The notes below the pieces were generated by a model. That model searched no databases. It saw only the letters and a program-made list of their open reading frames with translations, and was not told the DNA's origin. 64,000 nucleotides of DNA from Salipaludibacillus daqingensis (lineage in GTDB: Bacteria > Bacillota > Bacilli > Bacillales > Salisediminibacteriaceae), in the NCBI RefSeq assembly GCF_029891575.1, contig NZ_JARZHF010000001.1, positions 62,001-126,000 of the forward strand. Direction: 5' to 3'. Below, piece by piece: positions 1 to 64,000 of the stretch. Each line of letters opens with the position of its first letter. Position 1 is the first letter of the stretch. Both the position numbers and the translations under genes were made by a program.

Positions 1-34
1 TTTCCAGACAGACGCCTAACCATAAGACGACTAT

Positions 35-238
35 TTATCGGCATTGATTACAAATCGTCGATGTATTCTCACCCCGATAAGTCATGTTCATAGGTTTTCC
101 GCATGAGGAACAAATTTTGGTGTTATCTTTCGCACCTGAATAAGAGCCGTAATTATCATAATGAACATCCATGCCCTTACGAAGAATATAAATAAAAGCA
201 AAAATGATAACTGAAATAATAATAAGCTGGATCAGCAC
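35..238 (-). CDS. small membrane protein with zinc-ribbon tail
   Basis: A 67-residue protein. The first ~20 residues form one hydrophobic helix (MLIQLIIISVIIFAFIYI), followed by a basic stop-transfer segment. The C-terminal third holds two CxxC pairs (CSSC and CNQC) about 20 residues apart, the spacing of a small zinc ribbon. I infer a single-span membrane protein that puts a zinc-binding knuckle on the cytoplasmic side. I do not recognise a named family. The four paired cysteines in so short a frame support real coding. Confidence 0.65.
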   Translation of the reverse strand: MLIQLIIISVIIFAFIYILRKGMDVHYDNYGSYSGAKDNTKICSSCGKPMNMTYRGENTSTICNQCR

Positions 239-537
239 ATAACCACCGCTTTCTTTTAAGAATATTCATAGTTTTCCATACATTTAAGGCGCTTTCACAT
301 TCAGCTAGTGAGGAACATCTACCTTGTATGTACGTCGTGTGACTTCGTATGGTTTCATTTTTGACGGATTATTCAGAGATTAATAGTCGATTCCAACTTC
401 CACGATACGTACAAATTCGAACTTTCTTTGGTATATTAGGTTACCTTTAATAAAAATAGATTTTTCGTTCCTCGCTGTATTCATACTAAAAAACTCTGAG
501 ACATCTAGCCTCAGAGCCATTGAGATATTAAAATATA

Positions 538-554
538 GGCTCCTACCAGGAGCC
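538..554 (-). terminator. terminator after the mini-ORF
   Basis: Minus-strand GGCTCCT, loop GGT, AGGAGCC, then a T-rich stretch. A perfect 7-bp stem with a 3-base loop, 17 bases after the end of the extended frame. A second 7-bp stem (CTCTGAG/CTCAGAG, 494-516) lies just beyond. The rest of 240-530 shows no gene I can support. Confidence 0.5.
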
Positions 555-570
555 ATAGCCAGACACCCGG

Positions 571-675
571 TCATATACCAGGTAGTTTGAACTTCTTATC
601 ATTCGAACGGGCGTCAGCCTCTTTTGGAATTCCTCATTGACCAGTTGGTCCACATTGTTTTTGATTTGTGCTCAT
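571..675 (-). pseudogene. strongly initiated mini-ORF with an in-frame TGA at codon 14
   Basis: A consensus ribosome binding site (AGGAGG, 7 bases before ATG at 675) opens a frame reading MSTNQKQCGPTGQ and then TGA (636-634). In the same frame, 20 more sense codons follow the TGA, beginning GIPKEADARSN and ending KLPGI before a TGA at 573-571. The continuation is hydrophilic and looks like genuine protein. A good sigma-A promoter lies just upstream and a hairpin terminator just downstream, so this is a self-contained transcription unit of about 150 bases. Either a 34-codon gene was broken by one nonsense change (TGG or GGA to TGA would do it), or the 13-residue peptide is the product. No homologue is known to me. 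Confidence 0.45.
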
Positions 676-698
676 AGATCATCCTCCTGTACACGACT

Positions 699-727
699 AT
701 TATACCTTATTGGGTATATGCCATCAA
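699..727 (-). promoter_or_regulatory. sigma-A type promoter of the mini-ORF
   Basis: On the minus strand, TTGATG (727-722) is followed after exactly 17 bases by TATAAT (704-699). The -10 is perfect and the -35 matches 4 of 6. Predicted transcription start is near 691, directly before the AGGAGG that serves the ATG at 675. Confidence 0.6.
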
Positions 728-797
728 CTATTGAAAACTTCTAAAAAATGGCTTATTCTAAAATTAGTAAATATTTACTTATCAAAGGGGGATTTAG

Positions 798-1886
798 ATG
801 GGAAATGTCTATTTTTTTACTGGTTATCCTGGATTTTTAGCTCAAGAATTAGTCAAAGAATTGATTCATTCGAATGATCATATCCATCATATTTATATGC
901 TTATATTACCAACCGAGAAGCAGAGAGCACAACGTCATGTCAGAGAACTTATCAAAATTAAAAATATTGATATTTCTCTTATCGAAGGTGATATTACGAA
1001 GGATGACCTCGGCATAGAAGCACGTACTCTCGAACTTTTGAAACAAACGGTCACTCACGTTTTTCATCTTGCGGCTATTTATGATTTATCAGTCTCCAAA
1101 CCTGTTGCAGAAAAAGTAAATGTTCAAGGGACAAAAAACGTAACAGATTGGTGTAAAAGTCTAGAAAATTTGCAACGGTATACCTACTTCAGTACAGCTT
1201 ATGTGTCGGGAAAACGGGAAGGGAAAATTTACGAAGTCGAGCTCGAAATGAACCAAGATTTTAAAAATCATTATGAAAAAACAAAGTACGATGCAGAGGT
1301 ATATGTTCGCAGAAACCTTTCTCATATTCCAACAACCATTATAAGACCTGGTATCGTTCGAGGTCATTCCGTAACAGGAGAAACTATCAAATTTGATGGA
1401 CCTTATTTTTTCTTGCGAATGTTTGATCAGGTGCATCGCAGTCCATGGATACCTTACTTAGGACCTGGTAAAGCAGAGGGGAACTTTGTTCCTGTCGATT
1501 ATGTCATTCGTGCGACTATTTATTTATCTCATCTTCCTGACGGGATGGGAAAAACATATCACTTAACAGATCCCGCTCCATTTCGAATGTTCGAGGTATA
1601 TGAAATGCTTTTGAAAGAATATTTAGGACGCATGCCAAAAGGACAAATACCTATTAGTCTCGCAGAAAAAAGCATGGCTTTCCCACAAATCAGGCGATTT
1701 CTTTCTGTTCAACGTGAAGCAATGAGTTATTTCACTTTCATGTCTTCATATGATTGTCGTCAAGCGAACAAGGATTTAGCTAATAGCGGTATTTCATGCC
1801 CTTCATTTGATCGAACATTGAATACGATGGTTGATTACTATCGAAATCATAAATTGGATCAAGATAAACGAGTGGAAGTAAGCTAA
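798..1886 (+). CDS. SDR family NAD(P)-dependent reductase (Male-sterility / NAD_binding_4 type)
   Basis: A 362-residue extended short-chain dehydrogenase. The N-terminal Rossmann motif is TGYPGFLA (residues 8-15), followed by LAAIYD (91-96), a catalytic Ser in STAYVSG (about 132) and Tyr159-x3-Lys163 in YEKTKYDAE. The TG(Y/A)PGFLA opening and overall pattern fit the family that includes fatty acyl-CoA reductases and thioester reductase domains. The substrate is unknown. It may reduce an activated acyl group or act on a lipid-like alcohol or aldehyde. The start has a clear site (AAAGGGGGA, 7 bases before ATG). It is followed after 23 bases by a tiny membrane protein gene, probably cotranscribed. 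Confidence 0.85.
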   Translation: MGNVYFFTGYPGFLAQELVKELIHSNDHIHHIYMLILPTEKQRAQRHVRELIKIKNIDISLIEGDITKDDLGIEARTLELLKQTVTHVFHLAAIYDLSVSKPVAEKVNVQGTKNVTDWCKSLENLQRYTYFSTAYVSGKREGKIYEVELEMNQDFKNHYEKTKYDAEVYVRRNLSHIPTTIIRPGIVRGHSVTGETIKFDGPYFFLRMFDQVHRSPWIPYLGPGKAEGNFVPVDYVIRATIYLSHLPDGMGKTYHLTDPAPFRMFEVYEMLLKEYLGRMPKGQIPISLAEKSMAFPQIRRFLSVQREAMSYFTFMSSYDCRQANKDLANSGISCPSFDRTLNTMVDYYRNHKLDQDKRVEVS

Positions 1887-1909
1887 TCGTCCATTAAGAG
1901 GTGAATTCA

Positions 1910-2011
1910 TTGAAAAAAATAATTGTTTATAGTGCCTTGATTGGATTCATTATCGGAGTGATCATTGTTTATTATTTGCTAAGTTTAGAAGCGACATCCA
2001 TACAATACTAA
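1910..2011 (+). CDS. 33-residue single-span membrane peptide
   Basis: A TTG-start frame with a good ribosome binding site (GAGGTG, 6 bases upstream) encodes MKKIIVYSALIGF, continuing as one strongly hydrophobic helix and ending in a short polar tail (EATSIQY). It lies 23 bases after the SDR gene and is directly followed by a strong terminator, so it is probably the last gene of that operon. Small size, site and position support it. Function unknown. Confidence 0.55.
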   Translation: MKKIIVYSALIGFIIGVIIVYYLLSLEATSIQY

Positions 2012-2025
2012 CATCGTTCTCTTAG

Positions 2026-2052
2026 GAGCAGCCAAATGGCTGTTCTTTTTTT
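2026..2052 (+). terminator. rho-independent terminator after the SDR operon
   Basis: GAGCAGCC, loop AAAT, GGCTGTTC, then seven T. An 8-bp stem with one G-T pair, 15 bases after the small membrane gene. Confidence 0.8.
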
Positions 2053-2189
2053 ACTGCTAACATATGCCCCAATTAATGAATCATTTAAAAGAGTTTTATC
2101 TTTTTAGTCGTATTAATGTAACTCCATGAATAGAATGTACAAGTATCTTGCTTGTCCTGTAAAGTTGGATGTTTAATGGAGGTTTGTTA

Positions 2190-2819
2190 ATGACTATTTT
2201 TATGACGTATGTGCTATTAGGACTTTCCCTCGCTGCGCCAATTGGTCCGGTGAATGCAGCACAATTGGACAGAGGGATAAAAAATGGATTCTTTCACGCA
2301 TGGCTAGTTGGGCTTGGTGCAACGGTAGCAGATGGCATGTACATGTTATTAGTATTTTTAGGTGTTGTACATTTAGTTGAAATTCCATTTGTTCAAGCAT
2401 TTCTATGGTTATTTGGATTCTTTGTCCTTGTCTATACAGGAATTGATAGTTTAAACGGTTCTGGAAAAATCAAACTTTCAGAGCAAAGGTCTTCAAATGA
2501 TTCACATTCGAAATCTTTTTTATCTGGTTTTTTTATGTCATTATTTAATCCATTAACTGTATTGTTTTGGTTAGGTATTTTCGGCTCCGTTTTAGCTAAA
2601 ACGATTCATTCATTCGGTACAGAGCAAATAATAATCTATATTTGTGCCATTTTTCTTGGTATTACAATTTGGGATCTTACGATGGCTGCATTTGCAAGCA
2701 CGTTACGAAAATATTTAAGTCATCGTCTACTTATGGTAATTTCAATCCTATCCGGCTTATCATTGATTGGATTCGGTATTTACTTTGGGATTCAAGCAGC
2801 TACTGTTTTATTTTTGTAA
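2190..2819 (+). CDS. LysE/RhtB family amino-acid exporter
   Basis: A 209-residue hydrophobic protein with about six membrane segments and the N-terminal family signature around SLAAPIGPVNAAQLDRG. LysE/RhtB proteins export amino acids such as lysine, homoserine or threonine; the substrate here is not determined. I place the start at the ATG at 2190 because GGAGG lies 7 bases upstream; an ATG 21 bases earlier has no site. The gene overlaps the convergent permease by 20 bases at their 3' ends, so the two transcripts are antisense at the tail. Confidence 0.85.
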   Translation: MTIFMTYVLLGLSLAAPIGPVNAAQLDRGIKNGFFHAWLVGLGATVADGMYMLLVFLGVVHLVEIPFVQAFLWLFGFFVLVYTGIDSLNGSGKIKLSEQRSSNDSHSKSFLSGFFMSLFNPLTVLFWLGIFGSVLAKTIHSFGTEQIIIYICAIFLGITIWDLTMAAFASTLRKYLSHRLLMVISILSGLSLIGFGIYFGIQAATVLFL

Positions 2820-4176
2820 ATATTGTTCTCGGCTCAGGACTTCCAGGTTTACCTTGCTTTTTATTCCAAATGTAAATCATTATTACTGTTACCATGGCAA
2901 TAATGAAAACAAACAATAAACTCACATAAAATCCTGGTCTACTTATTTCATGAAACGCTGTCCCAACAATTGTCGTCGACACTATCAGGAATCCTAGAGC
3001 TCGTTTTAATTTATCTAATATAGAAAGTTCAAGTAAACGATTATAAGCTCCTAAAATAAAAAACCAATTATATAGTAGCATCAACCCTGCTGCTGTCGTC
3101 ACATACTCATATACCTTATCTGGCATGAGAAACGACAAAATAATCGTTAAGGTAATTGCAAATGTCGTTACACCAATGGCAGGAAGAGCAGTACCCTTCC
3201 TAACCGTTTTAGCTAAAATCCGCGGGGCATCTGAACCTTCTGCTAAACTTATTAAAATTCTGATCATAGCAAACATCGAAGCGACCATTGTTGAAAAACC
3301 GGCAATAATAAATACACCGTTAAAAATATGCGACATGTACGGAATATCAAAGTTGTTTAAAGCCATAACAAGAGGACTTTTCTCTGTATTGAATCGATCC
3401 CAAGGGAGTAATAGTAACGCAAGGGAAAGGGAAATAATATAAATCACTCCTAGAACAGTAAACATCACTTTCCCAGCTTTCATCGCATCTTCCATTTTAT
3501 TCAGACGTATCGCAAGAAGGCCAATCACCTCAATACCCGCAAATCCATAAAAACCGTAAATAAATGCCGGCATTACCCCCGTCCAACCGTTTGGCATAAA
3601 TGCATCGAACGAAAGAGGAATGGTTACTGGTCCGGTTCCTTTTCCAAACAAACCGAATAATGCCATTACTGCGATGATGATAAACATAAGGATCGCTGCA
3701 ATTTTCAACACCGCCAAAAGGTTTTCAATTCTATCAAATCCTTTCGCTCCTGAAAGGATAACGATGATTCCTAATACAGCATAAACAGAAGCAAATATCC
3801 ATAAAGGAATGTTTGAAAACCAGAATTGAGAAAAGATTGATAAAGCGGTTAACTGACTCCCCATAATTAACAACTCCGATAGCCAATAAACCCAACCGCA
3901 AGAAAACCCTGCCCAACGACCATACGCATTTCTAGCATAGATTCGGAAGGATCCTTTTTGTGGATCGGCAATGGACATTTTTGCTAGTCCTTCGTATACA
4001 AAATACGTTCCTATTGCTGCAATTCCATAGGCTCCAATCACTGCAGGACCTGCTATCGATATGGCAATACTAGATCCTAGAAAGAAACCTGTTCCAATCG
4101 TTGCAGCAACTCCTAATAAAGAAAGCTGCCACCATTGCAGCTTTTTTTCTTTCGTTTCTCCAGATTTTGCAGTCAT
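2800..4176 (-). CDS. APC superfamily amino-acid permease
   Basis: A 458-residue protein with about 12 hydrophobic segments. The first helix carries GVAATIGTGFFLGS, the helix-1 pattern of amino acid-polyamine-organocation permeases (the unwound G-T-G-F segment). It imports an amino acid by proton or sodium symport, or exchanges it; the substrate cannot be read from sequence. A Shine-Dalgarno-like AGGGGA precedes the ATG. It is convergent with the LysE-type exporter, giving an importer-exporter pair that may or may not share a substrate. No T-box or riboswitch is visible in the short upstream region. Confidence 0.85.
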   Translation of the reverse strand: MTAKSGETKEKKLQWWQLSLLGVAATIGTGFFLGSSIAISIAGPAVIGAYGIAAIGTYFVYEGLAKMSIADPQKGSFRIYARNAYGRWAGFSCGWVYWLSELLIMGSQLTALSIFSQFWFSNIPLWIFASVYAVLGIIVILSGAKGFDRIENLLAVLKIAAILMFIIIAVMALFGLFGKGTGPVTIPLSFDAFMPNGWTGVMPAFIYGFYGFAGIEVIGLLAIRLNKMEDAMKAGKVMFTVLGVIYIISLSLALLLLPWDRFNTEKSPLVMALNNFDIPYMSHIFNGVFIIAGFSTMVASMFAMIRILISLAEGSDAPRILAKTVRKGTALPAIGVTTFAITLTIILSFLMPDKVYEYVTTAAGLMLLYNWFFILGAYNRLLELSILDKLKRALGFLIVSTTIVGTAFHEISRPGFYVSLLFVFIIAMVTVIMIYIWNKKQGKPGSPEPRTIFTKIKQ

Positions 4177-4340
4177 TTTTTCCCCTCACTCTGTTCGGTA
4201 ATGCTTATAGTGTTTCAAATAATCGATTCGTTTATGTAGCGGGCTTGGAGGAGATATTGTTATTGATTTTTATAGTTTCTCGTATTTATACAAACACTAC
4301 TCAAAAGGTAATATCATTCTTTAAATTGGAGGGCTAACAA

Positions 4341-4619
4341 TTGCAACTATATCTTTCACCGGAGTTCTATAAACAAGATGCTCAAGTATTAAATATTGTT
4401 ACGGATAAATCAAAACCTGTAGGATATCTTGCTTTTTTAATGACTGACAAGAAAATGTATGTGTATGGGGTGATTGAAGAAGAGGGAGTAGCTGAAGATT
4501 TCAAGGATTTAGTTACACCATTCATTCAGGGACTCACCAAATTGTCTTCAGAAATAGAAGTATTCACCTATTTATCTGTTGGGGGAAAGAAAATTGAATT
4601 CGAATCGCAGGAAGAGTGA
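4341..4619 (+). CDS. hypothetical 92-residue protein
   Basis: A TTG start preceded by GGAGGG 7 bases upstream. The protein (starting MQLYLSPEFYKQ) is acidic and has no membrane segment or cysteine. The middle reads as alternating beta strands (YLAFLMTDKKMYVYGVIEE). I do not recognise the family. It is divergent from the APC permease. A possible terminator hairpin (ACCTGGTT/AACCAGGT, about 4661-4691) follows. Confidence 0.6.
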   Translation: MQLYLSPEFYKQDAQVLNIVTDKSKPVGYLAFLMTDKKMYVYGVIEEEGVAEDFKDLVTPFIQGLTKLSSEIEVFTYLSVGGKKIEFESQEE

Positions 4620-4736
4620 TGTTTCTTTGTTATTCATGGTTCTAACTTACATTAGTAAACCTGGTTCGCATATCATTATGAAAACCAGGTATTTATTCAT
4701 TTGGAAACTTACATTATCATCATTGGATAATACTCA

Positions 4737-4874
4737 TTATTTTCGTTTATTATGCGGCTTCTCTAATTCACGATTATGAGAAACCTGATGTTTTTCTTGA
4801 TGATCTGGCAAGCTTTCATCTGGCGTATTGTTATTCGTTAATGCTGCATTTTTCTCTTTGTTTCGTTTTTTCAT
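4737..4874 (-). CDS. 45-residue highly charged small protein
   Basis: A consensus site (AAGGAGGAAGAATAG then ATG) opens a 45-residue frame starting MKKRNKEKNAAL and ending KPHNKRK. It is rich in Lys, Asn, His and Glu with no hydrophobic core, so it is probably unstructured. The composition recalls minor spore or nucleic-acid-associated peptides of Bacillaceae, but I cannot name a family. The strong ribosome binding site is the main evidence. Confidence 0.55.
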   Translation of the reverse strand: MKKRNKEKNAALTNNNTPDESLPDHQEKHQVSHNRELEKPHNKRK

Positions 4875-4942
4875 CTATTCTTCCTCCTTTATGGATTTAT
4901 AAAGTTAGTCTAAGGAAACCTATTGTTTTTATACGAGCAAAA

Positions 4943-4974
4943 ACCACGGAGCATAAATAACGACGGTCCGTGGT
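4943..4974 (-). terminator. terminator of the DUF418 gene
   Basis: Minus strand: ACCACGGA, 16-base loop, TCCGTGGT, then a T-run (TTTTTG). A perfect 8-bp stem, 12 bases after the stop of the DUF418 gene. Confidence 0.65.
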
Positions 4975-4986
4975 CTAACTATAACC

Positions 4987-6210
4987 TTATATCTTAAAAG
5001 GTTGCTTCTTTCCATATGTCAAACTTTTCCAAACCCATTCTACAGGACCAAAGCGAAATTTCGTTAACCAAAGATTGCTAAACCAAATTTGTGTTGCAAA
5101 TATAAGCGCTGCTAAAACGAGCCAAATAATAGGACCGATATGTCCGAAAAATCCGAGCCCGTAGTTATAAAAAATCAATGTAGACACGATAGATTGGAGC
5201 AAGTAATTCGTTAATGCCATTCGTCCAACAGCACGCAAAGGGCTAAACAACTTCAGCCAATTTTCCATTCTCGTTAGTAGAATAAGTGAAGTCATATAAA
5301 AGAAGCAAAGTGCCGGACCACCAATGACAGATCCTACAAAATACGTCATCATAAAAACAGTAACATCTGCCCCTTGTTCAAAATAACTGTAAACAAATAA
5401 AATATTGAACGGAAGCCCTATCACCAAACTCCATATCCATATTTTCCGAATAAGCGCAAGGTGTGTCTCAATGTTTTTATATATCTTTGTTTTCGCTACA
5501 TAAACCCCGAATAAAAACATTCCGAGAACAACGGGCATCATAAACAAATAATTACTAAACATAAAAGCGTAATCAGTCGCTCGTTGCGTAAAAATTTCTG
5601 CTATGGAGCCTGAACTATATGCAGCTACAGACTGTTCAAGCATTTGCATCCCAGAAGCAGTTGATTCCATATCAGCTGGAATCATGTCTCCAGCTAAGTA
5701 TATTAATAACCCCATAAAACCAATAAAAATCGCTGGAATAAGAATAAGTAAAAATGCCCAAATAAGAACTGTTTTTGGTTTTCTCTTATAAAAGAAAAGC
5801 AGAAAAACACCGGTTAACGCATAAATAATTAGAATGTCACCATACCAAATACCAAATGCATGAATCAAACCGATAAGAAATAAATAAAATAACCTCTTTA
5901 AAAATAATTTTTTCGGACTAGACACCTTTTCCATTGCTCGCTCTAGAAAAATCACAAAACCTAAACCAAATAAAAAAGAAAACATCGTGAAGAATTTCGA
6001 AGCTGTAAAGAATTGAATCACAAATTCACCAAACACATTCCAACTTTCTGTCCACCATGTCACTCCGGTCATCGTTAAATAAATGGTAGGAGAAGCAAAA
6101 AATGGCATATTAGCTATTAGTATTCCTAATAATGCAAAACCACGAATCATATCTAACTCATGAACTCTTTCTTGCTCTGATACTGGGTTAGAGAAGTTAT
6201 TTGCTCCCAT
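4987..6210 (-). CDS. DUF418 domain membrane protein (YeiB/YrkO-like)
   Basis: About 407 residues with many hydrophobic helices. The N-terminus has the DUF418-family signature (ELDMIRGFALLGILIANMP) and the C-terminal ~170 residues fit the DUF418 domain (LSPLRAVGRMALTNYLLQS). These are membrane proteins related to acyltransferase-3/heparan-acetyltransferase-like folds; the physiological role is unknown. I prefer the internal ATG at 6210 because AGGAGAG then has a workable 8-base spacing; an ATG at 6216 sits too close to that site. Monocistronic, with its own terminator. Confidence 0.8.
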   Translation of the reverse strand: MGANNFSNPVSEQERVHELDMIRGFALLGILIANMPFFASPTIYLTMTGVTWWTESWNVFGEFVIQFFTASKFFTMFSFLFGLGFVIFLERAMEKVSSPKKLFLKRLFYLFLIGLIHAFGIWYGDILIIYALTGVFLLFFYKRKPKTVLIWAFLLILIPAIFIGFMGLLIYLAGDMIPADMESTASGMQMLEQSVAAYSSGSIAEIFTQRATDYAFMFSNYLFMMPVVLGMFLFGVYVAKTKIYKNIETHLALIRKIWIWSLVIGLPFNILFVYSYFEQGADVTVFMMTYFVGSVIGGPALCFFYMTSLILLTRMENWLKLFSPLRAVGRMALTNYLLQSIVSTLIFYNYGLGFFGHIGPIIWLVLAALIFATQIWFSNLWLTKFRFGPVEWVWKSLTYGKKQPFKI

Positions 6211-6393
6211 ATTCATCTCTCCTAAAATATGTAGTTTCCAAATTTAACTATTCATTATTGATATCAAAGAAAAGACTTCCGGAAAAGAGTCATCTACAAG
6301 GAAAAAATAACATTTCTCGTCCTCCGGAATACGACATTTTTATACTAGCTGTGCTAAACTATCGTTGCTCCTTTAAAATAATTGCTTACTATT

Positions 6394-7122
6394 TTAACCG
6401 TTTGTTTTAAATATTCCTTGTTGTCTAGAAATTCTCTCAAGTAGATCTTCTAACGTTCCTTGTTCATGAACAGGATATGCTGGATCTCCGCGATCGATGA
6501 CATACCCTTCTACAAGAAATGTTTTCATACCAATTTGTGATGCAACCATATCTTCTTGTTTATCATTGCCAATCATGACGCAATTTTCTGGAGTCACTTC
6601 GAGTTTTTCACAAATAAACTCGTAATATTGTTTATGAGGTTTCGTATAAACACTTTCTTCATAAACTGTTATCAACTCAAAAGGGAGTTGGTCTAGTCCT
6701 GCCCAGGTTAACCTATGGTAAATCGCTGCTTTCGGAAAAACAGGATTAGTAGCTACAACCACTCGATATCCTTGATTTACAGCTTCCTCAACAACTTGTC
6801 TTCCTAAAGCTGTCGGTTTAGATAAATACGAAAAGGTAGGGAAAACAGTCTCATAAAAGTCATCTAACGTTGGCCATATCTCTTGTTTTTGTAGTCCGCT
6901 CATCGATAAAAATGTTTCTTCAAACACTTTTTCATTCGTCGTTTCGTGATCGAGGTTTTGCATCATTGCGTTTGTGCCTCCCCATAACGCCTTTACAAAC
7001 GTTTCAGGTTCAACAATATGAGCCACTCTTCCTGCCAGTTCTCTTATGTACGTTTCTACAAATGAATCTGTATCCATTGGTAGTAACGTTCCATCTAAAT
7101 CAAATAAAATCACTTTTGTCAT
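6394..7122 (-). CDS. HAD-superfamily hydrolase (phosphatase-like)
   Basis: 242 residues with HAD motifs in order: DLDGT near residue 8 (nucleophile and acid Asp), VVATNP (motif II Thr), a Lys in YTKPHKQYYEF (motif III), and GNDKQED (motif IV acidic pair). An alpha-helical cap lies between motifs I and II. It probably dephosphorylates a small phosphometabolite; the substrate is not identifiable. The start overlaps the end of the upstream acetyltransferase by 23 bases, so the two are translationally coupled on one transcript. Confidence 0.85.
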   Translation of the reverse strand: MTKVILFDLDGTLLPMDTDSFVETYIRELAGRVAHIVEPETFVKALWGGTNAMMQNLDHETTNEKVFEETFLSMSGLQKQEIWPTLDDFYETVFPTFSYLSKPTALGRQVVEEAVNQGYRVVVATNPVFPKAAIYHRLTWAGLDQLPFELITVYEESVYTKPHKQYYEFICEKLEVTPENCVMIGNDKQEDMVASQIGMKTFLVEGYVIDRGDPAYPVHEQGTLEDLLERISRQQGIFKTNG

Positions 7123-7636
7123 GAGTTAATAAGCTCCAATCTAGTAATTTTGCCATATAATATTCATCAACGCTTTTCTCATCAATTATAAAAGATCTTC
7201 GCTTCAATCCTTCAACTTCAAACCCCATTTTTCGATACAATGCAAGGGCTGATTCATTGTGTATCATCGTTGTTAATTCCAGTCTTATTATGCCAGTTTC
7301 CTTTGCCCATTCTTCTATCGAGGTCATTAATTTCGTCCCTATTCCTTTACCAGCATGTCTTTTGCTTACACCTAAAACGAGGTAAGCCGAGTGTTTATTT
7401 TTGTTTGTTTTTCCTCCAATAGCCATGATATAACCAACGAGTTTGTTACCTTCTTCCGCGACTAACAGCTTAGAATTTGTACTTTTTAAAAAGGAGGAAA
7501 TAATTCCCTCAACTTGCTTAGCTGAAGTATTCCTCTCATTTTTCTCGTAAAGCATAAACGACGATTCTCCGTCAATCGTTTCTAATAGTTCTGCTAATGA
7601 TTGATTGTCTGATAGTGTCACTTCTCTAATAGTCAT
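7100..7636 (-). CDS. GNAT family N-acetyltransferase
   Basis: 178 residues with a typical GNAT acetyl-CoA binding core: VLGVSKRHAGKGIGTKLM (the R/Q-x-x-G-x-G/A loop) and NESALALYRKMGFEVEG, the C-terminal helix-strand of the fold. It transfers an acetyl group to an amine on a protein or small molecule; the target is unknown. It is first in a two-gene unit with the HAD hydrolase, whose start lies inside its 3' end. Confidence 0.85.
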   Translation of the reverse strand: MTIREVTLSDNQSLAELLETIDGESSFMLYEKNERNTSAKQVEGIISSFLKSTNSKLLVAEEGNKLVGYIMAIGGKTNKNKHSAYLVLGVSKRHAGKGIGTKLMTSIEEWAKETGIIRLELTTMIHNESALALYRKMGFEVEGLKRRSFIIDEKSVDEYYMAKLLDWSLLTHDKSDFI

Positions 7637-7835
7637 TTGAACTACTCCTTGCTGTTTTTGTATAGATTATTGTTTTTCTGAATAGGTAGAAGGCGTCAAG
7701 GGAGACGTCCTTTTTCTCTCATTTTATTTTAACATAATAAGGGAATGTTCAATTATAAATTAATGAGAACATTACGTATATAGTCATGCCTTTGTTTCAT
7801 AAGAATCAATGACAGATAACAAGGGAGCGATAAAA

Positions 7836-8645
7836 ATGACAATTCAAATGGGCACGCATATTGTTCATACGGTTCAACCGGGTGATACAGTGTATAGTCT
7901 TGCAGTTCGGTATGAAAGTGATGTCAACGCTATCGTACAAGCAAACGGTATTTACCCACCGTTCACTGATCCTTACGTCATTTATCAAGGGCAAATATTA
8001 GTTATTCCAAGATTGTTTGTTGACCCTACTGAAACTCTCTATATTGTTCAACCCGGTGATAACCTTATGGCAATAGCACAACGTTTTTCTTCTGATGCGA
8101 CATTAATTGCTGGAACAAATGCAAACGTACAAAATCCAAATGTCATTTTTCCGAATCAACAAATTCGCATACCAGCATTTACTTATGTGGTGCAAGTCGG
8201 GGATTCTCTTTTTTCTATCTCACAAAGAACAGGCATCACTTTAGAAGATATTTTGGTCGCAAACAGCTACCGTCCAAGTATTTCACCCGATTTAATTTAT
8301 GAAGGAATAAAATTACTTATTCCTATTCCGGTTTCCCAAAATATTGTTGTTTATCAACCATTACCCGGTAGTACAATTAGAGACAATGAAACGATAAAAG
8401 GATATGCAAGAGCTTTTGAAGCAAATGTGTTATATCGATTAATAGATGGAAATGACGTTGAAGTAATAGAAGAAACGTTCACAACAGCAGAGTTTGCAGG
8501 TCCCAATTACGGTAGATTCCGAGATTCCCTTTCATTTGACACCGAACCAACGTCAACGGAAGGAGAATTACAAGTATATACAAGGAGTGCGAAAGACGGT
8601 TCCATTCAAGATTTGGTACAGATCAAGGTCTTTTTTCCACAATAA
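7836..8645 (+). CDS. triple-LysM protein with C-terminal Gmad2 domain
   Basis: 269 residues. Three LysM repeats follow one another from about residue 8 to 170, each opening like HTVQPGDTVYSLAVRY, YIVQPGDNLMAIAQRF or YVVQVGDSLFSISQRTG and closing with an IPxx strand. The last ~95 residues (IVVYQPLPGSTIRDNETIKG onward) match Gmad2, the immunoglobulin-like domain seen in spore germination proteins such as GerM-type factors. There is no obvious signal peptide, as for several spore-coat or cortex LysM proteins loaded from the mother cell. I infer a spore-envelope peptidoglycan-binding protein. The start at 7836 has AAGGGAG upstream; an ATG 27 bases earlier lacks a site. Confidence 0.8.
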   Translation: MTIQMGTHIVHTVQPGDTVYSLAVRYESDVNAIVQANGIYPPFTDPYVIYQGQILVIPRLFVDPTETLYIVQPGDNLMAIAQRFSSDATLIAGTNANVQNPNVIFPNQQIRIPAFTYVVQVGDSLFSISQRTGITLEDILVANSYRPSISPDLIYEGIKLLIPIPVSQNIVVYQPLPGSTIRDNETIKGYARAFEANVLYRLIDGNDVEVIEETFTTAEFAGPNYGRFRDSLSFDTEPTSTEGELQVYTRSAKDGSIQDLVQIKVFFPQ

Positions 8646-8731
8646 TAAGAAAAAGAGTTGCTAACGTACGTACCGAGAATAAACTTAATATAAATCTAGT
8701 GTGTTCTGCCTTATTTTTTCCTTAAGCACAC

Positions 8732-8770
8732 AAAAAATAGGCTCTGATAAGCAAAAAGAGCCTATTTTTT
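8732..8770. terminator. bidirectional terminator after the LysM-Gmad2 gene
   Basis: AAAAAATAGGCTC, a 13-base loop, GAGCCTATTTTTT. A perfect 13-bp inverted repeat with A/T runs on both sides. Confidence 0.85.
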
Positions 8771-8802
8771 GTTGCGTTTAATAAGCCTTATATGTACTTC
8801 CT

Positions 8803-8831
8803 TTGACAATCAAAATATTTCAACGTACCAT
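8803..8831 (+). promoter_or_regulatory. sigma-A type promoter of the YeeE/YedE gene
   Basis: TTGACA at 8803-8808, a 17-base spacer, then TACCAT at 8826-8831 (4 of 6). The start codon is 46 bases further on. Confidence 0.5.
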
Positions 8832-8876
8832 AACAATCATAATTCCGATAAAATTAGTGAGGTTAGGTGACTCAAC

Positions 8877-10127
8877 ATGGAAACAATAACTACAAATCTA
8901 AATCAACAAGACCATATTGAATCGTCAGCACCAGAATTAAATAAACCACAAACAAAATTAATTATAGGTGGATTAATTGTTGCTGCAATTTTAATGACTT
9001 ACTTAATGTTTACTCAAGAGGCAATGCATCCGCTCCTATTAATCATAGGATTATTACTCGGATATACGTTATTTCATTCACGTTTTGGATTCACATCTGC
9101 GTTTCGCCGTTTAATGTCGGTTGGGAATGGACAAGCCGTTCGATCACATATGGTTATGCTAGCGGTCGCCGTCACATTTTTTGCTCCTATTTTAGCTTTA
9201 GGTTACTCCTTTTTCGGAGCTGAAGTCGCTGGATATGTAGCTCCTGTAGGCGTCAGTCTAATAGTTGGAGCGTTTCTGTTTGGAATTGGAATGCAGCTAG
9301 GCGGTGGTTGTGCTTCTGGGACACTTTTTGCCGTCGGTGGTGGTAGATCTGTCATGTTTATTACGCTACTTTTCTTCATTGTCGGTTCTACTATAGGCGC
9401 TTACCATCTCCCTTTTTGGACGGAAGATATGCCTGCCGCTGAGCCAATTTCGTTAGCTACATCTACAGGCTTTGGCTACGGTGGAGCATGGGCTCTATCC
9501 GTCGTTTTATTCGGAATCATTGCTTGGATCACATTAGTCGTTGAAAAGAAAAAGAAAGCGCCAAAAATGGGGCCTGTACCAAGCGAAAAAGGTTGGAAGC
9601 GAATATTTCGTGGCTCATGGCCACTGTTTGTTGCAGCAGTAGTTCTTGCAGGGTTAAACGCACTTACGTTGATGACTCGTGGGGAACCGTGGGGTGTAAC
9701 TTCCGCTTTCGCTTTATGGGGCTCTAAAGGGGCTGAACTAATTGGCTTCAATGTGTCAAGCTGGGGATATTGGCAAGGTGATGCAGCTGTCGCCCTTGAA
9801 AGTTCGATTTTTGCTGATACGACAACTGTATTGAACTTCGGGGTCATTTTAGGAGCTTTTCTCGCTTCAGCAGCTGGAGGACTTTTCAAATTTTCGAAGA
9901 TTACTAAAGGAAACGCTGTCGCATCTGTTATCGGTGGACTTATGATGGGTTATGGTGCACGACTAGCATTTGGTTGTAACATTGGCGCCTACTTTGGCGG
10001 TATTGCATCATTTAGCCTTCATGGATATATTTGGGGTGCTCTTGCTTTAGCTGGAACCTTTTTAGCTCTATTTTTAAGACCTCTCTTTGGATTGTCTGTG
10101 CCAAAACCTCGAGATACATTTTGTTAA
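8877..10127 (+). CDS. YeeE/YedE family transporter, thiosulfate (TsuA-like) or sulfur compound uptake
   Basis: 416 residues with many membrane helices and internal duplication. The conserved cysteine motifs of the family are present: GGGCASGTLF (Cys145) and FGCNIGAYFGG (Cys367), plus HSRFGFTSAFR near residue 67. TsuA/YeeE proteins move thiosulfate by relay between conserved cysteines, and other members carry related sulfur compounds. I infer import of thiosulfate or a similar sulfur anion. No TusA-like or rhodanese gene is adjacent, so the partner enzyme must lie elsewhere. Own promoter and a weak terminator. Confidence 0.85.
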   Translation: METITTNLNQQDHIESSAPELNKPQTKLIIGGLIVAAILMTYLMFTQEAMHPLLLIIGLLLGYTLFHSRFGFTSAFRRLMSVGNGQAVRSHMVMLAVAVTFFAPILALGYSFFGAEVAGYVAPVGVSLIVGAFLFGIGMQLGGGCASGTLFAVGGGRSVMFITLLFFIVGSTIGAYHLPFWTEDMPAAEPISLATSTGFGYGGAWALSVVLFGIIAWITLVVEKKKKAPKMGPVPSEKGWKRIFRGSWPLFVAAVVLAGLNALTLMTRGEPWGVTSAFALWGSKGAELIGFNVSSWGYWQGDAAVALESSIFADTTTVLNFGVILGAFLASAAGGLFKFSKITKGNAVASVIGGLMMGYGARLAFGCNIGAYFGGIASFSLHGYIWGALALAGTFLALFLRPLFGLSVPKPRDTFC

Positions 10128-10138
10128 CGAACATTAAT

Positions 10139-10172
10139 AAACTCATGAGAGGTCTTTTCCTTTCATGGGTTT
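10139..10172 (+). terminator. probable terminator after the YeeE/YedE gene
   Basis: AAACTCATGA, 14-base loop, TCATGGGTTT then TTAA. A 10-bp stem with one G-T pair. Confidence 0.5.
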
Positions 10173-10261
10173 TTAATGATTTCCAAACCCTATCTTGTGC
10201 GAAGATTGTGAAAAACAATTAAGATAAGAACATACATATCATTACAGGAGGTTGTTTCTAT

Positions 10262-11221
10262 ATGAATATTTCTATTATTGGTGGCGGTCTTTGCGGAATT
10301 TTTGCGGCAAAAACATTAAGAGATTATGGTCATAATCCGATTATTTATGAAAAAAGTCGCAGTATTGGTGGAAGAATGGCTACAAGACGAATAGGAAAAG
10401 GAAAGGCTGATCACGGTGCTCAATTTTTTACGGTTCGATCCAAAGAGCTACAAGGATTCACGGAGGAATGGTTAGCTAAAGGTTGGATTAAACATTGGTT
10501 TGGAGACGACTATCCTAGATATGCCAGCGTTGATGGCATGAATCCTTTTGTAAAAAAACTTGCTCACGACCTATCCGTCCAATTGAATGAAAGAATTGTA
10601 TCTATAGAAGAGAACTCATCAACATTGACGTTAAACTCAGACGTTTCTAGCCCATTTTCAACTGATGTTGCATTGATTACTGCTCCTGTTCCACAAGCTT
10701 TGAAACTTCTTCAAGCCCCTTCTATGCTCAATAAAAAAGAAGAAGAGCAGCTTTCTTCTTCTCAATTTAACCCTGCTTTTGTTGGACTCGTTTCACTTAA
10801 AAAACCAGTTCAAATTGGAAATAAAGGTATCCGTGCTGAAAGTTTGCCTCATGGTGTTGATAAAGTCATTTCTAACGATGAAAAAGGTATTTCGGAAACA
10901 TCCATTTTATCCATCTATATGACGGGAGAATGGAGCTATAACCGCTTTGGAAATCAAGATACAGCAGTGCTGAAAGAACTTGTAGAATCCATCTATCCAC
11001 ATATATTTTCCACTGACAATATTGACGATATTCAACTTAAACGCTGGCGATACGCCGAAGCAACACACGTATACCGTCAACCGTTTTTAAAACTAGACAA
11101 CAAACCGGTGTACATTGCGGGAGACAGTTTCTTGAGTCCAGAAGATAAGAGTGGTCGAACGAGAATAGAAAGTGCGATCATATCAGGCATTCGAGTAGGC
11201 GAAGCGATACACATTGGATAA
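10262..11221 (+). CDS. renalase-like FAD/NAD(P)-dependent amine oxidoreductase
   Basis: 319 residues. The N-terminal dinucleotide motif GGGLCGIFAA (about 7-16) binds FAD. It is followed by YEKSRSIGGRMATRR and DHGAQFFT, the pattern of the renalase/NAD(P)-binding flavoprotein family. A C-terminal FAD motif reads YIAGDSFLS. Bacterial renalases oxidise dihydro-NAD(P) isomers, but many relatives are uncharacterised, so substrate is open. A strong site (AGGAGG) precedes the ATG. It stands alone between terminators. Confidence 0.75.
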   Translation: MNISIIGGGLCGIFAAKTLRDYGHNPIIYEKSRSIGGRMATRRIGKGKADHGAQFFTVRSKELQGFTEEWLAKGWIKHWFGDDYPRYASVDGMNPFVKKLAHDLSVQLNERIVSIEENSSTLTLNSDVSSPFSTDVALITAPVPQALKLLQAPSMLNKKEEEQLSSSQFNPAFVGLVSLKKPVQIGNKGIRAESLPHGVDKVISNDEKGISETSILSIYMTGEWSYNRFGNQDTAVLKELVESIYPHIFSTDNIDDIQLKRWRYAEATHVYRQPFLKLDNKPVYIAGDSFLSPEDKSGRTRIESAIISGIRVGEAIHIG

Positions 11222-11286
11222 GTTGTCTTCTCATCGTTTTTGAGGAAAGTTTATATTATTTTACATTTATTAAAAATTCGCAAGAG

Positions 11287-11331
11287 AAAAGACGACTCGC
11301 TCTCTAGTAGTCGTGAGAAAAATCGTCTTTT
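11287..11331. terminator. terminator between the flavoprotein gene and glpP
   Basis: AAAAGACGA and TCGTCTTTT form a 9-bp stem enclosing a second small stem. It sits between two convergent genes and could serve both. Confidence 0.65.
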
Positions 11332-11368
11332 GTATGAAGATCATTTATCAGATTATGATGCAGGTATG

Positions 11369-11950
11369 TTACCTTACAGCTACTGCCGGTTGAATAATAG
11401 TATAATTCCAAAGTTTCTGCTCAGAAGTCGTAATCGCTAAAGCGCCGGAATCCAAGGCCTTCTGTACATCGAATTCGGTTTTAATGAGTCCGCCTGTTAG
11501 TATCGGTTTTTTTGTATTTTTTCTAATTTCAGTAATCCATTCAGGAATCAAACCTGGTAATAATTCAATCATGTCCGGATTTCCTTTTTCAACATTTTTG
11601 AAACATCTTTCAACACTCATCTCATCAAACAGAAAGAAACGTTGGATCGTTACCATACCTTTTTGTCTGCACTCTTTGATGATGTGAGGGTGGGTAGAAA
11701 CCACACCATAGGGATTGATATACCTATGGAGAAATCCTACTCCCTCTCCATCATTTGATAACCCTTTAATTAAATCCATATGAACAAAAAGTTTTGTAGT
11801 CTTTCGACGTTTAATTAGTTTTTGCAAGCTGACCAGTTCATTGATGTCTGAATGAAGTAATATAACATACTCCGCGCCACGATTGACCGCTTCCATACAT
11901 TCCATTTGATTTCTTACTGTCGGAATAATTCTTTGTTGTTCCAACTTCAT
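11369..11950 (-). CDS. glpP: glycerol-3-phosphate responsive antiterminator GlpP
   Basis: 193 residues matching GlpP: IIPTVRN near the start, YVILLHSDINEL, FVHMDLIKGLSNDGEGVGFL, GVVSTHPHIIKECRQKG, PDMIELLPGLIPE, and PILTGGLIKTEFDV. GlpP binds glycerol-3-phosphate and lets RNA polymerase read through leader terminators of glp genes (established for B. subtilis glpFK and glpD). I start at the ATG at 11950, which has AAGGTG 7 bases upstream; the frame extends further but without a site. It follows dhaM by about 60 bases and is probably the last gene of the dha operon. Its usual targets glpF, glpK and glpD are not in the window. Confidence 0.9.
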   Translation of the reverse strand: MKLEQQRIIPTVRNQMECMEAVNRGAEYVILLHSDINELVSLQKLIKRRKTTKLFVHMDLIKGLSNDGEGVGFLHRYINPYGVVSTHPHIIKECRQKGMVTIQRFFLFDEMSVERCFKNVEKGNPDMIELLPGLIPEWITEIRKNTKKPILTGGLIKTEFDVQKALDSGALAITTSEQKLWNYTIIQPAVAVR

Positions 11951-12010
11951 AGAAAGCACCTTCTTACTTAGTGGATTCCCCGAATTCCTAAGAAACATCA
12001 ATGATTTAAT

Positions 12011-12409
12011 TTACGATCGGTGCACTTTCTGCATTTCCTTTGCTTTTTCTGCTGCCTCAACAACTTTCCCCACATCACTTCCAAAACCAGCTTCCACAAC
12101 AGCACTATATCCACCTTCTAAAATTGGAGCATCTGCGATTCTTATATTTGAGGGGTCATCGAGCATCTCTATTGCTAACTCAGCATTAATTAGTGCACTA
12201 CCTAAATCAAATAGGATAACCGTACCTTTTGGTGAATGCACAGATTCTAGTGCTGCTTTAATATCAAAGGCATTCGTTCCTATTCCTCCCCCCTCCTCTC
12301 CTCCTGCTATCCCGATTGAAACAGCTGGTTGCATTTCATAAAGAAGAGCTTTCAAACCTTTCACAATGTCAGCACTATGAGAGACGAATACGAGACTTAC
12401 CCTATCCAT
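12011..12409 (-). CDS. dhaM: PTS-dependent dihydroxyacetone kinase phosphotransferase subunit DhaM
   Basis: 132 residues, an EIIA-mannose-like domain only. The phosphorylated His is in FVSHSADIV (His11). The family signature LFDLGSALINAELAIEML is present. DhaM takes phosphate from HPr and passes it to the ADP bound on DhaL. Unlike E. coli DhaM it has no fused HPr or EI domains, the usual Gram-positive form. It overlaps dhaL by 8 bases, so the two are coupled. Confidence 0.93.
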   Translation of the reverse strand: MDRVSLVFVSHSADIVKGLKALLYEMQPAVSIGIAGGEEGGGIGTNAFDIKAALESVHSPKGTVILFDLGSALINAELAIEMLDDPSNIRIADAPILEGGYSAVVEAGFGSDVGKVVEAAEKAKEMQKVHRS

Positions 12410-13034
12410 TGTTATTCTCCCCTTCCATCATGGTTTCAGCTAAGCTTTCAAATAGAAGGTAGCTAGACATTGCTCCGGGGTCAATGTGACCTACTGACCG
12501 AGCTCCTAAATAAGCCGCTCTTCCTTTTTTCGCATGGAGATCTTTCGTGCCTGTCATCTTTTCATGTGCAGCAACTTTCAAATCTTCCCAATTAATATGA
12601 GTTTCTTGCGAGAAATCTTCTAACAATGGGCTCCAAACATCAACCATCGTTTTTTCACCAACCGATGCTTTGCCTCGTTGAATAATTGCTTGTTCTCCTT
12701 CTTTTAATGCTTCTAACAGTTCTTCATCTGACAACTGTTCCTTTGCTCCAATCTTTGCACCCATTTTTAAGAATGCAGATCCATAAAGTGGTCCTGATGC
12801 ACCGCCAACTTTTCCGATTAGAGTCATTGCAACCCCTTTGATTAAGTCACCAATCGTTTGAAATGATTTGCTTTCTAACGTTTTCATCACTTCCGTTAAT
12901 CCTCTGGACATATTGATCCCGTGGTCACCGTCTCCGATAGCCTGATCTAAATCTGTTAATAAATCTTTGTTCACTTGAATTTTTTCATCAAATTTTTCTA
13001 ACCATGAAATCGTTGTTTTAACTGTTAAGTTCAT
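12402..13034 (-). CDS. dhaL: dihydroxyacetone kinase ADP-binding subunit DhaL
   Basis: 210 residues, all-helical. The Mg-ADP binding acidic cluster is present as DLDQAIGDGDHGINMSRG (Asp30, Asp35, Asp37), and GKVGGASGPLYGSAF and GARSVGHIDPGA match the nucleotide-binding loops. DhaL keeps ADP as a cofactor, is rephosphorylated by DhaM, and passes phosphate to dihydroxyacetone held on DhaK. It lies 173 bases downstream of dhaK, a gap filled by a long inverted repeat, and overlaps dhaM. Confidence 0.93.
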   Translation of the reverse strand: MNLTVKTTISWLEKFDEKIQVNKDLLTDLDQAIGDGDHGINMSRGLTEVMKTLESKSFQTIGDLIKGVAMTLIGKVGGASGPLYGSAFLKMGAKIGAKEQLSDEELLEALKEGEQAIIQRGKASVGEKTMVDVWSPLLEDFSQETHINWEDLKVAAHEKMTGTKDLHAKKGRAAYLGARSVGHIDPGAMSSYLLFESLAETMMEGENNNG

Positions 13035-13094
13035 AAGCTTTCAACCCCTTGCCTTTGATCGACTGAAAATTTGTTTCTTTAAACTAGTAAAACC

Positions 13095-13167
13095 TTGCGA
13101 AAGGCAACGACAACGTTTAAAAAACAACCTTTAACCATACACTCGAATAGTTGTTGCCCTTTCGCAA
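13095..13167. repeat. long imperfect inverted repeat between dhaK and dhaL
   Basis: TTGCGAAAGGCAACGACAAC (13095-13114) pairs with GTTGTTGCCCTTTCGCAA (13150-13167), with two bulges. In the dha mRNA this forms a stable stem of about 17 bp in the dhaK-dhaL spacer. No T-run follows, so it does not look like a simple terminator. A role in mRNA processing or in setting the DhaK:DhaLM ratio is my inference. Confidence 0.6.
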
Positions 13168-13207
13168 CCTACTTTTATCTAGTAAAAATTAACCATTCTA
13201 TCCTTTC

Positions 13208-14203
13208 TTACCTTTTAAATGCTACCGTATTAGCAGGAGCTGCCAATAATTCTTTTAACTGCTCGTCCATTCTTAATACACTGATTGATGCGCCAGCCAT
13301 TTCAAGTGACGTCATCCATTCTCCAACAATTGTTTCCGTTACGTTTAAGTCTTTTTCTTTTAACAATTTACTTAACGTGTGGTTCATAATATAAAGTTCC
13401 ATCTGAGGTGTCGAGCCTAATCCATTGATCATGACAGCAACCTCTTCCCCAGAAGTTAACTGTAAGTCATCATCTACTTTTGCAAACAAGGTTTTGACAA
13501 TGTCACTTGCTGGAAGAACTTCTGTTCTTTCTACTCCCGGTTCTCCGTGAATACCAGTCCCAATTTCCATCTCATTTTCTGCCAGTGTGAACCCTGGTTT
13601 TCCAGCTGCAGGGACAGTACAAGGACTTAAAGACATCCCCATCGACTTGACATTTTTGATCACTTTGTTCGCAACCGCTTCCACTTCATCTAAACTCGCT
13701 CCACTTTCTGCCATTGCTCCAGCAATTTTGTGCACAAAAACAGTACCTGCTATTCCTCTTCGACCACTAGTAAAGGAACTATCTTCTACTGCTACATCAT
13801 CATTGACAACAACTTGTTTTACTTTAATTCCTTCTGCTTCAGCTAACTCACCGGCCATTTCAAAGTTCATGACGTCCCCAGTATAGTTCTTAATAACGAG
13901 AAGAACACCCTCTCCTCCATCCACAGCTTTTATTGCTTCAAATACTTGGTCTGGTGTCGGTGAGGTAAATACTTCACCTGCAACTGCACCATCGAGCATT
14001 CCTTTTCCTACGAAACCACCATGTGCCGGTTCATGCCCACTTCCTCCACCACTAACAATGCCTACTTTTCCTTTGACTGGTGCGTCAGCTCTTACAACAA
14101 CCGTCGTACCTTCCACTCTTTTCAATTCCTTCGGGTGTGCTGCAACCATTCCATCCAACATTTCATCAACAACGGCATTGACATCGTTCAAAATCTTTTT
14201 CAT
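13208..14203 (-). CDS. dhaK: dihydroxyacetone kinase substrate-binding subunit DhaK
   Basis: 331 residues. Dihydroxyacetone is held as a covalent hemiaminal by the His in GTGIHGEPGVER (His219, equivalent to E. coli His218). SGGGSGHEPAHGGFVG (His57) and NYTGDVMNF (Asp110) supply the other active-site residues. With DhaL and DhaM it makes dihydroxyacetone phosphate using phosphoenolpyruvate through the PTS. First gene of dhaKLM-glpP on the minus strand, preceded by a sigma-54 promoter and a cre-like box, and by a gene for a sigma-54 activator. Confidence 0.95.
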   Translation of the reverse strand: MKKILNDVNAVVDEMLDGMVAAHPKELKRVEGTTVVVRADAPVKGKVGIVSGGGSGHEPAHGGFVGKGMLDGAVAGEVFTSPTPDQVFEAIKAVDGGEGVLLVIKNYTGDVMNFEMAGELAEAEGIKVKQVVVNDDVAVEDSSFTSGRRGIAGTVFVHKIAGAMAESGASLDEVEAVANKVIKNVKSMGMSLSPCTVPAAGKPGFTLAENEMEIGTGIHGEPGVERTEVLPASDIVKTLFAKVDDDLQLTSGEEVAVMINGLGSTPQMELYIMNHTLSKLLKEKDLNVTETIVGEWMTSLEMAGASISVLRMDEQLKELLAAPANTVAFKR

Positions 14204-14231
14204 AGATTCTTCGCCTCCTTAACTAAGTTAT

Positions 14232-14248
14232 ATGCAATAACCGTGCCA
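14232..14248 (-). promoter_or_regulatory. sigma-54 (-24/-12) promoter of the dha operon
   Basis: Minus strand reads TGGCACGGTTATTGCAT, matching the TGGCAC-N5-TTGCA consensus exactly with GG and GC 12 bases apart. Transcription would start near 14221, about 18 bases before the dhaK ATG. Sigma-54 polymerase needs an activator ATPase; one is encoded immediately upstream. Confidence 0.85.
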
Positions 14249-14251
14249 TAA

Positions 14252-14265
14252 TGTAAACGCCTTCA
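14252..14265. promoter_or_regulatory. cre-like site (CcpA) upstream of dhaK
   Basis: TGTAAACGCCTTCA matches the cre consensus TGWAANCGNTNWCA at all but one fixed position. It begins 3 bases upstream of the -24 element of the dha promoter, so bound CcpA could block sigma-54 polymerase or the looped activator. Confidence 0.55.
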
Positions 14266-14309
14266 TTTAAGGTTTTTTTCTGTCCGATTATAAAAGCAGG
14301 TAATAAATA

Positions 14310-16325
14310 TCAATTTTTTTGATACTTATTACCAAGTTTGTGTTCTAAGTTATATTTACGTAGCTTTTTAGCCGCAGTTTTATGAGTAATACCAAGGGCT
14401 TTTCCTAATTGATTGTAACTATTAAATAATGGGGCTACTTGGGAAAAAAGATCAAATTCGTATTCATCCAATGTTTTCACCTGTGGTCGCTCGATCGTTT
14501 GTTCTGTCTGCTCTAATCGTTCGTAAATATATTCTGGCAAATCGGATATACCAATTCGTTCAGACTGGGCAAGACTAACGATTCGTTCCATCACATTTTT
14601 TAATTCACGAATATTCCCTGGCCAATGATAAGCTTGTAATTTCTCATAACATTCTCGACTCATGCTGATATACTTTCGTTTAAAAATCTTGCTATAATAG
14701 TTCAAAAAATAATCAATTAGCATCCACACATCGCGTTTTCTATCTCTTAATGGTGGTAAATGAATCGGAATGACATGAAGCCTATAATAAAGATCTTCTC
14801 TAAATATCCCTTCTTGAACCATCTCAAACAAGTTCTTATTCGTAGCAGAAATCACACGTATATCAAGTGAGATGGTTTCCTTTCCACCAATTCGGACTAA
14901 CTCTCGCTCTTGAAGCACACGCAAAACCTTTCCTTGGATATCTAATTGGAGATCCCCAATTTCATCTAGGAAAATCGTTCCTCCGTTTGCTTGCTCAAAT
15001 TTTCCTGTATGCATTCGAACAGCACCAGTAAACGAACCCTTTTCATGACCAAATAGCTCGCTTTCAAGGATAGTAGCTGGAATTGACGCACAATTAACCG
15101 AAATAAAAGGTTTTTTCCGCCTATCACTTTTTTCATGGATTCCTCTAGCAACTAACTCTTTGCCTGTTCCACTCTCTCCTGTGATCATAACGGTTGAATT
15201 TGTATTTGCCACTCGAACAGCCATGGAAAGTGTATTTTGTAAATTTTCACTTTGACCAATAATTTCAGGAAATATATTATTGTCTGGGGAGTTTTGACCT
15301 GGAAACGTCTTATTAGATGATAATTCTTTTAGTAATTCTTCCATTTCACGATACGGTGAGAAACTTATCACTATGCCTTTGAATCCTTTTTCTAAACTTA
15401 GTGTTTGCGCTCGAACAATATAAAAAGACCCTTTTCTGTTCTCAAATGTGGTCGAGATCGTCTCTCCTTCTTCTTGTAGAATGTGCCACTCTTCTTTATT
15501 AATAAACGAAAAAATATGGTCTGGCAAATCTTCTTTAATCAAAAATCGTTTAAATGCTTCGTTTTTATAAATAAACGTTCCTTTAGAATCAGTCATTCCA
15601 ATGAAATCAAACACCGTTTCTAGGACGAGGTTTAATCGTTCTTTCAATAGCTGAACCATTTCTAATTCAGAGGATATTTTCTCGATGTTTGAAATGTCTT
15701 CAAATGTGGCTACAGCTCCAATAATTTCATTATCAAAAAAGATAGGCGATCGATTCGTAATCATGACTCTGCCCGCAATGTGTTGTTTTTCACTAAGATG
15801 TTGTTTCCCTGTTTTCAACACTTGGTGGATTTTAGAACTTGGAATTAATTCTTTTGCGCTATGATGGATAAGTTCATGGGCACTTTTACCAATCAATTCT
15901 GATGCTGCTTGATTCACATACGTAATGATATTGTTCCGATTCACAACCATGACGCCGTGACTCATTGAAGAAATGGCATCTTGAATACTTACAGAGCTTT
16001 CTAGAAGTAATTGATCTGCAAGTTCTTCTGTTACTTCTTCTGCGGACATATCAGCAAAAAATTCTGTTACTACGTCAACAAACTTTTCAAATTCAAGTTC
16101 GTTCTCTCTATCATAGTACATCTCAAATGAGCCATTTTCTGGTATTTTCAATGATACAATAGAAAGAAGATTACTAATTTGTGCTTTTTGACCTCTGTAT
16201 TCAATCCACAAATCCCTTAGCTTTTCTGGGTCATCTATGTGATTTTGCAATGTAGAAATCAAAGATGCTGCTAATCGAATATGCAAGCCATTTTTCTTTC
16301 TTACGTTAACTGTTACCTTTTTCAA
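14310..16325 (-). CDS. sigma-54 dependent activator with N-terminal HPr-like domain (DhaR-like role)
   Basis: 671 residues: an HPr-like domain (1 to about 90), two PAS-type regions (about 115-330), an AAA+ sigma-54 activator domain with Walker A GESGTGKE (about 382) and the sigma-54 loop GSFTGA (about 430), and a C-terminal Fis-type helix-turn-helix. The HPr part keeps the phosphorylatable His15 and Arg17 in [10 protein letters not shown], with Leu instead of Pro18, and has Ser51 where HPr has Ser46. I infer that PTS phosphorylation tunes this activator. Its target is most likely the sigma-54 promoter of dhaK, 60 bases beyond its stop. TTG start with GAGGGGG 8 bases upstream. Confidence 0.85.
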
Positions 16326-16354
16326 TACGATTCCCCCTCTATGAGAGCGACTAT

Positions 16355-17842
16355 TTATACAATACGTTCGCCTGAAATCGACCTAGCCACGTGAACACCT
16401 GAACTTGTAGCACCAATACTGCCTGCTCCTGGAAACACATTGTCGCCACATAACCATAATCCGTCGACTTTTGTTCGATGTTGAATTGCCTTCCATAAAG
16501 CATTCGCCTTTATTTGTGGAAATCCTCCCACACCGCCAAAATTTCGCTTAACAAACTTTTCCCAAGCTCTTGGTCCTCCGGTCATTTGATATGGCAATGC
16601 TTCCGAAGCACCTGGAGCCAATTCTTCAAGTTTCGCCAAAACACTTGTGTATATCTTCTTCGATTGCTCATCATAATCTTCTTTTGATTGCCAATTTTTT
16701 AAGTCAATATGAGTCGATACCGTCATCGTTCGATACCCTTTAGGAGCGCGGAAAGTATCGTCTTTTTCTGATAACGACATAAAAAAATGATTCGCCCCTG
16801 AAGGATCTTGTTCTGGATCTATCATCACTTGATGAAACAAATTTAAATCCTCAGGGATCATTTCATCGCGAATAGCAAGATAAGTTGTAAACGTTCCCCA
16901 CTGTAATGTTGGGTCTTCTTTGTTTTTCAAAGATGGTTTCAGCTTATCGTAATCACTGCCATCAAGTAAATCTCCAATAGCTGCTATCGGAACATTTAAA
17001 ACAACATGATCTGCTTCATATTCATTGTTACGATGATCTATGATAATCCATTTATCCCCTCTTTTCCTAATCGATTCAACTTTTCGGGGTTTCTTTACTA
17101 CACCACCATTTTGTTTCAATGAGTTAACTAACGACTCAGCAACACGGTACAGTCCACCTTTTACATAAAATGCACCGTGGTGATAGATGTCTAAAGCTGT
17201 TGCCCCCATCATCAACTCACACTTTTCATAAGTCGTTTGCATGCTATCCATCAACACGCCGTTTATAAAGTGCGTAAATGCATGACATTTTTCAAGCTTA
17301 TGTTTTTTCACTAACGACCCTAGCGTTCGACCTAGATAAGGAAGTAACGTCACTGACATCGGTGAAAACCCTCTTATAAATGCGCTGAACTCTTGCTTGG
17401 ATTGAGGTGGTAAAACAGGATAATGGAGCATATGCCTCCTCAACGTTTGTCCTATTCGCCAAACTTCTTCGAAAAAACTCATAATTCTAAGAGAATCATT
17501 TGGTTCTTCCTTTTCCCACATCGTCAAAAATCGTGACCGTTCTGTATAGTAAGGAAAAAGTCGATTTCCAATACGAACATCCATCACCGTTTCTAGTTCC
17601 GATACATCCGTTTTGATACTCAAATAATCATTTACTTTTTTATGAAGGCCTCCAGGTTCGAATCCCATCCCTAACGTTGCTCCAACAGGGAATGTGAAAT
17701 TTTTCCGTTGAAATTTACCTGCACACCCTCCCCATTCCGCTGCCGCTTCAAGGAGCGTGACATTAAACCCTTCTTTTTGCAGCAATGCACCTGCTGTGAG
17801 TCCTGCAAAACCTGATCCTACTACCATCACTTGTTTCCCCAT
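16355..17842 (-). CDS. phytoene desaturase/CrtI-like FAD-dependent oxidoreductase
   Basis: 495 residues. The N-terminal FAD motif is [15 protein letters not shown] followed by [17 protein letters not shown]-terminal [18 protein letters not shown] strand completes the flavin site, as in carotenoid desaturases, isomerases and their relatives. No phytoene synthase or other carotenoid gene is near, so a carotenoid role is unproven. It lies only 30 bases upstream of the HPr-sigma-54 activator and is probably cotranscribed with it. ATG with AAAGGAGG upstream. Confidence 0.75.
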
Positions 17843-17956
17843 GTCATCGCCTCCTTTGTTATTGTTATTATGTTGAATTGCGCCAATATTTGCAATGATT
17901 CTGTATTACTTGTTTTAAGTTCCATTGAATTTAGTCTCTAATCTCTATTATAAAAA

Positions 17957-17983
17957 AAGATACCCTCAATAAGAGAGTATCTT
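17957..17983 (-). terminator. terminator of the odhAB operon
   Basis: Minus strand AAGATACTCTC, short loop, GAGGGTATCTT then seven T. One mismatch in an 11-bp stem, just after the odhB stop. Confidence 0.75.
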
Positions 17984-18000
17984 CGCTAATAGTTATTTTG

Positions 18001-19278
18001 TTACCCTTCTAAAAGAAGGGATTCTGGATCTTCAATTAGTTCTTTCACTTTCACAAGGAATTGCACGGCATCTTTCCCGTCGATAATTCGGTGATCGTAT
18101 GATAATGCAATGTACATCATCGGACGAACCTCAACCTCATCATTTTCCATGACAACCGGACGTTTTTGAATGGTGTGCATCCCTAGTATACCAACTTGCG
18201 GTGAATTCAAGATCGGTGTTGACCATAACGATCCAAATACCCCACCATTCGTGATTGTGAACGTTCCACCTGTTAGATCACTAATGGCTAACTTTTTATT
18301 ATGAGCTTTTTTTCCTAAATCACCAACTTCTTTCTCGATACCAGCAAAGTCCAAACGATCAGCATTACGGACAACCGGAACGACCAAACCTTCTTCTGTT
18401 GATACGGCAATCCCAATATCATAGAATTTCTTTAAGACAACGTCATCTCCGTCGATCTCCGCATTCACATTCGGATACTTCTTTAGAGCTCCAATTACGG
18501 CTTTTGTGAAAAAGGACATAAATCCTAACTTCACGCCATTATCATCTAAAAACTTATCTTTTCTACGCTTACGAAGATCCATTAAATTTGTCATGTCAAC
18601 TTCATTAAACGTTGTTAACATTGCTGCGGTTTGTTGCGCTTCCACAAGTCGTTTCGCAATCGTTTTACGACGACGAGACATTGGAATTCTTTCTACAGGT
18701 TTTGCTGGGTCGTCTTGTTTCTTTTCAGGTTGTTCTGATTTAGATTCAGGAGCCGATTTAGCTGGCTGTTGTTTCGATTGATGTTCATCGATATCTTCTT
18801 TACGGATTCGACCTAAAGGATCTCTTGGACTAACTTCACTTAGACTAATCCCTTTTTCACGGGCATATTTTCGAGCGGAAGGTGATGCTAAAGGCCTCTC
18901 CTGTTCTTCTTTTGAAGATGGTTCAGCTTGCTGATTATTTTCCGTTGTATCAGAAGGGGCTTTTGTTTCTTCCTTTTGTTTTTCTTGAGCTGGCTCAGCT
19001 TCTGATTTTTTTTCTGTGTCAGCATTTTTGGCTTCCGATTTTCCGGATGTATTTATCTTAGCGATCACATCGCCTACTTTTACTGTATCTCCTGGTTCAA
19101 ACAAAGTACTTTCAAGAACACCCGATTCATCTGCAGAAATTTCTACGTTGACTTTATCTGTTTCAAGTTCAACAATATCTTCCCCTTTTTCCACATAGTC
19201 ACCGGCTTGCTTTAACCATTCTGCAACTGTTCCTTCTGTTACGGATTCTGCTAATTCTGGTACCTTTACTTCTAACAT
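18001..19278 (-). CDS. odhB: 2-oxoglutarate dehydrogenase E2, dihydrolipoyl succinyltransferase
   Basis: 425 residues. Lipoyl domain 1-77 with the lipoylated Lys42 in ETDKVNVE; a Lys/Glu/Gln/Pro-rich linker; a peripheral subunit-binding domain near 130-165 ([14 protein letters not shown]); and the catalytic core with the active-site motif SYDHRIIDG. It transfers the succinyl group from E1 to CoA in the TCA cycle. It follows odhA after 18 bases and ends at a terminator. Length matches Bacillus OdhB. Confidence 0.95.
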
Positions 19279-19296
19279 TCGTTTGTGACTCCCTTC

Positions 19297-22140
19297 TTAT
19301 TTCCTTGTAGTCGCCTCTGTTAAAATTCTATTTTGTTCTTTTTTATGCACTTTAGGGTCACCCTCGGCTGTACTAGATCTTCTTTTTCTTCCAATGAAAC
19401 TAACTTGATTTTCATGTTCCGTAAGCTCTTGTAGATAAGGAAGAATATAGTGCCATGCTCCCATGTTTTGTGGTTCTTCTTGTAACCAAATAAAGTCATC
19501 AACATGAGGGAAACGGCTTAACACTTCTTGTATACGAGCAGATGGGAATGGATAAAGTTCTTCTACTTTAACCATGTGCATCCATTCTAGTTCGTCTTTT
19601 TTCTCATGGATTACTTCATCGAGTTCTACCGAAACTTTCCCTGAGCAGAATACAATTCGTTTCACTTTGTCTGGATTACTTCCTAATTCTTTGTTTTCCA
19701 AAATAGGTTCAAACTTTCCTTCACTAATTTCTTCAGGTATCGAGGCGACTTTTTCATTACGTAACAAGCTTTTCGGCGCCATTAACACAAGAGGGCGTAC
19801 TTCATTTTCTTTCAACAATTTTGATTGTCTGCGAAGTAAATGAAAATACTGACTCGCTTTAGTTAGGTTTGCCACGTGCCAATTATTTTCGGCTGCTAGC
19901 GTCAAAAATCGTTCCATTCTTCCACTTGAGTGTTCTGGGCCTTGCCCTTCATAACCATGAGGCAATAAGAGAACGAGGCCTGACTTTTGCCCCCACTTCG
20001 CTCGACCACTTGATATAAATTGATCAAAAATAACTTGAGCTCCATTCGAAAAATCGCCGTACTGGGCTTCCCAGATCGTTAAAGTTTCAGGTGATTGGAC
20101 GTTATAACCATATTCAAATCCCACACAAGCCATTTCTGATAATGGACTATTATGAATCGCAAACGATGCTTTTGCTGAAGGAAGTGTATGCAGTGGCGAG
20201 TATATATTATCAGATTCATAATCATGTAGAACTAGGTGTCTTTGTGAAAACGTTCCTCGCTCTGAATCTTGCCCTGTCATTCGAATAGGCACACCGTCCG
20301 TTAGAATTGTTGCAAACGCCAGTGTTTCTGCTAGTCCCCAGTCGATCTTTCCACCCTCTTCAAAGGATGCGACTCGCCGTTTTAATATTTTTTCTAACTT
20401 AGGAAACACATTAAACTTCTCTGGAAAAACAAGCAAATCATCATTTAACTTTCGCAACGAATCGATGGAAACTTTCGTCTCAATTCCTTCTAACGTGCTT
20501 CGAACGTAGGAAGGGGGGGTCATTGTTTCATCAATTTTTTCACGTTTATTTTTTTTGATTTTCTCAAATTGACTAGCAAGTTTCGAAATAAACTCATCAC
20601 GAAGATCTTGCATTTGATTTTCAGTAATGATGTTTTCTGAAAACAGTTTCTCTCCATAGCTCTCAAAAATTGTCGGATGGTCTTTGATTTTTTTGTATAG
20701 ACTTGGCTGAGTAGCTAATGGTTCATCCATTTCATTGTGACCATAACGACGATACCCAATGAGGTCAATCACAATATCCTTACTGAATTCCTTTCGATAT
20801 AAATAAGCTAAATGAATGGCTGCTACACAAGCTTCTGGGTCGTCAGCATTTACATGAATAACTGGAATTTCATACCCTTTCGCCAAGTCACTAGCGTACT
20901 TTGTTGATCTTGAATCGCCACTTACCGTTGTGAAACCTATCATATTGTTCGCGATGATATGAATCGTACCACCTGTAGAATATCCTTTTAATTGACTTAA
21001 GTTTAACGTTTCTGCGACCACACCTTGACCTGGAAAAGCCGCATCCCCGTGAATAAGAATCGTTAATGCTTTATGTTTTTCCTGTGTTGGTAACCCTGGC
21101 TTCGAGCGATTATCTTGCGCTGCTCTTGTTAGCCCCTCTACAACTGGATTAACAAATTCTAAATGACTTGGGTTATTCGCTAAAGTGATCGTGGCATCCG
21201 ATTGACTTTCTTTAATTTCACGGTCTGCCCCTAAATGATATTTTACATCTCCCGTCCAGCCATAGTTAATACCTACGGAACCTTCAGAAGGAACTAACTC
21301 TTTGTTCGGTGCGTCATGGAATTCTGAAAAGATCAACTCGTATGGCTTGCCTAGTACATGAGCTAGAACATTTAGTCTACCTCTATGTGCCATACCAATC
21401 ATCAATTTTTCCGTCCCTTCCTCCACTGATTCCCTGACGACCTCATCTAACATAGGCACCATTGTATCTAATCCTTCGATGGAGAAACGCTTTTGGCCTT
21501 TGAACGTTTTATGGATAAAATGTTCAAAACCTTCCACTTTATTTAACCGCTCTAATAACTGGACTTTTTTATTCGTTGTTAATGGTGGTAAATAATCACC
21601 AGATTCGACTTTCTGAAATAACCACCGACGTTCGTCAATATCATGAACTTGGTTGAATTCAAAAGCCAATTTTTTCGTATACGTATTTTTGAGATGCTCT
21701 ACTGCTTCATTTCCATTATTAAACGATTCATAAAAATGGGGCGAAAGTAATTCAGGAGGAATACCTTTCACTTGTTCTTTTGTTAAATGGAAATCTTCAT
21801 ATTCAAAAATATTTTTCTTGTATTCTAATTCGATTGGTGAAATATCGGCCATAAGATGACCATTTCGACGAATAGATTCAGCTAATTTCATTGCATTAAC
21901 TGCAGTAAAATAACCTTCACGATCCATTTGAGTGGAACCGTACTGCCTAATTGGCTCTTGCTCTGCTGTTTCTTCCACAACTTCTTCATAAGCTCCCCAT
22001 TGGTTAAAAAAGGTTGCTAGTTCTTCTTCTACTAAATTTCGATCTTTCTGAAAATCTTCATACTTTTCTAGCATGTAACCTAAGTTTGGTCCATAAAATT
22101 GTGACCAACCTTCACTCAATCGAATTGATTGATTTGCCAT
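19297..22140 (-). CDS. odhA: 2-oxoglutarate dehydrogenase E1 component
   Basis: 947 residues, close to Bacillus OdhA length. Thiamine-diphosphate dehydrogenase with the N-terminal WSQFYGPNLGYMLEKYEDF, HRGRLNVLAHVLGKP, and later GDSRSTKYASDLAKG and YGDFSNGAQVIFDQF. It decarboxylates 2-oxoglutarate and transfers the succinyl group to lipoyl-OdhB. The frame continues 57 bases upstream, but ATG at 22140 has GGAGGG upstream and begins MANQSIRLSEGW as in relatives. First gene of odhAB. Confidence 0.95.
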   Translation of the reverse strand: MANQSIRLSEGWSQFYGPNLGYMLEKYEDFQKDRNLVEEELATFFNQWGAYEEVVEETAEQEPIRQYGSTQMDREGYFTAVNAMKLAESIRRNGHLMADISPIELEYKKNIFEYEDFHLTKEQVKGIPPELLSPHFYESFNNGNEAVEHLKNTYTKKLAFEFNQVHDIDERRWLFQKVESGDYLPPLTTNKKVQLLERLNKVEGFEHFIHKTFKGQKRFSIEGLDTMVPMLDEVVRESVEEGTEKLMIGMAHRGRLNVLAHVLGKPYELIFSEFHDAPNKELVPSEGSVGINYGWTGDVKYHLGADREIKESQSDATITLANNPSHLEFVNPVVEGLTRAAQDNRSKPGLPTQEKHKALTILIHGDAAFPGQGVVAETLNLSQLKGYSTGGTIHIIANNMIGFTTVSGDSRSTKYASDLAKGYEIPVIHVNADDPEACVAAIHLAYLYRKEFSKDIVIDLIGYRRYGHNEMDEPLATQPSLYKKIKDHPTIFESYGEKLFSENIITENQMQDLRDEFISKLASQFEKIKKNKREKIDETMTPPSYVRSTLEGIETKVSIDSLRKLNDDLLVFPEKFNVFPKLEKILKRRVASFEEGGKIDWGLAETLAFATILTDGVPIRMTGQDSERGTFSQRHLVLHDYESDNIYSPLHTLPSAKASFAIHNSPLSEMACVGFEYGYNVQSPETLTIWEAQYGDFSNGAQVIFDQFISSGRAKWGQKSGLVLLLPHGYEGQGPEHSSGRMERFLTLAAENNWHVANLTKASQYFHLLRRQSKLLKENEVRPLVLMAPKSLLRNEKVASIPEEISEGKFEPILENKELGSNPDKVKRIVFCSGKVSVELDEVIHEKKDELEWMHMVKVEELYPFPSARIQEVLSRFPHVDDFIWLQEEPQNMGAWHYILPYLQELTEHENQVSFIGRKRRSSTAEGDPKVHKKEQNRILTEATTRK

Positions 22141-22350
22141 TTCCTTACCCTCCATTGATCGTAAATATGTACAACATTCTATTTCTACTTCACACATAGG
22201 ATAAAAGCGTTTCCACCATTATTTTATCACTATATTTGTTGATCCTCAAAGATTAGTTTTCACAAAGTGACATTTTATACTTCGAAAGCTCTTTCTAGTC
22301 ATCTTTTCCCGGTTACAAATAAATCAATCGTTGATTTTACATGTATATAG

Positions 22351-22388
22351 AAAAACTAGCTGAAAACTTAATTCTCCAGCTAGTTTTT
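22351..22388. terminator. terminator after patA
   Basis: AAAAACTAGCTG, 14-base loop, CAGCTAGTTTTT. A perfect 12-bp stem with A/T runs on both sides. Confidence 0.8.
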
Positions 22389-22402
22389 GTGCGAATCTAT
22401 AT

Positions 22403-23563
22403 TTATTCGGTCACCTTATTCCAAAATTTTTCCAGACGAAGCAATGCTTCTTCCAATTCTTCTATTCGGTAAGCATAAGACAAACGCACATATCCTTCTC
22501 CTAGAAAAGAAAATGCATCACCAGGAACTACAGCGAGTTCCTCTTCTTCTAGAAGTTTCATCGCAAAATCAAATGACGTCATCCCAGATTTTTCAATCGA
22601 AGGAAAAGCATAAAAAGCACCCGTAGGCATCACGGTAGGTAGACCAATTTCTTCTAGCCTTCTCATCATAAAGTTACGTCTCTTTTCATATTGTTCTTTC
22701 ATATGTACAGGATCATCTTGTCCGTTTTTCATCGCTTCTAACGCGGCATATTGGGACACCGAACTAGCGCAACTCACATTATATTGATGAACCTTAATTA
22801 AATGTTTACAAATCTCTTTCGGTGCAAAAATAAAACCGATTCTCCATCCTGTCATAGAGTGTGATTTACTCAATCCATTGATGACAATTGTCCGTTCTCT
22901 CATTCCTCGGTAGGATGCGATCGATTGGTGAGGCTCTGCATACGTTAATTCAGAATAAATTTCATCGGCTACAATAAATAAGTCCTGTTTTTCTAAATAC
23001 ATAGCTAACTCTATCCGCTGCTCTTCTGATAAAACAGCTCCCGTAGGGTTTGATGGATAAGGAAAAATGATAGCTTTTGTTCGCTTTGTTTGATTTGTTT
23101 TAATTTGGTCCACGGTTATGATGAAATCCGTTTCTCTCGTATCGATAAACACCGGTGTTCCCCCACATAGCCGAATGATCGGTTCATAGGCTGGATAAAC
23201 AGGTGCCGGAATAAGTACCTCATCTCCAGGTTCCAGTAACGCTCTCATCGTTACATCTATTGCTTGTGAAGCGCCGACGGTAACAATGACTTCATCTAAT
23301 GGATCATACTTTAATTGATATTTATTCTCTACAAATTCACTAGCATACGTTCGAAGTTCTAGGAGTCCTGCATTAGCGGTATAACGAGTATAATTATTAT
23401 CGATTGCTTGTTTCGCCGCTTGTTTCACATGTTCTGGCGTATCAAAATCCGGCTGTCCTAATGTTAATTGAACTGCTTCTGGGTAAGCTTGGACCCTATT
23501 AAAAAATTGGCGAATACCTGAAAGCTCAATATCTTTTACTTTCTGATTTAATCTTGATTCCAT
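22403..23563 (-). CDS. patA: aminotransferase class I, PatA-like (N-acetyl-LL-diaminopimelate aminotransferase)
   Basis: 386 residues. Fold-type I PLP enzyme with YPSNPTGAVLS, VADEIYSEL and the PLP lysine in NGLSKSHSMTGWRIGF. The sequence follows B. subtilis PatA closely throughout (for example LKVHQYNVSCAS and TSFDFAMKLLEEE). PatA acts in the acetylase branch of lysine and diaminopimelate synthesis. ATG with AATGGAGG upstream. A five-helix membrane protein gene lies 42 bases upstream on the same strand. Confidence 0.88.
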   Translation of the reverse strand: MESRLNQKVKDIELSGIRQFFNRVQAYPEAVQLTLGQPDFDTPEHVKQAAKQAIDNNYTRYTANAGLLELRTYASEFVENKYQLKYDPLDEVIVTVGASQAIDVTMRALLEPGDEVLIPAPVYPAYEPIIRLCGGTPVFIDTRETDFIITVDQIKTNQTKRTKAIIFPYPSNPTGAVLSEEQRIELAMYLEKQDLFIVADEIYSELTYAEPHQSIASYRGMRERTIVINGLSKSHSMTGWRIGFIFAPKEICKHLIKVHQYNVSCASSVSQYAALEAMKNGQDDPVHMKEQYEKRRNFMMRRLEEIGLPTVMPTGAFYAFPSIEKSGMTSFDFAMKLLEEEELAVVPGDAFSFLGEGYVRLSYAYRIEELEEALLRLEKFWNKVTE

Positions 23564-23605
23564 GTTTATTACGCCTCCATTATTTCTTTGTTTCGATTAA
23601 GTTTA

Positions 23606-24121
23606 TTACGTTGGTTGTATCGCAGTAATTGCAACAACGGTTAGTATAAAATGAATAACATAAATCCCAATTGCTAGAAGAAACACGCGCCAAAAAGCTT
23701 CCAAAAACGATTTGTTTACATTAGAAAACTTTCGAATCGGTTCTAATGATAAACTAACAATGATAATCAGGTACAAAACTAAATATAAAAATTCAATTGC
23801 CATATTAGATCCTTGTAATGGTTCGGCAACATTTCCTGACACTAGCAGAAACACATTAGCAGCAATAGCGATTATTTTTGCAATAAATAATTGAACAAAT
23901 ACGCTGATCGTTAACCACCAAGACCATTTTTCCCTCCTAAAAATCCCGATAGCAGCTGGTACAAAAAGCCAGAATACACCATCAGAAACTAGGAGCATGA
24001 GCATTCTTTCACTATATCCCCACATAACGCCAATGTAGACATAATAGCCATAGTATACGAAAACGAATAGCAATAGAAAACTTGCAAATACGTTTAACGG
24101 GATAGATAATTTACGGTCCAT
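23606..24121 (-). CDS. hypothetical membrane protein, about five helices
   Basis: 171 residues with about five hydrophobic segments and a short basic N-terminus. No catalytic motif or known family is recognised. It lies between an esterase gene (32 bases upstream) and patA (42 bases downstream) on the same strand, so it is probably part of one transcript. The function cannot be inferred from that mixed context. Confidence 0.65.
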   Translation of the reverse strand: MDRKLSIPLNVFASFLLLFVFVYYGYYVYIGVMWGYSERMLMLLVSDGVFWLFVPAAIGIFRREKWSWWLTISVFVQLFIAKIIAIAANVFLLVSGNVAEPLQGSNMAIEFLYLVLYLIIIVSLSLEPIRKFSNVNKSFLEAFWRVFLLAIGIYVIHFILTVVAITAIQPT

Positions 24122-24153
24122 CGATCCATTCCTCCATGCAATAAAACTTGTGA

Positions 24154-25332
24154 TTATTCATTTAACAGGTCCGCTCCAGAACGTCCGATTAAATAAGCTG
24201 CAATTGCAAAAGCTTCCGTTTGTTCTCTAACCCGATTCAGACCTTGCGGTGGCTGACGAACTTGAAGTTGGTATTGATCTGCTATTTGAAGTGTTCCTTG
24301 ATTTGCTTGTCTCAGAAAACTCGACGTTTCTTGCAAACCGTAACGTCCGCTTTGCATTATTTCATAAAAGGACACGAACCCATGCATAACCCCACGATAA
24401 CGAGTCGCCCTCACCGGAACATCAAATTCCGCTAAACGTTCTGCATACGCTTCCCCTTCATCTCGCAACGGATCAAATTCAGCCGTGATTATTAATGCAG
24501 GAGGTAAATCACTAAGATCATCCGCATGGAGTGGTGATGTATAAGGATTGGTCCACATCCCTTCTTCTGGCGTATACAGGTCTCGTGCCCGATACATCAC
24601 TTGTCTTGATAACAAGTAGTAGCCACTATCATATATTTCTCTTGATTCTAACTTAACATCTTGAAATGTTGTTAAAGGATAAAGAAGTACCTGCGAAGTA
24701 ATGTCTGGACCGTTTCGATCCCTTGCCATCATAGCTGTCACCGTAGCAATATTTCCTCCCGCACTGTCCCCTACAACGCTTATACGTTCGTCATCTCCGT
24801 TAAACGTCTCCGCATGGGTTTCGGCCCAAATTAAAGCGGAATAACTATCTTCAATTGCTGCTGGAAAAACATAATCTGGCGCGACTCGATATCCTGGAGC
24901 TAAGACAATACTATTTGTTCTTGATGCTAGCGAACGAATAATATTATCATGAGTATCAATGTTACCATACCCTTCTAGAAAAGCCCCTCCGTGATAATAC
25001 ATTATGATTGGAAATGGTCCCTCTCCTTGAGGCCGATACATTCTCATCGGAATCTGCACTTCCCCTTGAACAGGAATAAATAAATCTTCTCTTAATAACG
25101 GGGATCCCCCCCCTCCACCACCAGTAACAATTCGGGGAGGACGAATATTAATATCAAGATCTACTAAATTATTATTAATGGCATGCAGGACAACTGCTGT
25201 TTTTGCTGGAAGTCTTCCTTCATCCGTTGATTGCCATAAATAAACGGATATAGAGATGATAATTAACACAGCAGCTATTCCTAATGAGCTTATTAAAAAC
25301 ATTTGTTTTAAAAACGGTTTTGCCCACCTCAT
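24154..25332 (-). CDS. membrane-anchored alpha/beta hydrolase, HSL-type esterase/lipase
   Basis: 392 residues. An N-terminal hydrophobic helix (about 10-32) acts as anchor or signal. The hormone-sensitive-lipase oxyanion motif is YYHGGAFLEGYG and the nucleophile elbow is GDSAGG; Asp in EFDPLRDEG and His in GVMHGF complete the triad. It probably hydrolyses short-chain esters outside the membrane. Residues 72-77 are six consecutive Gly, encoded partly by a run of eight G at about 25106-25113, a tract prone to slippage. It is downstream of a GGDEF/EAL gene by 33 bases. Confidence 0.8.
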   Translation of the reverse strand: MRWAKPFLKQMFLISSLGIAAVLIIISISVYLWQSTDEGRLPAKTAVVLHAINNNLVDLDINIRPPRIVTGGGGGGSPLLREDLFIPVQGEVQIPMRMYRPQGEGPFPIIMYYHGGAFLEGYGNIDTHDNIIRSLASRTNSIVLAPGYRVAPDYVFPAAIEDSYSALIWAETHAETFNGDDERISVVGDSAGGNIATVTAMMARDRNGPDITSQVLLYPLTTFQDVKLESREIYDSGYYLLSRQVMYRARDLYTPEEGMWTNPYTSPLHADDLSDLPPALIITAEFDPLRDEGEAYAERLAEFDVPVRATRYRGVMHGFVSFYEIMQSGRYGLQETSSFLRQANQGTLQIADQYQLQVRQPPQGLNRVREQTEAFAIAAYLIGRSGADLLNE

Positions 25333-25365
25333 GTTGTCCTTCCCCTCCTGGCTGCCACACTATTC

Positions 25366-27672
25366 TTAACTCTTTATATCATTCTTGTGCTTTTTTGATT
25401 GTAACTCATCAAACAAAAACGTGATAGCTGACGTTTCTGACAATGGCTTTGAATAATAAAACCCTTGTATTATGTCACATTTCCAAGTTTTTAAAGAGTT
25501 CAACTGCTCTTTATTTTCTACACCTTCAGCTAAAACTTCAATATCTAATTCTTTGACAAGATCGATAAGTTTACGCATCATTGTTGCTTTTTTATTATCA
25601 TATTCCATATTTATAATAAACGACCGATCTATTTTTAGAAGGTCTATCGGTAAGCTAGCTAAATAATGAAAAGATGAAAACCCTGTACCAAAGTCATCAA
25701 TTGAGATTCTAACTCCGTGTTCACGGAGTTGTTGAAGTTTACCGATTGTTTTATCATTCGTTTGAATCAATAAAGACTCCGTTAGCTCCAATTCTATGCA
25801 ATGAGGATCTGCATTTTCTTCGCGTATTATCCTCATCACTTTCTCAACAAAATCATCTTGTTGAAGTTGAATGGAGGATACATTGACACAAATACGAATC
25901 TTTGATGAATAATTCTCATGGAAAAATTGTACCATTTTACAAGCTTTTCTAAAAACATAATCGCCAATCGGTATTATAGCTCCGGTCTTCTCAGCAAGAG
26001 GAATAAACGTATCAGGGTGCACAAATGATCCATCTATTTTTTTCCACCTAACTAGTACTTCAAAAGCAACTAACTGCTCCTTTTCCAACATTAATTGTGG
26101 TTGGTAATAAAGCACAAACTCTTCGTCGTTAATTGCTCTTAATATATTTGTTTCTAATTCACGCTCGTGTTTGTATTTTTCCGTTAACTTTTGATGATAA
26201 ACCGTTGATTGATTCGCACCACGTGATTTTGACTCGTTGAGAGCTAGATTAGCGTGTTTTAATAATAATTCAACATTTCCACCGTCTTTCGGATACGTTG
26301 CTATTCCATAACAAGCACTGATATGAATCGTGTGATGTGCCACTCTCCAAGTCCGATTTAAGCTTTCTCTTAGTTGAATTAATTTTTTCTTAATATGTTC
26401 CTTTTTGTGGTGGTCTGTCACTAATACAAATTCGTCCCCGCCATACCTTACTAAAATAGAAACGTCCGATATTTCTAGTTTCAAAACTTGAGCTACTTGT
26501 TTTAATAACTCATCAGCAATTCTCGGACCAAAACCTTCGTTTATTCTTCGGAAGTAATCCAGTCCAATATATATGATTGTAAACGGATCCCTCTTTTCTT
26601 TTCTTAGCGTTCTCGTTTGTAAATAGTTACTTAAAGCAAAGTTATTCGGAATCTCCGTTAAAGGATCTTGGAAAGCCATCTTTTTAATCGTATCTTCTTT
26701 TTCCTTGAAAAGCGTATAATCATGATGTGTGCCATGGACTGCTTTTACATAACCATGTTGATCAATAATTGGAGTTAGACGAATCACAAAATAAGAAGTT
26801 TTCCCCTTTTTGGTTTGCTCATATTCTTCTTGAAGTGTTTCCTCCGTTGTTTTCACTTGATGAATGGCATGATCCCAAGAAAAGGTCGTATGGGGAAAAA
26901 AATTAGCAATATGCCTATTCACAATAGGTTTAGACCCTAATGAAATATTTTGCTTGAATATAGCATTTACCATTAGAATATTCCCTTGTAAATCCAACAT
27001 ATAAATCAAATCTTTCGAACTATTAGCAAGAGCTTCATACTTATTTTCCGATTCATTTAAATCTCGTTTCAGTGACCCATAAATAATTAACCCAAAACCG
27101 ATTGCAATAGCTATCATTAAAAATTCATTTAATAAATACCCAAATGCTGCAAATGATTCAATTGGTCTTAAAAATGGGTAATCCATCCGATGAACTCCCA
27201 TAATGATAAATAAAAAACCAATTGTTTTAAACACAATATTTAGAGAAAAATGCGTGATAAAAAGCCACCCAGCATATATAAACATAGCTCCCGTAATAAG
27301 AGAAGGTAGTAGATACAACCAAAGAAAAGGAAGTTCTCCCCACCTAGCAAACAAGCTCCATACAATGGCCAGTCCTGTAATGATGATCCACGCTAATGAT
27401 GGTTGTTTCTTTACATAAATATGTGCACCGATAAGGATAAACAGTGCAGTAATGATACCAAAAAGGTCATAAAAATAACTATAAATAATCCATTCATATT
27501 GTAAGGAAAGCATGAGCATAGCAATACGGGCAGCATAAGAAATCCAACCAATAATCCAAAAGATCAAATGGCGCTGGTGTTCCAATTTATAATAATAAAT
27601 ATACATAAATATAGATACGATTACACCGATAAAGATCGCCATCGATACGCCCATTAAAAAATCATTTGTCAT
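25366..27672 (-). CDS. membrane PAS-GGDEF-EAL protein (c-di-GMP turnover)
   Basis: 768 residues. About seven membrane helices (1-205) form a sensor, followed by a PAS domain (about 215-330). The GGDEF domain (about 335-500) has the intact active loop RYGGDEFVLV (about 409). The EAL domain (510-765) has EVLVRW in place of EALVRW, NVSSIQL, ELTESLL, DDFGTGFSS and EGVENKEQL. The metal- and substrate-binding residues of both domains look intact, so it may both make and break cyclic di-GMP. The signal is unknown; the helices may sense a membrane or ligand cue. Confidence 0.9.
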   Translation of the reverse strand: MTNDFLMGVSMAIFIGVIVSIFMYIYYYKLEHQRHLIFWIIGWISYAARIAMLMLSLQYEWIIYSYFYDLFGIITALFILIGAHIYVKKQPSLAWIIITGLAIVWSLFARWGELPFLWLYLLPSLITGAMFIYAGWLFITHFSLNIVFKTIGFLFIIMGVHRMDYPFLRPIESFAAFGYLLNEFLMIAIAIGFGLIIYGSLKRDLNESENKYEALANSSKDLIYMLDLQGNILMVNAIFKQNISLGSKPIVNRHIANFFPHTTFSWDHAIHQVKTTEETLQEEYEQTKKGKTSYFVIRLTPIIDQHGYVKAVHGTHHDYTLFKEKEDTIKKMAFQDPLTEIPNNFALSNYLQTRTLRKEKRDPFTIIYIGLDYFRRINEGFGPRIADELLKQVAQVLKLEISDVSILVRYGGDEFVLVTDHHKKEHIKKKLIQLRESLNRTWRVAHHTIHISACYGIATYPKDGGNVELLLKHANLALNESKSRGANQSTVYHQKLTEKYKHERELETNILRAINDEEFVLYYQPQLMLEKEQLVAFEVLVRWKKIDGSFVHPDTFIPLAEKTGAIIPIGDYVFRKACKMVQFFHENYSSKIRICVNVSSIQLQQDDFVEKVMRIIREENADPHCIELELTESLLIQTNDKTIGKLQQLREHGVRISIDDFGTGFSSFHYLASLPIDLLKIDRSFIINMEYDNKKATMMRKLIDLVKELDIEVLAEGVENKEQLNSLKTWKCDIIQGFYYSKPLSETSAITFLFDELQSKKHKNDIKS

Positions 27673-27897
27673 GTCATCCTCCGATATGTTGATTTTTTAG
27701 AATCTATTTATGAATACGAATTAGTTAACATCGATATAAAAAGCAATGCTAGCCTTCTGTTATACTCTTCAAAATAATTAACCTATCGGAATATTCTCTC
27801 TTTTATTATACGACACGCTTTTTTGAAAGAATACAGAATATATTTTGCTTCATTTTGGAAATAATGAAGAATATACAAAAATCGTAGAGAAAGAGAT

Positions 27898-28137
27898 GTG
27901 ATTTTATTGAATATAGAGCTAATGCCTAAAAATGGAGCTCTCCCTTGCGAAGTAACAGCAGATGATGATAATGGTGTTTTTACGATTAGAAAAGAAGATA
28001 CGTCAGGAGAAGTATTTAATAATTTTTCATCATTAAAAGGATGGATCCACCAACATTGGAACGAAGAGCAGTTCGTCCACTCTAACGAATTTCATCAGTT
28101 GCTCTCTTTTCTTGATCAGTATGAAAAAGAAATGTAA
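27898..28137 (+). CDS. hypothetical 79-residue protein
   Basis: A soluble, acidic frame (starting MILLNIELMPKNGALP if the GTG at 27898 is used; a TTG at 27907 is the alternative with AGAG 9 bases upstream). It contains KGWIHQHWNEEQF and no cysteine. No family recognised. It is convergent with the DUF4397 gene, and a terminator between them serves both. Codon use looks like its neighbours. Confidence 0.5.
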   Translation: MILLNIELMPKNGALPCEVTADDDNGVFTIRKEDTSGEVFNNFSSLKGWIHQHWNEEQFVHSNEFHQLLSFLDQYEKEM

Positions 28138-28155
28138 TATTCTTCATAGCGAAAA

Positions 28156-28181
28156 AGGACCGATGTTTAGTCATCGGTCCT
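28156..28181. terminator. bidirectional terminator
   Basis: AGGACCGATG, 6-base loop, CATCGGTCCT. A perfect 10-bp stem, with T-rich flanks on the minus side (TTTTTC) and CTCTTTCC on the plus side. Confidence 0.75.
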
Positions 28182-28199
28182 CTTTCCTATAAGTAGTTA

Positions 28200-28874
28200 T
28201 TAACTATCTTTCGCTAAGATTAAATCGAAAGCTGGTTCCCCTTTAAGTAAACCTACTGCTATAGCAGTGTAATTTTCACCTTTTTTCAGCTCCACATTTG
28301 GAACATTGAATATGGCTTTATCTTGCCCTGCCGGTCGTATATCTAAGGAATAGTCTCCTTCAGGTAATGTTTGATATTCCGTTGCTGAATTAAATCCAAC
28401 GTCCGTAACAACAGGCGTATCGAGGGAAAACACATCGACCTTCGGTGCATCTGGTGATAAGTGAAGCACCCTTAATTTTGCTTCATCCTCGACTGTTGTC
28501 AGGTCATCACTGAATTCTTTTAATGCTATGTCTTCCAGTTTGCCAGTAACGGCGATCGTTGATGCGCCTCCTGCAGTGAAAGTTAAATTTTCTTCTAATA
28601 CAGGCTCGCTTTTCTTCGGTTTACTTCCTGCTTGGAAAACTTTGATGTCATAACTACCTTCATCAAGTGGTAAATATTCACTTAATTCTTTGAATTTCAT
28701 TCCACTAATGACTTTATCTTTGTTAACATAGACATCAACTGCTGGTGCATCTGGTGACGCATGGAGGATACGTACTTGTGCTCCTTCTGCTTCAGCCTCT
28801 ACGTTCATCGAAAAAGGCATAGCCATCATGAAAAATGCGGTGAGAGAGAGTAGAATAATCCATTGTTTTTTCAC
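28200..28874 (-). CDS. secreted DUF4397 protein with two repeats
   Basis: About 224 residues. A cleavable signal peptide (KKQWIILLSLTAFFMMAMP, then NVEAEAEG) precedes two DUF4397 repeats, marked by VRILHASPDAPAVDVYVN and LRVLHLSPDAPKVDVFSL. These beta-rich domains occur on Gram-positive cell surfaces; function unknown. I choose the GTG at 28874 because AGGAGTG lies 7 bases upstream and the product then begins with a proper signal peptide; the frame extends 90 bases further but that would bury it. Confidence 0.8.
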   Translation of the reverse strand: MKKQWIILLSLTAFFMMAMPFSMNVEAEAEGAQVRILHASPDAPAVDVYVNKDKVISGMKFKELSEYLPLDEGSYDIKVFQAGSKPKKSEPVLEENLTFTAGGASTIAVTGKLEDIALKEFSDDLTTVEDEAKLRVLHLSPDAPKVDVFSLDTPVVTDVGFNSATEYQTLPEGDYSLDIRPAGQDKAIFNVPNVELKKGENYTAIAVGLLKGEPAFDLILAKDS

Positions 28875-29024
28875 TATTTTCACTCCTAACTTGTATTTTA
28901 CAAAGTTATCGTTTCCATTAATCCAATCCATTATGTATCTAAATGTAACATTACGTTTAATCACACATTCTTTCGTAAATGGAGTGAATAGAACGAATCC
29001 TAAAATTGAGTAAAGGATGATAAA

Positions 29025-30704
29025 ATGAAAAACCTTAAAGATTCCCTAAAAAAATTAGACGGTAAATCATATCGAGCGCTGAAATCCATACAAGGCGCAT
29101 ACACAGGAGAAACATTCACACTATTTATGGACTATGTTCAAGGCGATCCATTTGCCTCTCCATCTAGATTACGACTATTTATTCCAACAAAACATCTAGA
29201 TTTCGATCAAAAACAATTCGATACGCCAGCAAGAAAACGAGCATTTATACATTTTTTTGCTAAGGAATGCGCCAATCATATTCAAAAGACTAAAAATCCG
29301 ATTCGTGGCACTGGAAAAAGTGGATTAGTATTTATCGACAAACCAGGCCAGCAAGTCATTGATCGCACGGCTGTTAAAATAACCGACGAAGGAATTGAAT
29401 TTAGGTTGTCTGTTGGATTACCTGCACAAGGTCGGAGAATCCTCGGACATCAAGCGGCAACGTTATTGACCGATGTCTTGCCAACTATTGCTAACAAAAC
29501 GGTAGCTGACTACGATCGTAATCTCTTGAAACAAGCTTTGCTTCTATCCGATGACCAAGAGGAAATTCGCTATCAGCTAATGAAAAGGGATCTGATTGCC
29601 TTTATCGCAAATAATTCGATTCTTCCAAGGTTAAGCGGAATCAGTGATAAAGCCCTGCATGATGCCGTTCCTTTTCGAACCCCTGACAAATATGAAGTGA
29701 CCATTGATCTACCTTCTGGAAAAACAATTGTTGGCATGGGTGTTAAAAAAGGGATTAGTTTAATCATTGGCGGAGGATATCATGGCAAAAGTACTCTCTT
29801 ACAAGCAGTCGAACGAGGAGTATACAACCATGAACTTAATGATGGTCGAGAATTTGTTATTACTGATGATTCTGCCATGAAAATCCGTTCGGAAGATGGC
29901 CGAAGTGTTAGCCATGTTAACATTTCTCCGTTCATCAACAATTTACCTTTTGGGAAAAAAACGACGGACTTCTCTTCTCAAGATGCTAGTGGAAGTACAT
30001 CGCAAGCAACGAATATAGTTGAGGCATTAGAAATGGAACCAAAAACGCTTCTTATTGACGAAGATACAAGTGCCACAAATTTCATGATTCGAGACGCACG
30101 AATGCAACAATTAGTTAAAAAAAACAAGGAACCAATCACGCCATTTATCGATCGCATCCGCGATTTATATGATGAACACGGCGTTTCAACCGTCCTTGTT
30201 TTAGGGGGTTCTGGAGATTATTTTGATGTAGCAGATCACATTATCATGATGGACGAATATGTCCCTGTGGACAAAACAAACGAAGCAAAAAAACTAGTGG
30301 AGAAAATGAAAACAGACCGAACTGTTGAAAACGGTCAGTCATATAACATTCAACAATCTCGGCTCTTACGTCGTAAAGAAATTTTAAAACTATTTGATAA
30401 AAAAGAAAAAGTGGATAGTAAAGGTCTTCATAACATTAGAATCGGAAAAACAAATTTAGATTTACATGACGTGGAACAATTGATTGATCCAAGTCAAACA
30501 CAAGCTATCGCACTGATGATCAAACGAATCGCAAAAGATACAAAAGGACCTATGGAATTGAAAGAAACGATCGATACATTGTACAAAAACATAGAATCAA
30601 AAGGTCTCGATCATCTTTCCCCTTTTTCCAACCAGCACCCTGGTGACTTCGCGTTGCCACGACCATTAGAATTAGCAGCAGCACTTAACAGAATTCGCAC
30701 ATAA
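29025..30704 (+). CDS. ABC-class ATPase of unknown function (PF09818 type)
   Basis: 559 residues of the predicted ABC-class ATPase family. Walker A is GGGYHGKSTLL (about 249-259), a signature-like SGSTSQATN follows, and Walker B is TLLIDEDTSATNF. The long N-terminal region (DGKSYRALKSIQGAYTG, FASPSRLRLFIP) is characteristic of this soluble family and has no transport domain. Relatives include an RNA-editing-associated ATPase in trypanosomes, so a nucleic-acid role is possible. It stands alone with its own terminator, and the sequence gives no partner. Confidence 0.85.
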   Translation: MKNLKDSLKKLDGKSYRALKSIQGAYTGETFTLFMDYVQGDPFASPSRLRLFIPTKHLDFDQKQFDTPARKRAFIHFFAKECANHIQKTKNPIRGTGKSGLVFIDKPGQQVIDRTAVKITDEGIEFRLSVGLPAQGRRILGHQAATLLTDVLPTIANKTVADYDRNLLKQALLLSDDQEEIRYQLMKRDLIAFIANNSILPRLSGISDKALHDAVPFRTPDKYEVTIDLPSGKTIVGMGVKKGISLIIGGGYHGKSTLLQAVERGVYNHELNDGREFVITDDSAMKIRSEDGRSVSHVNISPFINNLPFGKKTTDFSSQDASGSTSQATNIVEALEMEPKTLLIDEDTSATNFMIRDARMQQLVKKNKEPITPFIDRIRDLYDEHGVSTVLVLGGSGDYFDVADHIIMMDEYVPVDKTNEAKKLVEKMKTDRTVENGQSYNIQQSRLLRRKEILKLFDKKEKVDSKGLHNIRIGKTNLDLHDVEQLIDPSQTQAIALMIKRIAKDTKGPMELKETIDTLYKNIESKGLDHLSPFSNQHPGDFALPRPLELAAALNRIRT

Positions 30705-30738
30705 AACAACGCAGCGTCCACTTAGGCGCTGCGTTGTT
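30705..30738. terminator. terminator between the ATPase gene and msrB
   Basis: AACAACGCAGCG, 10-base loop, CGCTGCGTTGTT, then TATTTTT. A perfect 12-bp stem. Confidence 0.85.
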
Positions 30739-30766
30739 ATTTTTCATAGTGTTTCCGAGTAATTCC

Positions 30767-31192
30767 CTACTCAAATAGTGACTTGTAGTCGCCATACCCT
30801 TCCGTTTCAAGATCTGCTTTCGGTATAAATTTCAATGAAGCGGAGTTAATACAATAACGAAGACCTGTTGGTTTTGGTCCGTCAGTGAACACATGACCTA
30901 AGTGAGAATCTCCTTCTTTACTACGTACTTCTGTTCGAACCATAAAAAGACTACGATCTTTCTTTTCTATGACTGCCTCTTCTTTAATTGGTTTTGAAAA
31001 ACTAGGCCATCCACAATTCGATTCAAACTTATCTTTAGACGTAAACAAAGGTTCTCCTGAAACAACATCAACGTATAACCCTTCTTCGAAAAAGTCCCAA
31101 AGAGGATTTTTAAATGGCGGTTCCGTGCCATCTTCTTGGGTGACTTTAAATTGAATAGGCGTTAATTTCTTTTTTAATTCATCTTTACTCAT
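30767..31192 (-). CDS. msrB: peptide-methionine (R)-S-oxide reductase MsrB
   Basis: 141 residues. The catalytic Cys is in [19 protein letters not shown] and [14 protein letters not shown] are family signatures. The two CxxC zinc-binding pairs of some MsrB proteins are absent, as in other Bacillus enzymes. It reduces the R epimer of methionine sulfoxide in proteins. I start at the ATG at 31192, two bases after the msrA stop, with GGGGTG 7 bases upstream. Confidence 0.93.
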
Positions 31193-31194
31193 AG

Positions 31195-31725
31195 TTAGAC
31201 ACCCCATTTTTTATTGATAAAGTCTGCTCTTCCACTTCCTTTTCGATACATTTTATAATGGAAAGGGTTCTTTTTATAATAGTGTTGGTGGTACTCTTCT
31301 GCTGGATAAAACGTCGACGCTTCTTTGATTTTCGTTACGATTGGAGCTTGAAACTTACCGCTTTCTCCTAGCTTCTTTTTCGAATTTTCTGCGACTTTCT
31401 TTTGTTCCTCATCGTGATAAAAAATTGCAGTCGTATAGGACTCTCCTCGATCATGGAATTGACCACCTGGGTCTGTAGGATCGATTTGTTGCCAAAACAT
31501 TCGCACGAGTTTATCGTAAGGAAATACGGCAGGATCATACGTAATTTGAACCGCTTCAAGATGACCCGTTGTTTCGGAACAAACTTCTTTATATGTTGGA
31601 TTTTCTGTATGTCCTCCTGTATAACCAGAATGGACGCCATGAATGCCTGGTTGTTCATCAAATGGCGATACCATGCACCAGAAGCAACCACCAGCAAATG
31701 TCGCTTTTTTTAGTTCCTGTTCCAT
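31195..31725 (-). CDS. msrA: peptide-methionine (S)-S-oxide reductase MsrA
   Basis: 176 residues with the catalytic motif GGCFWC near the N-terminus and [18 protein letters not shown] and [10 protein letters not shown] downstream. It reduces the S epimer of methionine sulfoxide, using thioredoxin. First gene of msrAB, with AAGGGAGG upstream of the ATG. The pair covers both epimers and supports oxidative-stress repair. Confidence 0.95.
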
Positions 31726-31755
31726 AGGGCAAATCCTCCCTTTCTTTTCTTATCA

Positions 31756-31932
31756 TTACCGCAAGGCTCTTGCTATTGATCCATGTTGATAGTAAAGAAT
31801 CAGACTAGCTTCCCGCGTCCAACTTTTCAGCGTTCTGGGGAAATTACTCTGCGTGACCTTCTTAAGCAGAGCTTGTGTTAAAACGGTGACTAATCTTTCA
31901 AACATCCGTTTTGTTTGTTCTCCCATAGCCAT
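31756..31932 (-). CDS. candidate 58-residue small protein upstream of msrA
   Basis: An uninterrupted minus-strand frame of 58 codons (starting MAMGEQTKRMFERL, containing ALLKKVTQSNFPRTLKSW and ending HGSIARALR). It is basic and predicted helical with no membrane segment. The site is weak (CTAGGTA before the first ATG; the second ATG at 31926 is an option). It ends 31 bases before msrA on the same strand and could be cotranscribed. No family recognised. It may be a remnant of a larger gene. Confidence 0.35.
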   Translation of the reverse strand: MAMGEQTKRMFERLVTVLTQALLKKVTQSNFPRTLKSWTREASLILYYQHGSIARALR

Positions 31933-31952
31933 TACCTAGTTACACATAAATC

Positions 31953-31969
31953 AAACATAGCTTATGTTT
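31953..31969. promoter_or_regulatory. operator-like palindrome
   Basis: AAACATAGCTTATGTTT: 7-bp arms around GCT. It lies 21 bases upstream of the 58-residue frame and 228 upstream of msrA. It may be a repressor site; the regulator is unknown. Confidence 0.3.
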
Positions 31970-32040
31970 TCAATATTATAACACGGGAAATGTTGGTTTC
32001 CTTGTTAGATGCTTGGCAACGTTTTTACAACGACTCATCC

Positions 32041-32069
32041 TTTTCATCGAGTTGAATTTCGTGTATGAT
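32041..32069 (+). promoter_or_regulatory. probable promoter of the riboswitch-transporter unit
   Basis: TTTTCA, a 17-base spacer, TATGAT at 32064-32069. Both boxes are partial matches. Transcription from about 32076 would give a leader of about 60 bases that contains the whole aptamer. Confidence 0.4.
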
Positions 32070-32084
32070 GTGACAGTGTATTTT

Positions 32085-32120
32085 ACGCAGTTCGGAAATT
32101 CCTGCGTTAACAAAACTAGA
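32085..32120 (+). ncRNA. preQ1-I riboswitch
   Basis: ACGCAG (P1), loop TTCGGAAATTC, CTGCGT (P1), then the A-rich tail TAACAAAACTAGAAGG that runs into the ribosome binding site. The stem, C-containing loop and tail match the compact preQ1 class I aptamer, very like the Thermoanaerobacter tengcongensis example with its GTTAACAAAACAAGG tail. In this layout ligand binding folds the tail into the loop and hides the Shine-Dalgarno, so control would be translational. It lies directly before a queuosine-precursor transporter, its expected target. Confidence 0.85.
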
Positions 32121-32134
32121 AGGAGAGACTTTTA

Positions 32135-32815
32135 ATGCCTAATGAAATGATTTGGATCATCTTTGCGGTGGTCAACTTTAGTATGCTTTTATTATTTTAT
32201 CGCCTTTTTGGAAAAACTGGCCTATTTGTCTGGATCGGATTTTCAACTGTTGTAGCAAACTTGCAGGTTATCAAACTCGTTGAACTATTTGGACTGGTCG
32301 CTACTCTCGGTAATATTATGTATGGCACCGTCTTTTTAGCAACCGACATTTTAAATGAAAAACATGGAAAAAAGGAAGCAAGAAAAGCTGTATGGTTTGG
32401 CTTTTCATCCCTTTTAGCAACAACGATTATTATGCAATTCGTATTGGCTTTTCAACCTCACTCTGATGACATGGCTCATGAACATCTTTCCTTTATATTT
32501 GAACTATTACCACAAGTTGTTATAGGTAGTTTGCTTGCGTACTTAATTAGTCAATTGTTGGACGTTCAAATCTATGCTTTTTTCAAGAAAAAGCTTCCTA
32601 AAGCCTCTCAATTGTGGATGAGAAATAGCTTTAGTACTGCAATCAGTCAATTCGTAGACACAGCAATATTTTGTAGCATTGCATTTTATGGCTGGTATGA
32701 TTTCGACGTCTGGTTACAAATTTTCATGACAACATATGTGATTAAATTTATCGTTGCCGCGATTGATACACCGTTTATTTATGTTGCGAGAATGATCAAA
32801 CCAAAACAAGATTAA
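32135..32815 (+). CDS. queuosine precursor transporter (VUT family, YhhQ-like)
   Basis: 226 residues with about six membrane segments. Family motifs are visible: a helix ending VVANLQVIKLVELFG, ATDILNEKHGKKEARKAV and the C-terminal FIVAAIDTPFIYVARMI. VUT/YhhQ proteins import preQ0, preQ1 or queuine for tRNA modification. The preQ1 riboswitch directly upstream supports this assignment strongly. It is monocistronic. Confidence 0.92.
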   Translation: MPNEMIWIIFAVVNFSMLLLFYRLFGKTGLFVWIGFSTVVANLQVIKLVELFGLVATLGNIMYGTVFLATDILNEKHGKKEARKAVWFGFSSLLATTIIMQFVLAFQPHSDDMAHEHLSFIFELLPQVVIGSLLAYLISQLLDVQIYAFFKKKLPKASQLWMRNSFSTAISQFVDTAIFCSIAFYGWYDFDVWLQIFMTTYVIKFIVAAIDTPFIYVARMIKPKQD

Positions 32816-32834
32816 TAAGCTGATAAGAAAGATG

Positions 32835-32870
32835 GTCCCCTTCAGATATTCGTTCTCTTCTGAAGGGGAC
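32835..32870. terminator. inverted repeat, probable terminator
   Basis: GTCCCCTTCAGA, 12-base loop, TCTGAAGGGGAC. A perfect 12-bp stem between convergent genes; only a weak T-tract follows on either side. Confidence 0.55.
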
Positions 32871-32925
32871 GTTCTATTCTCGCAGTGAACGAAAGAAAGT
32901 CCCCTCTAAACGTATGCCTGTCGAT

Positions 32926-33804
32926 CTAACCTACATATCTTTTTAAAACAGTATCCACGTGTCCTCCATATATTTCACCAAATATATTCAAATGAACGAG
33001 AAGGTAAAACAGTTGATATAACTCTTTTCGATCATCATAACCCCGGTCGACTGGTTGTGTATAAGCATATGCTTCATAAAAATCTTCAGAAAAACCACCA
33101 AATAATTCAGTGAATGCCAATTCTAGTTCATGATCCCCGTAAACAACCGATGGATCAATGAAACAAGGCTTCCCCCCTTTTGCTACCATCACGTTTCCTC
33201 CCCATAAATCTCCATGGAGAAGACTTGGTTTCACATCGTTAGCTGGAATCCACTCCTGTAACCTGTCCATTAGTTTTTCCATTCTCTGTTTTCTTTTTGA
33301 AGGCATATAACCTAATCGTTCGCCTAACTGAACTTGTGGTAGTAATCGATTTGAACGGTAGTAATCATTCCAATTAGTCCACCAGTTATTTTTTTGATGA
33401 ATTTCTCCAATATATGTATCGTTTCTGTAACCAAACTTTCTTGATGTTGCCTGGTGCAGCTTAGCCACCGCTTCTCCTAATTGTTGAGAGTAATGATTCG
33501 TTTTTTCCCCTTGAATCCATTCCATAACGCATCCACTCATCTGCTCATCTTCCGTTTGAAAAACACCGTATACACGTGGGGTTAAAACATTGCCTTTTTC
33601 CTTAAGTTCGGTAAGTCCATCCACTTCAGAATTGAAAAAAGTAGGATCCATCTTATCATGAGCTTTTATAAATAGCGGATACTTTGTTGTTTCCACATAA
33701 TACGCTTGATTGATTTCACCACCTGACACAGATTTCACTTGAACAATTTCTGCTTGGATTCCTGTCTTTTCTAATGCTTGTTTCATCCACCCTTGCGAAC
33801 TCAT
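32926..33804 (-). CDS. fructosamine/ketosamine kinase family protein
   Basis: 292 residues, aminoglycoside-phosphotransferase fold. SVSGGEINQAYYVE near the start binds the nucleotide. The catalytic loop is LLHGDLWGGNVM and the metal Asp is in FIDPSVVYGDHELEL, the fructosamine-kinase variant. It probably phosphorylates ketosamines formed by glycation, leading to deglycation or use of Amadori products. ATG with GAGGTG upstream. It stands alone. Confidence 0.87.
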   Translation of the reverse strand: MSSQGWMKQALEKTGIQAEIVQVKSVSGGEINQAYYVETTKYPLFIKAHDKMDPTFFNSEVDGLTELKEKGNVLTPRVYGVFQTEDEQMSGCVMEWIQGEKTNHYSQQLGEAVAKLHQATSRKFGYRNDTYIGEIHQKNNWWTNWNDYYRSNRLLPQVQLGERLGYMPSKRKQRMEKLMDRLQEWIPANDVKPSLLHGDLWGGNVMVAKGGKPCFIDPSVVYGDHELELAFTELFGGFSEDFYEAYAYTQPVDRGYDDRKELYQLFYLLVHLNIFGEIYGGHVDTVLKRYVG

Positions 33805-34020
33805 ACGTCACACCTCCAAAGTCGATTTAATTGGTTTTCAGCCCCTATCTCTTTATAATAAAGCTATAATATCTTTCTATGTTTATAGTTAACAAACTCG
33901 TTAACGCGAACATCTTCTAAGCTCCTTGGGGTAAGAAGGTGGAATTCCTTCTACTCTGTTTTTATTTCCATAGTTCCTATAATAAACGAGCAACGAAGGC
34001 TTGAAGAGGTGATTGCTTAC

Positions 34021-34443
34021 ATGAAACGAGAGATCGAACAGCTTTGGGCAATAAACAAATATGAAGTGATGATGAAAGGATATAACTATTATAAAGAAAT
34101 GAAAGTTGCAATGAAATCTTCTCATACTGCCGCTGATTTTCAGTATATTTATAGTAGGATCTTTGAAATAAAAAAACAACTTTTTCACCATCCAAGTGTA
34201 TTGAATACGATGGAACACATTTGGGGGTATTTCAAAAACAAAGCATCTTGTTCTGAAAAAAATACATTTCTATCGCTTATAAGTCAGTGCCAACACCCAT
34301 TTACGATCGATGAATACGATTTTTTTCCAAAACCCGTTCAACAAGTCATAGCATATTTATCTGCTCTTTTAAACAAATACCCTCAACCATATTTAATTAA
34401 AACTAGTTTATTTCGTCCAAGAAATGAATGGAATCATGTTTAA
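34021..34443 (+). CDS. DUF1722 (YbgA-like) protein
   Basis: 140 residues. The pattern WAINKYEVMMKGYNYYKEM at the start and PYLIKTSLFRP at the end fit DUF1722/YbgA, a helical domain found alone or fused to photolyase-related or DUF523 proteins. Function is not established. I use the ATG at 34021, with GAGGTG about 9 bases upstream, instead of the GTG 12 bases before it. It is followed by a small zinc-ribbon gene. Confidence 0.7.
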   Translation: MKREIEQLWAINKYEVMMKGYNYYKEMKVAMKSSHTAADFQYIYSRIFEIKKQLFHHPSVLNTMEHIWGYFKNKASCSEKNTFLSLISQCQHPFTIDEYDFFPKPVQQVIAYLSALLNKYPQPYLIKTSLFRPRNEWNHV

Positions 34444-34523
34444 GGTATGCATGATTCACACTCTCATTACCTTTGCCTTTGAGAACAGCACGTCCTATTA
34501 TCATTTTTAAAAGGAGGAATTTA

Positions 34524-34688
34524 ATGGAAACAAAAAACAACTGTCCAGATTGTGGTGGAACATTAGTGGATGATATTTGGGAAACAATCAACACGAAAGA
34601 CGATGGTACTTTCACCATTAACTCCTATTTGGCAAAAAAGTGTATCATGCGCTGTGGTTATTACGCTCCTATAAAAAAGGAAGAATAG
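34524..34688 (+). CDS. 54-residue zinc-ribbon-like protein
   Basis: ATG at 34524 has a perfect site (AAAAGGAGG, 7 bases upstream). The protein begins METKNNCPDCGGTL and later has KKCIMRCGYY; the CxxC and CxxxC pairs suggest a small zinc finger. No named family. It is followed directly by a good terminator. Confidence 0.65.
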   Translation: METKNNCPDCGGTLVDDIWETINTKDDGTFTINSYLAKKCIMRCGYYAPIKKEE

Positions 34689-34711
34689 ACGAATGTCTAC
34701 TCTTCCTTTTT
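34678..34711. terminator. terminator after the zinc-ribbon gene
   Basis: AGGAAGAATAGAC, loop GAAT, GTCTACTCTTCCT then TTTT. A 13-bp stem with one mismatch; the stop codon lies inside its left arm. Confidence 0.75.
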
Positions 34712-34758
34712 GTATTACAAGTTCATCTTAATTTTTGCAACGCATATCAAGCCAACAT

Positions 34759-35682
34759 TTATACAGGCAAGCGATGGAGTGCATTTTTATAGGCAAAACC
34801 TCGCACCTCATCTTCTTTGAATCTTTTTAATAATTCTTCAATCAGCGTTTGGTACTTCCCACTATGCTCTAAACCTGTTACTAAGCGACTAACACCGTCA
34901 AAGTCCGATCCTAAAGCAATATGATTCACACCACCAATGGAACAGAAATAATCAATATGTTTGATTAGGTCATCGAACGTTGCAGAATCTGTTTCATTAA
35001 TGAAAGGAGGACTAAATACCATTCCAATAAAGCCATTTTTCTGAAAAATAGCTTTCGCTTGTTCGTCATCTAAATTTCGTCGGTGAGGGCATATTGTTTT
35101 AGAGTTCGAATGACTAGCAATTGGATAAGTGGCCTTATCCATTACGTCCCAAAAAGACTTTACTGACAAGTGAGAAACATCTGTCCAAACTTTATTATCA
35201 TTGTTCATTCGAACGACTTCAAAACCAAGTTCGGTCAATCCTGCCCCTCGAGGTTCACCTATGCCATCAGCACATAAGTTTGCGTTATTCCATGTAAGCC
35301 CAATCGACTTGACACCAAGTTGGTAAAAGGTTCTGAGTTTAGTTAGATCGTTTCCAAACGCATCTGCCCCTTCCAAAGAAAGTACTGCTCCAATCTCCCC
35401 CTCTTCTAACTGGTGGATATCGTTCCAATGAACAATTTTTTTCATTTGAGGGTGTTTTTCAATGACTTCTGTATGAAACAAATCAATTTGTTCCAACGCT
35501 GTTTGGAATTTCATGTCACTAGGTATTTCTGGATCTACATAGATAGCAAACACTTGCAAAGCAACATTTCCTTTCATAAGACGCTCCATATTGACATGTA
35601 ACTCTGGGTCATCTGTAAATGAAATGTTGCGATGGTCGTGGAGCCTTAATAAAGCGTCGCAATGTAAATCAAAAACCTTCAT
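34759..35682 (-). CDS. membrane-dipeptidase family (peptidase M19)
   Basis: 307 residues. A zinc-binding HxD lies near the start (DLHCDALLRLHD). Further metal and substrate residues are in LSLEGADAF, TWNNANLCADG, SHSNSKTICPHRRNLDD and ALGSDFDGV, all family signatures. It cleaves dipeptides, including some with D-residues. ATG with AAGGAAGG upstream. It lies 24 bases after fumC on the same strand. Confidence 0.9.
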   Translation of the reverse strand: MKVFDLHCDALLRLHDHRNISFTDDPELHVNMERLMKGNVALQVFAIYVDPEIPSDMKFQTALEQIDLFHTEVIEKHPQMKKIVHWNDIHQLEEGEIGAVLSLEGADAFGNDLTKLRTFYQLGVKSIGLTWNNANLCADGIGEPRGAGLTELGFEVVRMNNDNKVWTDVSHLSVKSFWDVMDKATYPIASHSNSKTICPHRRNLDDEQAKAIFQKNGFIGMVFSPPFINETDSATFDDLIKHIDYFCSIGGVNHIALGSDFDGVSRLVTGLEHSGKYQTLIEELLKRFKEDEVRGFAYKNALHRLPV

Positions 35683-35706
35683 AGCTGTCCTTCCTTCCTT
35701 TTCTAC

Positions 35707-37095
35707 TTACTCTGTCGGTCGAACCATTTTCTCCAGGTTAATATATTCATCGAATTGCTCTTCTGTTAAATAACCTAGTTCAACAGCTGTTTCTTTTAAT
35801 GTTGCGTTGTTTTGAAACGCTGTTTTAGCAATCGTTGCGGCTTTTTCATAACCAATATGTGGATTTAAAGCTGTTACGAGCATAAGCGAATTTTTGACAT
35901 GTTTTTCGATAACTTCTTCATTCACTTCAATGCCTACAACACATTTTTCATTAAATGAGTCCATTGCATCCGTTAGTAATCTGACTGATTGCAAGAAATT
36001 ATAAATGATCACTGGTTTGAAAACATTTAGCTCAAAGTTTCCTTGGCTTCCGGCAAATCCAATCGTTGCATCATTACCAAACACTTGAGAAACAACCATC
36101 GTTAACGCTTCTGATTGCGTTGGATTTACTTTACCAGGCATGATCGAGCTTCCTGGTTCGTTGGCAGGAATCGATATCTCCCCAATTCCAGAACGAGGGC
36201 CACTGGCTAACCAACGAACATCGTTGGCAATTTTCATTAAGTCTGCTGCTAGTCCTTTAATCGCACCATGGGCATAAATTAGTTCATCATGGCTCGTCAA
36301 CGCATGGAATTTATTCTCCGATGAATAGAATGTTTCTCCGGTAATCCGACTGATTTCTTCCGCTGTCAAATCTCCAAATTTCGGATGAGCATTAATTCCT
36401 GTGCCTACTGCCGTTCCACCAATGGCTAAATACCGAAGCTGTTGGGCTGATTCTTCAATCATTTGTTCCGATCTTTTTAACATATGAACCCAACCGCTCA
36501 TCTCTTGTCCCAATGTTAATGGTGTTGCGTCTTGCAAATGCGTCCGACCAATTTTTATAACGTCTTCAAACGCTTTTGATTTTTCTTCAAAAGACTTTCT
36601 TAAACGAATCAACGCAGGAAGTAATTTGTGATGAACGTCTTTTAATGCAGCAATATGCATCGCTGTGGGAAATGTATCATTTGAACTTTGCGAACGATTC
36701 ACATCATCGTTAGGGTGAATTCTCGTTTCGCTATTAGCTTCCTGTAACCGTTCGTTTCCTCTGAATGCCACCACTTCGTTCATATTCATGTTCGATTGCG
36801 TTCCACTCCCCGTTTGCCACACGACGAGTGGAAAATGATCATATGTACCTTCAGCTCTTAACTCTTGGCATACTTCTTGAATGGTCTTCCCTTTCTCTTC
36901 ATCCAAATGATTTAAACGAAGATTGGCTGCTGCTGTTGCTTCTTTCAAAATAGTGAAAGCTTCGACAACTTCTCTTGGCATTTTTTCTGTACCAATTTTA
37001 AAATTTTCTAAGCTACGCTGGGTTTGAGCCCCCCACCACTTTTCCGATGGAACGTTTACTTCACCTAGTGTGTCCTTTTCTACACGATAACTCAT
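35707..37095 (-). CDS. fumC: class II fumarate hydratase
   Basis: 462 residues. The signature [13 protein letters not shown] is present, as are [28 protein letters not shown] and [11 protein letters not shown]. It interconverts fumarate and malate in the TCA cycle and is iron-independent. ATG with AAAGGAGG upstream. A dipeptidase gene follows closely. Confidence 0.95.
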
Positions 37096-37160
37096 GATTA
37101 TTCCTCCTTTAATTTGTCACCAAAATGATGCAATGGTATTCATACAAACTCTCTTGCACT

Positions 37161-37182
37161 AGAAAGCATAAGTCTGCTTTCT
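37161..37182. repeat. hairpin between fumC and the small membrane gene
   Basis: AGAAAGCA, 6-base loop, TGCTTTCT: an 8-bp perfect stem with no T-run. It may be an attenuator or part of the small gene's 3' end. Confidence 0.4.
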
Positions 37183-37242
37183 AATGCGCCTGAGCTTTAA
37201 CACCAGTCCACGAAAGCGAAGTCTCGATAAAGTTGACTATTA

Positions 37243-37398
37243 CTATAGAAGAATCATGTTAACTGTAACTACTTGTTGAATGATGTAAATAATCAATAAT
37301 ATCAACCCGACTGTGATGACAATTCGAAAAATCGCACCAACAACTCTAAGTAGAATAATACCTATGACGATGAGAACTAGTACCGTTATTAAATCCAT
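37243..37398 (-). CDS. 51-residue hydrophobic membrane peptide
   Basis: ATG at 37398 preceded by AAGGAGTG 7 bases upstream. The frame (MDLITVLVLIVIGIILLRVV and on) forms two closely spaced hydrophobic segments with a single Arg pair between them, ending VTVNMILL. It sits between fumC and acsA, upstream of fumC on the same strand. Function unknown. Confidence 0.55.
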   Translation of the reverse strand: MDLITVLVLIVIGIILLRVVGAIFRIVITVGLILLIIYIIQQVVTVNMILL

Positions 37399-37567
37399 GT
37401 TAATTCACTCCTTAGCTTTAAGGTACTTTTCTTTTCGTTAAAAATCAAGACAGAACTGTTACTTCCCATTTTTTTGTATAATCACTGTAATTACCGTTTG
37501 AAATTTCAAAATATTAAGTATATGATAATCATATATCGTACCAAGGCATTTATTGGAGGTGGCATGT

Positions 37568-39283
37568 ATGGAAATCTTGAAACCAAAACAAGAAACGTAC
37601 CAATTAGCCAATTATGAGGAAGCAAAAAAATCTTTTAAATGGGAGGAAGTTAAGGACGTTTTCAGTTGGTCTAAAACAGGAAATGTAAATGCAGCTTATG
37701 AATGTATTGATCGGCATGTGAAAGATGGAAACGGAGAAAAAACCGCGCTGCTTTATTCCGATGCGTCGAGAAAAGAAACGTATACTTTTTCACAGCTAAA
37801 GAAAGAGACAAACCAAGCAGCTCACATGTTTCGGAGATTAAATGTAAAAAAAGGAGACCGTGTGTTTATTTTCATGCCTCGTTCTCCAGAATTATATGTA
37901 GCACTGCTCGGTGCTATTAAAATGGGTGCTGTCACTGGTCCTCTATTTGAAGCATTCATGAAGGAAGCTGTGAAGAGTAGATTAGAAGATAGCGAGGCAA
38001 AGATGATCGTGACAACTCCTGATCTTGTTTCTCGTATTCCTTATGACGAGCTCCCACATTTAGAAAAAATTATTCTTGTAGGTGATCAAGTTCAAACAGA
38101 CGGTCCTTTCTATTCTTATTTTGAAGAAATGAAAGCGTCACCAACAGATGATTCAGCGATTGAATGGGTCGATCTAGAAGACGGAATGATCCTCCATTAC
38201 ACTTCTGGGTCAACTGGAAAACCTAAAGGGGTCTATCACGTTCACAATGCGATGATCCAGCACTACCAAACGGCTAAATGGGTCCTTGATTTACGAGAAG
38301 ATGATATATATTGGTGTACCGCTGACCCTGGTTGGGTTACTGGAACTTCCTACGGTATTTTTGGACCATGGCTTAACGGTGTAACGAATGTCATTCGTGG
38401 AGGACGTTTCTCTCCAGATGACTGGTATGACACGATCGAAAAAAATAACGTAACCATTTGGTACAGTGCGCCAACTGCTTTCAGAATGCTGATGGCAGCG
38501 CCAAAAGAGATTCTTACTAAATACGACCTAAGTTCGTTACGTCATATTTTAAGTGTTGGCGAACCACTCAACCCTGAAGTTGTTCGTTGGGGTTGGGACG
38601 TATTCCATCACCGAATCCACGATACGTGGTGGATGACAGAAACAGGCGGTATGCTTATTTGTAACTATTTAAGTGAACCGATTAAACCTGGTTCTATGGG
38701 TCGTCCTTTCCCAGGTATTCATGCCGCAATCATTGATAATAACGGAAAAGAACTAGCCCCTTATGAAATGGGGAACTTAGCCATTCAAGCAGGATGGCCT
38801 GCTCAAATGAGAAAAATTTGGAAAAACGAACCGAAATTCAAAGAGTATTTTTCTATTCCTGGTTGGTATGTATCCGGCGACACGGCATATGTGGATGAGG
38901 AAGGTTACTTCTGGTTCCAAGGTCGTAATGACGATGTGATTATGACAGCGGGAGAGCGTGTTGGTCCTTTTGAAATTGAAAGTAAATTGTTAGAACACCC
39001 TGCGGTCTCTGAAGCAGGTGTGATTGGAAAACCGGATGAAATGCGTGGGCACATTATCAAAGCGTTCATTTCTCTGAATCCAGGCTATGAGAACTCAGAA
39101 AAGTTAATTGCAGACATTAAACATTTTATCAAATCTGAACTTTCTGCTCATGCTGTTCCTAAGGAAATTGAATTCAAAGAAAAGCTTCCTAAAACACGGA
39201 GTGGAAAAATCATGCGTCGCGTGTTAAAAGCATGGGAATTAAACGAACCTGCTGGAGATTTATCAACAATTGATGACGCCTAA
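37568..39283 (+). CDS. acsA: acetate-CoA ligase (acetyl-CoA synthetase)
   Basis: 571 residues, the length of B. subtilis AcsA. AMP-forming motifs: HYTSGSTGKPKGV (about 211), WWMTETGG, YVSGDTAYVDEEGYFWFQGR, and the C-terminal acetylation-type Lys region PKTRSGKIMRR. It makes acetyl-CoA from acetate, ATP and CoA. I use the ATG at 37568, with TTGGAGGTGG upstream. It is not next to acuABC, the usual regulator neighbours. A TATAAT-like box near 37475 may be its promoter. Confidence 0.95.
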   Translation: MEILKPKQETYQLANYEEAKKSFKWEEVKDVFSWSKTGNVNAAYECIDRHVKDGNGEKTALLYSDASRKETYTFSQLKKETNQAAHMFRRLNVKKGDRVFIFMPRSPELYVALLGAIKMGAVTGPLFEAFMKEAVKSRLEDSEAKMIVTTPDLVSRIPYDELPHLEKIILVGDQVQTDGPFYSYFEEMKASPTDDSAIEWVDLEDGMILHYTSGSTGKPKGVYHVHNAMIQHYQTAKWVLDLREDDIYWCTADPGWVTGTSYGIFGPWLNGVTNVIRGGRFSPDDWYDTIEKNNVTIWYSAPTAFRMLMAAPKEILTKYDLSSLRHILSVGEPLNPEVVRWGWDVFHHRIHDTWWMTETGGMLICNYLSEPIKPGSMGRPFPGIHAAIIDNNGKELAPYEMGNLAIQAGWPAQMRKIWKNEPKFKEYFSIPGWYVSGDTAYVDEEGYFWFQGRNDDVIMTAGERVGPFEIESKLLEHPAVSEAGVIGKPDEMRGHIIKAFISLNPGYENSEKLIADIKHFIKSELSAHAVPKEIEFKEKLPKTRSGKIMRRVLKAWELNEPAGDLSTIDDA

Positions 39284-39286
39284 AAA

Positions 39287-39325
39287 AAGTCCCCCGGATG
39301 TATGATTGAAACCACCGGGGGACTT
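39287..39325. terminator. bidirectional terminator of acsA and the cell-wall hydrolase gene
   Basis: AAGTCCCCCGG, 17-base loop, CCGGGGGACTT. A perfect 11-bp GC-rich stem, with A-run and T-run flanks that fit both directions. Confidence 0.85.
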
Positions 39326-39361
39326 CCTTGTATGGTGTCCTGTGACACGAATATAATTGAA

Positions 39362-39967
39362 TTACTTGGCAAAGACGTGATTGCCAATGCGTTGACTGAT
39401 AGTTAGCTGGTTGACCCAAGTTGATGTAGCTGTATCTGGATTAAAGAAATATACAGCACCATTCGTTGGATCATAGCCGTTCACTGCATCTTCCACTGCT
39501 TTTACCGAATCAGCATCTGCATAGTGTCTGATTTCACCGTTTTGCACAGGTTCAAATGCATAAACGTTTCCTGAGCTATATGTCTCATATATTACGCCCC
39601 AAACAGATGTTGGAAAATCATTGTGTCTCACTCTATTTAACACAACCGATGCTACAGCTACTTTTCCTTTATAAGACTCCCCTTTTGCCTCAGCATGAAC
39701 AAGGCGAGCTAGTACCTCTTTTTCTTCTGCAGTGAAGGTAGACACTTGTGACACCGAGTTACCTACCTTAAACGTTTGTCCTGGATAAATCAAAGATCCA
39801 GAAAGTCCATTCCACTCTTTTAATTGGGAAACAGTGACATTATGTTTATTTGCTATTTTCCAAAGACTATCACCATGATTCACTTGATATGTTGATGCAG
39901 AAGCATCTTCTTGAGATGTAAATAAAATCATTCCTGCTAAAGCACTGATAACAACTATTTTCTTCAT
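39362..39967 (-). CDS. LysM and SleB/CwlJ-type cell wall hydrolase
   Basis: About 201 residues. A signal peptide (KKIVVISALAGMILFTSQ) is followed by one LysM domain (YQVNHGDSLWKIANKHN) and a Hydrolase_2 domain of SleB/CwlJ type (TAEEKEVLARLVHAEAKGES, VASVVLNRV, NGAVYFFNPDTA). Such enzymes cut muramic-lactam cortex or vegetative peptidoglycan. The family Glu in HAEA is present. The start is taken at MKKIVV (39967); AAAGGAGG lies 13 bases before it, a little far. It is divergent from kamR. Confidence 0.85.
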   Translation of the reverse strand: MKKIVVISALAGMILFTSQEDASASTYQVNHGDSLWKIANKHNVTVSQLKEWNGLSGSLIYPGQTFKVGNSVSQVSTFTAEEKEVLARLVHAEAKGESYKGKVAVASVVLNRVRHNDFPTSVWGVIYETYSSGNVYAFEPVQNGEIRHYADADSVKAVEDAVNGYDPTNGAVYFFNPDTATSTWVNQLTISQRIGNHVFAK

Positions 39968-40121
39968 AACAACAATAAAGCCTCCTTTTAATCTTAACAA
40001 AACCATAGTTTACATGGTAAATAATTGAGTCACCCATGTCTCTAGTAGATTGTTAGTTACATTTCAAGATTATCCCAATACAATTGCTTTTCCTCAATCA
40101 AACTAGTAAACTAAAGAAAAC

Positions 40122-40137
40122 TGCCGAATTTTCAGCA
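40122..40137. promoter_or_regulatory. dyad 1 upstream of kamR
   Basis: TGCCGAATTTTCAGCA, an imperfect dyad. It shares 12 of 16 bases with the dyad at 41581-41596 that precedes the kamA sigma-54 promoter, and its start is exactly 20 bases (two helical turns) from dyad 2. Possible KamR binding site. Confidence 0.35.
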
Positions 40138-40141
40138 CCTA

Positions 40142-40157
40142 TGACAAGATTCCGGCA
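40142..40157. promoter_or_regulatory. dyad 2 upstream of kamR
   Basis: TGACAAGATTCCGGCA, again 12 of 16 identical to the dyad at 41581-41596. It ends 17 bases before the kamR ATG and would overlap initiation, so it could mediate autorepression. Confidence 0.35.
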
Positions 40158-40174
40158 TAAATAGAGGTGAGCCG

Positions 40175-41575
40175 ATGTTTGCAGCACATGCTGATACAAA
40201 TGAAATGCTAAAAGCGATCTTAAAAAGCATTGATGAAGGTATTCATGTCATTGATAAATATGGAAAGACGATTTATTACAACGAAATAGCCGCTGACCAT
40301 GATGGGATGGATGTAGAAAATGTCATCGGGAAACCTTTACTTGATGTATTCCCATCACTAACAACAGAAACAAGTACGATGTTAAAAGTGATAAAATCAG
40401 GTGTTCCAATTTACAATCAACACCAAACATACCGCAATGTAGAGGGGAAATTAATTGATACCGTAAATACAACCATTCCAATCATCGTCCATCAACAATT
40501 GTATGGAGCAGTGGAAATTGCGAAAGATTTTTCTAGAGTGAAAGACCTTTCTAATAAATTAATTGAATTACAAACGAAAATGGATAAACGCTTGGAAAAA
40601 CCTAAGAGTATTAGTAAATACAGTACGATATACCAATTTCATGATATTTTAACAGATCACCCTTCTATGAAAAAAATAATTACTCGTGCTAAACGCGTGT
40701 CAAAAACCACTTCCCCAATAATGGTTTATGGGGAAACTGGAACTGGGAAGGAACTTTTGGTTCAAGGCATTCACCACCATTCCAAACAATCAAAAGGACC
40801 ATTTATTTCGCAAAACTGTGCTGCTATTCCCCCAACCTTATTGGAAAGCGTCTTATTTGGTACGATAAAAGGAAGCTTTACTGGCGCAGAAAATAAAGAA
40901 GGGTTATTTGAATTAGCACACGGTGGCACATTATTTTTAGATGAAATTCATACCCTTCCCTTTGATCTGCAAGCAAAAATGTTGAGAGTATTAGAGGATG
41001 GCGTTATTAGAAGGATCGGTTCTCATAAAGCCGTACAGACGGATGTAAGAATTATCACGGCGACCAATGAACCTCCAGAAAAATTACTAAAAAAAGAATT
41101 GTTACGAAAAGATCTATACTATCGATTGAATGTCGTTTCTCTTTCCATTCCCCCACTTAGAGAACGAATTAGTGATTTACCAATTTTAATCGATGCTTTT
41201 ATTCAATCGTTTAATCAAAAATTCCAGTTAAACGTGCAAGGAGTTGAAAAAGATGCGCTGACTTCTCTTCGAAGATATGACTGGCCTGGTAATATTCGCG
41301 AACTGCGTCATGCGATTGAATCAGCAATGAATATGACTGACTCTTCCAAACTTTCCCTAGAACATTTCCCTTCGTACTTAGCTGACTTCGTGGAGCAGGC
41401 AAACCTTCCTGAAGTGGAGCAACACGGATTAAAACATACCGTGGAAGAATATGAAAAAAACGTCGTAATAAAGATGTTTGATCAAGAAAACCATAATATT
41501 TTACGTACAGCAAAAAAACTTGGAATTCCAAGACAAACGTTGCAATACAAACTTCAAAAATACGAGATTATTTAA
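40175..41575 (+). CDS. kamR: sigma-54 dependent activator of the lysine locus (KamR-like)
   Basis: 466 residues: a PAS domain (about 10-120), an AAA+ sigma-54 activator domain (about 155-385) with Walker A GETGTGKE (about 185), the sigma-54 contact loop GSFTGA (about 233) and FLDEIH, and a C-terminal Fis-type helix-turn-helix (ILRTAKKLGIPRQTLQYKL). KamR is the activator described for the kam locus of Bacillus thuringiensis. Here it is followed by a sigma-54 promoter and kamA. The PAS domain presumably senses lysine or a product. ATG with AGAGGTGAG upstream. Confidence 0.88.
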   Translation: MFAAHADTNEMLKAILKSIDEGIHVIDKYGKTIYYNEIAADHDGMDVENVIGKPLLDVFPSLTTETSTMLKVIKSGVPIYNQHQTYRNVEGKLIDTVNTTIPIIVHQQLYGAVEIAKDFSRVKDLSNKLIELQTKMDKRLEKPKSISKYSTIYQFHDILTDHPSMKKIITRAKRVSKTTSPIMVYGETGTGKELLVQGIHHHSKQSKGPFISQNCAAIPPTLLESVLFGTIKGSFTGAENKEGLFELAHGGTLFLDEIHTLPFDLQAKMLRVLEDGVIRRIGSHKAVQTDVRIITATNEPPEKLLKKELLRKDLYYRLNVVSLSIPPLRERISDLPILIDAFIQSFNQKFQLNVQGVEKDALTSLRRYDWPGNIRELRHAIESAMNMTDSSKLSLEHFPSYLADFVEQANLPEVEQHGLKHTVEEYEKNVVIKMFDQENHNILRTAKKLGIPRQTLQYKLQKYEII

Positions 41576-41607
41576 GAGAGTGCCAGATTTCCGGCACTCT
41601 CTTTTCT
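41576..41607 (+). terminator. terminator after kamR
   Basis: GAGAGTGCC, 8-base loop, GGCACTCTC then TTTTC. A 9-bp perfect stem right at the kamR stop. It separates kamR from kamA, so kamA depends on its own promoter. It contains the third dyad. Confidence 0.8.
41581..41596. promoter_or_regulatory. dyad 3, candidate KamR upstream activating site
   Basis: TGCCAGATTTCCGGCA. Centred about 98 bases before the predicted kamA transcription start, a normal distance for an enhancer-binding activator. It resembles the two dyads before kamR but also forms the heart of the terminator stem, so the match could be partly coincidental. Confidence 0.35.
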
Positions 41608-41657
41608 AGTTTATTTGAAAAAGGTTGATTCCATGTTTTTTTTAGGAAGAAATGATT

Positions 41658-41674
41658 TGGCACACTTCTTGCAT
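41658..41674 (+). promoter_or_regulatory. sigma-54 (-24/-12) promoter of kamA
   Basis: TGGCACACTTCTTGCAT: TGGCAC, 5 bases, TTGCAT. GG and GC are 12 bases apart as required. Predicted start about 41686. Published work on the kam locus of B. thuringiensis reports sigma-54 control through KamR, in agreement. Confidence 0.88.
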
Positions 41675-41716
41675 ATATTATAAATGAGAATCATTCATTC
41701 CAAGGAGGCGCTTTAG

Positions 41717-43111
41717 ATGAAATTTGATTTATACAAACCGAAACGGCATTGGAAAGAAATTGACTTATGGAAAGACGTTACAGATGAACAGTGGAATGAT
41801 TGGATTTGGCAATTAACAAATACGATTCGGACCCTAGAAGATTTAAAGAAAGTTGTTCATTTAACACCTGATGAAGAAGAAGGCGTGAAAATATCAACAA
41901 AAACGATTCCCTTAAATATCACACCTTATTATGCTTCGCTAATGAATCCTGATGATCCAAGGTGCCCGATACGTATGCAATCGGTTCCTGTTTCTGCTGA
42001 AATTCAAAAAACAAAATATGATCTTGAAGATCCATTATTTGAAGACGAGGATTCTCCCGTGCCTGGATTGACGCATCGTTACCCAGACCGCGTGTTATTT
42101 CTCGTCACTAATCAGTGCTCTATGTACTGTCGCTATTGCACACGTCGAAGGTTTTCTGGCCAAATTGGCATGGGTGTTCCGAAAAAACAGTTAGATGGAG
42201 CGATTGAATATATCCGACAAACACCTGAAGTTCGGGATGTCTTAATTTCTGGTGGAGATGGATTATTAATTAATGACCAAATATTGGAATACGTTTTAAA
42301 AAATTTACGCGAGATTGATCATGTGGAAATTATTCGCATTGGCACAAGAGCTCCCGTTGTTTTTCCACAGCGTATTACGGAGAACTTGTGTAACATGTTA
42401 AAGAAATACCACCCGGTTTGGGTCAATACGCACTTTAATACGTCTCTTGAAATTACCGAGGAATCTAAGAAAGCAGTTGAAATGCTCGCAAATGCAGGGG
42501 TTCCTGTTGGAAATCAAGCAGTTATTTTAGCTGGTATTAATGATAGCGTAGAGATTATGAAAAAACTTTGTCATGACCTCGTAAAAATACGCTGCCGTCC
42601 TTATTATATTTATCAATGTGATCTATCAGAAGGAATTGGTCATTTCCGCACACCGGTCTCTAAAGGGCTAGAGATTATCGAAGGTCTTCGTGGCCATACA
42701 TCTGGGTATGCTGTGCCGCAATTTGTCGTTGACGCCCCAGGAGGCGGAGGTAAAATTACTCTACAACCGAACTATCTCATTTCTCAAAGTCCTGATAAGG
42801 TGGTTCTTCGTAACTTTGAAGGTGTTATTACGACATATCCTGAACCGAAATTTTATACCCCTGGTACGGCAGACGAATACTTTTACAATTATTATGAGAA
42901 AAAAGCAACCAAACGAGTTGGAGTGTCAGCTCTCATGAATGATGAAGAGTTTAATTTGGTCCCTGAAGGAATACAGCGTTTGGATCGACGTTCCAATTAT
43001 GCAGATGATGAAAGCCATGAAACATTGAAAAACCGTCGTTCTAAGCGAGATGAAATGGTTGAGAAGAAATTTGCGAAAGAGCAGAAAAAATATCAAAAAG
43101 AAGAAGTATAG
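41717..43111 (+). CDS. kamA: lysine 2,3-aminomutase
   Basis: 464 residues. Radical-SAM cluster CSMYCRYC (Cys134, Cys138, Cys141), SAM-binding SGGDGLL, and the PLP-binding PGGGGK with the Lys near residue 340. It converts L-lysine to L-beta-lysine (3,6-diaminohexanoate) in an iron-sulfur and PLP dependent radical reaction. It is the AblA enzyme of acetyl-beta-lysine synthesis and the first step of the degradation route proposed here. GGAGG 7 bases before the ATG. yokU follows after 20 bases. Confidence 0.96.
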   Translation: MKFDLYKPKRHWKEIDLWKDVTDEQWNDWIWQLTNTIRTLEDLKKVVHLTPDEEEGVKISTKTIPLNITPYYASLMNPDDPRCPIRMQSVPVSAEIQKTKYDLEDPLFEDEDSPVPGLTHRYPDRVLFLVTNQCSMYCRYCTRRRFSGQIGMGVPKKQLDGAIEYIRQTPEVRDVLISGGDGLLINDQILEYVLKNLREIDHVEIIRIGTRAPVVFPQRITENLCNMLKKYHPVWVNTHFNTSLEITEESKKAVEMLANAGVPVGNQAVILAGINDSVEIMKKLCHDLVKIRCRPYYIYQCDLSEGIGHFRTPVSKGLEIIEGLRGHTSGYAVPQFVVDAPGGGGKITLQPNYLISQSPDKVVLRNFEGVITTYPEPKFYTPGTADEYFYNYYEKKATKRVGVSALMNDEEFNLVPEGIQRLDRRSNYADDESHETLKNRRSKRDEMVEKKFAKEQKKYQKEEV

Positions 43112-43131
43112 CTTCAAGGAGGATGTTTCAC

Positions 43132-43410
43132 ATGCAGTGCAAATGGTGTAAATCTGATAGAGCATTAGAGTCACTTGAATCAGCATATTGGGAGTTACCA
43201 GATGGTACAAGAGCAGTTGAAATTAAAGAAGTACCTTCTATCAACTGTCCAGATTGTACGATTATCTATATCGAAGAAGAACAAATTACAGAATTAGAAA
43301 ATCATTTTATGTTAATTGATACAAAAAAACTAGGCTCTAGTTTCACTTTTAAAGAATTGATGGATCAACCAACATTGCTTAAGAAAAATTATTTTGCAAT
43401 GAATGATTAG
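43132..43410 (+). CDS. yokU: YokU family CxxC protein
   Basis: 92 residues starting MQCKWCKSD, with a second pair in INCPDC. It is the YokU family, found next to kamA in Bacillus. The two CxxC pairs suggest a zinc or iron-sulfur knuckle; the role is unknown, perhaps help to KamA. The start at 43132 is chosen because AGGAGG lies 7 bases upstream; the ATG 9 bases earlier overlaps that site. Confidence 0.85.
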   Translation: MQCKWCKSDRALESLESAYWELPDGTRAVEIKEVPSINCPDCTIIYIEEEQITELENHFMLIDTKKLGSSFTFKELMDQPTLLKKNYFAMND

Positions 43411-43419
43411 ATAATGTGA

Positions 43420-43455
43420 AAAACGCTTGCGCCAAACAAATGGCGCAAGCGTTTT
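43420..43455. terminator. bidirectional terminator between yokU and ablB
   Basis: AAAACGCTTGCGCCA, loop AACAAA, TGGCGCAAGCGTTTT. A perfect 15-bp stem with A and T flanks, between two convergent units. Confidence 0.9.
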
Positions 43456-43496
43456 AATTTAGGCTAATGTGTTTTAGTTTATGAGACTATAAGCGT

Positions 43497-44306
43497 TTAT
43501 GTAGCTAATTCTTTCGTCCATATATTCATATCTTCATACCCCGACGAAATTTTACAATTATTCACTAAAGTCCCCTCAAACTTATAGCACAAACGTTTTA
43601 TCGTCATATTCATGCCTACAGATTTTGCCCGTGTTATCGAAAACACATTTGATATTCCATCTTTCATGAGTTGATCTTCCAAGTTCATAATAATTCCGTG
43701 TAAAATATTTTTCCCTCGATAGGTTGGGTCTACGGCACAGTCTGTTATTTCAGCACTAGCGTAACCTGTTTTCATCGCAGATGCTGAGCCAATTATTTCT
43801 CCGTTTTCGTTCACTGCCAAGACAAACGTATATTCTGTTGCCACTGCTTTTTTAATATACTCTGGGTCAAAAATATTTGTAGGATAGACATCAAATACTT
43901 TTTGATATAGTTTAGATAGCGGTTTAAAATGTTTTTCATTGCTTTCTTTAAGATGAATGAATGAGATATTACTCCACGTTTCTGAAGGTGTTGTTTGATC
44001 TGTCTCAACGATCTTTAATACAGACTGATTTTCCGTGTTGGAAGTTGAATTCTGTCGCGTTTCTTTGGAAAACCACGTAAATATTTCGGCTTTCTTTCCA
44101 TTAAAAAAACCAGACATATTTGCTTCATGATGAAAGTCTAGAGAGATTAGTTTATTTCTTTCGTCATTTGTCGTATAAACAATCAATTTACTGTATTCTT
44201 TGGCTTGTTTTTCTTTTTGTAATCTAGCAATATTTTCTTCTGATACGACGGGTAAATAAGCAACTAGCCGCTCATTCCATGAATCTTTGTCCCATGTTTC
44301 TTTCAT
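43497..44306 (-). CDS. ablB: beta-lysine N6-acetyltransferase (AblB/YodP)
   Basis: 269 residues. A GNAT domain sits in the C-terminal half: FVLAVNENGEIIGSASAM, then VDPTYRGKNILHGIIMN (acetyl-CoA loop), and MNMTIKRLCYKFEGT. AblB acetylates the 6-amino group of beta-lysine. N6-acetyl-beta-lysine is an osmolyte in methanogens, and here is the likely first intermediate of breakdown. Start at 44306 with AGGAGG about 10 bases upstream. It is convergent with kamA-yokU and separated from the aldehyde dehydrogenase by a repeat-rich gap. Confidence 0.88.
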   Translation of the reverse strand: MKETWDKDSWNERLVAYLPVVSEENIARLQKEKQAKEYSKLIVYTTNDERNKLISLDFHHEANMSGFFNGKKAEIFTWFSKETRQNSTSNTENQSVLKIVETDQTTPSETWSNISFIHLKESNEKHFKPLSKLYQKVFDVYPTNIFDPEYIKKAVATEYTFVLAVNENGEIIGSASAMKTGYASAEITDCAVDPTYRGKNILHGIIMNLEDQLMKDGISNVFSITRAKSVGMNMTIKRLCYKFEGTLVNNCKISSGYEDMNIWTKELAT

Positions 44307-44421
44307 TCGCTGTGTTCCTCCTATCATTTAGGACACTCTGGATGTTCCACCTTAATGAGCGTCCCGGTACTTGTGCTTTCGAGACACTCGCTACGATTGA
44401 TCCCCCTAGCACGAATCGTAA

Positions 44422-44455
44422 GGTACTATACCACTCGTTTACTTCCTTTCGCTCG
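44422..44455. repeat. direct repeat copy A in the ablB upstream gap
   Basis: About 34 bases, sharing 27 of 34 with copy B at 44525-44558. Core shared string CGTTTACTTCC, then a CTTTCGCT-like end. A hairpin lies between the copies. The 312-base gap holds no convincing gene. Confidence 0.55.
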
Positions 44456-44468
44456 GCTGGTAGCGACT

Positions 44469-44501
44469 GAAAGGAACTATCTTGCTCTTATAGTTCCTTT
44501 C
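44469..44501. repeat. 12-bp perfect hairpin in the ablB upstream gap
   Basis: GAAAGGAACTAT, 9-base loop CTTGCTCTT, ATAGTTCCTTTC. No T-run follows, so it is not a simple terminator. It lies between repeat copies A and B. Confidence 0.6.
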
Positions 44502-44524
44502 ATCGACGGACCGCTCACTCGTCG

Positions 44525-44558
44525 GGCACTATCATACCCGTTTACTTCCCTTCGCTTG
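44525..44558. repeat. direct repeat copy B in the ablB upstream gap
   Basis: Second copy of the 34-base repeat, start-to-start distance 103 bases. A further partial similarity (GCACGAA, then CTATACC and CTCGT) is seen at 44410-44436 and 44570-44595. Confidence 0.55.
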
Positions 44559-44618
44559 AAAACCCTACGCACGAATGTCGCTATACCTCTCGTACCCATC
44601 CCCGCTTAGCTTAATTAC

Positions 44619-46040
44619 CTAGTTATGATTAAAGCAAACGAGTTTGATTTCAGTCATCTCTTCAATAGCGTACTTGATACCTTCGCGTCCAGTCCCGCTT
44701 TGCTTCACACCACCATACGGCATATGGTCAACTCGGAAAGTAGGAAAGTCATTGATCATGACGCCGCCAACTTCTAGTTCCTCCGATGCAGTGAAGGCAT
44801 GTTTCATATTATTCGTATAAACCCCTGCTTGTAAACCGTAATCCGAATCATTGACGAGATCAATCGCTTGTTGCCAATCATCAAACGTATCAACAATTAC
44901 TACTGGTCCAAAAACTTCCCCACAGGAAACTTTCATCGATGAATCAACATTTTCAAGAACTGTCGGTTTTATAATCATACCTTCCTCTTCCCCACCTGTA
45001 ACGATGCGAGCACCTTGATCGACTGCTTCTTGGATCCAAGATAACACACGATTTTTTTCCGATTCAGATATTAACGCAGATAATTGGGTTGCATCATCAA
45101 GAGGATCTCCAATTACCCATTTTTTCAATGTCTCTTTCATCTTTTTTAATAATTCACGTTTTTTTGATTCGTGAACATAGATGCGTTGAACAGAAATGCA
45201 AACTTGGCCTTGAAAAGCAAATGCCCCTTGAACAAGTCGTTCGACCATCCCATCAATATCTACATCCTTATCAATGATAACCGCTGAATTTGATCCTAGT
45301 TCCAAAGTAACTTTTTTCAATCCTGCTTTATTTCTTATACCTATGCCTACCTCAGGACTTCCAGTAAACGTGATGACACCGATTCGCTCATCTGTCACTA
45401 ACGCATCACCGATTGTGCTCCCTTTACCTGTCACGACGTTTAATGCTCCTTTAGGTAATCCAGCTTTATCAAAAATATCGGCGATGAAATAAGCAGATAG
45501 TGGCGTCTGAGAAGCAGGTTTTAAAACAACCGGGTTGCCGCTTGCAATGGCCGGTCCCAGTTTATGAGCAACTAAATTCATCGGAAAATTAAAAGGGGTG
45601 ATTGCTGCAACTATGCCAGTCGGCTCTCGTCTCGTATAGGACGTACGATTCTCCCCACCAGGTGCCGCATCCATATTGACTACTTCTGTTGGTAACCTTC
45701 TAGCTTCTTCGCTTGCAAATTTATAGGTCATGATTGTTCTTGCCACTTCACCTCTAGCCGTTTGAATCGGTTTAGCAGCTTCTGTAGCGATAATTCGTGC
45801 ACACTCTTCTCGATTTTGTGCAATTAATCTTGCAACGTTATCTAAAATATCTGCTCGTTCGTGTGCAGGCATTTTTTTCATTACTTTTTTATTTTTTTTC
45901 GCTGTATCAATAGCTGCGTCAACCTCTTGAATAGTTGCTAGAGGAATTTCCGCAATTTTTTGTCCATCAAAAGGGGAATATAGGTCTTGCACATGTGATG
46001 CTTCAACCCATTCTCCACCAATAAACAATTTTTTTCTCAT
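44619..46040 (-). CDS. NAD(P)-dependent aldehyde dehydrogenase, probably succinate-semialdehyde type
   Basis: 473 residues. Cofactor region VAAITPFNFPMNLVAHKLGP and FTGSPEVG; catalytic Glu in LELGSNSAVI and Cys near 281 in FQGQVCISVQ. It oxidises an aldehyde to an acid. Because it follows a GABA-type aminotransferase by 10 bases, succinate semialdehyde is the natural substrate, giving succinate. Some relatives are glyceraldehyde-3-phosphate or lactaldehyde dehydrogenases, so the substrate is inference. Start at 46040 (MRKKLFIGGEW), where GGTGAGG lies upstream. Confidence 0.85.
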   Translation of the reverse strand: MRKKLFIGGEWVEASHVQDLYSPFDGQKIAEIPLATIQEVDAAIDTAKKNKKVMKKMPAHERADILDNVARLIAQNREECARIIATEAAKPIQTARGEVARTIMTYKFASEEARRLPTEVVNMDAAPGGENRTSYTRREPTGIVAAITPFNFPMNLVAHKLGPAIASGNPVVLKPASQTPLSAYFIADIFDKAGLPKGALNVVTGKGSTIGDALVTDERIGVITFTGSPEVGIGIRNKAGLKKVTLELGSNSAVIIDKDVDIDGMVERLVQGAFAFQGQVCISVQRIYVHESKKRELLKKMKETLKKWVIGDPLDDATQLSALISESEKNRVLSWIQEAVDQGARIVTGGEEEGMIIKPTVLENVDSSMKVSCGEVFGPVVIVDTFDDWQQAIDLVNDSDYGLQAGVYTNNMKHAFTASEELEVGGVMINDFPTFRVDHMPYGGVKQSGTGREGIKYAIEEMTEIKLVCFNHN

Positions 46041-46050
46041 GTATAACGCC

Positions 46051-47403
46051 TCACCTTCTTTTTGTACCATGATCTTCCATTACTGACTCCAGTATACCTA
46101 ACCCGGCATGCAATTGTTCATCTGTAATCACAAGTGGCGAAAGGATTCGGATCACATTTCCATATAAGCCTGCTCCCATGATAAGCAATCCCCGTTTTAT
46201 ACAACCTTGAATCAACTGCTGCGTAAGTTGTTTATTAGGTTCTTTGGTCTCGCGATTTGTGACTAATTCCATCGCCATCATGGCACCTAAACCACGGACA
46301 TCACCTATTTCTTCAAAGCGATCTTGCATCTTAAGGAAACGTTCTCGCACTTGTTTTCCAATTTGATTTGCTCTTTCTGGTAAATTTTCTTCAATCATCA
46401 TGTCCATCACTTCATTAGCGGCGACACAACCTAACGGGCTGCCTCCGTATGTTCCACCGATTTCTCCGATACCGGGTGAATCCATGATTTCTGCTCTTCC
46501 TGTTACAGCGCTTATAGGTAGTCCTGCCGCGATTGATTTTGACATCGTCATCATATCAGGAATAATATCAAACTGCTCAGATGCAAATAATGTCCCTGTT
46601 CTACCAAAGCCTGATTGCACTTCATCCGCTATAAATAGAATTCCATGCTCATCGCAAATTTCCTTCACTTGTTTTATAAAACGTTTACTAGGTACGACAA
46701 ATCCTCCTTCACCTTGAACAGGTTCCATGATCACAGCAGCAGTTTCATCAGCAGATACTTCAGATAAGAAAAATGTTTTTAAACGGCGAATACATTCATT
46801 ATCAACTTCTTCATCTGTCATCCCATCAGGTTTGCGATAATAATACGGATAGCTCATTTTATAAGTATCCGCTACGAAAGGTCCAAACTGATATTTATAA
46901 GGTTTCACTTTACTTGTGAGGGACATAGCCATGTACGTCCTTCCATGAAATCCTCTTTCAAATGAAAGGATCGCTTTCCTTCCCGTAAATTTCCGCGCTA
47001 TTTTCACAGCATTTTCTACTGCCTCTGCTCCACTGTTCAAAAAAAATGTTTTCTTGTGATGATCTCCTGGAGTATAGTGATTGAGTTTTTCAGCTAATTC
47101 TATATAAGATTCATACATCATCACATGAAAACACGGATGAAGGAATTTTTCGATTTGATCTTTCAACGCTTTCACTACTTTAGGTGGACAATGACCTGCA
47201 TTTAAAGATCCAATTGCTCCAGCAAAGTCGATAAATTCTTGACCATCCACATCAGTAACTATCGCTCCATCTGCGTTTGCAGCAAATGTCTGAGCTGTGT
47301 TAAATGGTCCTTTAGGAATATGTTTATTCCGTCTATCTAATAATTTCTCTCCAACAGGCCCTGGAATCTGAAAAGCATTTTGCTGGTGTTTTATTTCTTT
47401 CAT
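46051..47403 (-). CDS. gabT: 4-aminobutyrate aminotransferase (GabT-like)
   Basis: 450 residues, class III PLP aminotransferase. IDFAGAIGSLNAGHCPPKVV, FFLNSGAEAVENAVKIARKFTG, PVQGEGGFVVP, IADEVQSGFGRTG and the PLP Lys in MTMSKSIAAGLP fit 4-aminobutyrate aminotransferase closely. It converts GABA and 2-oxoglutarate to succinate semialdehyde and glutamate. It overlaps yodQ by 4 bases and lies 10 bases before the aldehyde dehydrogenase. The B. subtilis yod cluster lacks this pair at this place, so it is a locus-specific addition. Confidence 0.85.
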   Translation of the reverse strand: MKEIKHQQNAFQIPGPVGEKLLDRRNKHIPKGPFNTAQTFAANADGAIVTDVDGQEFIDFAGAIGSLNAGHCPPKVVKALKDQIEKFLHPCFHVMMYESYIELAEKLNHYTPGDHHKKTFFLNSGAEAVENAVKIARKFTGRKAILSFERGFHGRTYMAMSLTSKVKPYKYQFGPFVADTYKMSYPYYYRKPDGMTDEEVDNECIRRLKTFFLSEVSADETAAVIMEPVQGEGGFVVPSKRFIKQVKEICDEHGILFIADEVQSGFGRTGTLFASEQFDIIPDMMTMSKSIAAGLPISAVTGRAEIMDSPGIGEIGGTYGGSPLGCVAANEVMDMMIEENLPERANQIGKQVRERFLKMQDRFEEIGDVRGLGAMMAMELVTNRETKEPNKQLTQQLIQGCIKRGLLIMGAGLYGNVIRILSPLVITDEQLHAGLGILESVMEDHGTKRR

Positions 47404-48686
47404 GCTTTCTCCTCCTCAACGTTACACCATTTTATTAACGTACCTGCAATGACTTCAGCACATTGGCGAACGTTTTTGATTTCAATGTATTCATTCGCTT
47501 GATGTGCCATTTTCGTAACTCCTGGACCGAATACAACCGAAGGAATATTTCCAACCGCCGTCAACAATCCACCATCCGTTCCCCAAGGAGCTGCTTCGAT
47601 TTGTGGTGAATGACCAATCACTTGTTCAAACTGATCCGTAAGAATGTTCATAAAAGCATGGTCCGCATCGATGGATCCCGGTAACCATCTTGCACCATAC
47701 CATTCTACATCGACAGGATGTTGTTTAAACCAGTCATCCGCGTCCTCTAATGTACGAATCGCTTCTTGAAATTCTGCTTGAACTTCTTTCACCGTTTCTT
47801 CATCAGAAAAGCCAATCCGTCCTTCGACTTTTACTAAATCAGGCACAGAAGATGGCCATCCACCACCTTCGATAACACCGACGTTTATTGGTAAAGGAAT
47901 CGGGGCTTGGGAATAGAGAGGATCCGTAACCCTTGCATTTCGAATCTTTTCTAATTGTTCAAGGACAGTAAGTACTTTCTGCGTTTTTACGATCGCATTA
48001 ACTCCTTCGTAACTCATCCCACCATGAGCTGATTTTCCTTTGATGAGTAACCTAAACCACATAGATCCTTGCTGTTTCGGAAATATTTTCATGTTTGTTG
48101 GTTCAGGGATCAAGGCGGCATCTGCTGTATAACCTTTTAAAATGGCCGCTAACGTTCCTGCACCTCCACTTTCTTCTTCTATAACACTATGAAAAACAAC
48201 GTCACCCTTCATTGGAATCGCGAGAGATTTAATCGCTTGAAGGGCAAATAACATGGCAACATTGCCTCCCTTCATATCCGTTGCTCCTCTCCCATAAATA
48301 CATCCCTCTTTCAATGACCCCGCAAAAGGGTTCTCATCCCAATCGGTGATATCGCCTTCTGGAACAACGTCCACGTGCCCGTTTAACACGATCGATTTTC
48401 CACCGCCCGTTCCTTTAAGGACACCAACAACATTCGGACTTCCTTCAAAGTTTTCTCGACTTGATATAAAAGCATCATGTTCCGTTAATTTAGTTCCACC
48501 CGGTTCCCACATATCCACTTTAAAGCCAAGGTTTTTAAGTGATTGAGCTACTTTTTTTTGAATCCCACTTTCGTTTAACTGAACAGATGGTTCTTGGATC
48601 ATTTGTTGCAACTGCAAAATAAGTTCCTGTTCATGGTCCATCATCCACTTATTAATTTTTTTTACTTGTTCACCTTGATTTATCAC
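47400..48686 (-). CDS. yodQ: YodQ-type M20 metallopeptidase/deacetylase
   Basis: 428 residues, ArgE/DapE/CPG2 family. The zinc ligands are in NGHVDVVPEGD and GRGATDMKGGNVAMLFAL, and the catalytic Glu pair in HSVIEEESGG. A dimerisation domain follows (GKSAHGGMSYEGVNAI). It hydrolyses an amide; in this pathway it is best placed to remove acetyl from 4-acetamidobutyrate, releasing GABA for the next enzyme. GTG start with GAGGGGA upstream, overlapping yodR by 4 bases. Confidence 0.85.
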   Translation of the reverse strand: MINQGEQVKKINKWMMDHEQELILQLQQMIQEPSVQLNESGIQKKVAQSLKNLGFKVDMWEPGGTKLTEHDAFISSRENFEGSPNVVGVLKGTGGGKSIVLNGHVDVVPEGDITDWDENPFAGSLKEGCIYGRGATDMKGGNVAMLFALQAIKSLAIPMKGDVVFHSVIEEESGGAGTLAAILKGYTADAALIPEPTNMKIFPKQQGSMWFRLLIKGKSAHGGMSYEGVNAIVKTQKVLTVLEQLEKIRNARVTDPLYSQAPIPLPINVGVIEGGGWPSSVPDLVKVEGRIGFSDEETVKEVQAEFQEAIRTLEDADDWFKQHPVDVEWYGARWLPGSIDADHAFMNILTDQFEQVIGHSPQIEAAPWGTDGGLLTAVGNIPSVVFGPGVTKMAHQANEYIEIKNVRQCAEVIAGTLIKWCNVEEEKA

Positions 48687-49351
48687 AAACGATTCCCCTC
48701 TTTCACGAGCTTATCAATCCTAACAAAGGATGCCCCTGTATTTTCTTTTACTTCTTCAACAGAATATGGTTCAAACACTTCTTTTAGGACAAGCCCGTCT
48801 TTTTCTACTGCAACAACAGCCATGTCTGTGATAACAAGATGAACACACGCTTCTGCTGTTAACGGCAAGGAACATTGTTTTACGATTTTAGGCTTTCCGT
48901 CTTTTCCAACATGGTTCATTAAAATCACAACTTTTTTAGCTTTTTGAGCTAACTCTAACGCTCCACCCATTCCTGGTACTCGTTTACCTGGAACAATCCA
49001 ATTGGCTAAATCCCCTCGTTCACTTACTTCTAAAGCCCCCATGATCGTCATATCTAACAACCCACGTCTAACGATAGCAAAAGCGACGCCACTATCGAAA
49101 TAAGATGATCCAGGTGATGCTGTAATAGGAAAACCACCAGCGTTACAAAGATTTGGATTTTCTTTTCCTTCTTCTGGGCTTGGGCCCGTTCCTAATATTC
49201 CATTTTCAGCATGAAACATCACTGGTAAATCACGAACGTAATTAGCCACAAGAGTAGGAATTCCAATACCTAAATTAACAACCATGCCAGCTTCAATTTC
49301 TTGTGCTGCCCTTTCGGCAATTTTATGCCTTATTTCTTTTCCCATGCCCAT
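48683..49351 (-). CDS. yodR: CoA-transferase subunit B (YodR)
   Basis: About 222 residues. The catalytic Glu is in FHAENGILGTGP, and LGIGIPTLV and YFDSGVAFAIVRRG are family hallmarks of the 3-oxoacid CoA-transferase beta subunit. With YodS it moves CoA between carboxylic acids. The start is uncertain among TTG 49357, ATG 49351 and ATG 49345; GAGGGGG lies upstream and I choose 49351. It overlaps yodS by about 22 bases. Confidence 0.88.
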   Translation of the reverse strand: MGMGKEIRHKIAERAAQEIEAGMVVNLGIGIPTLVANYVRDLPVMFHAENGILGTGPSPEEGKENPNLCNAGGFPITASPGSSYFDSGVAFAIVRRGLLDMTIMGALEVSERGDLANWIVPGKRVPGMGGALELAQKAKKVVILMNHVGKDGKPKIVKQCSLPLTAEACVHLVITDMAVVAVEKDGLVLKEVFEPYSVEEVKENTGASFVRIDKLVKEGNRL

Positions 49352-50037
49352 GACCAATCAACCCCCTCACTTACTACGATATGATCAACAAAAACGCCTG
49401 ATGTCACCACTTCTTCAGGATCTAATTCGCCTAGTGGAACAATTTCCTCCACTTCTGCAATCGTAATATTTCCAGCCATAGCCACAAGTGGATTCGTGTT
49501 TCTAGCGCTCGTATCGTAGATCAAGTTTCCAAATGAATCTGCTTTTTTAGCATAAACAATCGACACATCTGCCGTTAAACTTGGTTCAACCAAATATGTT
49601 TTCTCATTGATAACTACCGTTTGCTTATCTTTTTCTACAAATTCATTTCCTACGCCCACATCAACAAACACACCTCCAAGACCAACTCCACCAGCTCTTA
49701 TTTTTTCTGCTAGCGTTCCTTGAGGAAAAAAGTGAACATCTAGTGTTCCCTCGGTCATTTGGCGACCCGCATTTGGATTGGAACCGATATGACTCGTGTA
49801 TAAGGAAGCAACTTTTTTCTCACTTACTAATTGACCAATTCCTATATCAGGAAATCCAGCATCGTTACATATAACTGAAATGTCCTCAATCTGTTCTTCT
49901 AAAATGGTTCGTATTAACGTAGGTGGATTTCCTACTCCACCAAATCCCCCTACCATTAGCGACATCCCATTTTTGAATAAAGGTCTGATTTGATTCCACG
50001 TTTTATGTTTAGGTTGTTGTTTCATTGGTGTATTCAT
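49330..50037 (-). CDS. yodS: CoA-transferase subunit A (YodS)
   Basis: 235 residues. The glycine-rich CoA-binding motif is MVGGFGGVGNPPTLI, followed by VICNDAGFPDIGIGQLV and HFFPQGTLAEKIRAGG of the alpha subunit. It pairs with YodR. The likely substrate is a beta-keto acid or acyl-CoA derived from acetyl-beta-lysine. ATG with AGGAGG upstream, overlapping yodT by 4 bases. Confidence 0.88.
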   Translation of the reverse strand: MNTPMKQQPKHKTWNQIRPLFKNGMSLMVGGFGGVGNPPTLIRTILEEQIEDISVICNDAGFPDIGIGQLVSEKKVASLYTSHIGSNPNAGRQMTEGTLDVHFFPQGTLAEKIRAGGVGLGGVFVDVGVGNEFVEKDKQTVVINEKTYLVEPSLTADVSIVYAKKADSFGNLIYDTSARNTNPLVAMAGNITIAEVEEIVPLGELDPEEVVTSGVFVDHIVVSEGVDWSWAWEKK

Positions 50038-51410
50038 GAGACTCCTCCTCTCTCATCAAGTGATTGAAAATATCCTTGGAATTGAAGTTCCTCTTGCAAT
50101 TCATGGACTGCCTCCTCAAAAATAAGAACAATTTTTTCTAACTGTTCCTTTTCAATCGTTAAAGGGGGAGCAATGAGAATGGCATCTCCTGCATTTCCTT
50201 CTATCCCTGCAGATGCTGGATACACGAGTAAACCTTTCTCCATGCATTTGTTAATCACCGTTTTTGATACATTAACTTCTGATGCAAAAGGAAGTTTGTT
50301 AAATATATTTGAAACGAATTCTATACCTACCATTAGCCCTAATCCTCTAACATCACCAATGATCGGATATTTTTGCTGAAGAGCCTGTAATTTCCCTATT
50401 AATATTTCACCCATAATTTCGGAACGTTTCACTAATTGATGTTTGTTGATATAATCTAACACTGCTAAACCAACTGCCGTAGACTGCGGATTACCACTAT
50501 ATGTGTGCCCACTCATAATTAGTTTTGATCCAGCTAAAATTGGTTTCATTACTTTATCGCTAATCATCGTTGCCGCTAGAGGTGCATATCCCCCCGTTAA
50601 TCCTTTTCCTAATGCAATCATGTCAGGTACAACATTCCAATGATCGATGGCAAAAGATTTTCCTGTCCGTCCAATCCCACACATCACTTCATCCGCAATA
50701 AATAAAATCTCATGCCGATCACAAATCTCTCGAATTTTTTCGTAATACCCTGCAGGTGGAACAACAGCTGCACCGGCTGCTCCAATCACCGGTTCGGCAA
50801 TAAATGCAGCAATCTGATCGGCACCTACTCTGTTTATTGCTGTCTCCAACTCTTGAGCACACATAAGCTGGCAGTCTGGATATGTTTGATGAAAAGGACA
50901 CCTATAACAATATGGTGGATTAATGGACGGGAAATCCTGTAATAAAGAAGTAAACCGCTCCCTTCTACCTCTATGCCCAGACATAGAGAGAGCACCGAGT
51001 GTAATTCCGTGATAACTCATCCAACGAGACAACACTTTAATTTTCGAAGGTTTTCCCTTCTCTTGCCAATATTGTACCGCGACCTTTAGCGCCGTTTCCG
51101 TTGCTTCTGAACCACTATTAACGAAAAAGCTCCAATTTACATCACCTGGAGCCCATTCTTTCAAAGCGTGTGCTAATTTTTCTGCCGGTTCACTCGTAAA
51201 TTGAGATCTATACACAAATGAAACCTTCTCCGCTTGCTCTTTCATAACATCAGCAATTTCTAGAACACCATGGCCAATACTTGCCGTTACGGCTCCAGAT
51301 GAACCATCGATATATTCATTTCCATTTTTATCGTACAAATATATTCCTTTGCCATAATCGGCTACCGGATAATCTTGATCTAAAAAAGGCTTGATAAGAT
51401 AACTATCCAA
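50034..51410 (-). CDS. yodT: YodT class III aminotransferase
   Basis: 458 residues. GSSGAVTASIGHGV, FFVNSGSEATETALKVA, AEPVIGAAGAAVVPP, IADEVMCGIGRTGKS and the PLP Lys in MIALGKGLTGGYAPLA. It would remove the 3-amino group of N6-acetyl-beta-lysine to give 3-oxo-6-acetamidohexanoate. TTG start with AGGAGG upstream. First gene of the minus-strand series; a cre-like site and a palindrome lie in its promoter region. Confidence 0.85.
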   Translation of the reverse strand: MDSYLIKPFLDQDYPVADYGKGIYLYDKNGNEYIDGSSGAVTASIGHGVLEIADVMKEQAEKVSFVYRSQFTSEPAEKLAHALKEWAPGDVNWSFFVNSGSEATETALKVAVQYWQEKGKPSKIKVLSRWMSYHGITLGALSMSGHRGRRERFTSLLQDFPSINPPYCYRCPFHQTYPDCQLMCAQELETAINRVGADQIAAFIAEPVIGAAGAAVVPPAGYYEKIREICDRHEILFIADEVMCGIGRTGKSFAIDHWNVVPDMIALGKGLTGGYAPLAATMISDKVMKPILAGSKLIMSGHTYSGNPQSTAVGLAVLDYINKHQLVKRSEIMGEILIGKLQALQQKYPIIGDVRGLGLMVGIEFVSNIFNKLPFASEVNVSKTVINKCMEKGLLVYPASAGIEGNAGDAILIAPPLTIEKEQLEKIVLIFEEAVHELQEELQFQGYFQSLDERGGVS

Positions 51411-51440
51411 CCTTATTCCTCCTTTCCACTATCCCCAATG

Positions 51441-51454
51441 TGAAAACGCTTACT
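51441..51454. promoter_or_regulatory. cre-like site (CcpA) upstream of yodT
   Basis: TGAAAACGCTTACT matches TGWAANCGNTNWCA except the last base. It begins 30 bases before the yodT start, suited to carbon catabolite repression. Confidence 0.55.
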
Positions 51455-51520
51455 ATTAGTGTATTCCAAAGAAAGAAGTCTGACTATTCTCTATATAGCA
51501 AAAAATGTACGCCACTTTTT

Positions 51521-51535
51521 TATACATGATGTATA
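51521..51535. promoter_or_regulatory. palindromic operator upstream of yodT
   Basis: TATACATGATGTATA: 7-bp arms around one G, about 110 bases before the yodT start. It resembles operators of GntR-type repressors in shape only; the protein is unknown. Confidence 0.35.
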
Positions 51536-51720
51536 GTAAATAAATAATCGTCACACACAAATCGAAAAAGAAGAAAATAAACCTTCATTAGGTCATTTTC
51601 TTTAAACTCCATATAGCTAATCTTGCTTAAATACCAATTAGAAAAGCTTATCGCTCAGTCCTGATGAAAGCCTTCGTTTTTTTACTTTAGCCCTTTAACG
51701 GAGTTAAATTCTTAAAGTAT

Positions 51721-51757
51721 AAAAAAAGTAGCCCCTAAATGACAGGAGCTACTTTTT
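51721..51757. terminator. terminator after the maltose phosphorylase gene
   Basis: AAAAAAAGTAGC and GCTACTTTTTTT with an internal CCCT/AGGA pairing. A long stem, with T-run on each strand. Confidence 0.85.
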
Positions 51758-51765
51758 TTATTATA

Positions 51766-54069
51766 TTAATGTGTAACTGTAATATTTTCATTTCCTTTAA
51801 GCTGCATCTGTTCACCATGAATGACTATATCCACGGATAAATCTGTTTCATTTGTAACTGTAACTTCTTCTTGATCAACACGAACCATTAAACGAGCACC
51901 ACGGAAAAGCACTTTAAATGAGAACGATGCCCATTGCCCTGGAATAAATGGATTTAATACAAGTTGGTCATTGGAAATTTTCATTCCGCCAAACCCTTGT
52001 ACAACAGACATCCACGTTCCAGCCATGCTTGTCGTATGACAACCATCTTCTGTATCGTTATTATAATTGTCCAGATCTAAACGAGCTGTACGTAAATACA
52101 TTTCATACGCTTTTTCCTTATATCCTAGTTCACAAGCTAAAATGGAGTGAACACAAGGTGACAAGGATGATTCATGAACTGTCATCGGCTCATAGAAATC
52201 GAAATTACGTTTTTTCGTCTCTATATCAAACTCGTGGTTTAAGAAATATAGTCCTTGAAGTACATCTGCTTGTTTAATAAAACATGAGCGCAAAATACGG
52301 TCCCAAGACCAATTTTGATTTAATGGGAGGTGTTTGGAATCCAAATCAGAAACAGGTAACAGCTCTTTATCTAAGAAATTATCTTGTTGAAGAAAAACGC
52401 CTAATTCTTTGTCTTCTGGATAATACATTTTATCGATAATATCGAGCCATTTCTTCATTTCTTCCTCTTTAAGATCAAGCTTATCTATCCATTTCTGATA
52501 GTTCTCACTGTCCGTATCTTTCAAATAGTCGAGTACGTAAAGAGTATATTCCAACGTCCAACTTGCAATACGGTTTGTGTACCAGTTGTTATGAACATTA
52601 TTTTCATATTCATTCGGTCCTGTCACACCTAACATCATATAGACGCCTTTTTGAGGAACAAAGTTGACACGTTCTTCCCAAAAACGAGAAATTTCTGCAA
52701 GTACTTCGATTCCATATTCACCGAGGTAAGATTTATCTCCGGTATAATTAACGTAATTGTATATTCCATAAGCAATTGCGCCATTACGATGAATCTCTTC
52801 AAACGTAATTTCCCATTCATTGTGAGATTCTTCCCCGTTCATCGTAACCATTGGATATAATGCACCTTTTTCGAATCCTAGCTTTCGGGCATTTTCTTTC
52901 GCTTTTTCCAAGTGATTATATCGATAAATAAGTAAATTCCGTGGAATTCTTTCTTCTGCTGTCGCTAAGTAGAAAGGTAAACAATACGCTTCCGTATCCC
53001 AATACGTACTACCTCCGTATTTTTCACCAGTAAAACCTTTAGGACCAATGTTCAAACGAGCATCTTCCCCAGAGTATGTTTGATTTAACTGATAAATGTT
53101 AAAGCGAATTCCTTGTTGAGCTGCAACATCACCTTCAATGACGATGTCACTATAAAGCCACTTTTCTTTCCAAGCTGATGCTTGTTCTTGCTTCATTTGC
53201 TCGAATCCTTTTTCCACTGCCTTATCTAATTCTTTTGCAGAGATTTTTTCGAGCTGTTGTTCATCATGATCACGATTCGTGACGTTAGCAGCATATTTAT
53301 AAATTGTCGTTGTTTCAGACTTAACGAGCGGAGCATTATAAGTAACCCCTGCATATTTCACTTCTTCTTTTCCAACACCTTCTAAGTCGAGTTTTTTCTC
53401 ATTTTTATAAAAGTGAGTTTCCATCGTTGAACAATATTGAAAGTTTAATTTTTTTGTTTTTACGATAACAGAGGCACGATCTCTACTTAATGTTGTATGA
53501 ACAGGGTCCCAAAATTTTTCATCATAGTTAGCATCTTCGTTTTTGATATCTCCATCTAGATAAGAGGTCACTTCTAATGTGCCATCAAAATTTAATGGTG
53601 TGATCGCATATTTAATTGCTCCGATCTCTTTATCCACAATACTAATAAAACGTGTCGCTTCTACTCGGATTTGTTTACCATCTCTCAGTTCTGCTTTAAA
53701 TGAGCGTTGTAAATATCCTTCTCTCATATTAAGTTCTCTAACAAAATCACTAACCACTGCTTGATACAAATCGAGGTCTTCACCATCAATAACAATGTGT
53801 AATCCAATCCAATTTGTTGAGTTTAATACTTTCGCAAAGTATTCAGGATACCCGTTTTTCCACCAACCTACTCTCGTTTTATCAGGGTAATATACCCCTG
53901 CCATGTAACTCCCTTGAAGAGACGAACCAGAGTAAGTTTCTTCAAAATTTGCTCTTTGACCCATATGACCATTACCAATACTGAAAATACTTTCTGAAAT
54001 TTCATGATTCTCAGGATTAAATCCTTCTTCAATAATGGACCACTCATGTTCTTTCAAGTACTGTTTCAT
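51766..54069 (-). CDS. maltose phosphorylase (GH65)
   Basis: 767 residues, glycoside hydrolase family 65. The N-terminal super-sandwich domain (EWSIIEEGFNPENHEISES, FSIGNGHMGQRANFEE) is followed by the alpha/alpha barrel, with the general acid Glu in GVTGPNEYENNVHNNWYTN and the phosphate loop around HTTSMAGTWMSVVQGF. It splits maltose with phosphate into glucose and beta-glucose-1-phosphate. A kojibiose or trehalose phosphorylase is less likely from the NEYENN pattern. ATG at 54069 with GGAGG 9 bases upstream. Downstream of pgmB. Confidence 0.9.
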   Translation of the reverse strand: MKQYLKEHEWSIIEEGFNPENHEISESIFSIGNGHMGQRANFEETYSGSSLQGSYMAGVYYPDKTRVGWWKNGYPEYFAKVLNSTNWIGLHIVIDGEDLDLYQAVVSDFVRELNMREGYLQRSFKAELRDGKQIRVEATRFISIVDKEIGAIKYAITPLNFDGTLEVTSYLDGDIKNEDANYDEKFWDPVHTTLSRDRASVIVKTKKLNFQYCSTMETHFYKNEKKLDLEGVGKEEVKYAGVTYNAPLVKSETTTIYKYAANVTNRDHDEQQLEKISAKELDKAVEKGFEQMKQEQASAWKEKWLYSDIVIEGDVAAQQGIRFNIYQLNQTYSGEDARLNIGPKGFTGEKYGGSTYWDTEAYCLPFYLATAEERIPRNLLIYRYNHLEKAKENARKLGFEKGALYPMVTMNGEESHNEWEITFEEIHRNGAIAYGIYNYVNYTGDKSYLGEYGIEVLAEISRFWEERVNFVPQKGVYMMLGVTGPNEYENNVHNNWYTNRIASWTLEYTLYVLDYLKDTDSENYQKWIDKLDLKEEEMKKWLDIIDKMYYPEDKELGVFLQQDNFLDKELLPVSDLDSKHLPLNQNWSWDRILRSCFIKQADVLQGLYFLNHEFDIETKKRNFDFYEPMTVHESSLSPCVHSILACELGYKEKAYEMYLRTARLDLDNYNNDTEDGCHTTSMAGTWMSVVQGFGGMKISNDQLVLNPFIPGQWASFSFKVLFRGARLMVRVDQEEVTVTNETDLSVDIVIHGEQMQLKGNENITVTH

Positions 54070-54133
54070 TGTTATAGCCTCCATTCTTAATAATTCTATA
54101 AGTGCAATCGGTTGCATTAATGTTGAAAAAAAA

Positions 54134-54781
54134 TCAAATTTCTAAACGTCCAAGTGTCATTTCTTCCATCGATTTAATGTAATCGTCAGCACCTTTTAAA
54201 ACTCTGGAATCACCAACTCCAACAACATACATTCCTGCTGCTTTTCCAGCTTCAATCCCTGACTGTGCATCTTCAAAAACAACACAACTTTTAGCATTTA
54301 CAGATAATTCTTTTGCTCCTAATAAAAATACTTCCGGATCTGGTTTAGCATTTGTAATAGAATTCCCATCTATAATCGCGTCAAATTTCTCAAACAAACC
54401 TATTTTTTTCAGTATTGTTGGAGCATTTTTACTAGCGGATCCTAATGCAAATGGAATATTATTGTTCTTTAGTTCATTTAAAAAGTGTTCCACGCCAGGT
54501 AAAATTTCAGTTTCATTCATGGTAGAAATTGAATCTACATATCGTTCATTTTTTTTAGCGGCTAGTTCTTTTTTTTCTGTTTCGCTTTTTTCTATTTGAC
54601 CAATTTCGAGTAGGATATTTAATGAGTCCATCCTACTAACGCCTTTTAGACGCTCATTATCTTCTTCAGTAAAGGAAAACCCTAGTTCATTCGCTAGTTG
54701 TTTCCATGCTTGAAAATGATGTTTAGCAGTATCTACAATGACTCCATCTAAATCAAATAAGATGGCTTTTGGTGTTGCCAT
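54134..54781 (-). CDS. pgmB: beta-phosphoglucomutase
   Basis: 215 residues, HAD superfamily. Motif I DLDGVIVDTAKHHFQAWKQL is diagnostic for beta-phosphoglucomutase; the cap, GSASKNAPT, KPDPEVFL and FEDAQSGIEAGKAAGM follow. It turns beta-glucose-1-phosphate into glucose-6-phosphate, the step after maltose phosphorylase. Start at 54781 with GGAGG 8 bases upstream. First gene of the pair; a cre-like site lies 58 bases upstream. Confidence 0.93.
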   Translation of the reverse strand: MATPKAILFDLDGVIVDTAKHHFQAWKQLANELGFSFTEEDNERLKGVSRMDSLNILLEIGQIEKSETEKKELAAKKNERYVDSISTMNETEILPGVEHFLNELKNNNIPFALGSASKNAPTILKKIGLFEKFDAIIDGNSITNAKPDPEVFLLGAKELSVNAKSCVVFEDAQSGIEAGKAAGMYVVGVGDSRVLKGADDYIKSMEEMTLGRLEI

Positions 54782-54838
54782 ATATTCATCCTCCTTCACT
54801 TATGTTCCAATACTATTTTAGCCTAGCGTGCAAAAAAA

Positions 54839-54852
54839 GGAAAGCGTTTTTA
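54839..54852. promoter_or_regulatory. cre-like site upstream of pgmB-maltose phosphorylase
   Basis: GGAAAGCGTTTTTA fits 10 of the 12 fixed or two-way positions of the cre consensus. It lies 58 bases before the pgmB start. Moderate match only. Confidence 0.4.
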
Positions 54853-54877
54853 TGAAATAAATCACATTTCATAAAAT

Positions 54878-54884
54878 TGTCGAA
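54878..54884 (+). promoter_or_regulatory. Spo0A-box-like heptamer 1
   Basis: TGTCGAA, identical to the Spo0A box core. First of three such sites in the 340-base gap between pgmB and the Spo0E-like gene. Confidence 0.35.
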
Positions 54885-55025
54885 TTTAACCAGTTATTAC
54901 TCCTTGAAATCCCAACTTCACTACAAATACGAGACTTTCGTTGCACAAACCTTATTTCTAACTATCATTTCCAAAAAAAAAATGAAATAGTCACCATCCT
55001 TTATTCATAAAAATTAATTAATAGG

Positions 55026-55032
55026 TGTCGAA
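55026..55032 (+). promoter_or_regulatory. Spo0A-box-like heptamer 2
   Basis: TGTCGAA followed by TTTTAG, 109 bases before the Spo0E-like start. Just upstream of a TTGACA at 55055-55060 that could be a -35. Confidence 0.4.
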
Positions 55033-55084
55033 TTTTAGCGTATGATAAGAACTTTTGACATTTTAAAGGGAAAGACTATCTATT

Positions 55085-55091
55085 CGTCGAA
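55085..55091 (+). promoter_or_regulatory. Spo0A-box-like heptamer 3
   Basis: CGTCGAA followed by TTTTGA, one base off the core. It would lie near the transcription start if TTGACA at 55055 is the -35. Confidence 0.3.
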
Positions 55092-55140
55092 TTTTGAATA
55101 ATAATTAATCGAAATAGTCTTTTTTGAAGGGGCTGATTAA

Positions 55141-55308
55141 ATGACTTATGCAACATGCATTGAATTGAAACGAAAAGAATTAGAAGAAGTAGTATATAAA
55201 TATGGGTTATCTTCAGACCTTGCCTTAAAGAAATCAGAAGAACTTGACGAGTTAATTATTGAGTATCAAGATTCCCAATATCAAGTCCTCAACATGAATA
55301 AAAAGTAA
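55141..55308 (+). CDS. Spo0E-like aspartyl-phosphate phosphatase
   Basis: 55 residues. The pattern LKRKELEEVVYKYGL then KKSEELDELIIEYQ gives the Spo0E signature (S-x-E-L-D) on two antiparallel helices. These proteins dephosphorylate Spo0A~P or similar and delay sporulation. ATG with GAAGGGG about 9 bases upstream. Spo0A-box-like sites upstream suggest feedback control. It ends 6 bases from the convergent protease gene. Confidence 0.85.
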   Translation: MTYATCIELKRKELEEVVYKYGLSSDLALKKSEELDELIIEYQDSQYQVLNMNKK

Positions 55309-55314
55309 ACACAC

Positions 55315-57114
55315 TTAATTCTCGCCCAATGCTTTTTTCGCATTAGCCATTCCAAAACCATAATAAATGTCATATCCTTTTGGTCCGAGATCTTCTGCGG
55401 TTAAACGTATGATTTCATATACATCTTCATTAGAAAGTTGAGGATCTTCCGAACGGATTAACGATGCTATTCCTGCCACATGAGGGGAAGACATCGATGT
55501 GCCGCTCATCATGACATACTCATCCCCTAAGAATGTACTTGGAATGTGTTCTCCAGGTGCTGTTACATCTGTGTGAGCTCCATAATTAGAATAAAAACTT
55601 CTCTCTTGATTTTCATTATTCGATCCTACTGCTAATACTTCTTTATATCCGGCAGGGTACATTGGCGTATCTACATTATCATTTCCTGTTGCTGCAATTA
55701 ATACAACATCACGATTGTATGCGTATTTCACCGCTTCATGCATTACTTCTGAATTGTGCTCATCCCCTAAACTTAAATTAATAACTTTTGCACCATTATC
55801 TGTTGCCCAACGAATTCCTTTAGCTATTGAAAATGAATCACCCATCGCTTCATCATCTAATACTTTTACTGCAAGAATCGGATTGTCCCACGTAACCCCT
55901 GCGATTCCAGACTCATTGTTCGTTACAGCACCAAATATTCCAGCCACATGAGTGCCATGTCCATTATCATCATAATATGCTTCATTATCCTCAAAAGCAT
56001 TGTATCCCTTCATAATTCTATCTTTCAAATCTCTATGTTCTGGATCGACTCCACTATCTATTATTGCTACCGGAACCTTTTGTTTTCCTCTCGTTTGATC
56101 CCATGCTTCTTCTAAGTGTAATTGCTTTAAATTCCATTGATAAAGATCATAAAATTCATCATTAGGTAAATTGGCTTGAGAGGAAAATTTTTCTTTTTTT
56201 CGAGTAGTCGTTTGCTTTTTAAATGTGAAGTTTGGTTCCATATATTTTATTGCTGGATCACCTTCCCATTCGACGATCATCTCATCAACGTCTCTCGTTA
56301 AATCCCGAACAACAACGGTCTGTTCCGTTTCGTCAATTACGAACACACCATGTTTTTTTGCCCATTTCTTTGCGTTTATACCTTCTTCTAAAACAACGAT
56401 TACTTCCCCTTTTTTCGTTTCTTCTCTTTCTTTCATTTCAGGTTCAGAAGAAACATAAATAGACCAATCTAATTCTTGTACTTGTTTTGTTACAGTTTGA
56501 TCGTCTATAGATGCTTCTTCTTCCGAAAAAGCCACATCCATATCAGAATCTCCAATGAAAAAGTTCCCATTATTATCAGAAATCGCAGCTAGTTCTTTCA
56601 TGTAATTTTCAATAAAACTTAAATCAACTTCTGATAAAAATACGTTATCGCTATTTACTAATCCTATTAACATTTTTTTTGAACCATGAGAAGTATAAGG
56701 TTCAGAGTATTGCCAAGAGTCCGTTTCTTTTAACGTGTTTTTTTGTAGCTTATCTAATGCATCTTCAGGCATAGAGCCTTTTTCAAAAATCATGTTTTTA
56801 GATGGCATCTCATAAGCTGCAAAGCCATCAATATGATCATGATTTACTAACTCTTCTTTAAGTTTTTGAAGGTCATTTTCTTCTTTTGACAAAGATGTAT
56901 CCCAGTCGCGCAAATCATGTTTAACTTGTTCCATAAATAATTCTATTGTCATTACAAAATCTTCTGCTAGCTGTTCACTAAATGCCATTTGACTTTCATA
57001 ACTTTCTTGGTCTGGATAAGCCATTTTTTGTAAGTGTTCAGAACGAAACCATAATGCTATTACAACTATAAGTACTATACTACTTAATAATGCTAAACGA
57101 TAAACGGATCTCAT
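55315..57114 (-). CDS. membrane-anchored subtilase (S8) with extracytoplasmic N-domain
   Basis: 599 residues. An N-terminal membrane helix (7-23) is followed by an about 200-residue extracytoplasmic region, then a propeptide-like segment (236-298, ending DPAIKYMEPNF) and the subtilisin domain: Asp353 (IIDSGVD), His386 (NGHGTHVAG) and Ser540 (GTSMSSPHVAG). The region 40-215 has the strand-helix mix of a sensor-like domain but matches no family I can name. There is no cleavable signal, so the protease stays on the cell surface until processed. Function may be quality control or signalling. Convergent with the Spo0E-like gene. Confidence 0.88.
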   Translation of the reverse strand: MRSVYRLALLSSIVLIVVIALWFRSEHLQKMAYPDQESYESQMAFSEQLAEDFVMTIELFMEQVKHDLRDWDTSLSKEENDLQKLKEELVNHDHIDGFAAYEMPSKNMIFEKGSMPEDALDKLQKNTLKETDSWQYSEPYTSHGSKKMLIGLVNSDNVFLSEVDLSFIENYMKELAAISDNNGNFFIGDSDMDVAFSEEEASIDDQTVTKQVQELDWSIYVSSEPEMKEREETKKGEVIVVLEEGINAKKWAKKHGVFVIDETEQTVVVRDLTRDVDEMIVEWEGDPAIKYMEPNFTFKKQTTTRKKEKFSSQANLPNDEFYDLYQWNLKQLHLEEAWDQTRGKQKVPVAIIDSGVDPEHRDLKDRIMKGYNAFEDNEAYYDDNGHGTHVAGIFGAVTNNESGIAGVTWDNPILAVKVLDDEAMGDSFSIAKGIRWATDNGAKVINLSLGDEHNSEVMHEAVKYAYNRDVVLIAATGNDNVDTPMYPAGYKEVLAVGSNNENQERSFYSNYGAHTDVTAPGEHIPSTFLGDEYVMMSGTSMSSPHVAGIASLIRSEDPQLSNEDVYEIIRLTAEDLGPKGYDIYYGFGMANAKKALGEN

Positions 57115-57360
57115 ATCTCAACTCCCTTTCTCTATCAACATCCTGTTTATATGGTGTACAAATATATAACAAGATATGAGATATATTACTAAGGAAATTT
57201 AAAAGTTAATCGATTATTTACAAAATTAAAAGTCAAATTAAAATGTTCCTTAAATTATTCATAAAGGAACTAAAGATAAGAATGGAATTTAATAGCACTT
57301 TCACCCCTTTTTTGAATCAGATGACTCGCGTTTTCACTTATGATTTGATTATCATGTAAA

Positions 57361-57408
57361 AGAAAACCTTCAAAATCCTCTCAATATAGAGGGTTTTGAA
57401 GGTTTTCT
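57361..57408 (-). terminator. terminator of the DUF420 gene
   Basis: 21-base arms with one G-T pair around loop CAATAT, directly after the stop and followed on the minus strand by TTTTAC. An unusually long stem. Confidence 0.85.
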
Positions 57409-57954
57409 CTAAAACGTATAGTATGGAGAAATCATGACGTAAACCAACACGCCTGTAGCACTCACATACAGCCATAATGGCATCGTCCATCGAACCCATT
57501 TACGGTGTGTACTTCTCATATCTTTAAAACCAGTAAAAAAACTCATTAAGGCCAATGGAACAATCGCTGCTGCCAAAATAATATGAGTAATCAAAATAAA
57601 ATAATAAAAACCTACAATAACCCCTGTTCCACCATATGGGGTCGACTCAGCCATGAAATGAAACGTTACATAAGAAATAAGAAAAAAGCTAGTTGTCGTA
57701 AATGCTGCGTAAATAAATCGTTGGTGTAACGTAATATTACGCTTTAATATTGCAACCAATGCTAAAAGTAAAAACAAGAACGTAAAAGAATTTAATATCG
57801 CATTCATCAGAGGAAGTCGACTAATCCACGTAGGTAGATCACCGACATAACCAGGAATAAAAGATAGTAATACGATTAATAAATTTACGATAATTGTTAT
57901 TGTTATGACAGTTTTTATATGATTTTCTACTATGACATTCCAAAGTGATTTCAT
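57409..57954 (-). CDS. DUF420 membrane protein (YozB/CtaM type)
   Basis: 181 residues with about five membrane helices. Conserved histidines lie in the helices (TLHQRFIYAAF, YVTFHFMAES, ITHIILAAAI and STHRKWVRW). DUF420 proteins of the CtaM type help assemble haem-copper oxidases in Staphylococcus and Bacillus. I infer a role in cytochrome oxidase maturation. No oxidase gene is adjacent. It is monocistronic with a long terminator. Confidence 0.8.
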   Translation of the reverse strand: MKSLWNVIVENHIKTVITITIIVNLLIVLLSFIPGYVGDLPTWISRLPLMNAILNSFTFLFLLLALVAILKRNITLHQRFIYAAFTTTSFFLISYVTFHFMAESTPYGGTGVIVGFYYFILITHIILAAAIVPLALMSFFTGFKDMRSTHRKWVRWTMPLWLYVSATGVLVYVMISPYYTF

Positions 57955-58030
57955 TTTTTCGTTACCCCATTTACTTTCTTAATTCGTGACTTTAATATTA
58001 TACAATGAATGACACAAACTTAAAAGAAAG

Positions 58031-58060
58031 AAAGCACTTCGCATTTAAGCGAAGTGCTTT
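58031..58060 (-). terminator. terminator of the OFA transporter gene
   Basis: AAAGCACTTCGC, loop ATTTAA, GCGAAGTGCTTT. A perfect 12-bp stem, then CTTTCTTTC on the minus strand. Confidence 0.8.
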
Positions 58061-58067
58061 TCGATGG

Positions 58068-59336
58068 TTATGCTAGCTGGGTTTTTTTAACATGGTTTAG
58101 TTGTTTTTCTTCTTTCACTTGCTTAATATTTTTAGTCATGTAAATCGATGTTGCAAATGCAACTACTAATAGAACGGCAAATATATAAAATGTTAAATTA
58201 TAGCTTTCTGTCGTTGTTCTTACATAGGAAACAACCATTGGACCAACAACACCAGCCATTGACCAAGATGTTAGCAAGAGTCCGTGAATCGCTCCCAACT
58301 CTTTCGTACCAAACAAGTCACCAATGAAGGCCGGTAACGCGGCAAAACCTCCACCGTAAATTGATATTACTGCGAAAATCAACAATTGGAATATAATAAC
58401 ATTTGTAATATTTGGTAATATTAAAAACGCTATCAACTGAATGCCGAAGAAAATGGTATACACTTTTGCACGCCCAATATAGTCCGACGCTGACGCCCAA
58501 ATAATTCTTCCTCCACCATTAAAGAGCCCCATAATCCCTACCATACTCGCTGCAGCGATTGCTGTCATACCAACTTTCTCCTGTGCCATTGGAGAGGCAA
58601 CTGAAATCAACATGATCCCAACAGAAATATTGATGAACATCATAACCCATAACATCCAAAATCGTTTCGTTTTGATTGCTTCTTTAGCTGTTAATTGAGC
58701 AAGATCTTCTTTCACTGGTTGCTTCTGTTTTTGTTCTTTTTCCAACATTGCTTGAGGTTTCCAGTCTTTCGGTGGTCTTTCAATATATAATGCACCTGAA
58801 ACCATCAAGATTAAGTATGTTGCTCCTAATATGAAAAATGTGGAAGAAATACCAACTAGTTCGATCAATTTAGCAGCTACTGGACTGGCTATCAATGCAC
58901 CTGCCCCAAAGCCAAATACGGCCATTCCGGTTGCAAGACCCCGACGATCTGGAAACCATTTCACTAAAGTTGACACAGGAGAGATATAACCAAATCCTAA
59001 CCCCATACCACCAATAGCTCCATAAAATAACAAAAATAAAATCAAAGATTCCATTGCAACTGCTGCACCAGCGCCTATTAAACCCGTTGAGAAAAAGGCC
59101 GCTGCTACCAATGCAGATTTTCTTGGTCCTTTCTTCTCTACGAACGGACCGAAAAATGCTGCAGACATTCCTAAGAAAAAAATCGCTATCGTAAAGGCCA
59201 ATGCTACTTGAGTTTTTTCCCAACCTAACTGAGTTGCCAATGGATTTTGAAAAACGCTATATGCATAAGCCGATCCAATAGATAAATGAATCGCCACCGC
59301 AGATAAGGCTATTAACCAACGATTTTTAAGTTTCAT
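58068..59336 (-). CDS. OFA-family MFS transporter (oxalate/formate-antiporter type)
   Basis: 422 residues, about 12 helices. AIHLSIGSAYAYSVFQNPLA at the start and GIMGLFNGGGRIIWASASDYIGRAK midway are marks of the OFA subfamily. Members carry oxalate/formate, lactate or pyruvate-like monocarboxylates; the substrate here is unknown. I start at the ATG at 59336 because GGAAGGTGG lies upstream and the protein then opens at helix 1; the frame continues 90 bases further. A Rex-like box lies 75 bases upstream. Confidence 0.82.
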   Translation of the reverse strand: MKLKNRWLIALSAVAIHLSIGSAYAYSVFQNPLATQLGWEKTQVALAFTIAIFFLGMSAAFFGPFVEKKGPRKSALVAAAFFSTGLIGAGAAVAMESLILFLLFYGAIGGMGLGFGYISPVSTLVKWFPDRRGLATGMAVFGFGAGALIASPVAAKLIELVGISSTFFILGATYLILMVSGALYIERPPKDWKPQAMLEKEQKQKQPVKEDLAQLTAKEAIKTKRFWMLWVMMFINISVGIMLISVASPMAQEKVGMTAIAAASMVGIMGLFNGGGRIIWASASDYIGRAKVYTIFFGIQLIAFLILPNITNVIIFQLLIFAVISIYGGGFAALPAFIGDLFGTKELGAIHGLLLTSWSMAGVVGPMVVSYVRTTTESYNLTFYIFAVLLVVAFATSIYMTKNIKQVKEEKQLNHVKKTQLA

Positions 59337-59410
59337 AATTATTAACCACCTTCCAATAACATTTATGTCACCTTTGACTTTAAAGGATGATGGAAAGTAA
59401 TTAAAGGACT

Positions 59411-59428
59411 TTGTTAAACTTTTCACAA
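59411..59428. promoter_or_regulatory. Rex-like box upstream of the OFA transporter
   Basis: TTGTTAAACTTTTCACAA fits the Rex operator TTGTGAA-N4-TTCACAA at 13 of 14 fixed positions. Rex senses NADH/NAD and represses fermentation and transport genes in Gram-positives. Confidence 0.45.
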
Positions 59429-59575
59429 ATTAACCGTTTCTTTCTAACAAATTTGTGACAGATCTATTTTTAGACGCAAATGGCTATCATTCTATCTTTC
59501 TAAGAGCTTCAACTTTCTTCGTTGGAGATTTACTGCGTTTTGGCTCCTAGGTTGAAAAATCCGAGATGTTTTCTA

Positions 59576-59625
59576 AAAAGAACGATCTTTTGCAAGAAAT
59601 GAAAAGCAAAAGATCGTTCTTTTTT
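59576..59625. terminator. terminator after the 56-residue gene
   Basis: AAAAGAACGATCTTTTGC, 12-base loop, GCAAAAGATCGTTCTTTT. An 18-bp perfect stem with T-runs on both strands. Confidence 0.85.
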
Positions 59626-59794
59626 ACAATTTGGATGGCTTAACTTCGTTTACTTTTTCATTTCTTGAACTTTGTTCTAATTTATCTAACAGCAGGTTAA
59701 CGTCTTTTTTATTTTCCTTTAGGCCAAAGATGCGACGTTTCTCCTTCCTTAGTATTCGGATTAGTAATTTTTTCTCTTTAGCAGTTAACACCAT
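59624..59794 (-). CDS. 56-residue basic hypothetical protein
   Basis: Begins MVLTAKEKKLLIRILRKEK and is lysine- and arginine-rich, predicted as two helices. AAAGGGG lies 10 bases before the ATG at 59794. The stop overlaps the right arm of a strong terminator, an arrangement typical of real genes. No family recognised. The convergence of site, frame and terminator is the evidence. Confidence 0.55.
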   Translation of the reverse strand: MVLTAKEKKLLIRILRKEKRRIFGLKENKKDVNLLLDKLEQSSRNEKVNEVKPSKL

Positions 59795-59852
59795 AGATTC
59801 ATAACCCCTTTACATAAACTTCAGAAAAATACAGTTTTATATTTTATGCCCA

Positions 59853-61076
59853 TTATGAGAAGTTTGCTAAACGCCTTTTTTCTAATGATTTTCTTTTATT
59901 TGCTTTCAACACAACATAAAACATCCAAGCTGCAATAAAAAATAAAAATGATGATACATAAAATACAGAAGTAATCCCCCACATACCAGCTACTACACCA
60001 CCGGTTACGGGACCTAATACGTTCCCTAAAAACCTAAAACTTTGATTATAACCTAATACTTCCCCTTGCATGGATAAAGGCACAGCTAAACGAATATATG
60101 CAGTCACACAAGGAATAATCCCTCCAACAGCGACACCGAACATAAAACGTAATCCTATTAGTTGAAAAATATTTGTTACGAAAGCTTGTGGAATAAAAAA
60201 TACGCCTGCCATGATTAAGCAGATTAATAGTATTTTTTCGTGACCTATTCGATCCCCTTGAATCCCCCAAAACCTCGTAGCAACTAAATTGCCTAGTCCA
60301 GTAACAGAAAAAGCTAACCCTGCTAGAAATGCAATATTTTCAGCAGCTATTAGTTGGCCAACATAAAGTGCCAACTGAGGTTGAATACTGAAATTTGCCG
60401 TTTGCACAACTAATGATATTATCATTACCATCACAAGCACACGATCAGCAGAGATGTGTTGAATAACTTCTTTCATTGTTTGCTTCGGCCTTATTTTCTC
60501 ATCTTCTTTATTAATTTTCACTTCTTTGATACCAAATAGAACAAGTGTCGTTGCGATACTAATGACAGCACCTGTAATAAAAAAAGTATAGGTGAATCCT
60601 ACAGAATCCGCTAATAAACCACCGATTAACGGTCCAAACAGTCCACCTGAAACGGTTCCCATTTGTAAAGTGCCGAGGACTTTCCCTGCAATTTCTTTTT
60701 TGGTTTGTGCGGATATTAGTGCCATGGAAGTAGGTATAAACCCGGTAACAACACCCATAAACATTCTCAGAAAAAATAATCCAGTTACTGATTCTACGTA
60801 ACTCATTAGAAAAATGGAAATAGCAATTCCATAACCTGTGATTAATAATATCTTTTTACGACCGAATTTATCACCAAATCGCCCCCATAAAGGAGAGACA
60901 AAAAAGGCAATAAGAAACGTAATTCCAAATATGAAACCCGACCAACGTTGAACATACGAATCGGAGAAGGAGCCAAACGTTTCAATATAGATGGATAAAA
61001 AAGGCAGCACCATTGTCGCACTTGCTGCCACAAAAAAGTTTGCTATCCACATGATCAGCAAATTACGATTGCCCAT
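59853..61076 (-). CDS. MFS transporter, multidrug-efflux type
   Basis: 407 residues with about 12 membrane helices. MFS motif A is PLWGRFGDKFGRKKIL between helices 2 and 3; motif C-like GLFGPLIGGLLAD in helix 5 is typical of drug/H+ antiporters of the DHA1 group. It probably exports a small toxic compound. No regulator gene adjoins it. ATG preceded by a weak site. Confidence 0.82.
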   Translation of the reverse strand: MGNRNLLIMWIANFFVAASATMVLPFLSIYIETFGSFSDSYVQRWSGFIFGITFLIAFFVSPLWGRFGDKFGRKKILLITGYGIAISIFLMSYVESVTGLFFLRMFMGVVTGFIPTSMALISAQTKKEIAGKVLGTLQMGTVSGGLFGPLIGGLLADSVGFTYTFFITGAVISIATTLVLFGIKEVKINKEDEKIRPKQTMKEVIQHISADRVLVMVMIISLVVQTANFSIQPQLALYVGQLIAAENIAFLAGLAFSVTGLGNLVATRFWGIQGDRIGHEKILLICLIMAGVFFIPQAFVTNIFQLIGLRFMFGVAVGGIIPCVTAYIRLAVPLSMQGEVLGYNQSFRFLGNVLGPVTGGVVAGMWGITSVFYVSSFLFFIAAWMFYVVLKANKRKSLEKRRLANFS

Positions 61077-61309
61077 TAGTTACCACAGTCACTTTCTTCC
61101 AATTATTTCGTTTCCCTAAATATAATTATACCGTAAATGAAGAAAATTTGAAAAGAGAGAGCATCCGCCCTCCCTTTTATTGAATTCAGCAATATTCATA
61201 AAAAATTGCAAGACACTTCCACGACTTCGCTTTCCTCTCGAGCATTTCATAGATTTTTACAACATCAACAACAAGTTTCAACAGAATCTCATTTTTACAT
61301 AAAGTATTT

Positions 61310-61750
61310 TTAACTCAGCCATTTTTTTAGGATCACCGTAAAACCATATAAAATAAGCAAGATACCTACGATTAAAAATACAAGTTGCACAAAAACTTCA
61401 TCTGTCATCCACCCTAACTGATGAAATACACCTTCAACCTGAAAGTAACCTGTAAAGCCAAAACTCGCCATGATTAACCCAGAAATAAAAAACAAAATAG
61501 GGAACGTAAGTGAATCATTTAAAGTCATCCCACCAGATACGTTAACCGTGTGATTTTTAGCTGAACTTTTCGAAATAGTATTTATCTGTTTACGCCTTTC
61601 TCTATCTTTTACATCTCTACTTAATAAAACGATAATAAGTACCGCAATCGTTAAAGAGATAACGAGATAAATGATAGACCTTGATATTAAACTAATAAAA
61701 GCAAAAAATAGTAGTACAATTAATATCCGATAACTTTTTCCTCGGTTCAT
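61310..61750 (-). CDS. hypothetical membrane protein, four helices
   Basis: 146 residues: two helices near the N-terminus, a basic cytoplasmic segment (RDVKDRERRKQINTISKSSAK), and two C-terminal helices. I use the ATG at 61750 because AAGGAG lies 7 bases upstream; an ATG 18 bases earlier overlaps that site. No known family or motif. Monocistronic. Confidence 0.65.
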   Translation of the reverse strand: MNRGKSYRILIVLLFFAFISLISRSIIYLVISLTIAVLIIVLLSRDVKDRERRKQINTISKSSAKNHTVNVSGGMTLNDSLTFPILFFISGLIMASFGFTGYFQVEGVFHQLGWMTDEVFVQLVFLIVGILLILYGFTVILKKWLS

Positions 61751-62028
61751 TGCAAATCTCCTTATCATTACATTAAGGTCTCTCTATGTATGTTTGAAAT
61801 ATTCTTTCATCATTGTATCAGTTAAATCTATGTTGGAACAGATTATATTGATTGAATGCTACAAAGGTAGTTTTGTATATTCTTTCGCTTCGCTCGGGTG
61901 TTTGATGATGTTTCTGTTTGTGCACATAGCAAGTTAAACAAATTCCGCTTACCTTAATGTCACTATCTATCGCGAAAATCAGCTTAACTGATACAACACT
62001 TTCTTCCCCTCTCCTCATCAGTACCAAA

Positions 62029-62057
62029 ATCCTCTTTAGACGAAGTCCAAAGAGGAT
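62029..62057 (-). terminator. terminator of the S9 peptidase gene
   Basis: ATCCTCTTTAGAC, loop GAA, GTCCAAAGAGGAT with one mismatch; TTTT follows on the minus strand, 10 bases after the stop. The 300 bases from 61769 to 62028 hold no gene I can support. Confidence 0.75.
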
Positions 62058-62066
62058 AACCAACTA

Positions 62067-63860
62067 TCATTTGTGTTTTTCTAAGAAATCTAAAATTTCT
62101 TCGTACACTTTAATCTCGTTTTTCTTTTTTGAAAAACCATGTCCTTCGTCGTTTAGAACAACATACTTCACGTCAGTCCCTTGTTTTTTCAACGCATCAA
62201 CGATCTGGTCTGATTCTTCTTTCACTACTCTAGGGTCGTTTGCTCCTTGGACAACTAACATCGGTTTTGTCATCGTACTTAAATAAGTGATTGGTGAATC
62301 TTTCGTGAGGCGCTCCTTGTCTCGTTCAGGATCGCCAACCCAACGTTCCATAATTGGCTTCCAATGCTCTGGAACAGAGTTGATAAAAGTGAACAAATTC
62401 GAAACTCCAAAAATATCAACAACAGCTTTGAAATATTCAGGATGCCGACCTGCTAATAATAGCGTCATATAGCCACCGTAACTTCCTCCTAAAACGAATA
62501 GCTTATCACGGTCACATTTGCCGGAATGAAATAACCATTCAATTCCTTCCACACAATCAAGACGAGGTCCTTCTCCCCAATCTTGTTCGACCAACTTCAC
62601 AAATGTGGCTCCATAACCAGTACTCCCACGGAAATTTGGTGCAAATATCGAGTAACCACGGTTTAAAATCGCTTGAAACATAGCACGAAATGATTTTCTT
62701 TCTGATGCTTGAGGTCCTCCATGAGGCCAAAAAACGACATAACCTTCATCGTTTTCAGGTTTTGCTTGAAACCATAACGCTTCAATCTCTTTTCCATCAA
62801 AACTTTTATAGGAAACTACTTCTGGATCAACCATGTCATTTTGAGTGACTCCGAGTACTCTATTTTCCGTTAACTGTTCCCATGTATCCTTTTGTTTTTG
62901 ACGATAGATATTAAACGGTTGTGTCCCGCTTCTACCTAGAACGTAAACATTTCCGCTCTTTGAAATCGTTAGCTGATCTATTGTATCTGTTGGTAACGGA
63001 ACTAGCTCTGGATCTGAGGAGAAAGAAGACCATTTATATAGTCGATCTTCGACACCTCTCTCCGTGACAGCAAATAACGTTTCGCTATCTTTGTGCCACT
63101 CGATTTCCGAAATGCTTTCGCCTTCGATCTTTAATGTATTCAACACTTTTTCATTCTTATAATCATAAACGACGGCATACGAATACTCTTCTCCTTGATT
63201 GGTCACATAAACAAGTTGCTCACCTGAAATAAAGGTTGCTCCTTCAAACGAGTGTACCTCATTTGGTGCAGAGCTTAATGGCGTAAGCTCACCAGTTTTC
63301 AAGTTTTTTACATAACCTACTTTAAATGTATTCGCATACATTTTTATAACGACCATGAACTGTTCGTCATCGGATACTGCGGTTACAAAATTCGGTCCAC
63401 CTTCTCCTTCATGCAAAAGTGTGTGTGTTTGATTTTGTAAGTCATAAACGAATGTATTTAAACATTGGGGATTACCTTCACTCGTCCCATAAAACATTCG
63501 TTCGCCGTCTTCCGTTAAATCCACGAAAAAATATTTATCTTTCGCATCTTCTCCAATAAGCTTCTTCGGTTTACCACCTTCATAAGGTAACCCATAAATA
63601 TGCACATTTTCATCGCCTTCATGATCAAATCCAGTTAATACAAAGCGATTTTTAGGATCTATTTTCAAAAAACTACTCGCTTGCTCAGAATGGGCAAATA
63701 AATAAGGATAGGGCTTATCAGGGTTCATCGCCCAAATGTTCATCGTTCCATTTAGATTTGATGTAAACAGTAATTTTGATTCGTCCTCGTTTAATGCAAA
63801 ATTTGTGATGTTATACGTCTGAAAAAATTGTTCGACTGTTGGTTTCTCGAAAGATATCAT
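62067..63860 (-). CDS. S9 family peptidase (acylaminoacyl/prolyl oligopeptidase type)
   Basis: 597 residues. An N-terminal beta-propeller (about 1-340, repeats such as SFEGATFISGEQLVYVTN) caps an alpha/beta hydrolase domain. The nucleophile is in GGSYGGYM (about 457), the acid in GANDPRV and the His in DEGHGFSK. It degrades short peptides in the cytoplasm. Start at 63860 with ATGGAGG upstream. It follows another gene whose end lies at 63875, only 14 bases away, so the two are cotranscribed. Confidence 0.9.
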   Translation of the reverse strand: MISFEKPTVEQFFQTYNITNFALNEDESKLLFTSNLNGTMNIWAMNPDKPYPYLFAHSEQASSFLKIDPKNRFVLTGFDHEGDENVHIYGLPYEGGKPKKLIGEDAKDKYFFVDLTEDGERMFYGTSEGNPQCLNTFVYDLQNQTHTLLHEGEGGPNFVTAVSDDEQFMVVIKMYANTFKVGYVKNLKTGELTPLSSAPNEVHSFEGATFISGEQLVYVTNQGEEYSYAVVYDYKNEKVLNTLKIEGESISEIEWHKDSETLFAVTERGVEDRLYKWSSFSSDPELVPLPTDTIDQLTISKSGNVYVLGRSGTQPFNIYRQKQKDTWEQLTENRVLGVTQNDMVDPEVVSYKSFDGKEIEALWFQAKPENDEGYVVFWPHGGPQASERKSFRAMFQAILNRGYSIFAPNFRGSTGYGATFVKLVEQDWGEGPRLDCVEGIEWLFHSGKCDRDKLFVLGGSYGGYMTLLLAGRHPEYFKAVVDIFGVSNLFTFINSVPEHWKPIMERWVGDPERDKERLTKDSPITYLSTMTKPMLVVQGANDPRVVKEESDQIVDALKKQGTDVKYVVLNDEGHGFSKKKNEIKVYEEILDFLEKHK

Positions 63861-63874
63861 TATCATTCCTCCAT

Positions 63875-64000
63875 TTATTTCATTAGAAAACTAACCAATT
63901 CTTCATACTTTTCAGAAGCCTGCTTATATCCGTGTTCATAAAGAGCTTCCAGTCGATCTTTTTTACGTTCAAGTCTCGTCACATCTTGCAAATGATCAGG
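63875..64000 (-). CDS. C-terminal end of a gene cut by the window edge
   Basis: The last 41 codons read PDHLQDVTRLERKK, then LEALYEHGYKQASEKYEEL and a stop. The pattern resembles the C-terminus of patatin-like phospholipase family proteins, but 41 residues are too few to be sure. It precedes the S9 peptidase gene by 14 bases on the same strand. Confidence 0.55.
   Translation of the reverse strand, partial: PDHLQDVTRLERKKDRLEALYEHGYKQASEKYEELVSFLMK

Follow-up and report, generated by a model that had tools for sequence, protein, structure and literature searches.

The DNA analysed here, a 64-kb stretch of the Salipaludibacillus daqingensis genome referred to as the window, carries a minus-strand gene series in the order yodT-yodS-yodR-yodQ-gabT-aldehyde dehydrogenase, then ablB, which converges on the group kamR-kamA-yokU (Table 1). 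Every gene named in the original prediction lies at the place and on the strand assigned to it, with names that match curated models; the prediction also had the series facing kamA, and indeed kamA and ablB are convergent, with yokU between them. It did not include kamR, yokU or the perfect sigma-54 site before kamA. In a mechanical list of open reading frames, neighbouring genes from yodT through the dehydrogenase overlap by 4-28 nt, which suggests that they form one transcript. The gap between the dehydrogenase and ablB measures 291 nt and contains a dispersed repeat.

Table 1. Features at the kam locus of the window.
Feature	Position	Strand	Match or basis
acsA-type acetate-CoA ligase	37553..39283	+	NF003313, 937 bits (cut-off 729)
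kamR, regulator with PAS, sigma-54 activator AAA and Fis-type HTH	40175..41575	+	PF00158, PF02954, PAS matches
Terminator-like stem-loop, 11 pairs, end of kamR	41574..41603	+	consensus match only
kamA promoter-like sigma-54 (-24/-12) site, TTGGCACACTTCTTGCA	41657..41673	+	TTGGCA-N6-TTGCA, perfect
kamA (ablA), lysine 2,3-aminomutase (lysine to beta-lysine)	41717..43111	+	TIGR03820, 640 bits (cut-off 525); CxxxCxxC present
yokU, small two-CxxC protein, possible KamA partner	43123..43410	+	PF14122, 121 bits
ablB, beta-lysine N6-acetyltransferase	43497..44327	-	TIGR03827, 237 bits (cut-off 205)
Aldehyde dehydrogenase, proposed succinate-semialdehyde dehydrogenase	44619..46070	-	PF00171
gabT, GABA transaminase	46051..47403	-	TIGR00700, 597 bits (cut-off 507)
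yodQ, ArgE/DapE-family (M20) deacetylase, proposed 4-acetamidobutyrate (or -CoA) deacetylase	47400..48686	-	NF005373, 651 (cut-off 428)
yodR, 3-oxoacid CoA-transferase subunit B	48683..49357	-	TIGR02428, 289 bits (cut-off 244); ENG motif present
yodS, 3-oxoacid CoA-transferase subunit A	49330..50037	-	TIGR02429, 190 bits (cut-off 128.5)
yodT, class III aminotransferase, proposed N6-acetyl-beta-lysine transaminase	50034..51410	-	NF005375, 749 bits (cut-off 535)

The locus was compared with others that were chosen, not drawn at random, and the counts below carry no correction for relatedness. Sixty loci were hand-picked, mostly one per genus, from the AblB matches listed above cut-off (52 of them with a YodT of at least 50% identity); 80 were the best 80 of at least 487 confirmed YodT matches; six further ones were that of the window, three from genomes of its family and two others. 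With five loci dropped for identical YodT, 133 with distinct YodT were retained. Five of these lack part of yodT-S-R-Q and were left out of the final set of 128, in which the four genes are contiguous, as they are in the window. Operons were scored as same-strand chains with gaps of at most 900 nt, gabT and the dehydrogenase being counted at 50% identity. Some of the record names seem to be wrongly assigned (Pseudomonas sp. ISL-84, Chryseobacterium sp. ISL-80). The window shares its gene order with one genome of its genus and two of its family. A strong AblB match occurs in only 4 of 11 sampled genomes of the family, the window's own counted, and the locus is thus patchy. At the scale of the phylum, 9 of 398 genomes scored above the cut-off of the YodQ model, and the short loci outside the order showed no kam context beyond YodQ itself.

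KamA qualifies as an AblA-type lysine 2,3-aminomutase, with ablB nearby as in 115 of the 128 loci. YodS and YodR both exceed the cut-offs of the models for a two-subunit 3-oxoacid CoA-transferase; the best solved matches of YodS are 3-oxoacid and acetate CoA-transferase subunits. The best solved match of YodQ is 3pfo, a putative acetylornithine deacetylase. The acsA-type ligase could salvage any acetate set free by YodQ. Its gene lies near kamR in family relatives but is part of only 4 of the 128 loci, so that its link to the pathway is weak, and it was rejected as a pathway member.

The site preceding kamA is the sole perfect match to TTGGCA-N6-TTGCA in the 64 kb. If one mismatch is allowed the window contains six sites against 3.2 expected; hence only the perfect one stands out. 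A kamR-like gene is found in 89 of the 128 loci. Of 90 loci with kamR, 77 have a sigma-54 site upstream of kamA, against 2 of 19 without kamR (the background of 0.006 per 330 nt includes real sites). By its KamR domains, by this site and by the presence of a sigma-54 gene in the genome, the window's locus is of the B. cereus group type. In B. thuringiensis, kamA is under KamR/sigma-54 control with a -24/-12 site before the gene, and lysine is not usable as nitrogen source by strain HD73 in the medium tested (PMC4428206). The activity of B. subtilis KamA has been shown by others, and its production only in sporulation is described in PMC6522883. The failure of HD73 to use lysine and the restriction of KamA to sporulation speak against a catabolic reading. 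A sigma-54 site precedes yodT in only one of 133 loci; KamR therefore does not control all of these genes in that way, and such a site was rejected as the control of the operon. A pucR gene is present in 24 of 128 loci, and the window, unlike relatives, has no PucR-type gene there. An Rfam search of the interval 36-56 kb returned no match, riboswitches included, and riboswitch control was set aside. In a scan for sigma-70 promoters and terminators, sites were no more frequent than in shuffled sequence (terminator-like sites in the region: 3, versus 7.0 in shuffles).

These features bear on whether the chief task of KamA and AblB might be to supply N6-acetyl-beta-lysine as a compatible solute, the yod genes only removing it when salt falls. 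The nearest named relatives, among the matches listed, are Salipaludibacillus and Evansella, which are salt and alkali lovers. Accumulation of N6-acetyl-beta-lysine in B. cereus also figures in a reference title in PMC9337991. However, the KamR/sigma-54 site before kamA is of the catabolic kind, the lack of any Rfam match speaks in the same sense, and ablB and kamA stand with yodT in one same-strand chain in 82 of the 128 loci. Some of these 82 belong to genera not known to us as halophiles. A primary role in solute synthesis seems unlikely to us.

The occurrence of YokU matches that of KamA almost perfectly, kamA being the usual neighbour of yokU, a coincidence suggesting that this much-studied radical enzyme has a helper that was overlooked. 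Pfam recognises in YokU the YokU family alone. The protein is labelled an antitoxin; the fold search found no solved structure under E 0.001, and the match to MqsA is weak and confined to its N-terminal domain (E 0.029).

The presence of gabT and the dehydrogenase had been taken to indicate that the pathway leaves through GABA to succinate. The first half of this pair is clear: GabT belongs to the standard family of the gab cluster (gabT-gabD), GABA transaminases by name account for 12 of its 13 best solved matches, and it falls narrowly below a narrower model, NF005376 (670.5 versus 676). In contrast, the dehydrogenase is of another branch than that of the gab cluster, and both genes are part of the lysine operon. 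It passes no listed cut-off (its highest score is 531, with a lactaldehyde dehydrogenase model that requires 650) and fails the GabD-type model for succinate-semialdehyde dehydrogenase (SSADH), TIGR01780, with 387 bits against 646; it is thus not a canonical GabD. Its nearest specifically named structures are lactaldehyde dehydrogenase 3pqa (378 bits) and ALDH21 5mz5 (376), SSADH 3jz4 scoring 313. ALDH21 is described as a moss SSADH, and this likeness, together with the gene context, suggests that the dehydrogenase may have SSADH activity.

The two genes could instead act on GABA of other origin, or on some unrelated aldehyde, and have only the transcript in common with the pathway, as might be expected from the failure of the dehydrogenase at any SSADH cut-off and from the 77 of 128 operon chains that contain neither gene. 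Yet GabT is plainly a GABA transaminase by model, and gabT is found in 40 of the 128 operons, the dehydrogenase in 32, both in 21 and either in 51. One or both recur in operons of Evansella, Salipaludibacillus, Cytobacillus, Fictibacillus, Robertmurraya, Paenibacillus and Brevibacillus. This recurrence supports the GABA exit and makes an independent function of the pair rather improbable.

Cleavage of the 3-oxo intermediate had been attributed to a thiolase or a BKACE encoded elsewhere in the genome, and the comparative data favour the former. In 12 of the 128 loci an intact thiolase gene sits precisely at the point of the pathway's cleavage step, after yodR and before yodQ (Paenibacillus and Peribacillus, four each; Bacillus sp. 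BA3, Ammoniphilus, Salirhabdus and locus L092, one each), and the operon-borne enzyme is thereby an immediate candidate for the single step missing from the window's locus. All 12 retain the four catalytic positions. Locus L091 has a 36-codon thiolase remnant, 81% alike, in the same slot, outside which no thiolase-like match was found among 146 loci scanned. The remaining 116 loci, the window's included, have no intact thiolase; L148 and L173 show the Peribacillus layout without it. Neither a thiolase nor a BKACE gene is linked to the locus in the window, where the interval 37-55 kb gave no thiolase match. The genome encodes three full-length thiolases, all unlinked to the kam locus, one of which would have to serve; none of them is orthologous to the operon-borne enzyme, the closest reaching 49%. 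When 26 genomes were checked for such orthologs, only G185 and G278 were positive (94% or more); the next full matches reached 51%, and G105 had a partial match (56%) with two stops.

A BKACE acting with acetyl-CoA on the free 3-oxo acid would replace the thiolase. No match to PF05853 was obtained in the window genome. Among 59 genomes searched, chosen for an AblB or YodT match (a few, such as G004, G009 and G096, without YodT in the stretch fetched), six have a BKACE and none has it at the locus: in G172 and G167 it shares the contig of the locus, at a distance of about 100 kb and 1.1 Mb respectively, and in four drafts it is on another contig. This distribution, set against the 12 operon thiolases, makes BKACE cleavage very improbable.

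Another cluster of the window genome, C10, contains genes for a CoA-transferase, a thiolase, a YodT-like protein (38-40%), a TctABC transporter, an M81 protein and a creatininase. It is not favoured as the missing pathway part: the transporter suggests another substrate, and the three family relatives searched lack a second YodT-like match that strong. In L169 and L173, however, CoA-transferase genes resembling that of C10 (47-52%) lie within a few kb of the kam operon, and such genes also occur at the edge of loci L092, L148 and L154, so that some link may exist.

Considering the gene families, order, conservation and promoter-like site observed, we think that the locus probably encodes aerobic lysine catabolism to succinate via acetyl-beta-lysine and GABA. 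KamA would convert lysine to beta-lysine, and AblB would acetylate its 6-amino group, blocking cyclisation. YodT would turn the 3-amino group of N6-acetyl-beta-lysine into a keto group, leaving 3-oxo-6-acetamidohexanoate, to be charged with CoA by YodRS. A thiolase, encoded elsewhere here and in the operon in some relatives, would then give acetyl-CoA and 4-acetamidobutyryl-CoA, from which YodRS would pass the CoA to the next 3-oxo acid, a hand-over that would render an ATP-driven ligase unnecessary. YodQ would take off the acetyl group, yielding GABA and acetate, and GabT and the dehydrogenase would carry GABA to succinate; KamR and sigma-54 would gate the first step. The substrates of YodT, YodRS, YodQ and the dehydrogenase, the recycling of CoA and the thiolase in action are predictions. 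The carbon bookkeeping originally proposed agrees with the enzyme families, with the overlapping genes and with the comparison of loci, which supports the reading well; the interpretation as a whole is supported in part, given the corrections on the cleaving enzyme, on the dehydrogenase and on what was already known of the route. A conjecture that we regard as possible, if rather less than probable, joins a closed CoA-recycling lysine-to-succinate cycle without ligase to the idea that YokU is not an antitoxin but a dedicated partner of the oxygen-sensitive KamA in aerobes, as a maturation, protection or metal-site factor.

The sequence of steps might differ, YodRS activating acetyl-beta-lysine first and YodT then transaminating the CoA ester, in the manner of the 3-aminobutyryl-CoA transaminase Kat, also of class III, which acts on a beta-amino acyl-CoA (PMC3149608). 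The gene order, in which yodT precedes yodS-R-(thiolase)-yodQ, instead parallels the steps of the free-acid route, albeit not decisively. The pseudomonad transaminase is also said to have acted on the free acid. We judge early activation improbable and retain the free-acid route.

In aerobic beta-lysine degradation by a pseudomonad, the reported intermediates are those of the pathway proposed here: N6-acetyl-beta-lysine, 3-keto-6-acetamidohexanoate, 4-acetamidobutyryl-CoA, GABA and succinic semialdehyde. H. A. Barker's group reportedly described there, in 1979-1981, the transamination of N6-acetyl-beta-lysine, a 4-acetamidobutyryl-CoA deacetylase-thioesterase, both activities being ascribed to one enzyme, and the transamination of GABA. 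To our knowledge, these activities are without genes. The remark that the complete route was not known to have been shown is answered in part by this old biochemistry; the open literature searched yielded neither an assay on these steps of the YodT, YodRS, YodQ, GabT or dehydrogenase encoded at such loci nor a gene assignment of the full lysine-to-succinate route. As chemistry the route reportedly dates from about 1980, and in Bacillus the kam locus is familiar; the matching of genes to steps, the placement of the thiolase and the YokU-KamA coincidence are less so. If the proposal is true, the common yodT-yodS-yodR-yodQ genes of spore-formers gain substrates, the activities of about 1980 gain sequences, and what lysine 2,3-aminomutase does in aerobic bacteria that sporulate can be put to the test.

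The kam loci of B. thuringiensis HD73 and B. subtilis comprise kamA, yodP/ablB and yodQ-T. The core genes are the same in the window, which also has the KamR and -24/-12 site of B. thuringiensis (PMC4428206); it differs from both in having gabT and the aldehyde dehydrogenase inside the yod operon, convergent on kamR-kamA-yokU. Anaerobic lysine fermentation shares the lysine 2,3-aminomutase step and involves a CoA-transferase and a thiolase, but differs by a second aminomutase, a keto-acid cleavage enzyme and butyrate as product (PMC3149608). A permease gene is part of the operon in 9 of the 128 loci, and the one tested passes PRK10836 (743 bits, cut-off 735). This model presumably stands for the lysine transporter LysP.

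Curated models bear out the gene names proposed for the kam locus, except for the specific name of the dehydrogenase. Overlaps of 4-28 nucleotides (nt) join the listed reading frames of yodT, yodS, yodR, yodQ, gabT and the aldehyde dehydrogenase gene. A 291 nt gap separates the latter from ablB, which converges with kamA. The gap is occupied by a dispersed repeat (units of about 52 nt plus an inverted repeat), parts of which have matches at 30 further genomic sites.

Features of the kam locus (window positions)
Feature	Position	Strand	Remark
kamR	40175-41575	+	
sigma-54 site, perfect	41657-41673		43 nt upstream of kamA
kamA	41717-43111	+	curated model
yokU	43123-43410	+	Pfam label: putative antitoxin
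ablB	43497-44327	-	curated model
dispersed repeat	44330-44615		
aldehyde dehydrogenase	44619-46070	-	no specific name supported by curated models
gabT	46051-47403	-	curated model
yodQ	47400-48686	-	curated model
yodR	48683-49357	-	curated model
yodS	49330-50037	-	curated model
yodT	50034-51410	-	curated model

The order yodT-S-R-Q-gabT-dehydrogenase-ablB, convergent with yokU-kamA-kamR, is identical in a relative of the same genus (genome G276) and in two of the same family (G025 and G182), all with acsA beyond the locus. Distribution of the locus is patchy: among the matches listed, strong AblB occurs in 4 of 11 family genomes and 160 of 299 order genomes in the sample. Contiguous yodT-S-R-Q genes were found in 128 of 133 compared loci (L-numbers) with distinct YodT, a set not drawn at random. 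These 128 loci comprise ablB in 115 cases, kamA in 109 and kamR in 89, ablB and kamA both lying inside the operon chain (the same-strand gene run) in 82. The chain includes gabT in 40 loci, the dehydrogenase in 32, both in 21 and either in 51, indicating that the tail to succinate is recurrent but not constant. Four of the 128 loci (L037, L042, L145, L201) carry a gerA-type spore germinant receptor (A/B/C subunits) between yodQ and ablB within the kam operon.

The original prediction assigned the cleavage step to either a thiolase or a beta-keto acid cleavage enzyme (BKACE). The evidence favors the thiolase. An intact thiolase gene is present in 12 of the 128 loci and always occupies the slot that separates yodR from yodQ (Ammoniphilus L135; Paenibacillus L146, L149, L150 and L165; Peribacillus L151, L157, L166 and L169; Bacillus sp. 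BA3 L154; L092; Salirhabdus L184). Their gene order, aminotransferase, CoA-transferase, thiolase, deacetylase, is that of the proposed chemistry. Searching 146 loci with four reference thiolases (E 1e-8) gave no thiolase-like match outside this slot. The twelve proteins are 65-98% alike among themselves and 37-49% alike when compared with the window genome's three thiolases; all twelve retain four positions that we take to be catalytic. In L091, from another family, the slot holds a 36-codon thiolase remnant (4590-4697, 81% alike), suggesting that the operon gene has also been lost. No BKACE was found in the window genome, and none of the six genomes with a BKACE (of 59 searched) has it at the kam locus.

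The window genome has three full-length thiolases, on contigs C6, C3 and (in a separate gene cluster) C10, and two weaker partial Thiolase_N matches. Within the proposed route, its thiolase step must come from one of the three full-length candidates. From neighbours and general knowledge, we presume the C6 enzyme to be MmgA-type and the C3 enzyme FadA-type. A figure legend in a B. velezensis study (PMC12628753) names, among the hub genes of co-expression modules, atoB, paaH, mmgC and gltA, then atoD, atoA, argE, ablB and many sporulation genes; the list fits mmgA as a helper in Bacillus but does not prove a single module. The genome of L092 has a second thiolase (50%) about 19 kb from the operon copy. 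The L092 operon, of Peribacillus type, also carries a permease gene, presumably LysP-type, and a small ferredoxin gene (9566-9796) whose product is perhaps an electron source for KamA.

Exit through GABA by way of the GabT-dehydrogenase pair had also been proposed. GabT is a clear GABA transaminase by model and solved-structure matches. For the dehydrogenase, the top solved matches are three aldehyde dehydrogenases without a specific name, followed by lactaldehyde dehydrogenase (378 bits), ALDH21 (376) and only then succinate-semialdehyde dehydrogenase (SSADH) 3jz4 (313). Moss ALDH21 is an NADP-dependent succinic semialdehyde dehydrogenase, according to part of PMC7823795. This likeness and the gene context make a putative SSADH activity likely.

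KamA activity, the kam locus and KamR were already known, and the chemical route to succinate is reportedly known in a pseudomonad. A search of the open literature, which covered few subscription papers, turned up neither an assignment of YodT, YodRS and YodQ to its steps nor a description of the operon thiolase or of the variant with GabT and the dehydrogenase.

Of 90 loci with kamR, 77 show a sigma-54 site ahead of kamA, as against 2 of the 19 that lack kamR (background, 0.006 per 330 nt); such a site precedes yodT in 1 of 133 and ablB in 4 of 117. These counts suggest that KamR gates the entry step and that the yod operon is under other control. In the window, a terminator-like stem lies upstream of the kamA site, and the genome has a sigma-54 gene. 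Portions of published work place kamA under KamR and sigma-54 in B. thuringiensis (PMC4428206) and under sigma-E in B. subtilis (PMC6522883, PMC6957869). A pucR-like gene was found in 24 of the 128 loci. In relatives (L114 8560-10206, L116, L119, L120 and others; identified in L114 and L120), a PucR-type regulator diverges from yodT; the window's reading-frame list has no such gene before yodT.

Among 120 genomes of the order, counted regardless of kinship, 67 have YokU and 66 an AblA-type KamA above cut-off. All 66 have YokU, the sole difference being G019, with remnants of both side by side; YokU is absent from the 12 further genomes of this set having just a weaker KamA-like match. Where a locus has kamA (109 cases), the yokU gene lies immediately 3' of it in 98. 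The exceptions are L205 (locus end inside yokU), L058 and L163 (kamA split, with yokU behind the 3' fragment in L163), Paenibacillus L162, L170 and L185 (yokU before yodT instead), L155 (yokU elsewhere) and L159, L197, L198 and L076 (no yokU seen). Two CxxC pairs are kept in all 56 distinct YokU proteins from named loci. The modelled structure (pLDDT 88) weakly resembles the MqsA zinc domain and nothing else, which may be the reason for the antitoxin label; to read YokU as a KamA partner is simpler.

Split kamA genes, broken near residue 320-335, occur in G004, G044, G088, G096 and G115 and in L038, L058 and L163, with 3' parts in L136, L186 and L192; the 3' part and yokU are some kb distant or on another stretch. 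In L038 and L058 a gene of 518-520 codons follows the 5' part; one such gene gave no NCBIfam match at 1e-80. The arrangement resembles the phi3T-type insertion in B. subtilis kamA, as described in part of PMC6957869.

The separate cluster on contig C10 of the window genome (L111 7443-17022) has genes for a CoA-transferase, a thiolase, a YodT-like aminotransferase, a TctABC-type transporter, an M81 metallopeptidase and a creatininase-family protein, perhaps for breakdown of another beta-amino compound. Similar CoA-transferase genes are found near the kam operon in L169 (1642-2945) and L173 (1627-2930).
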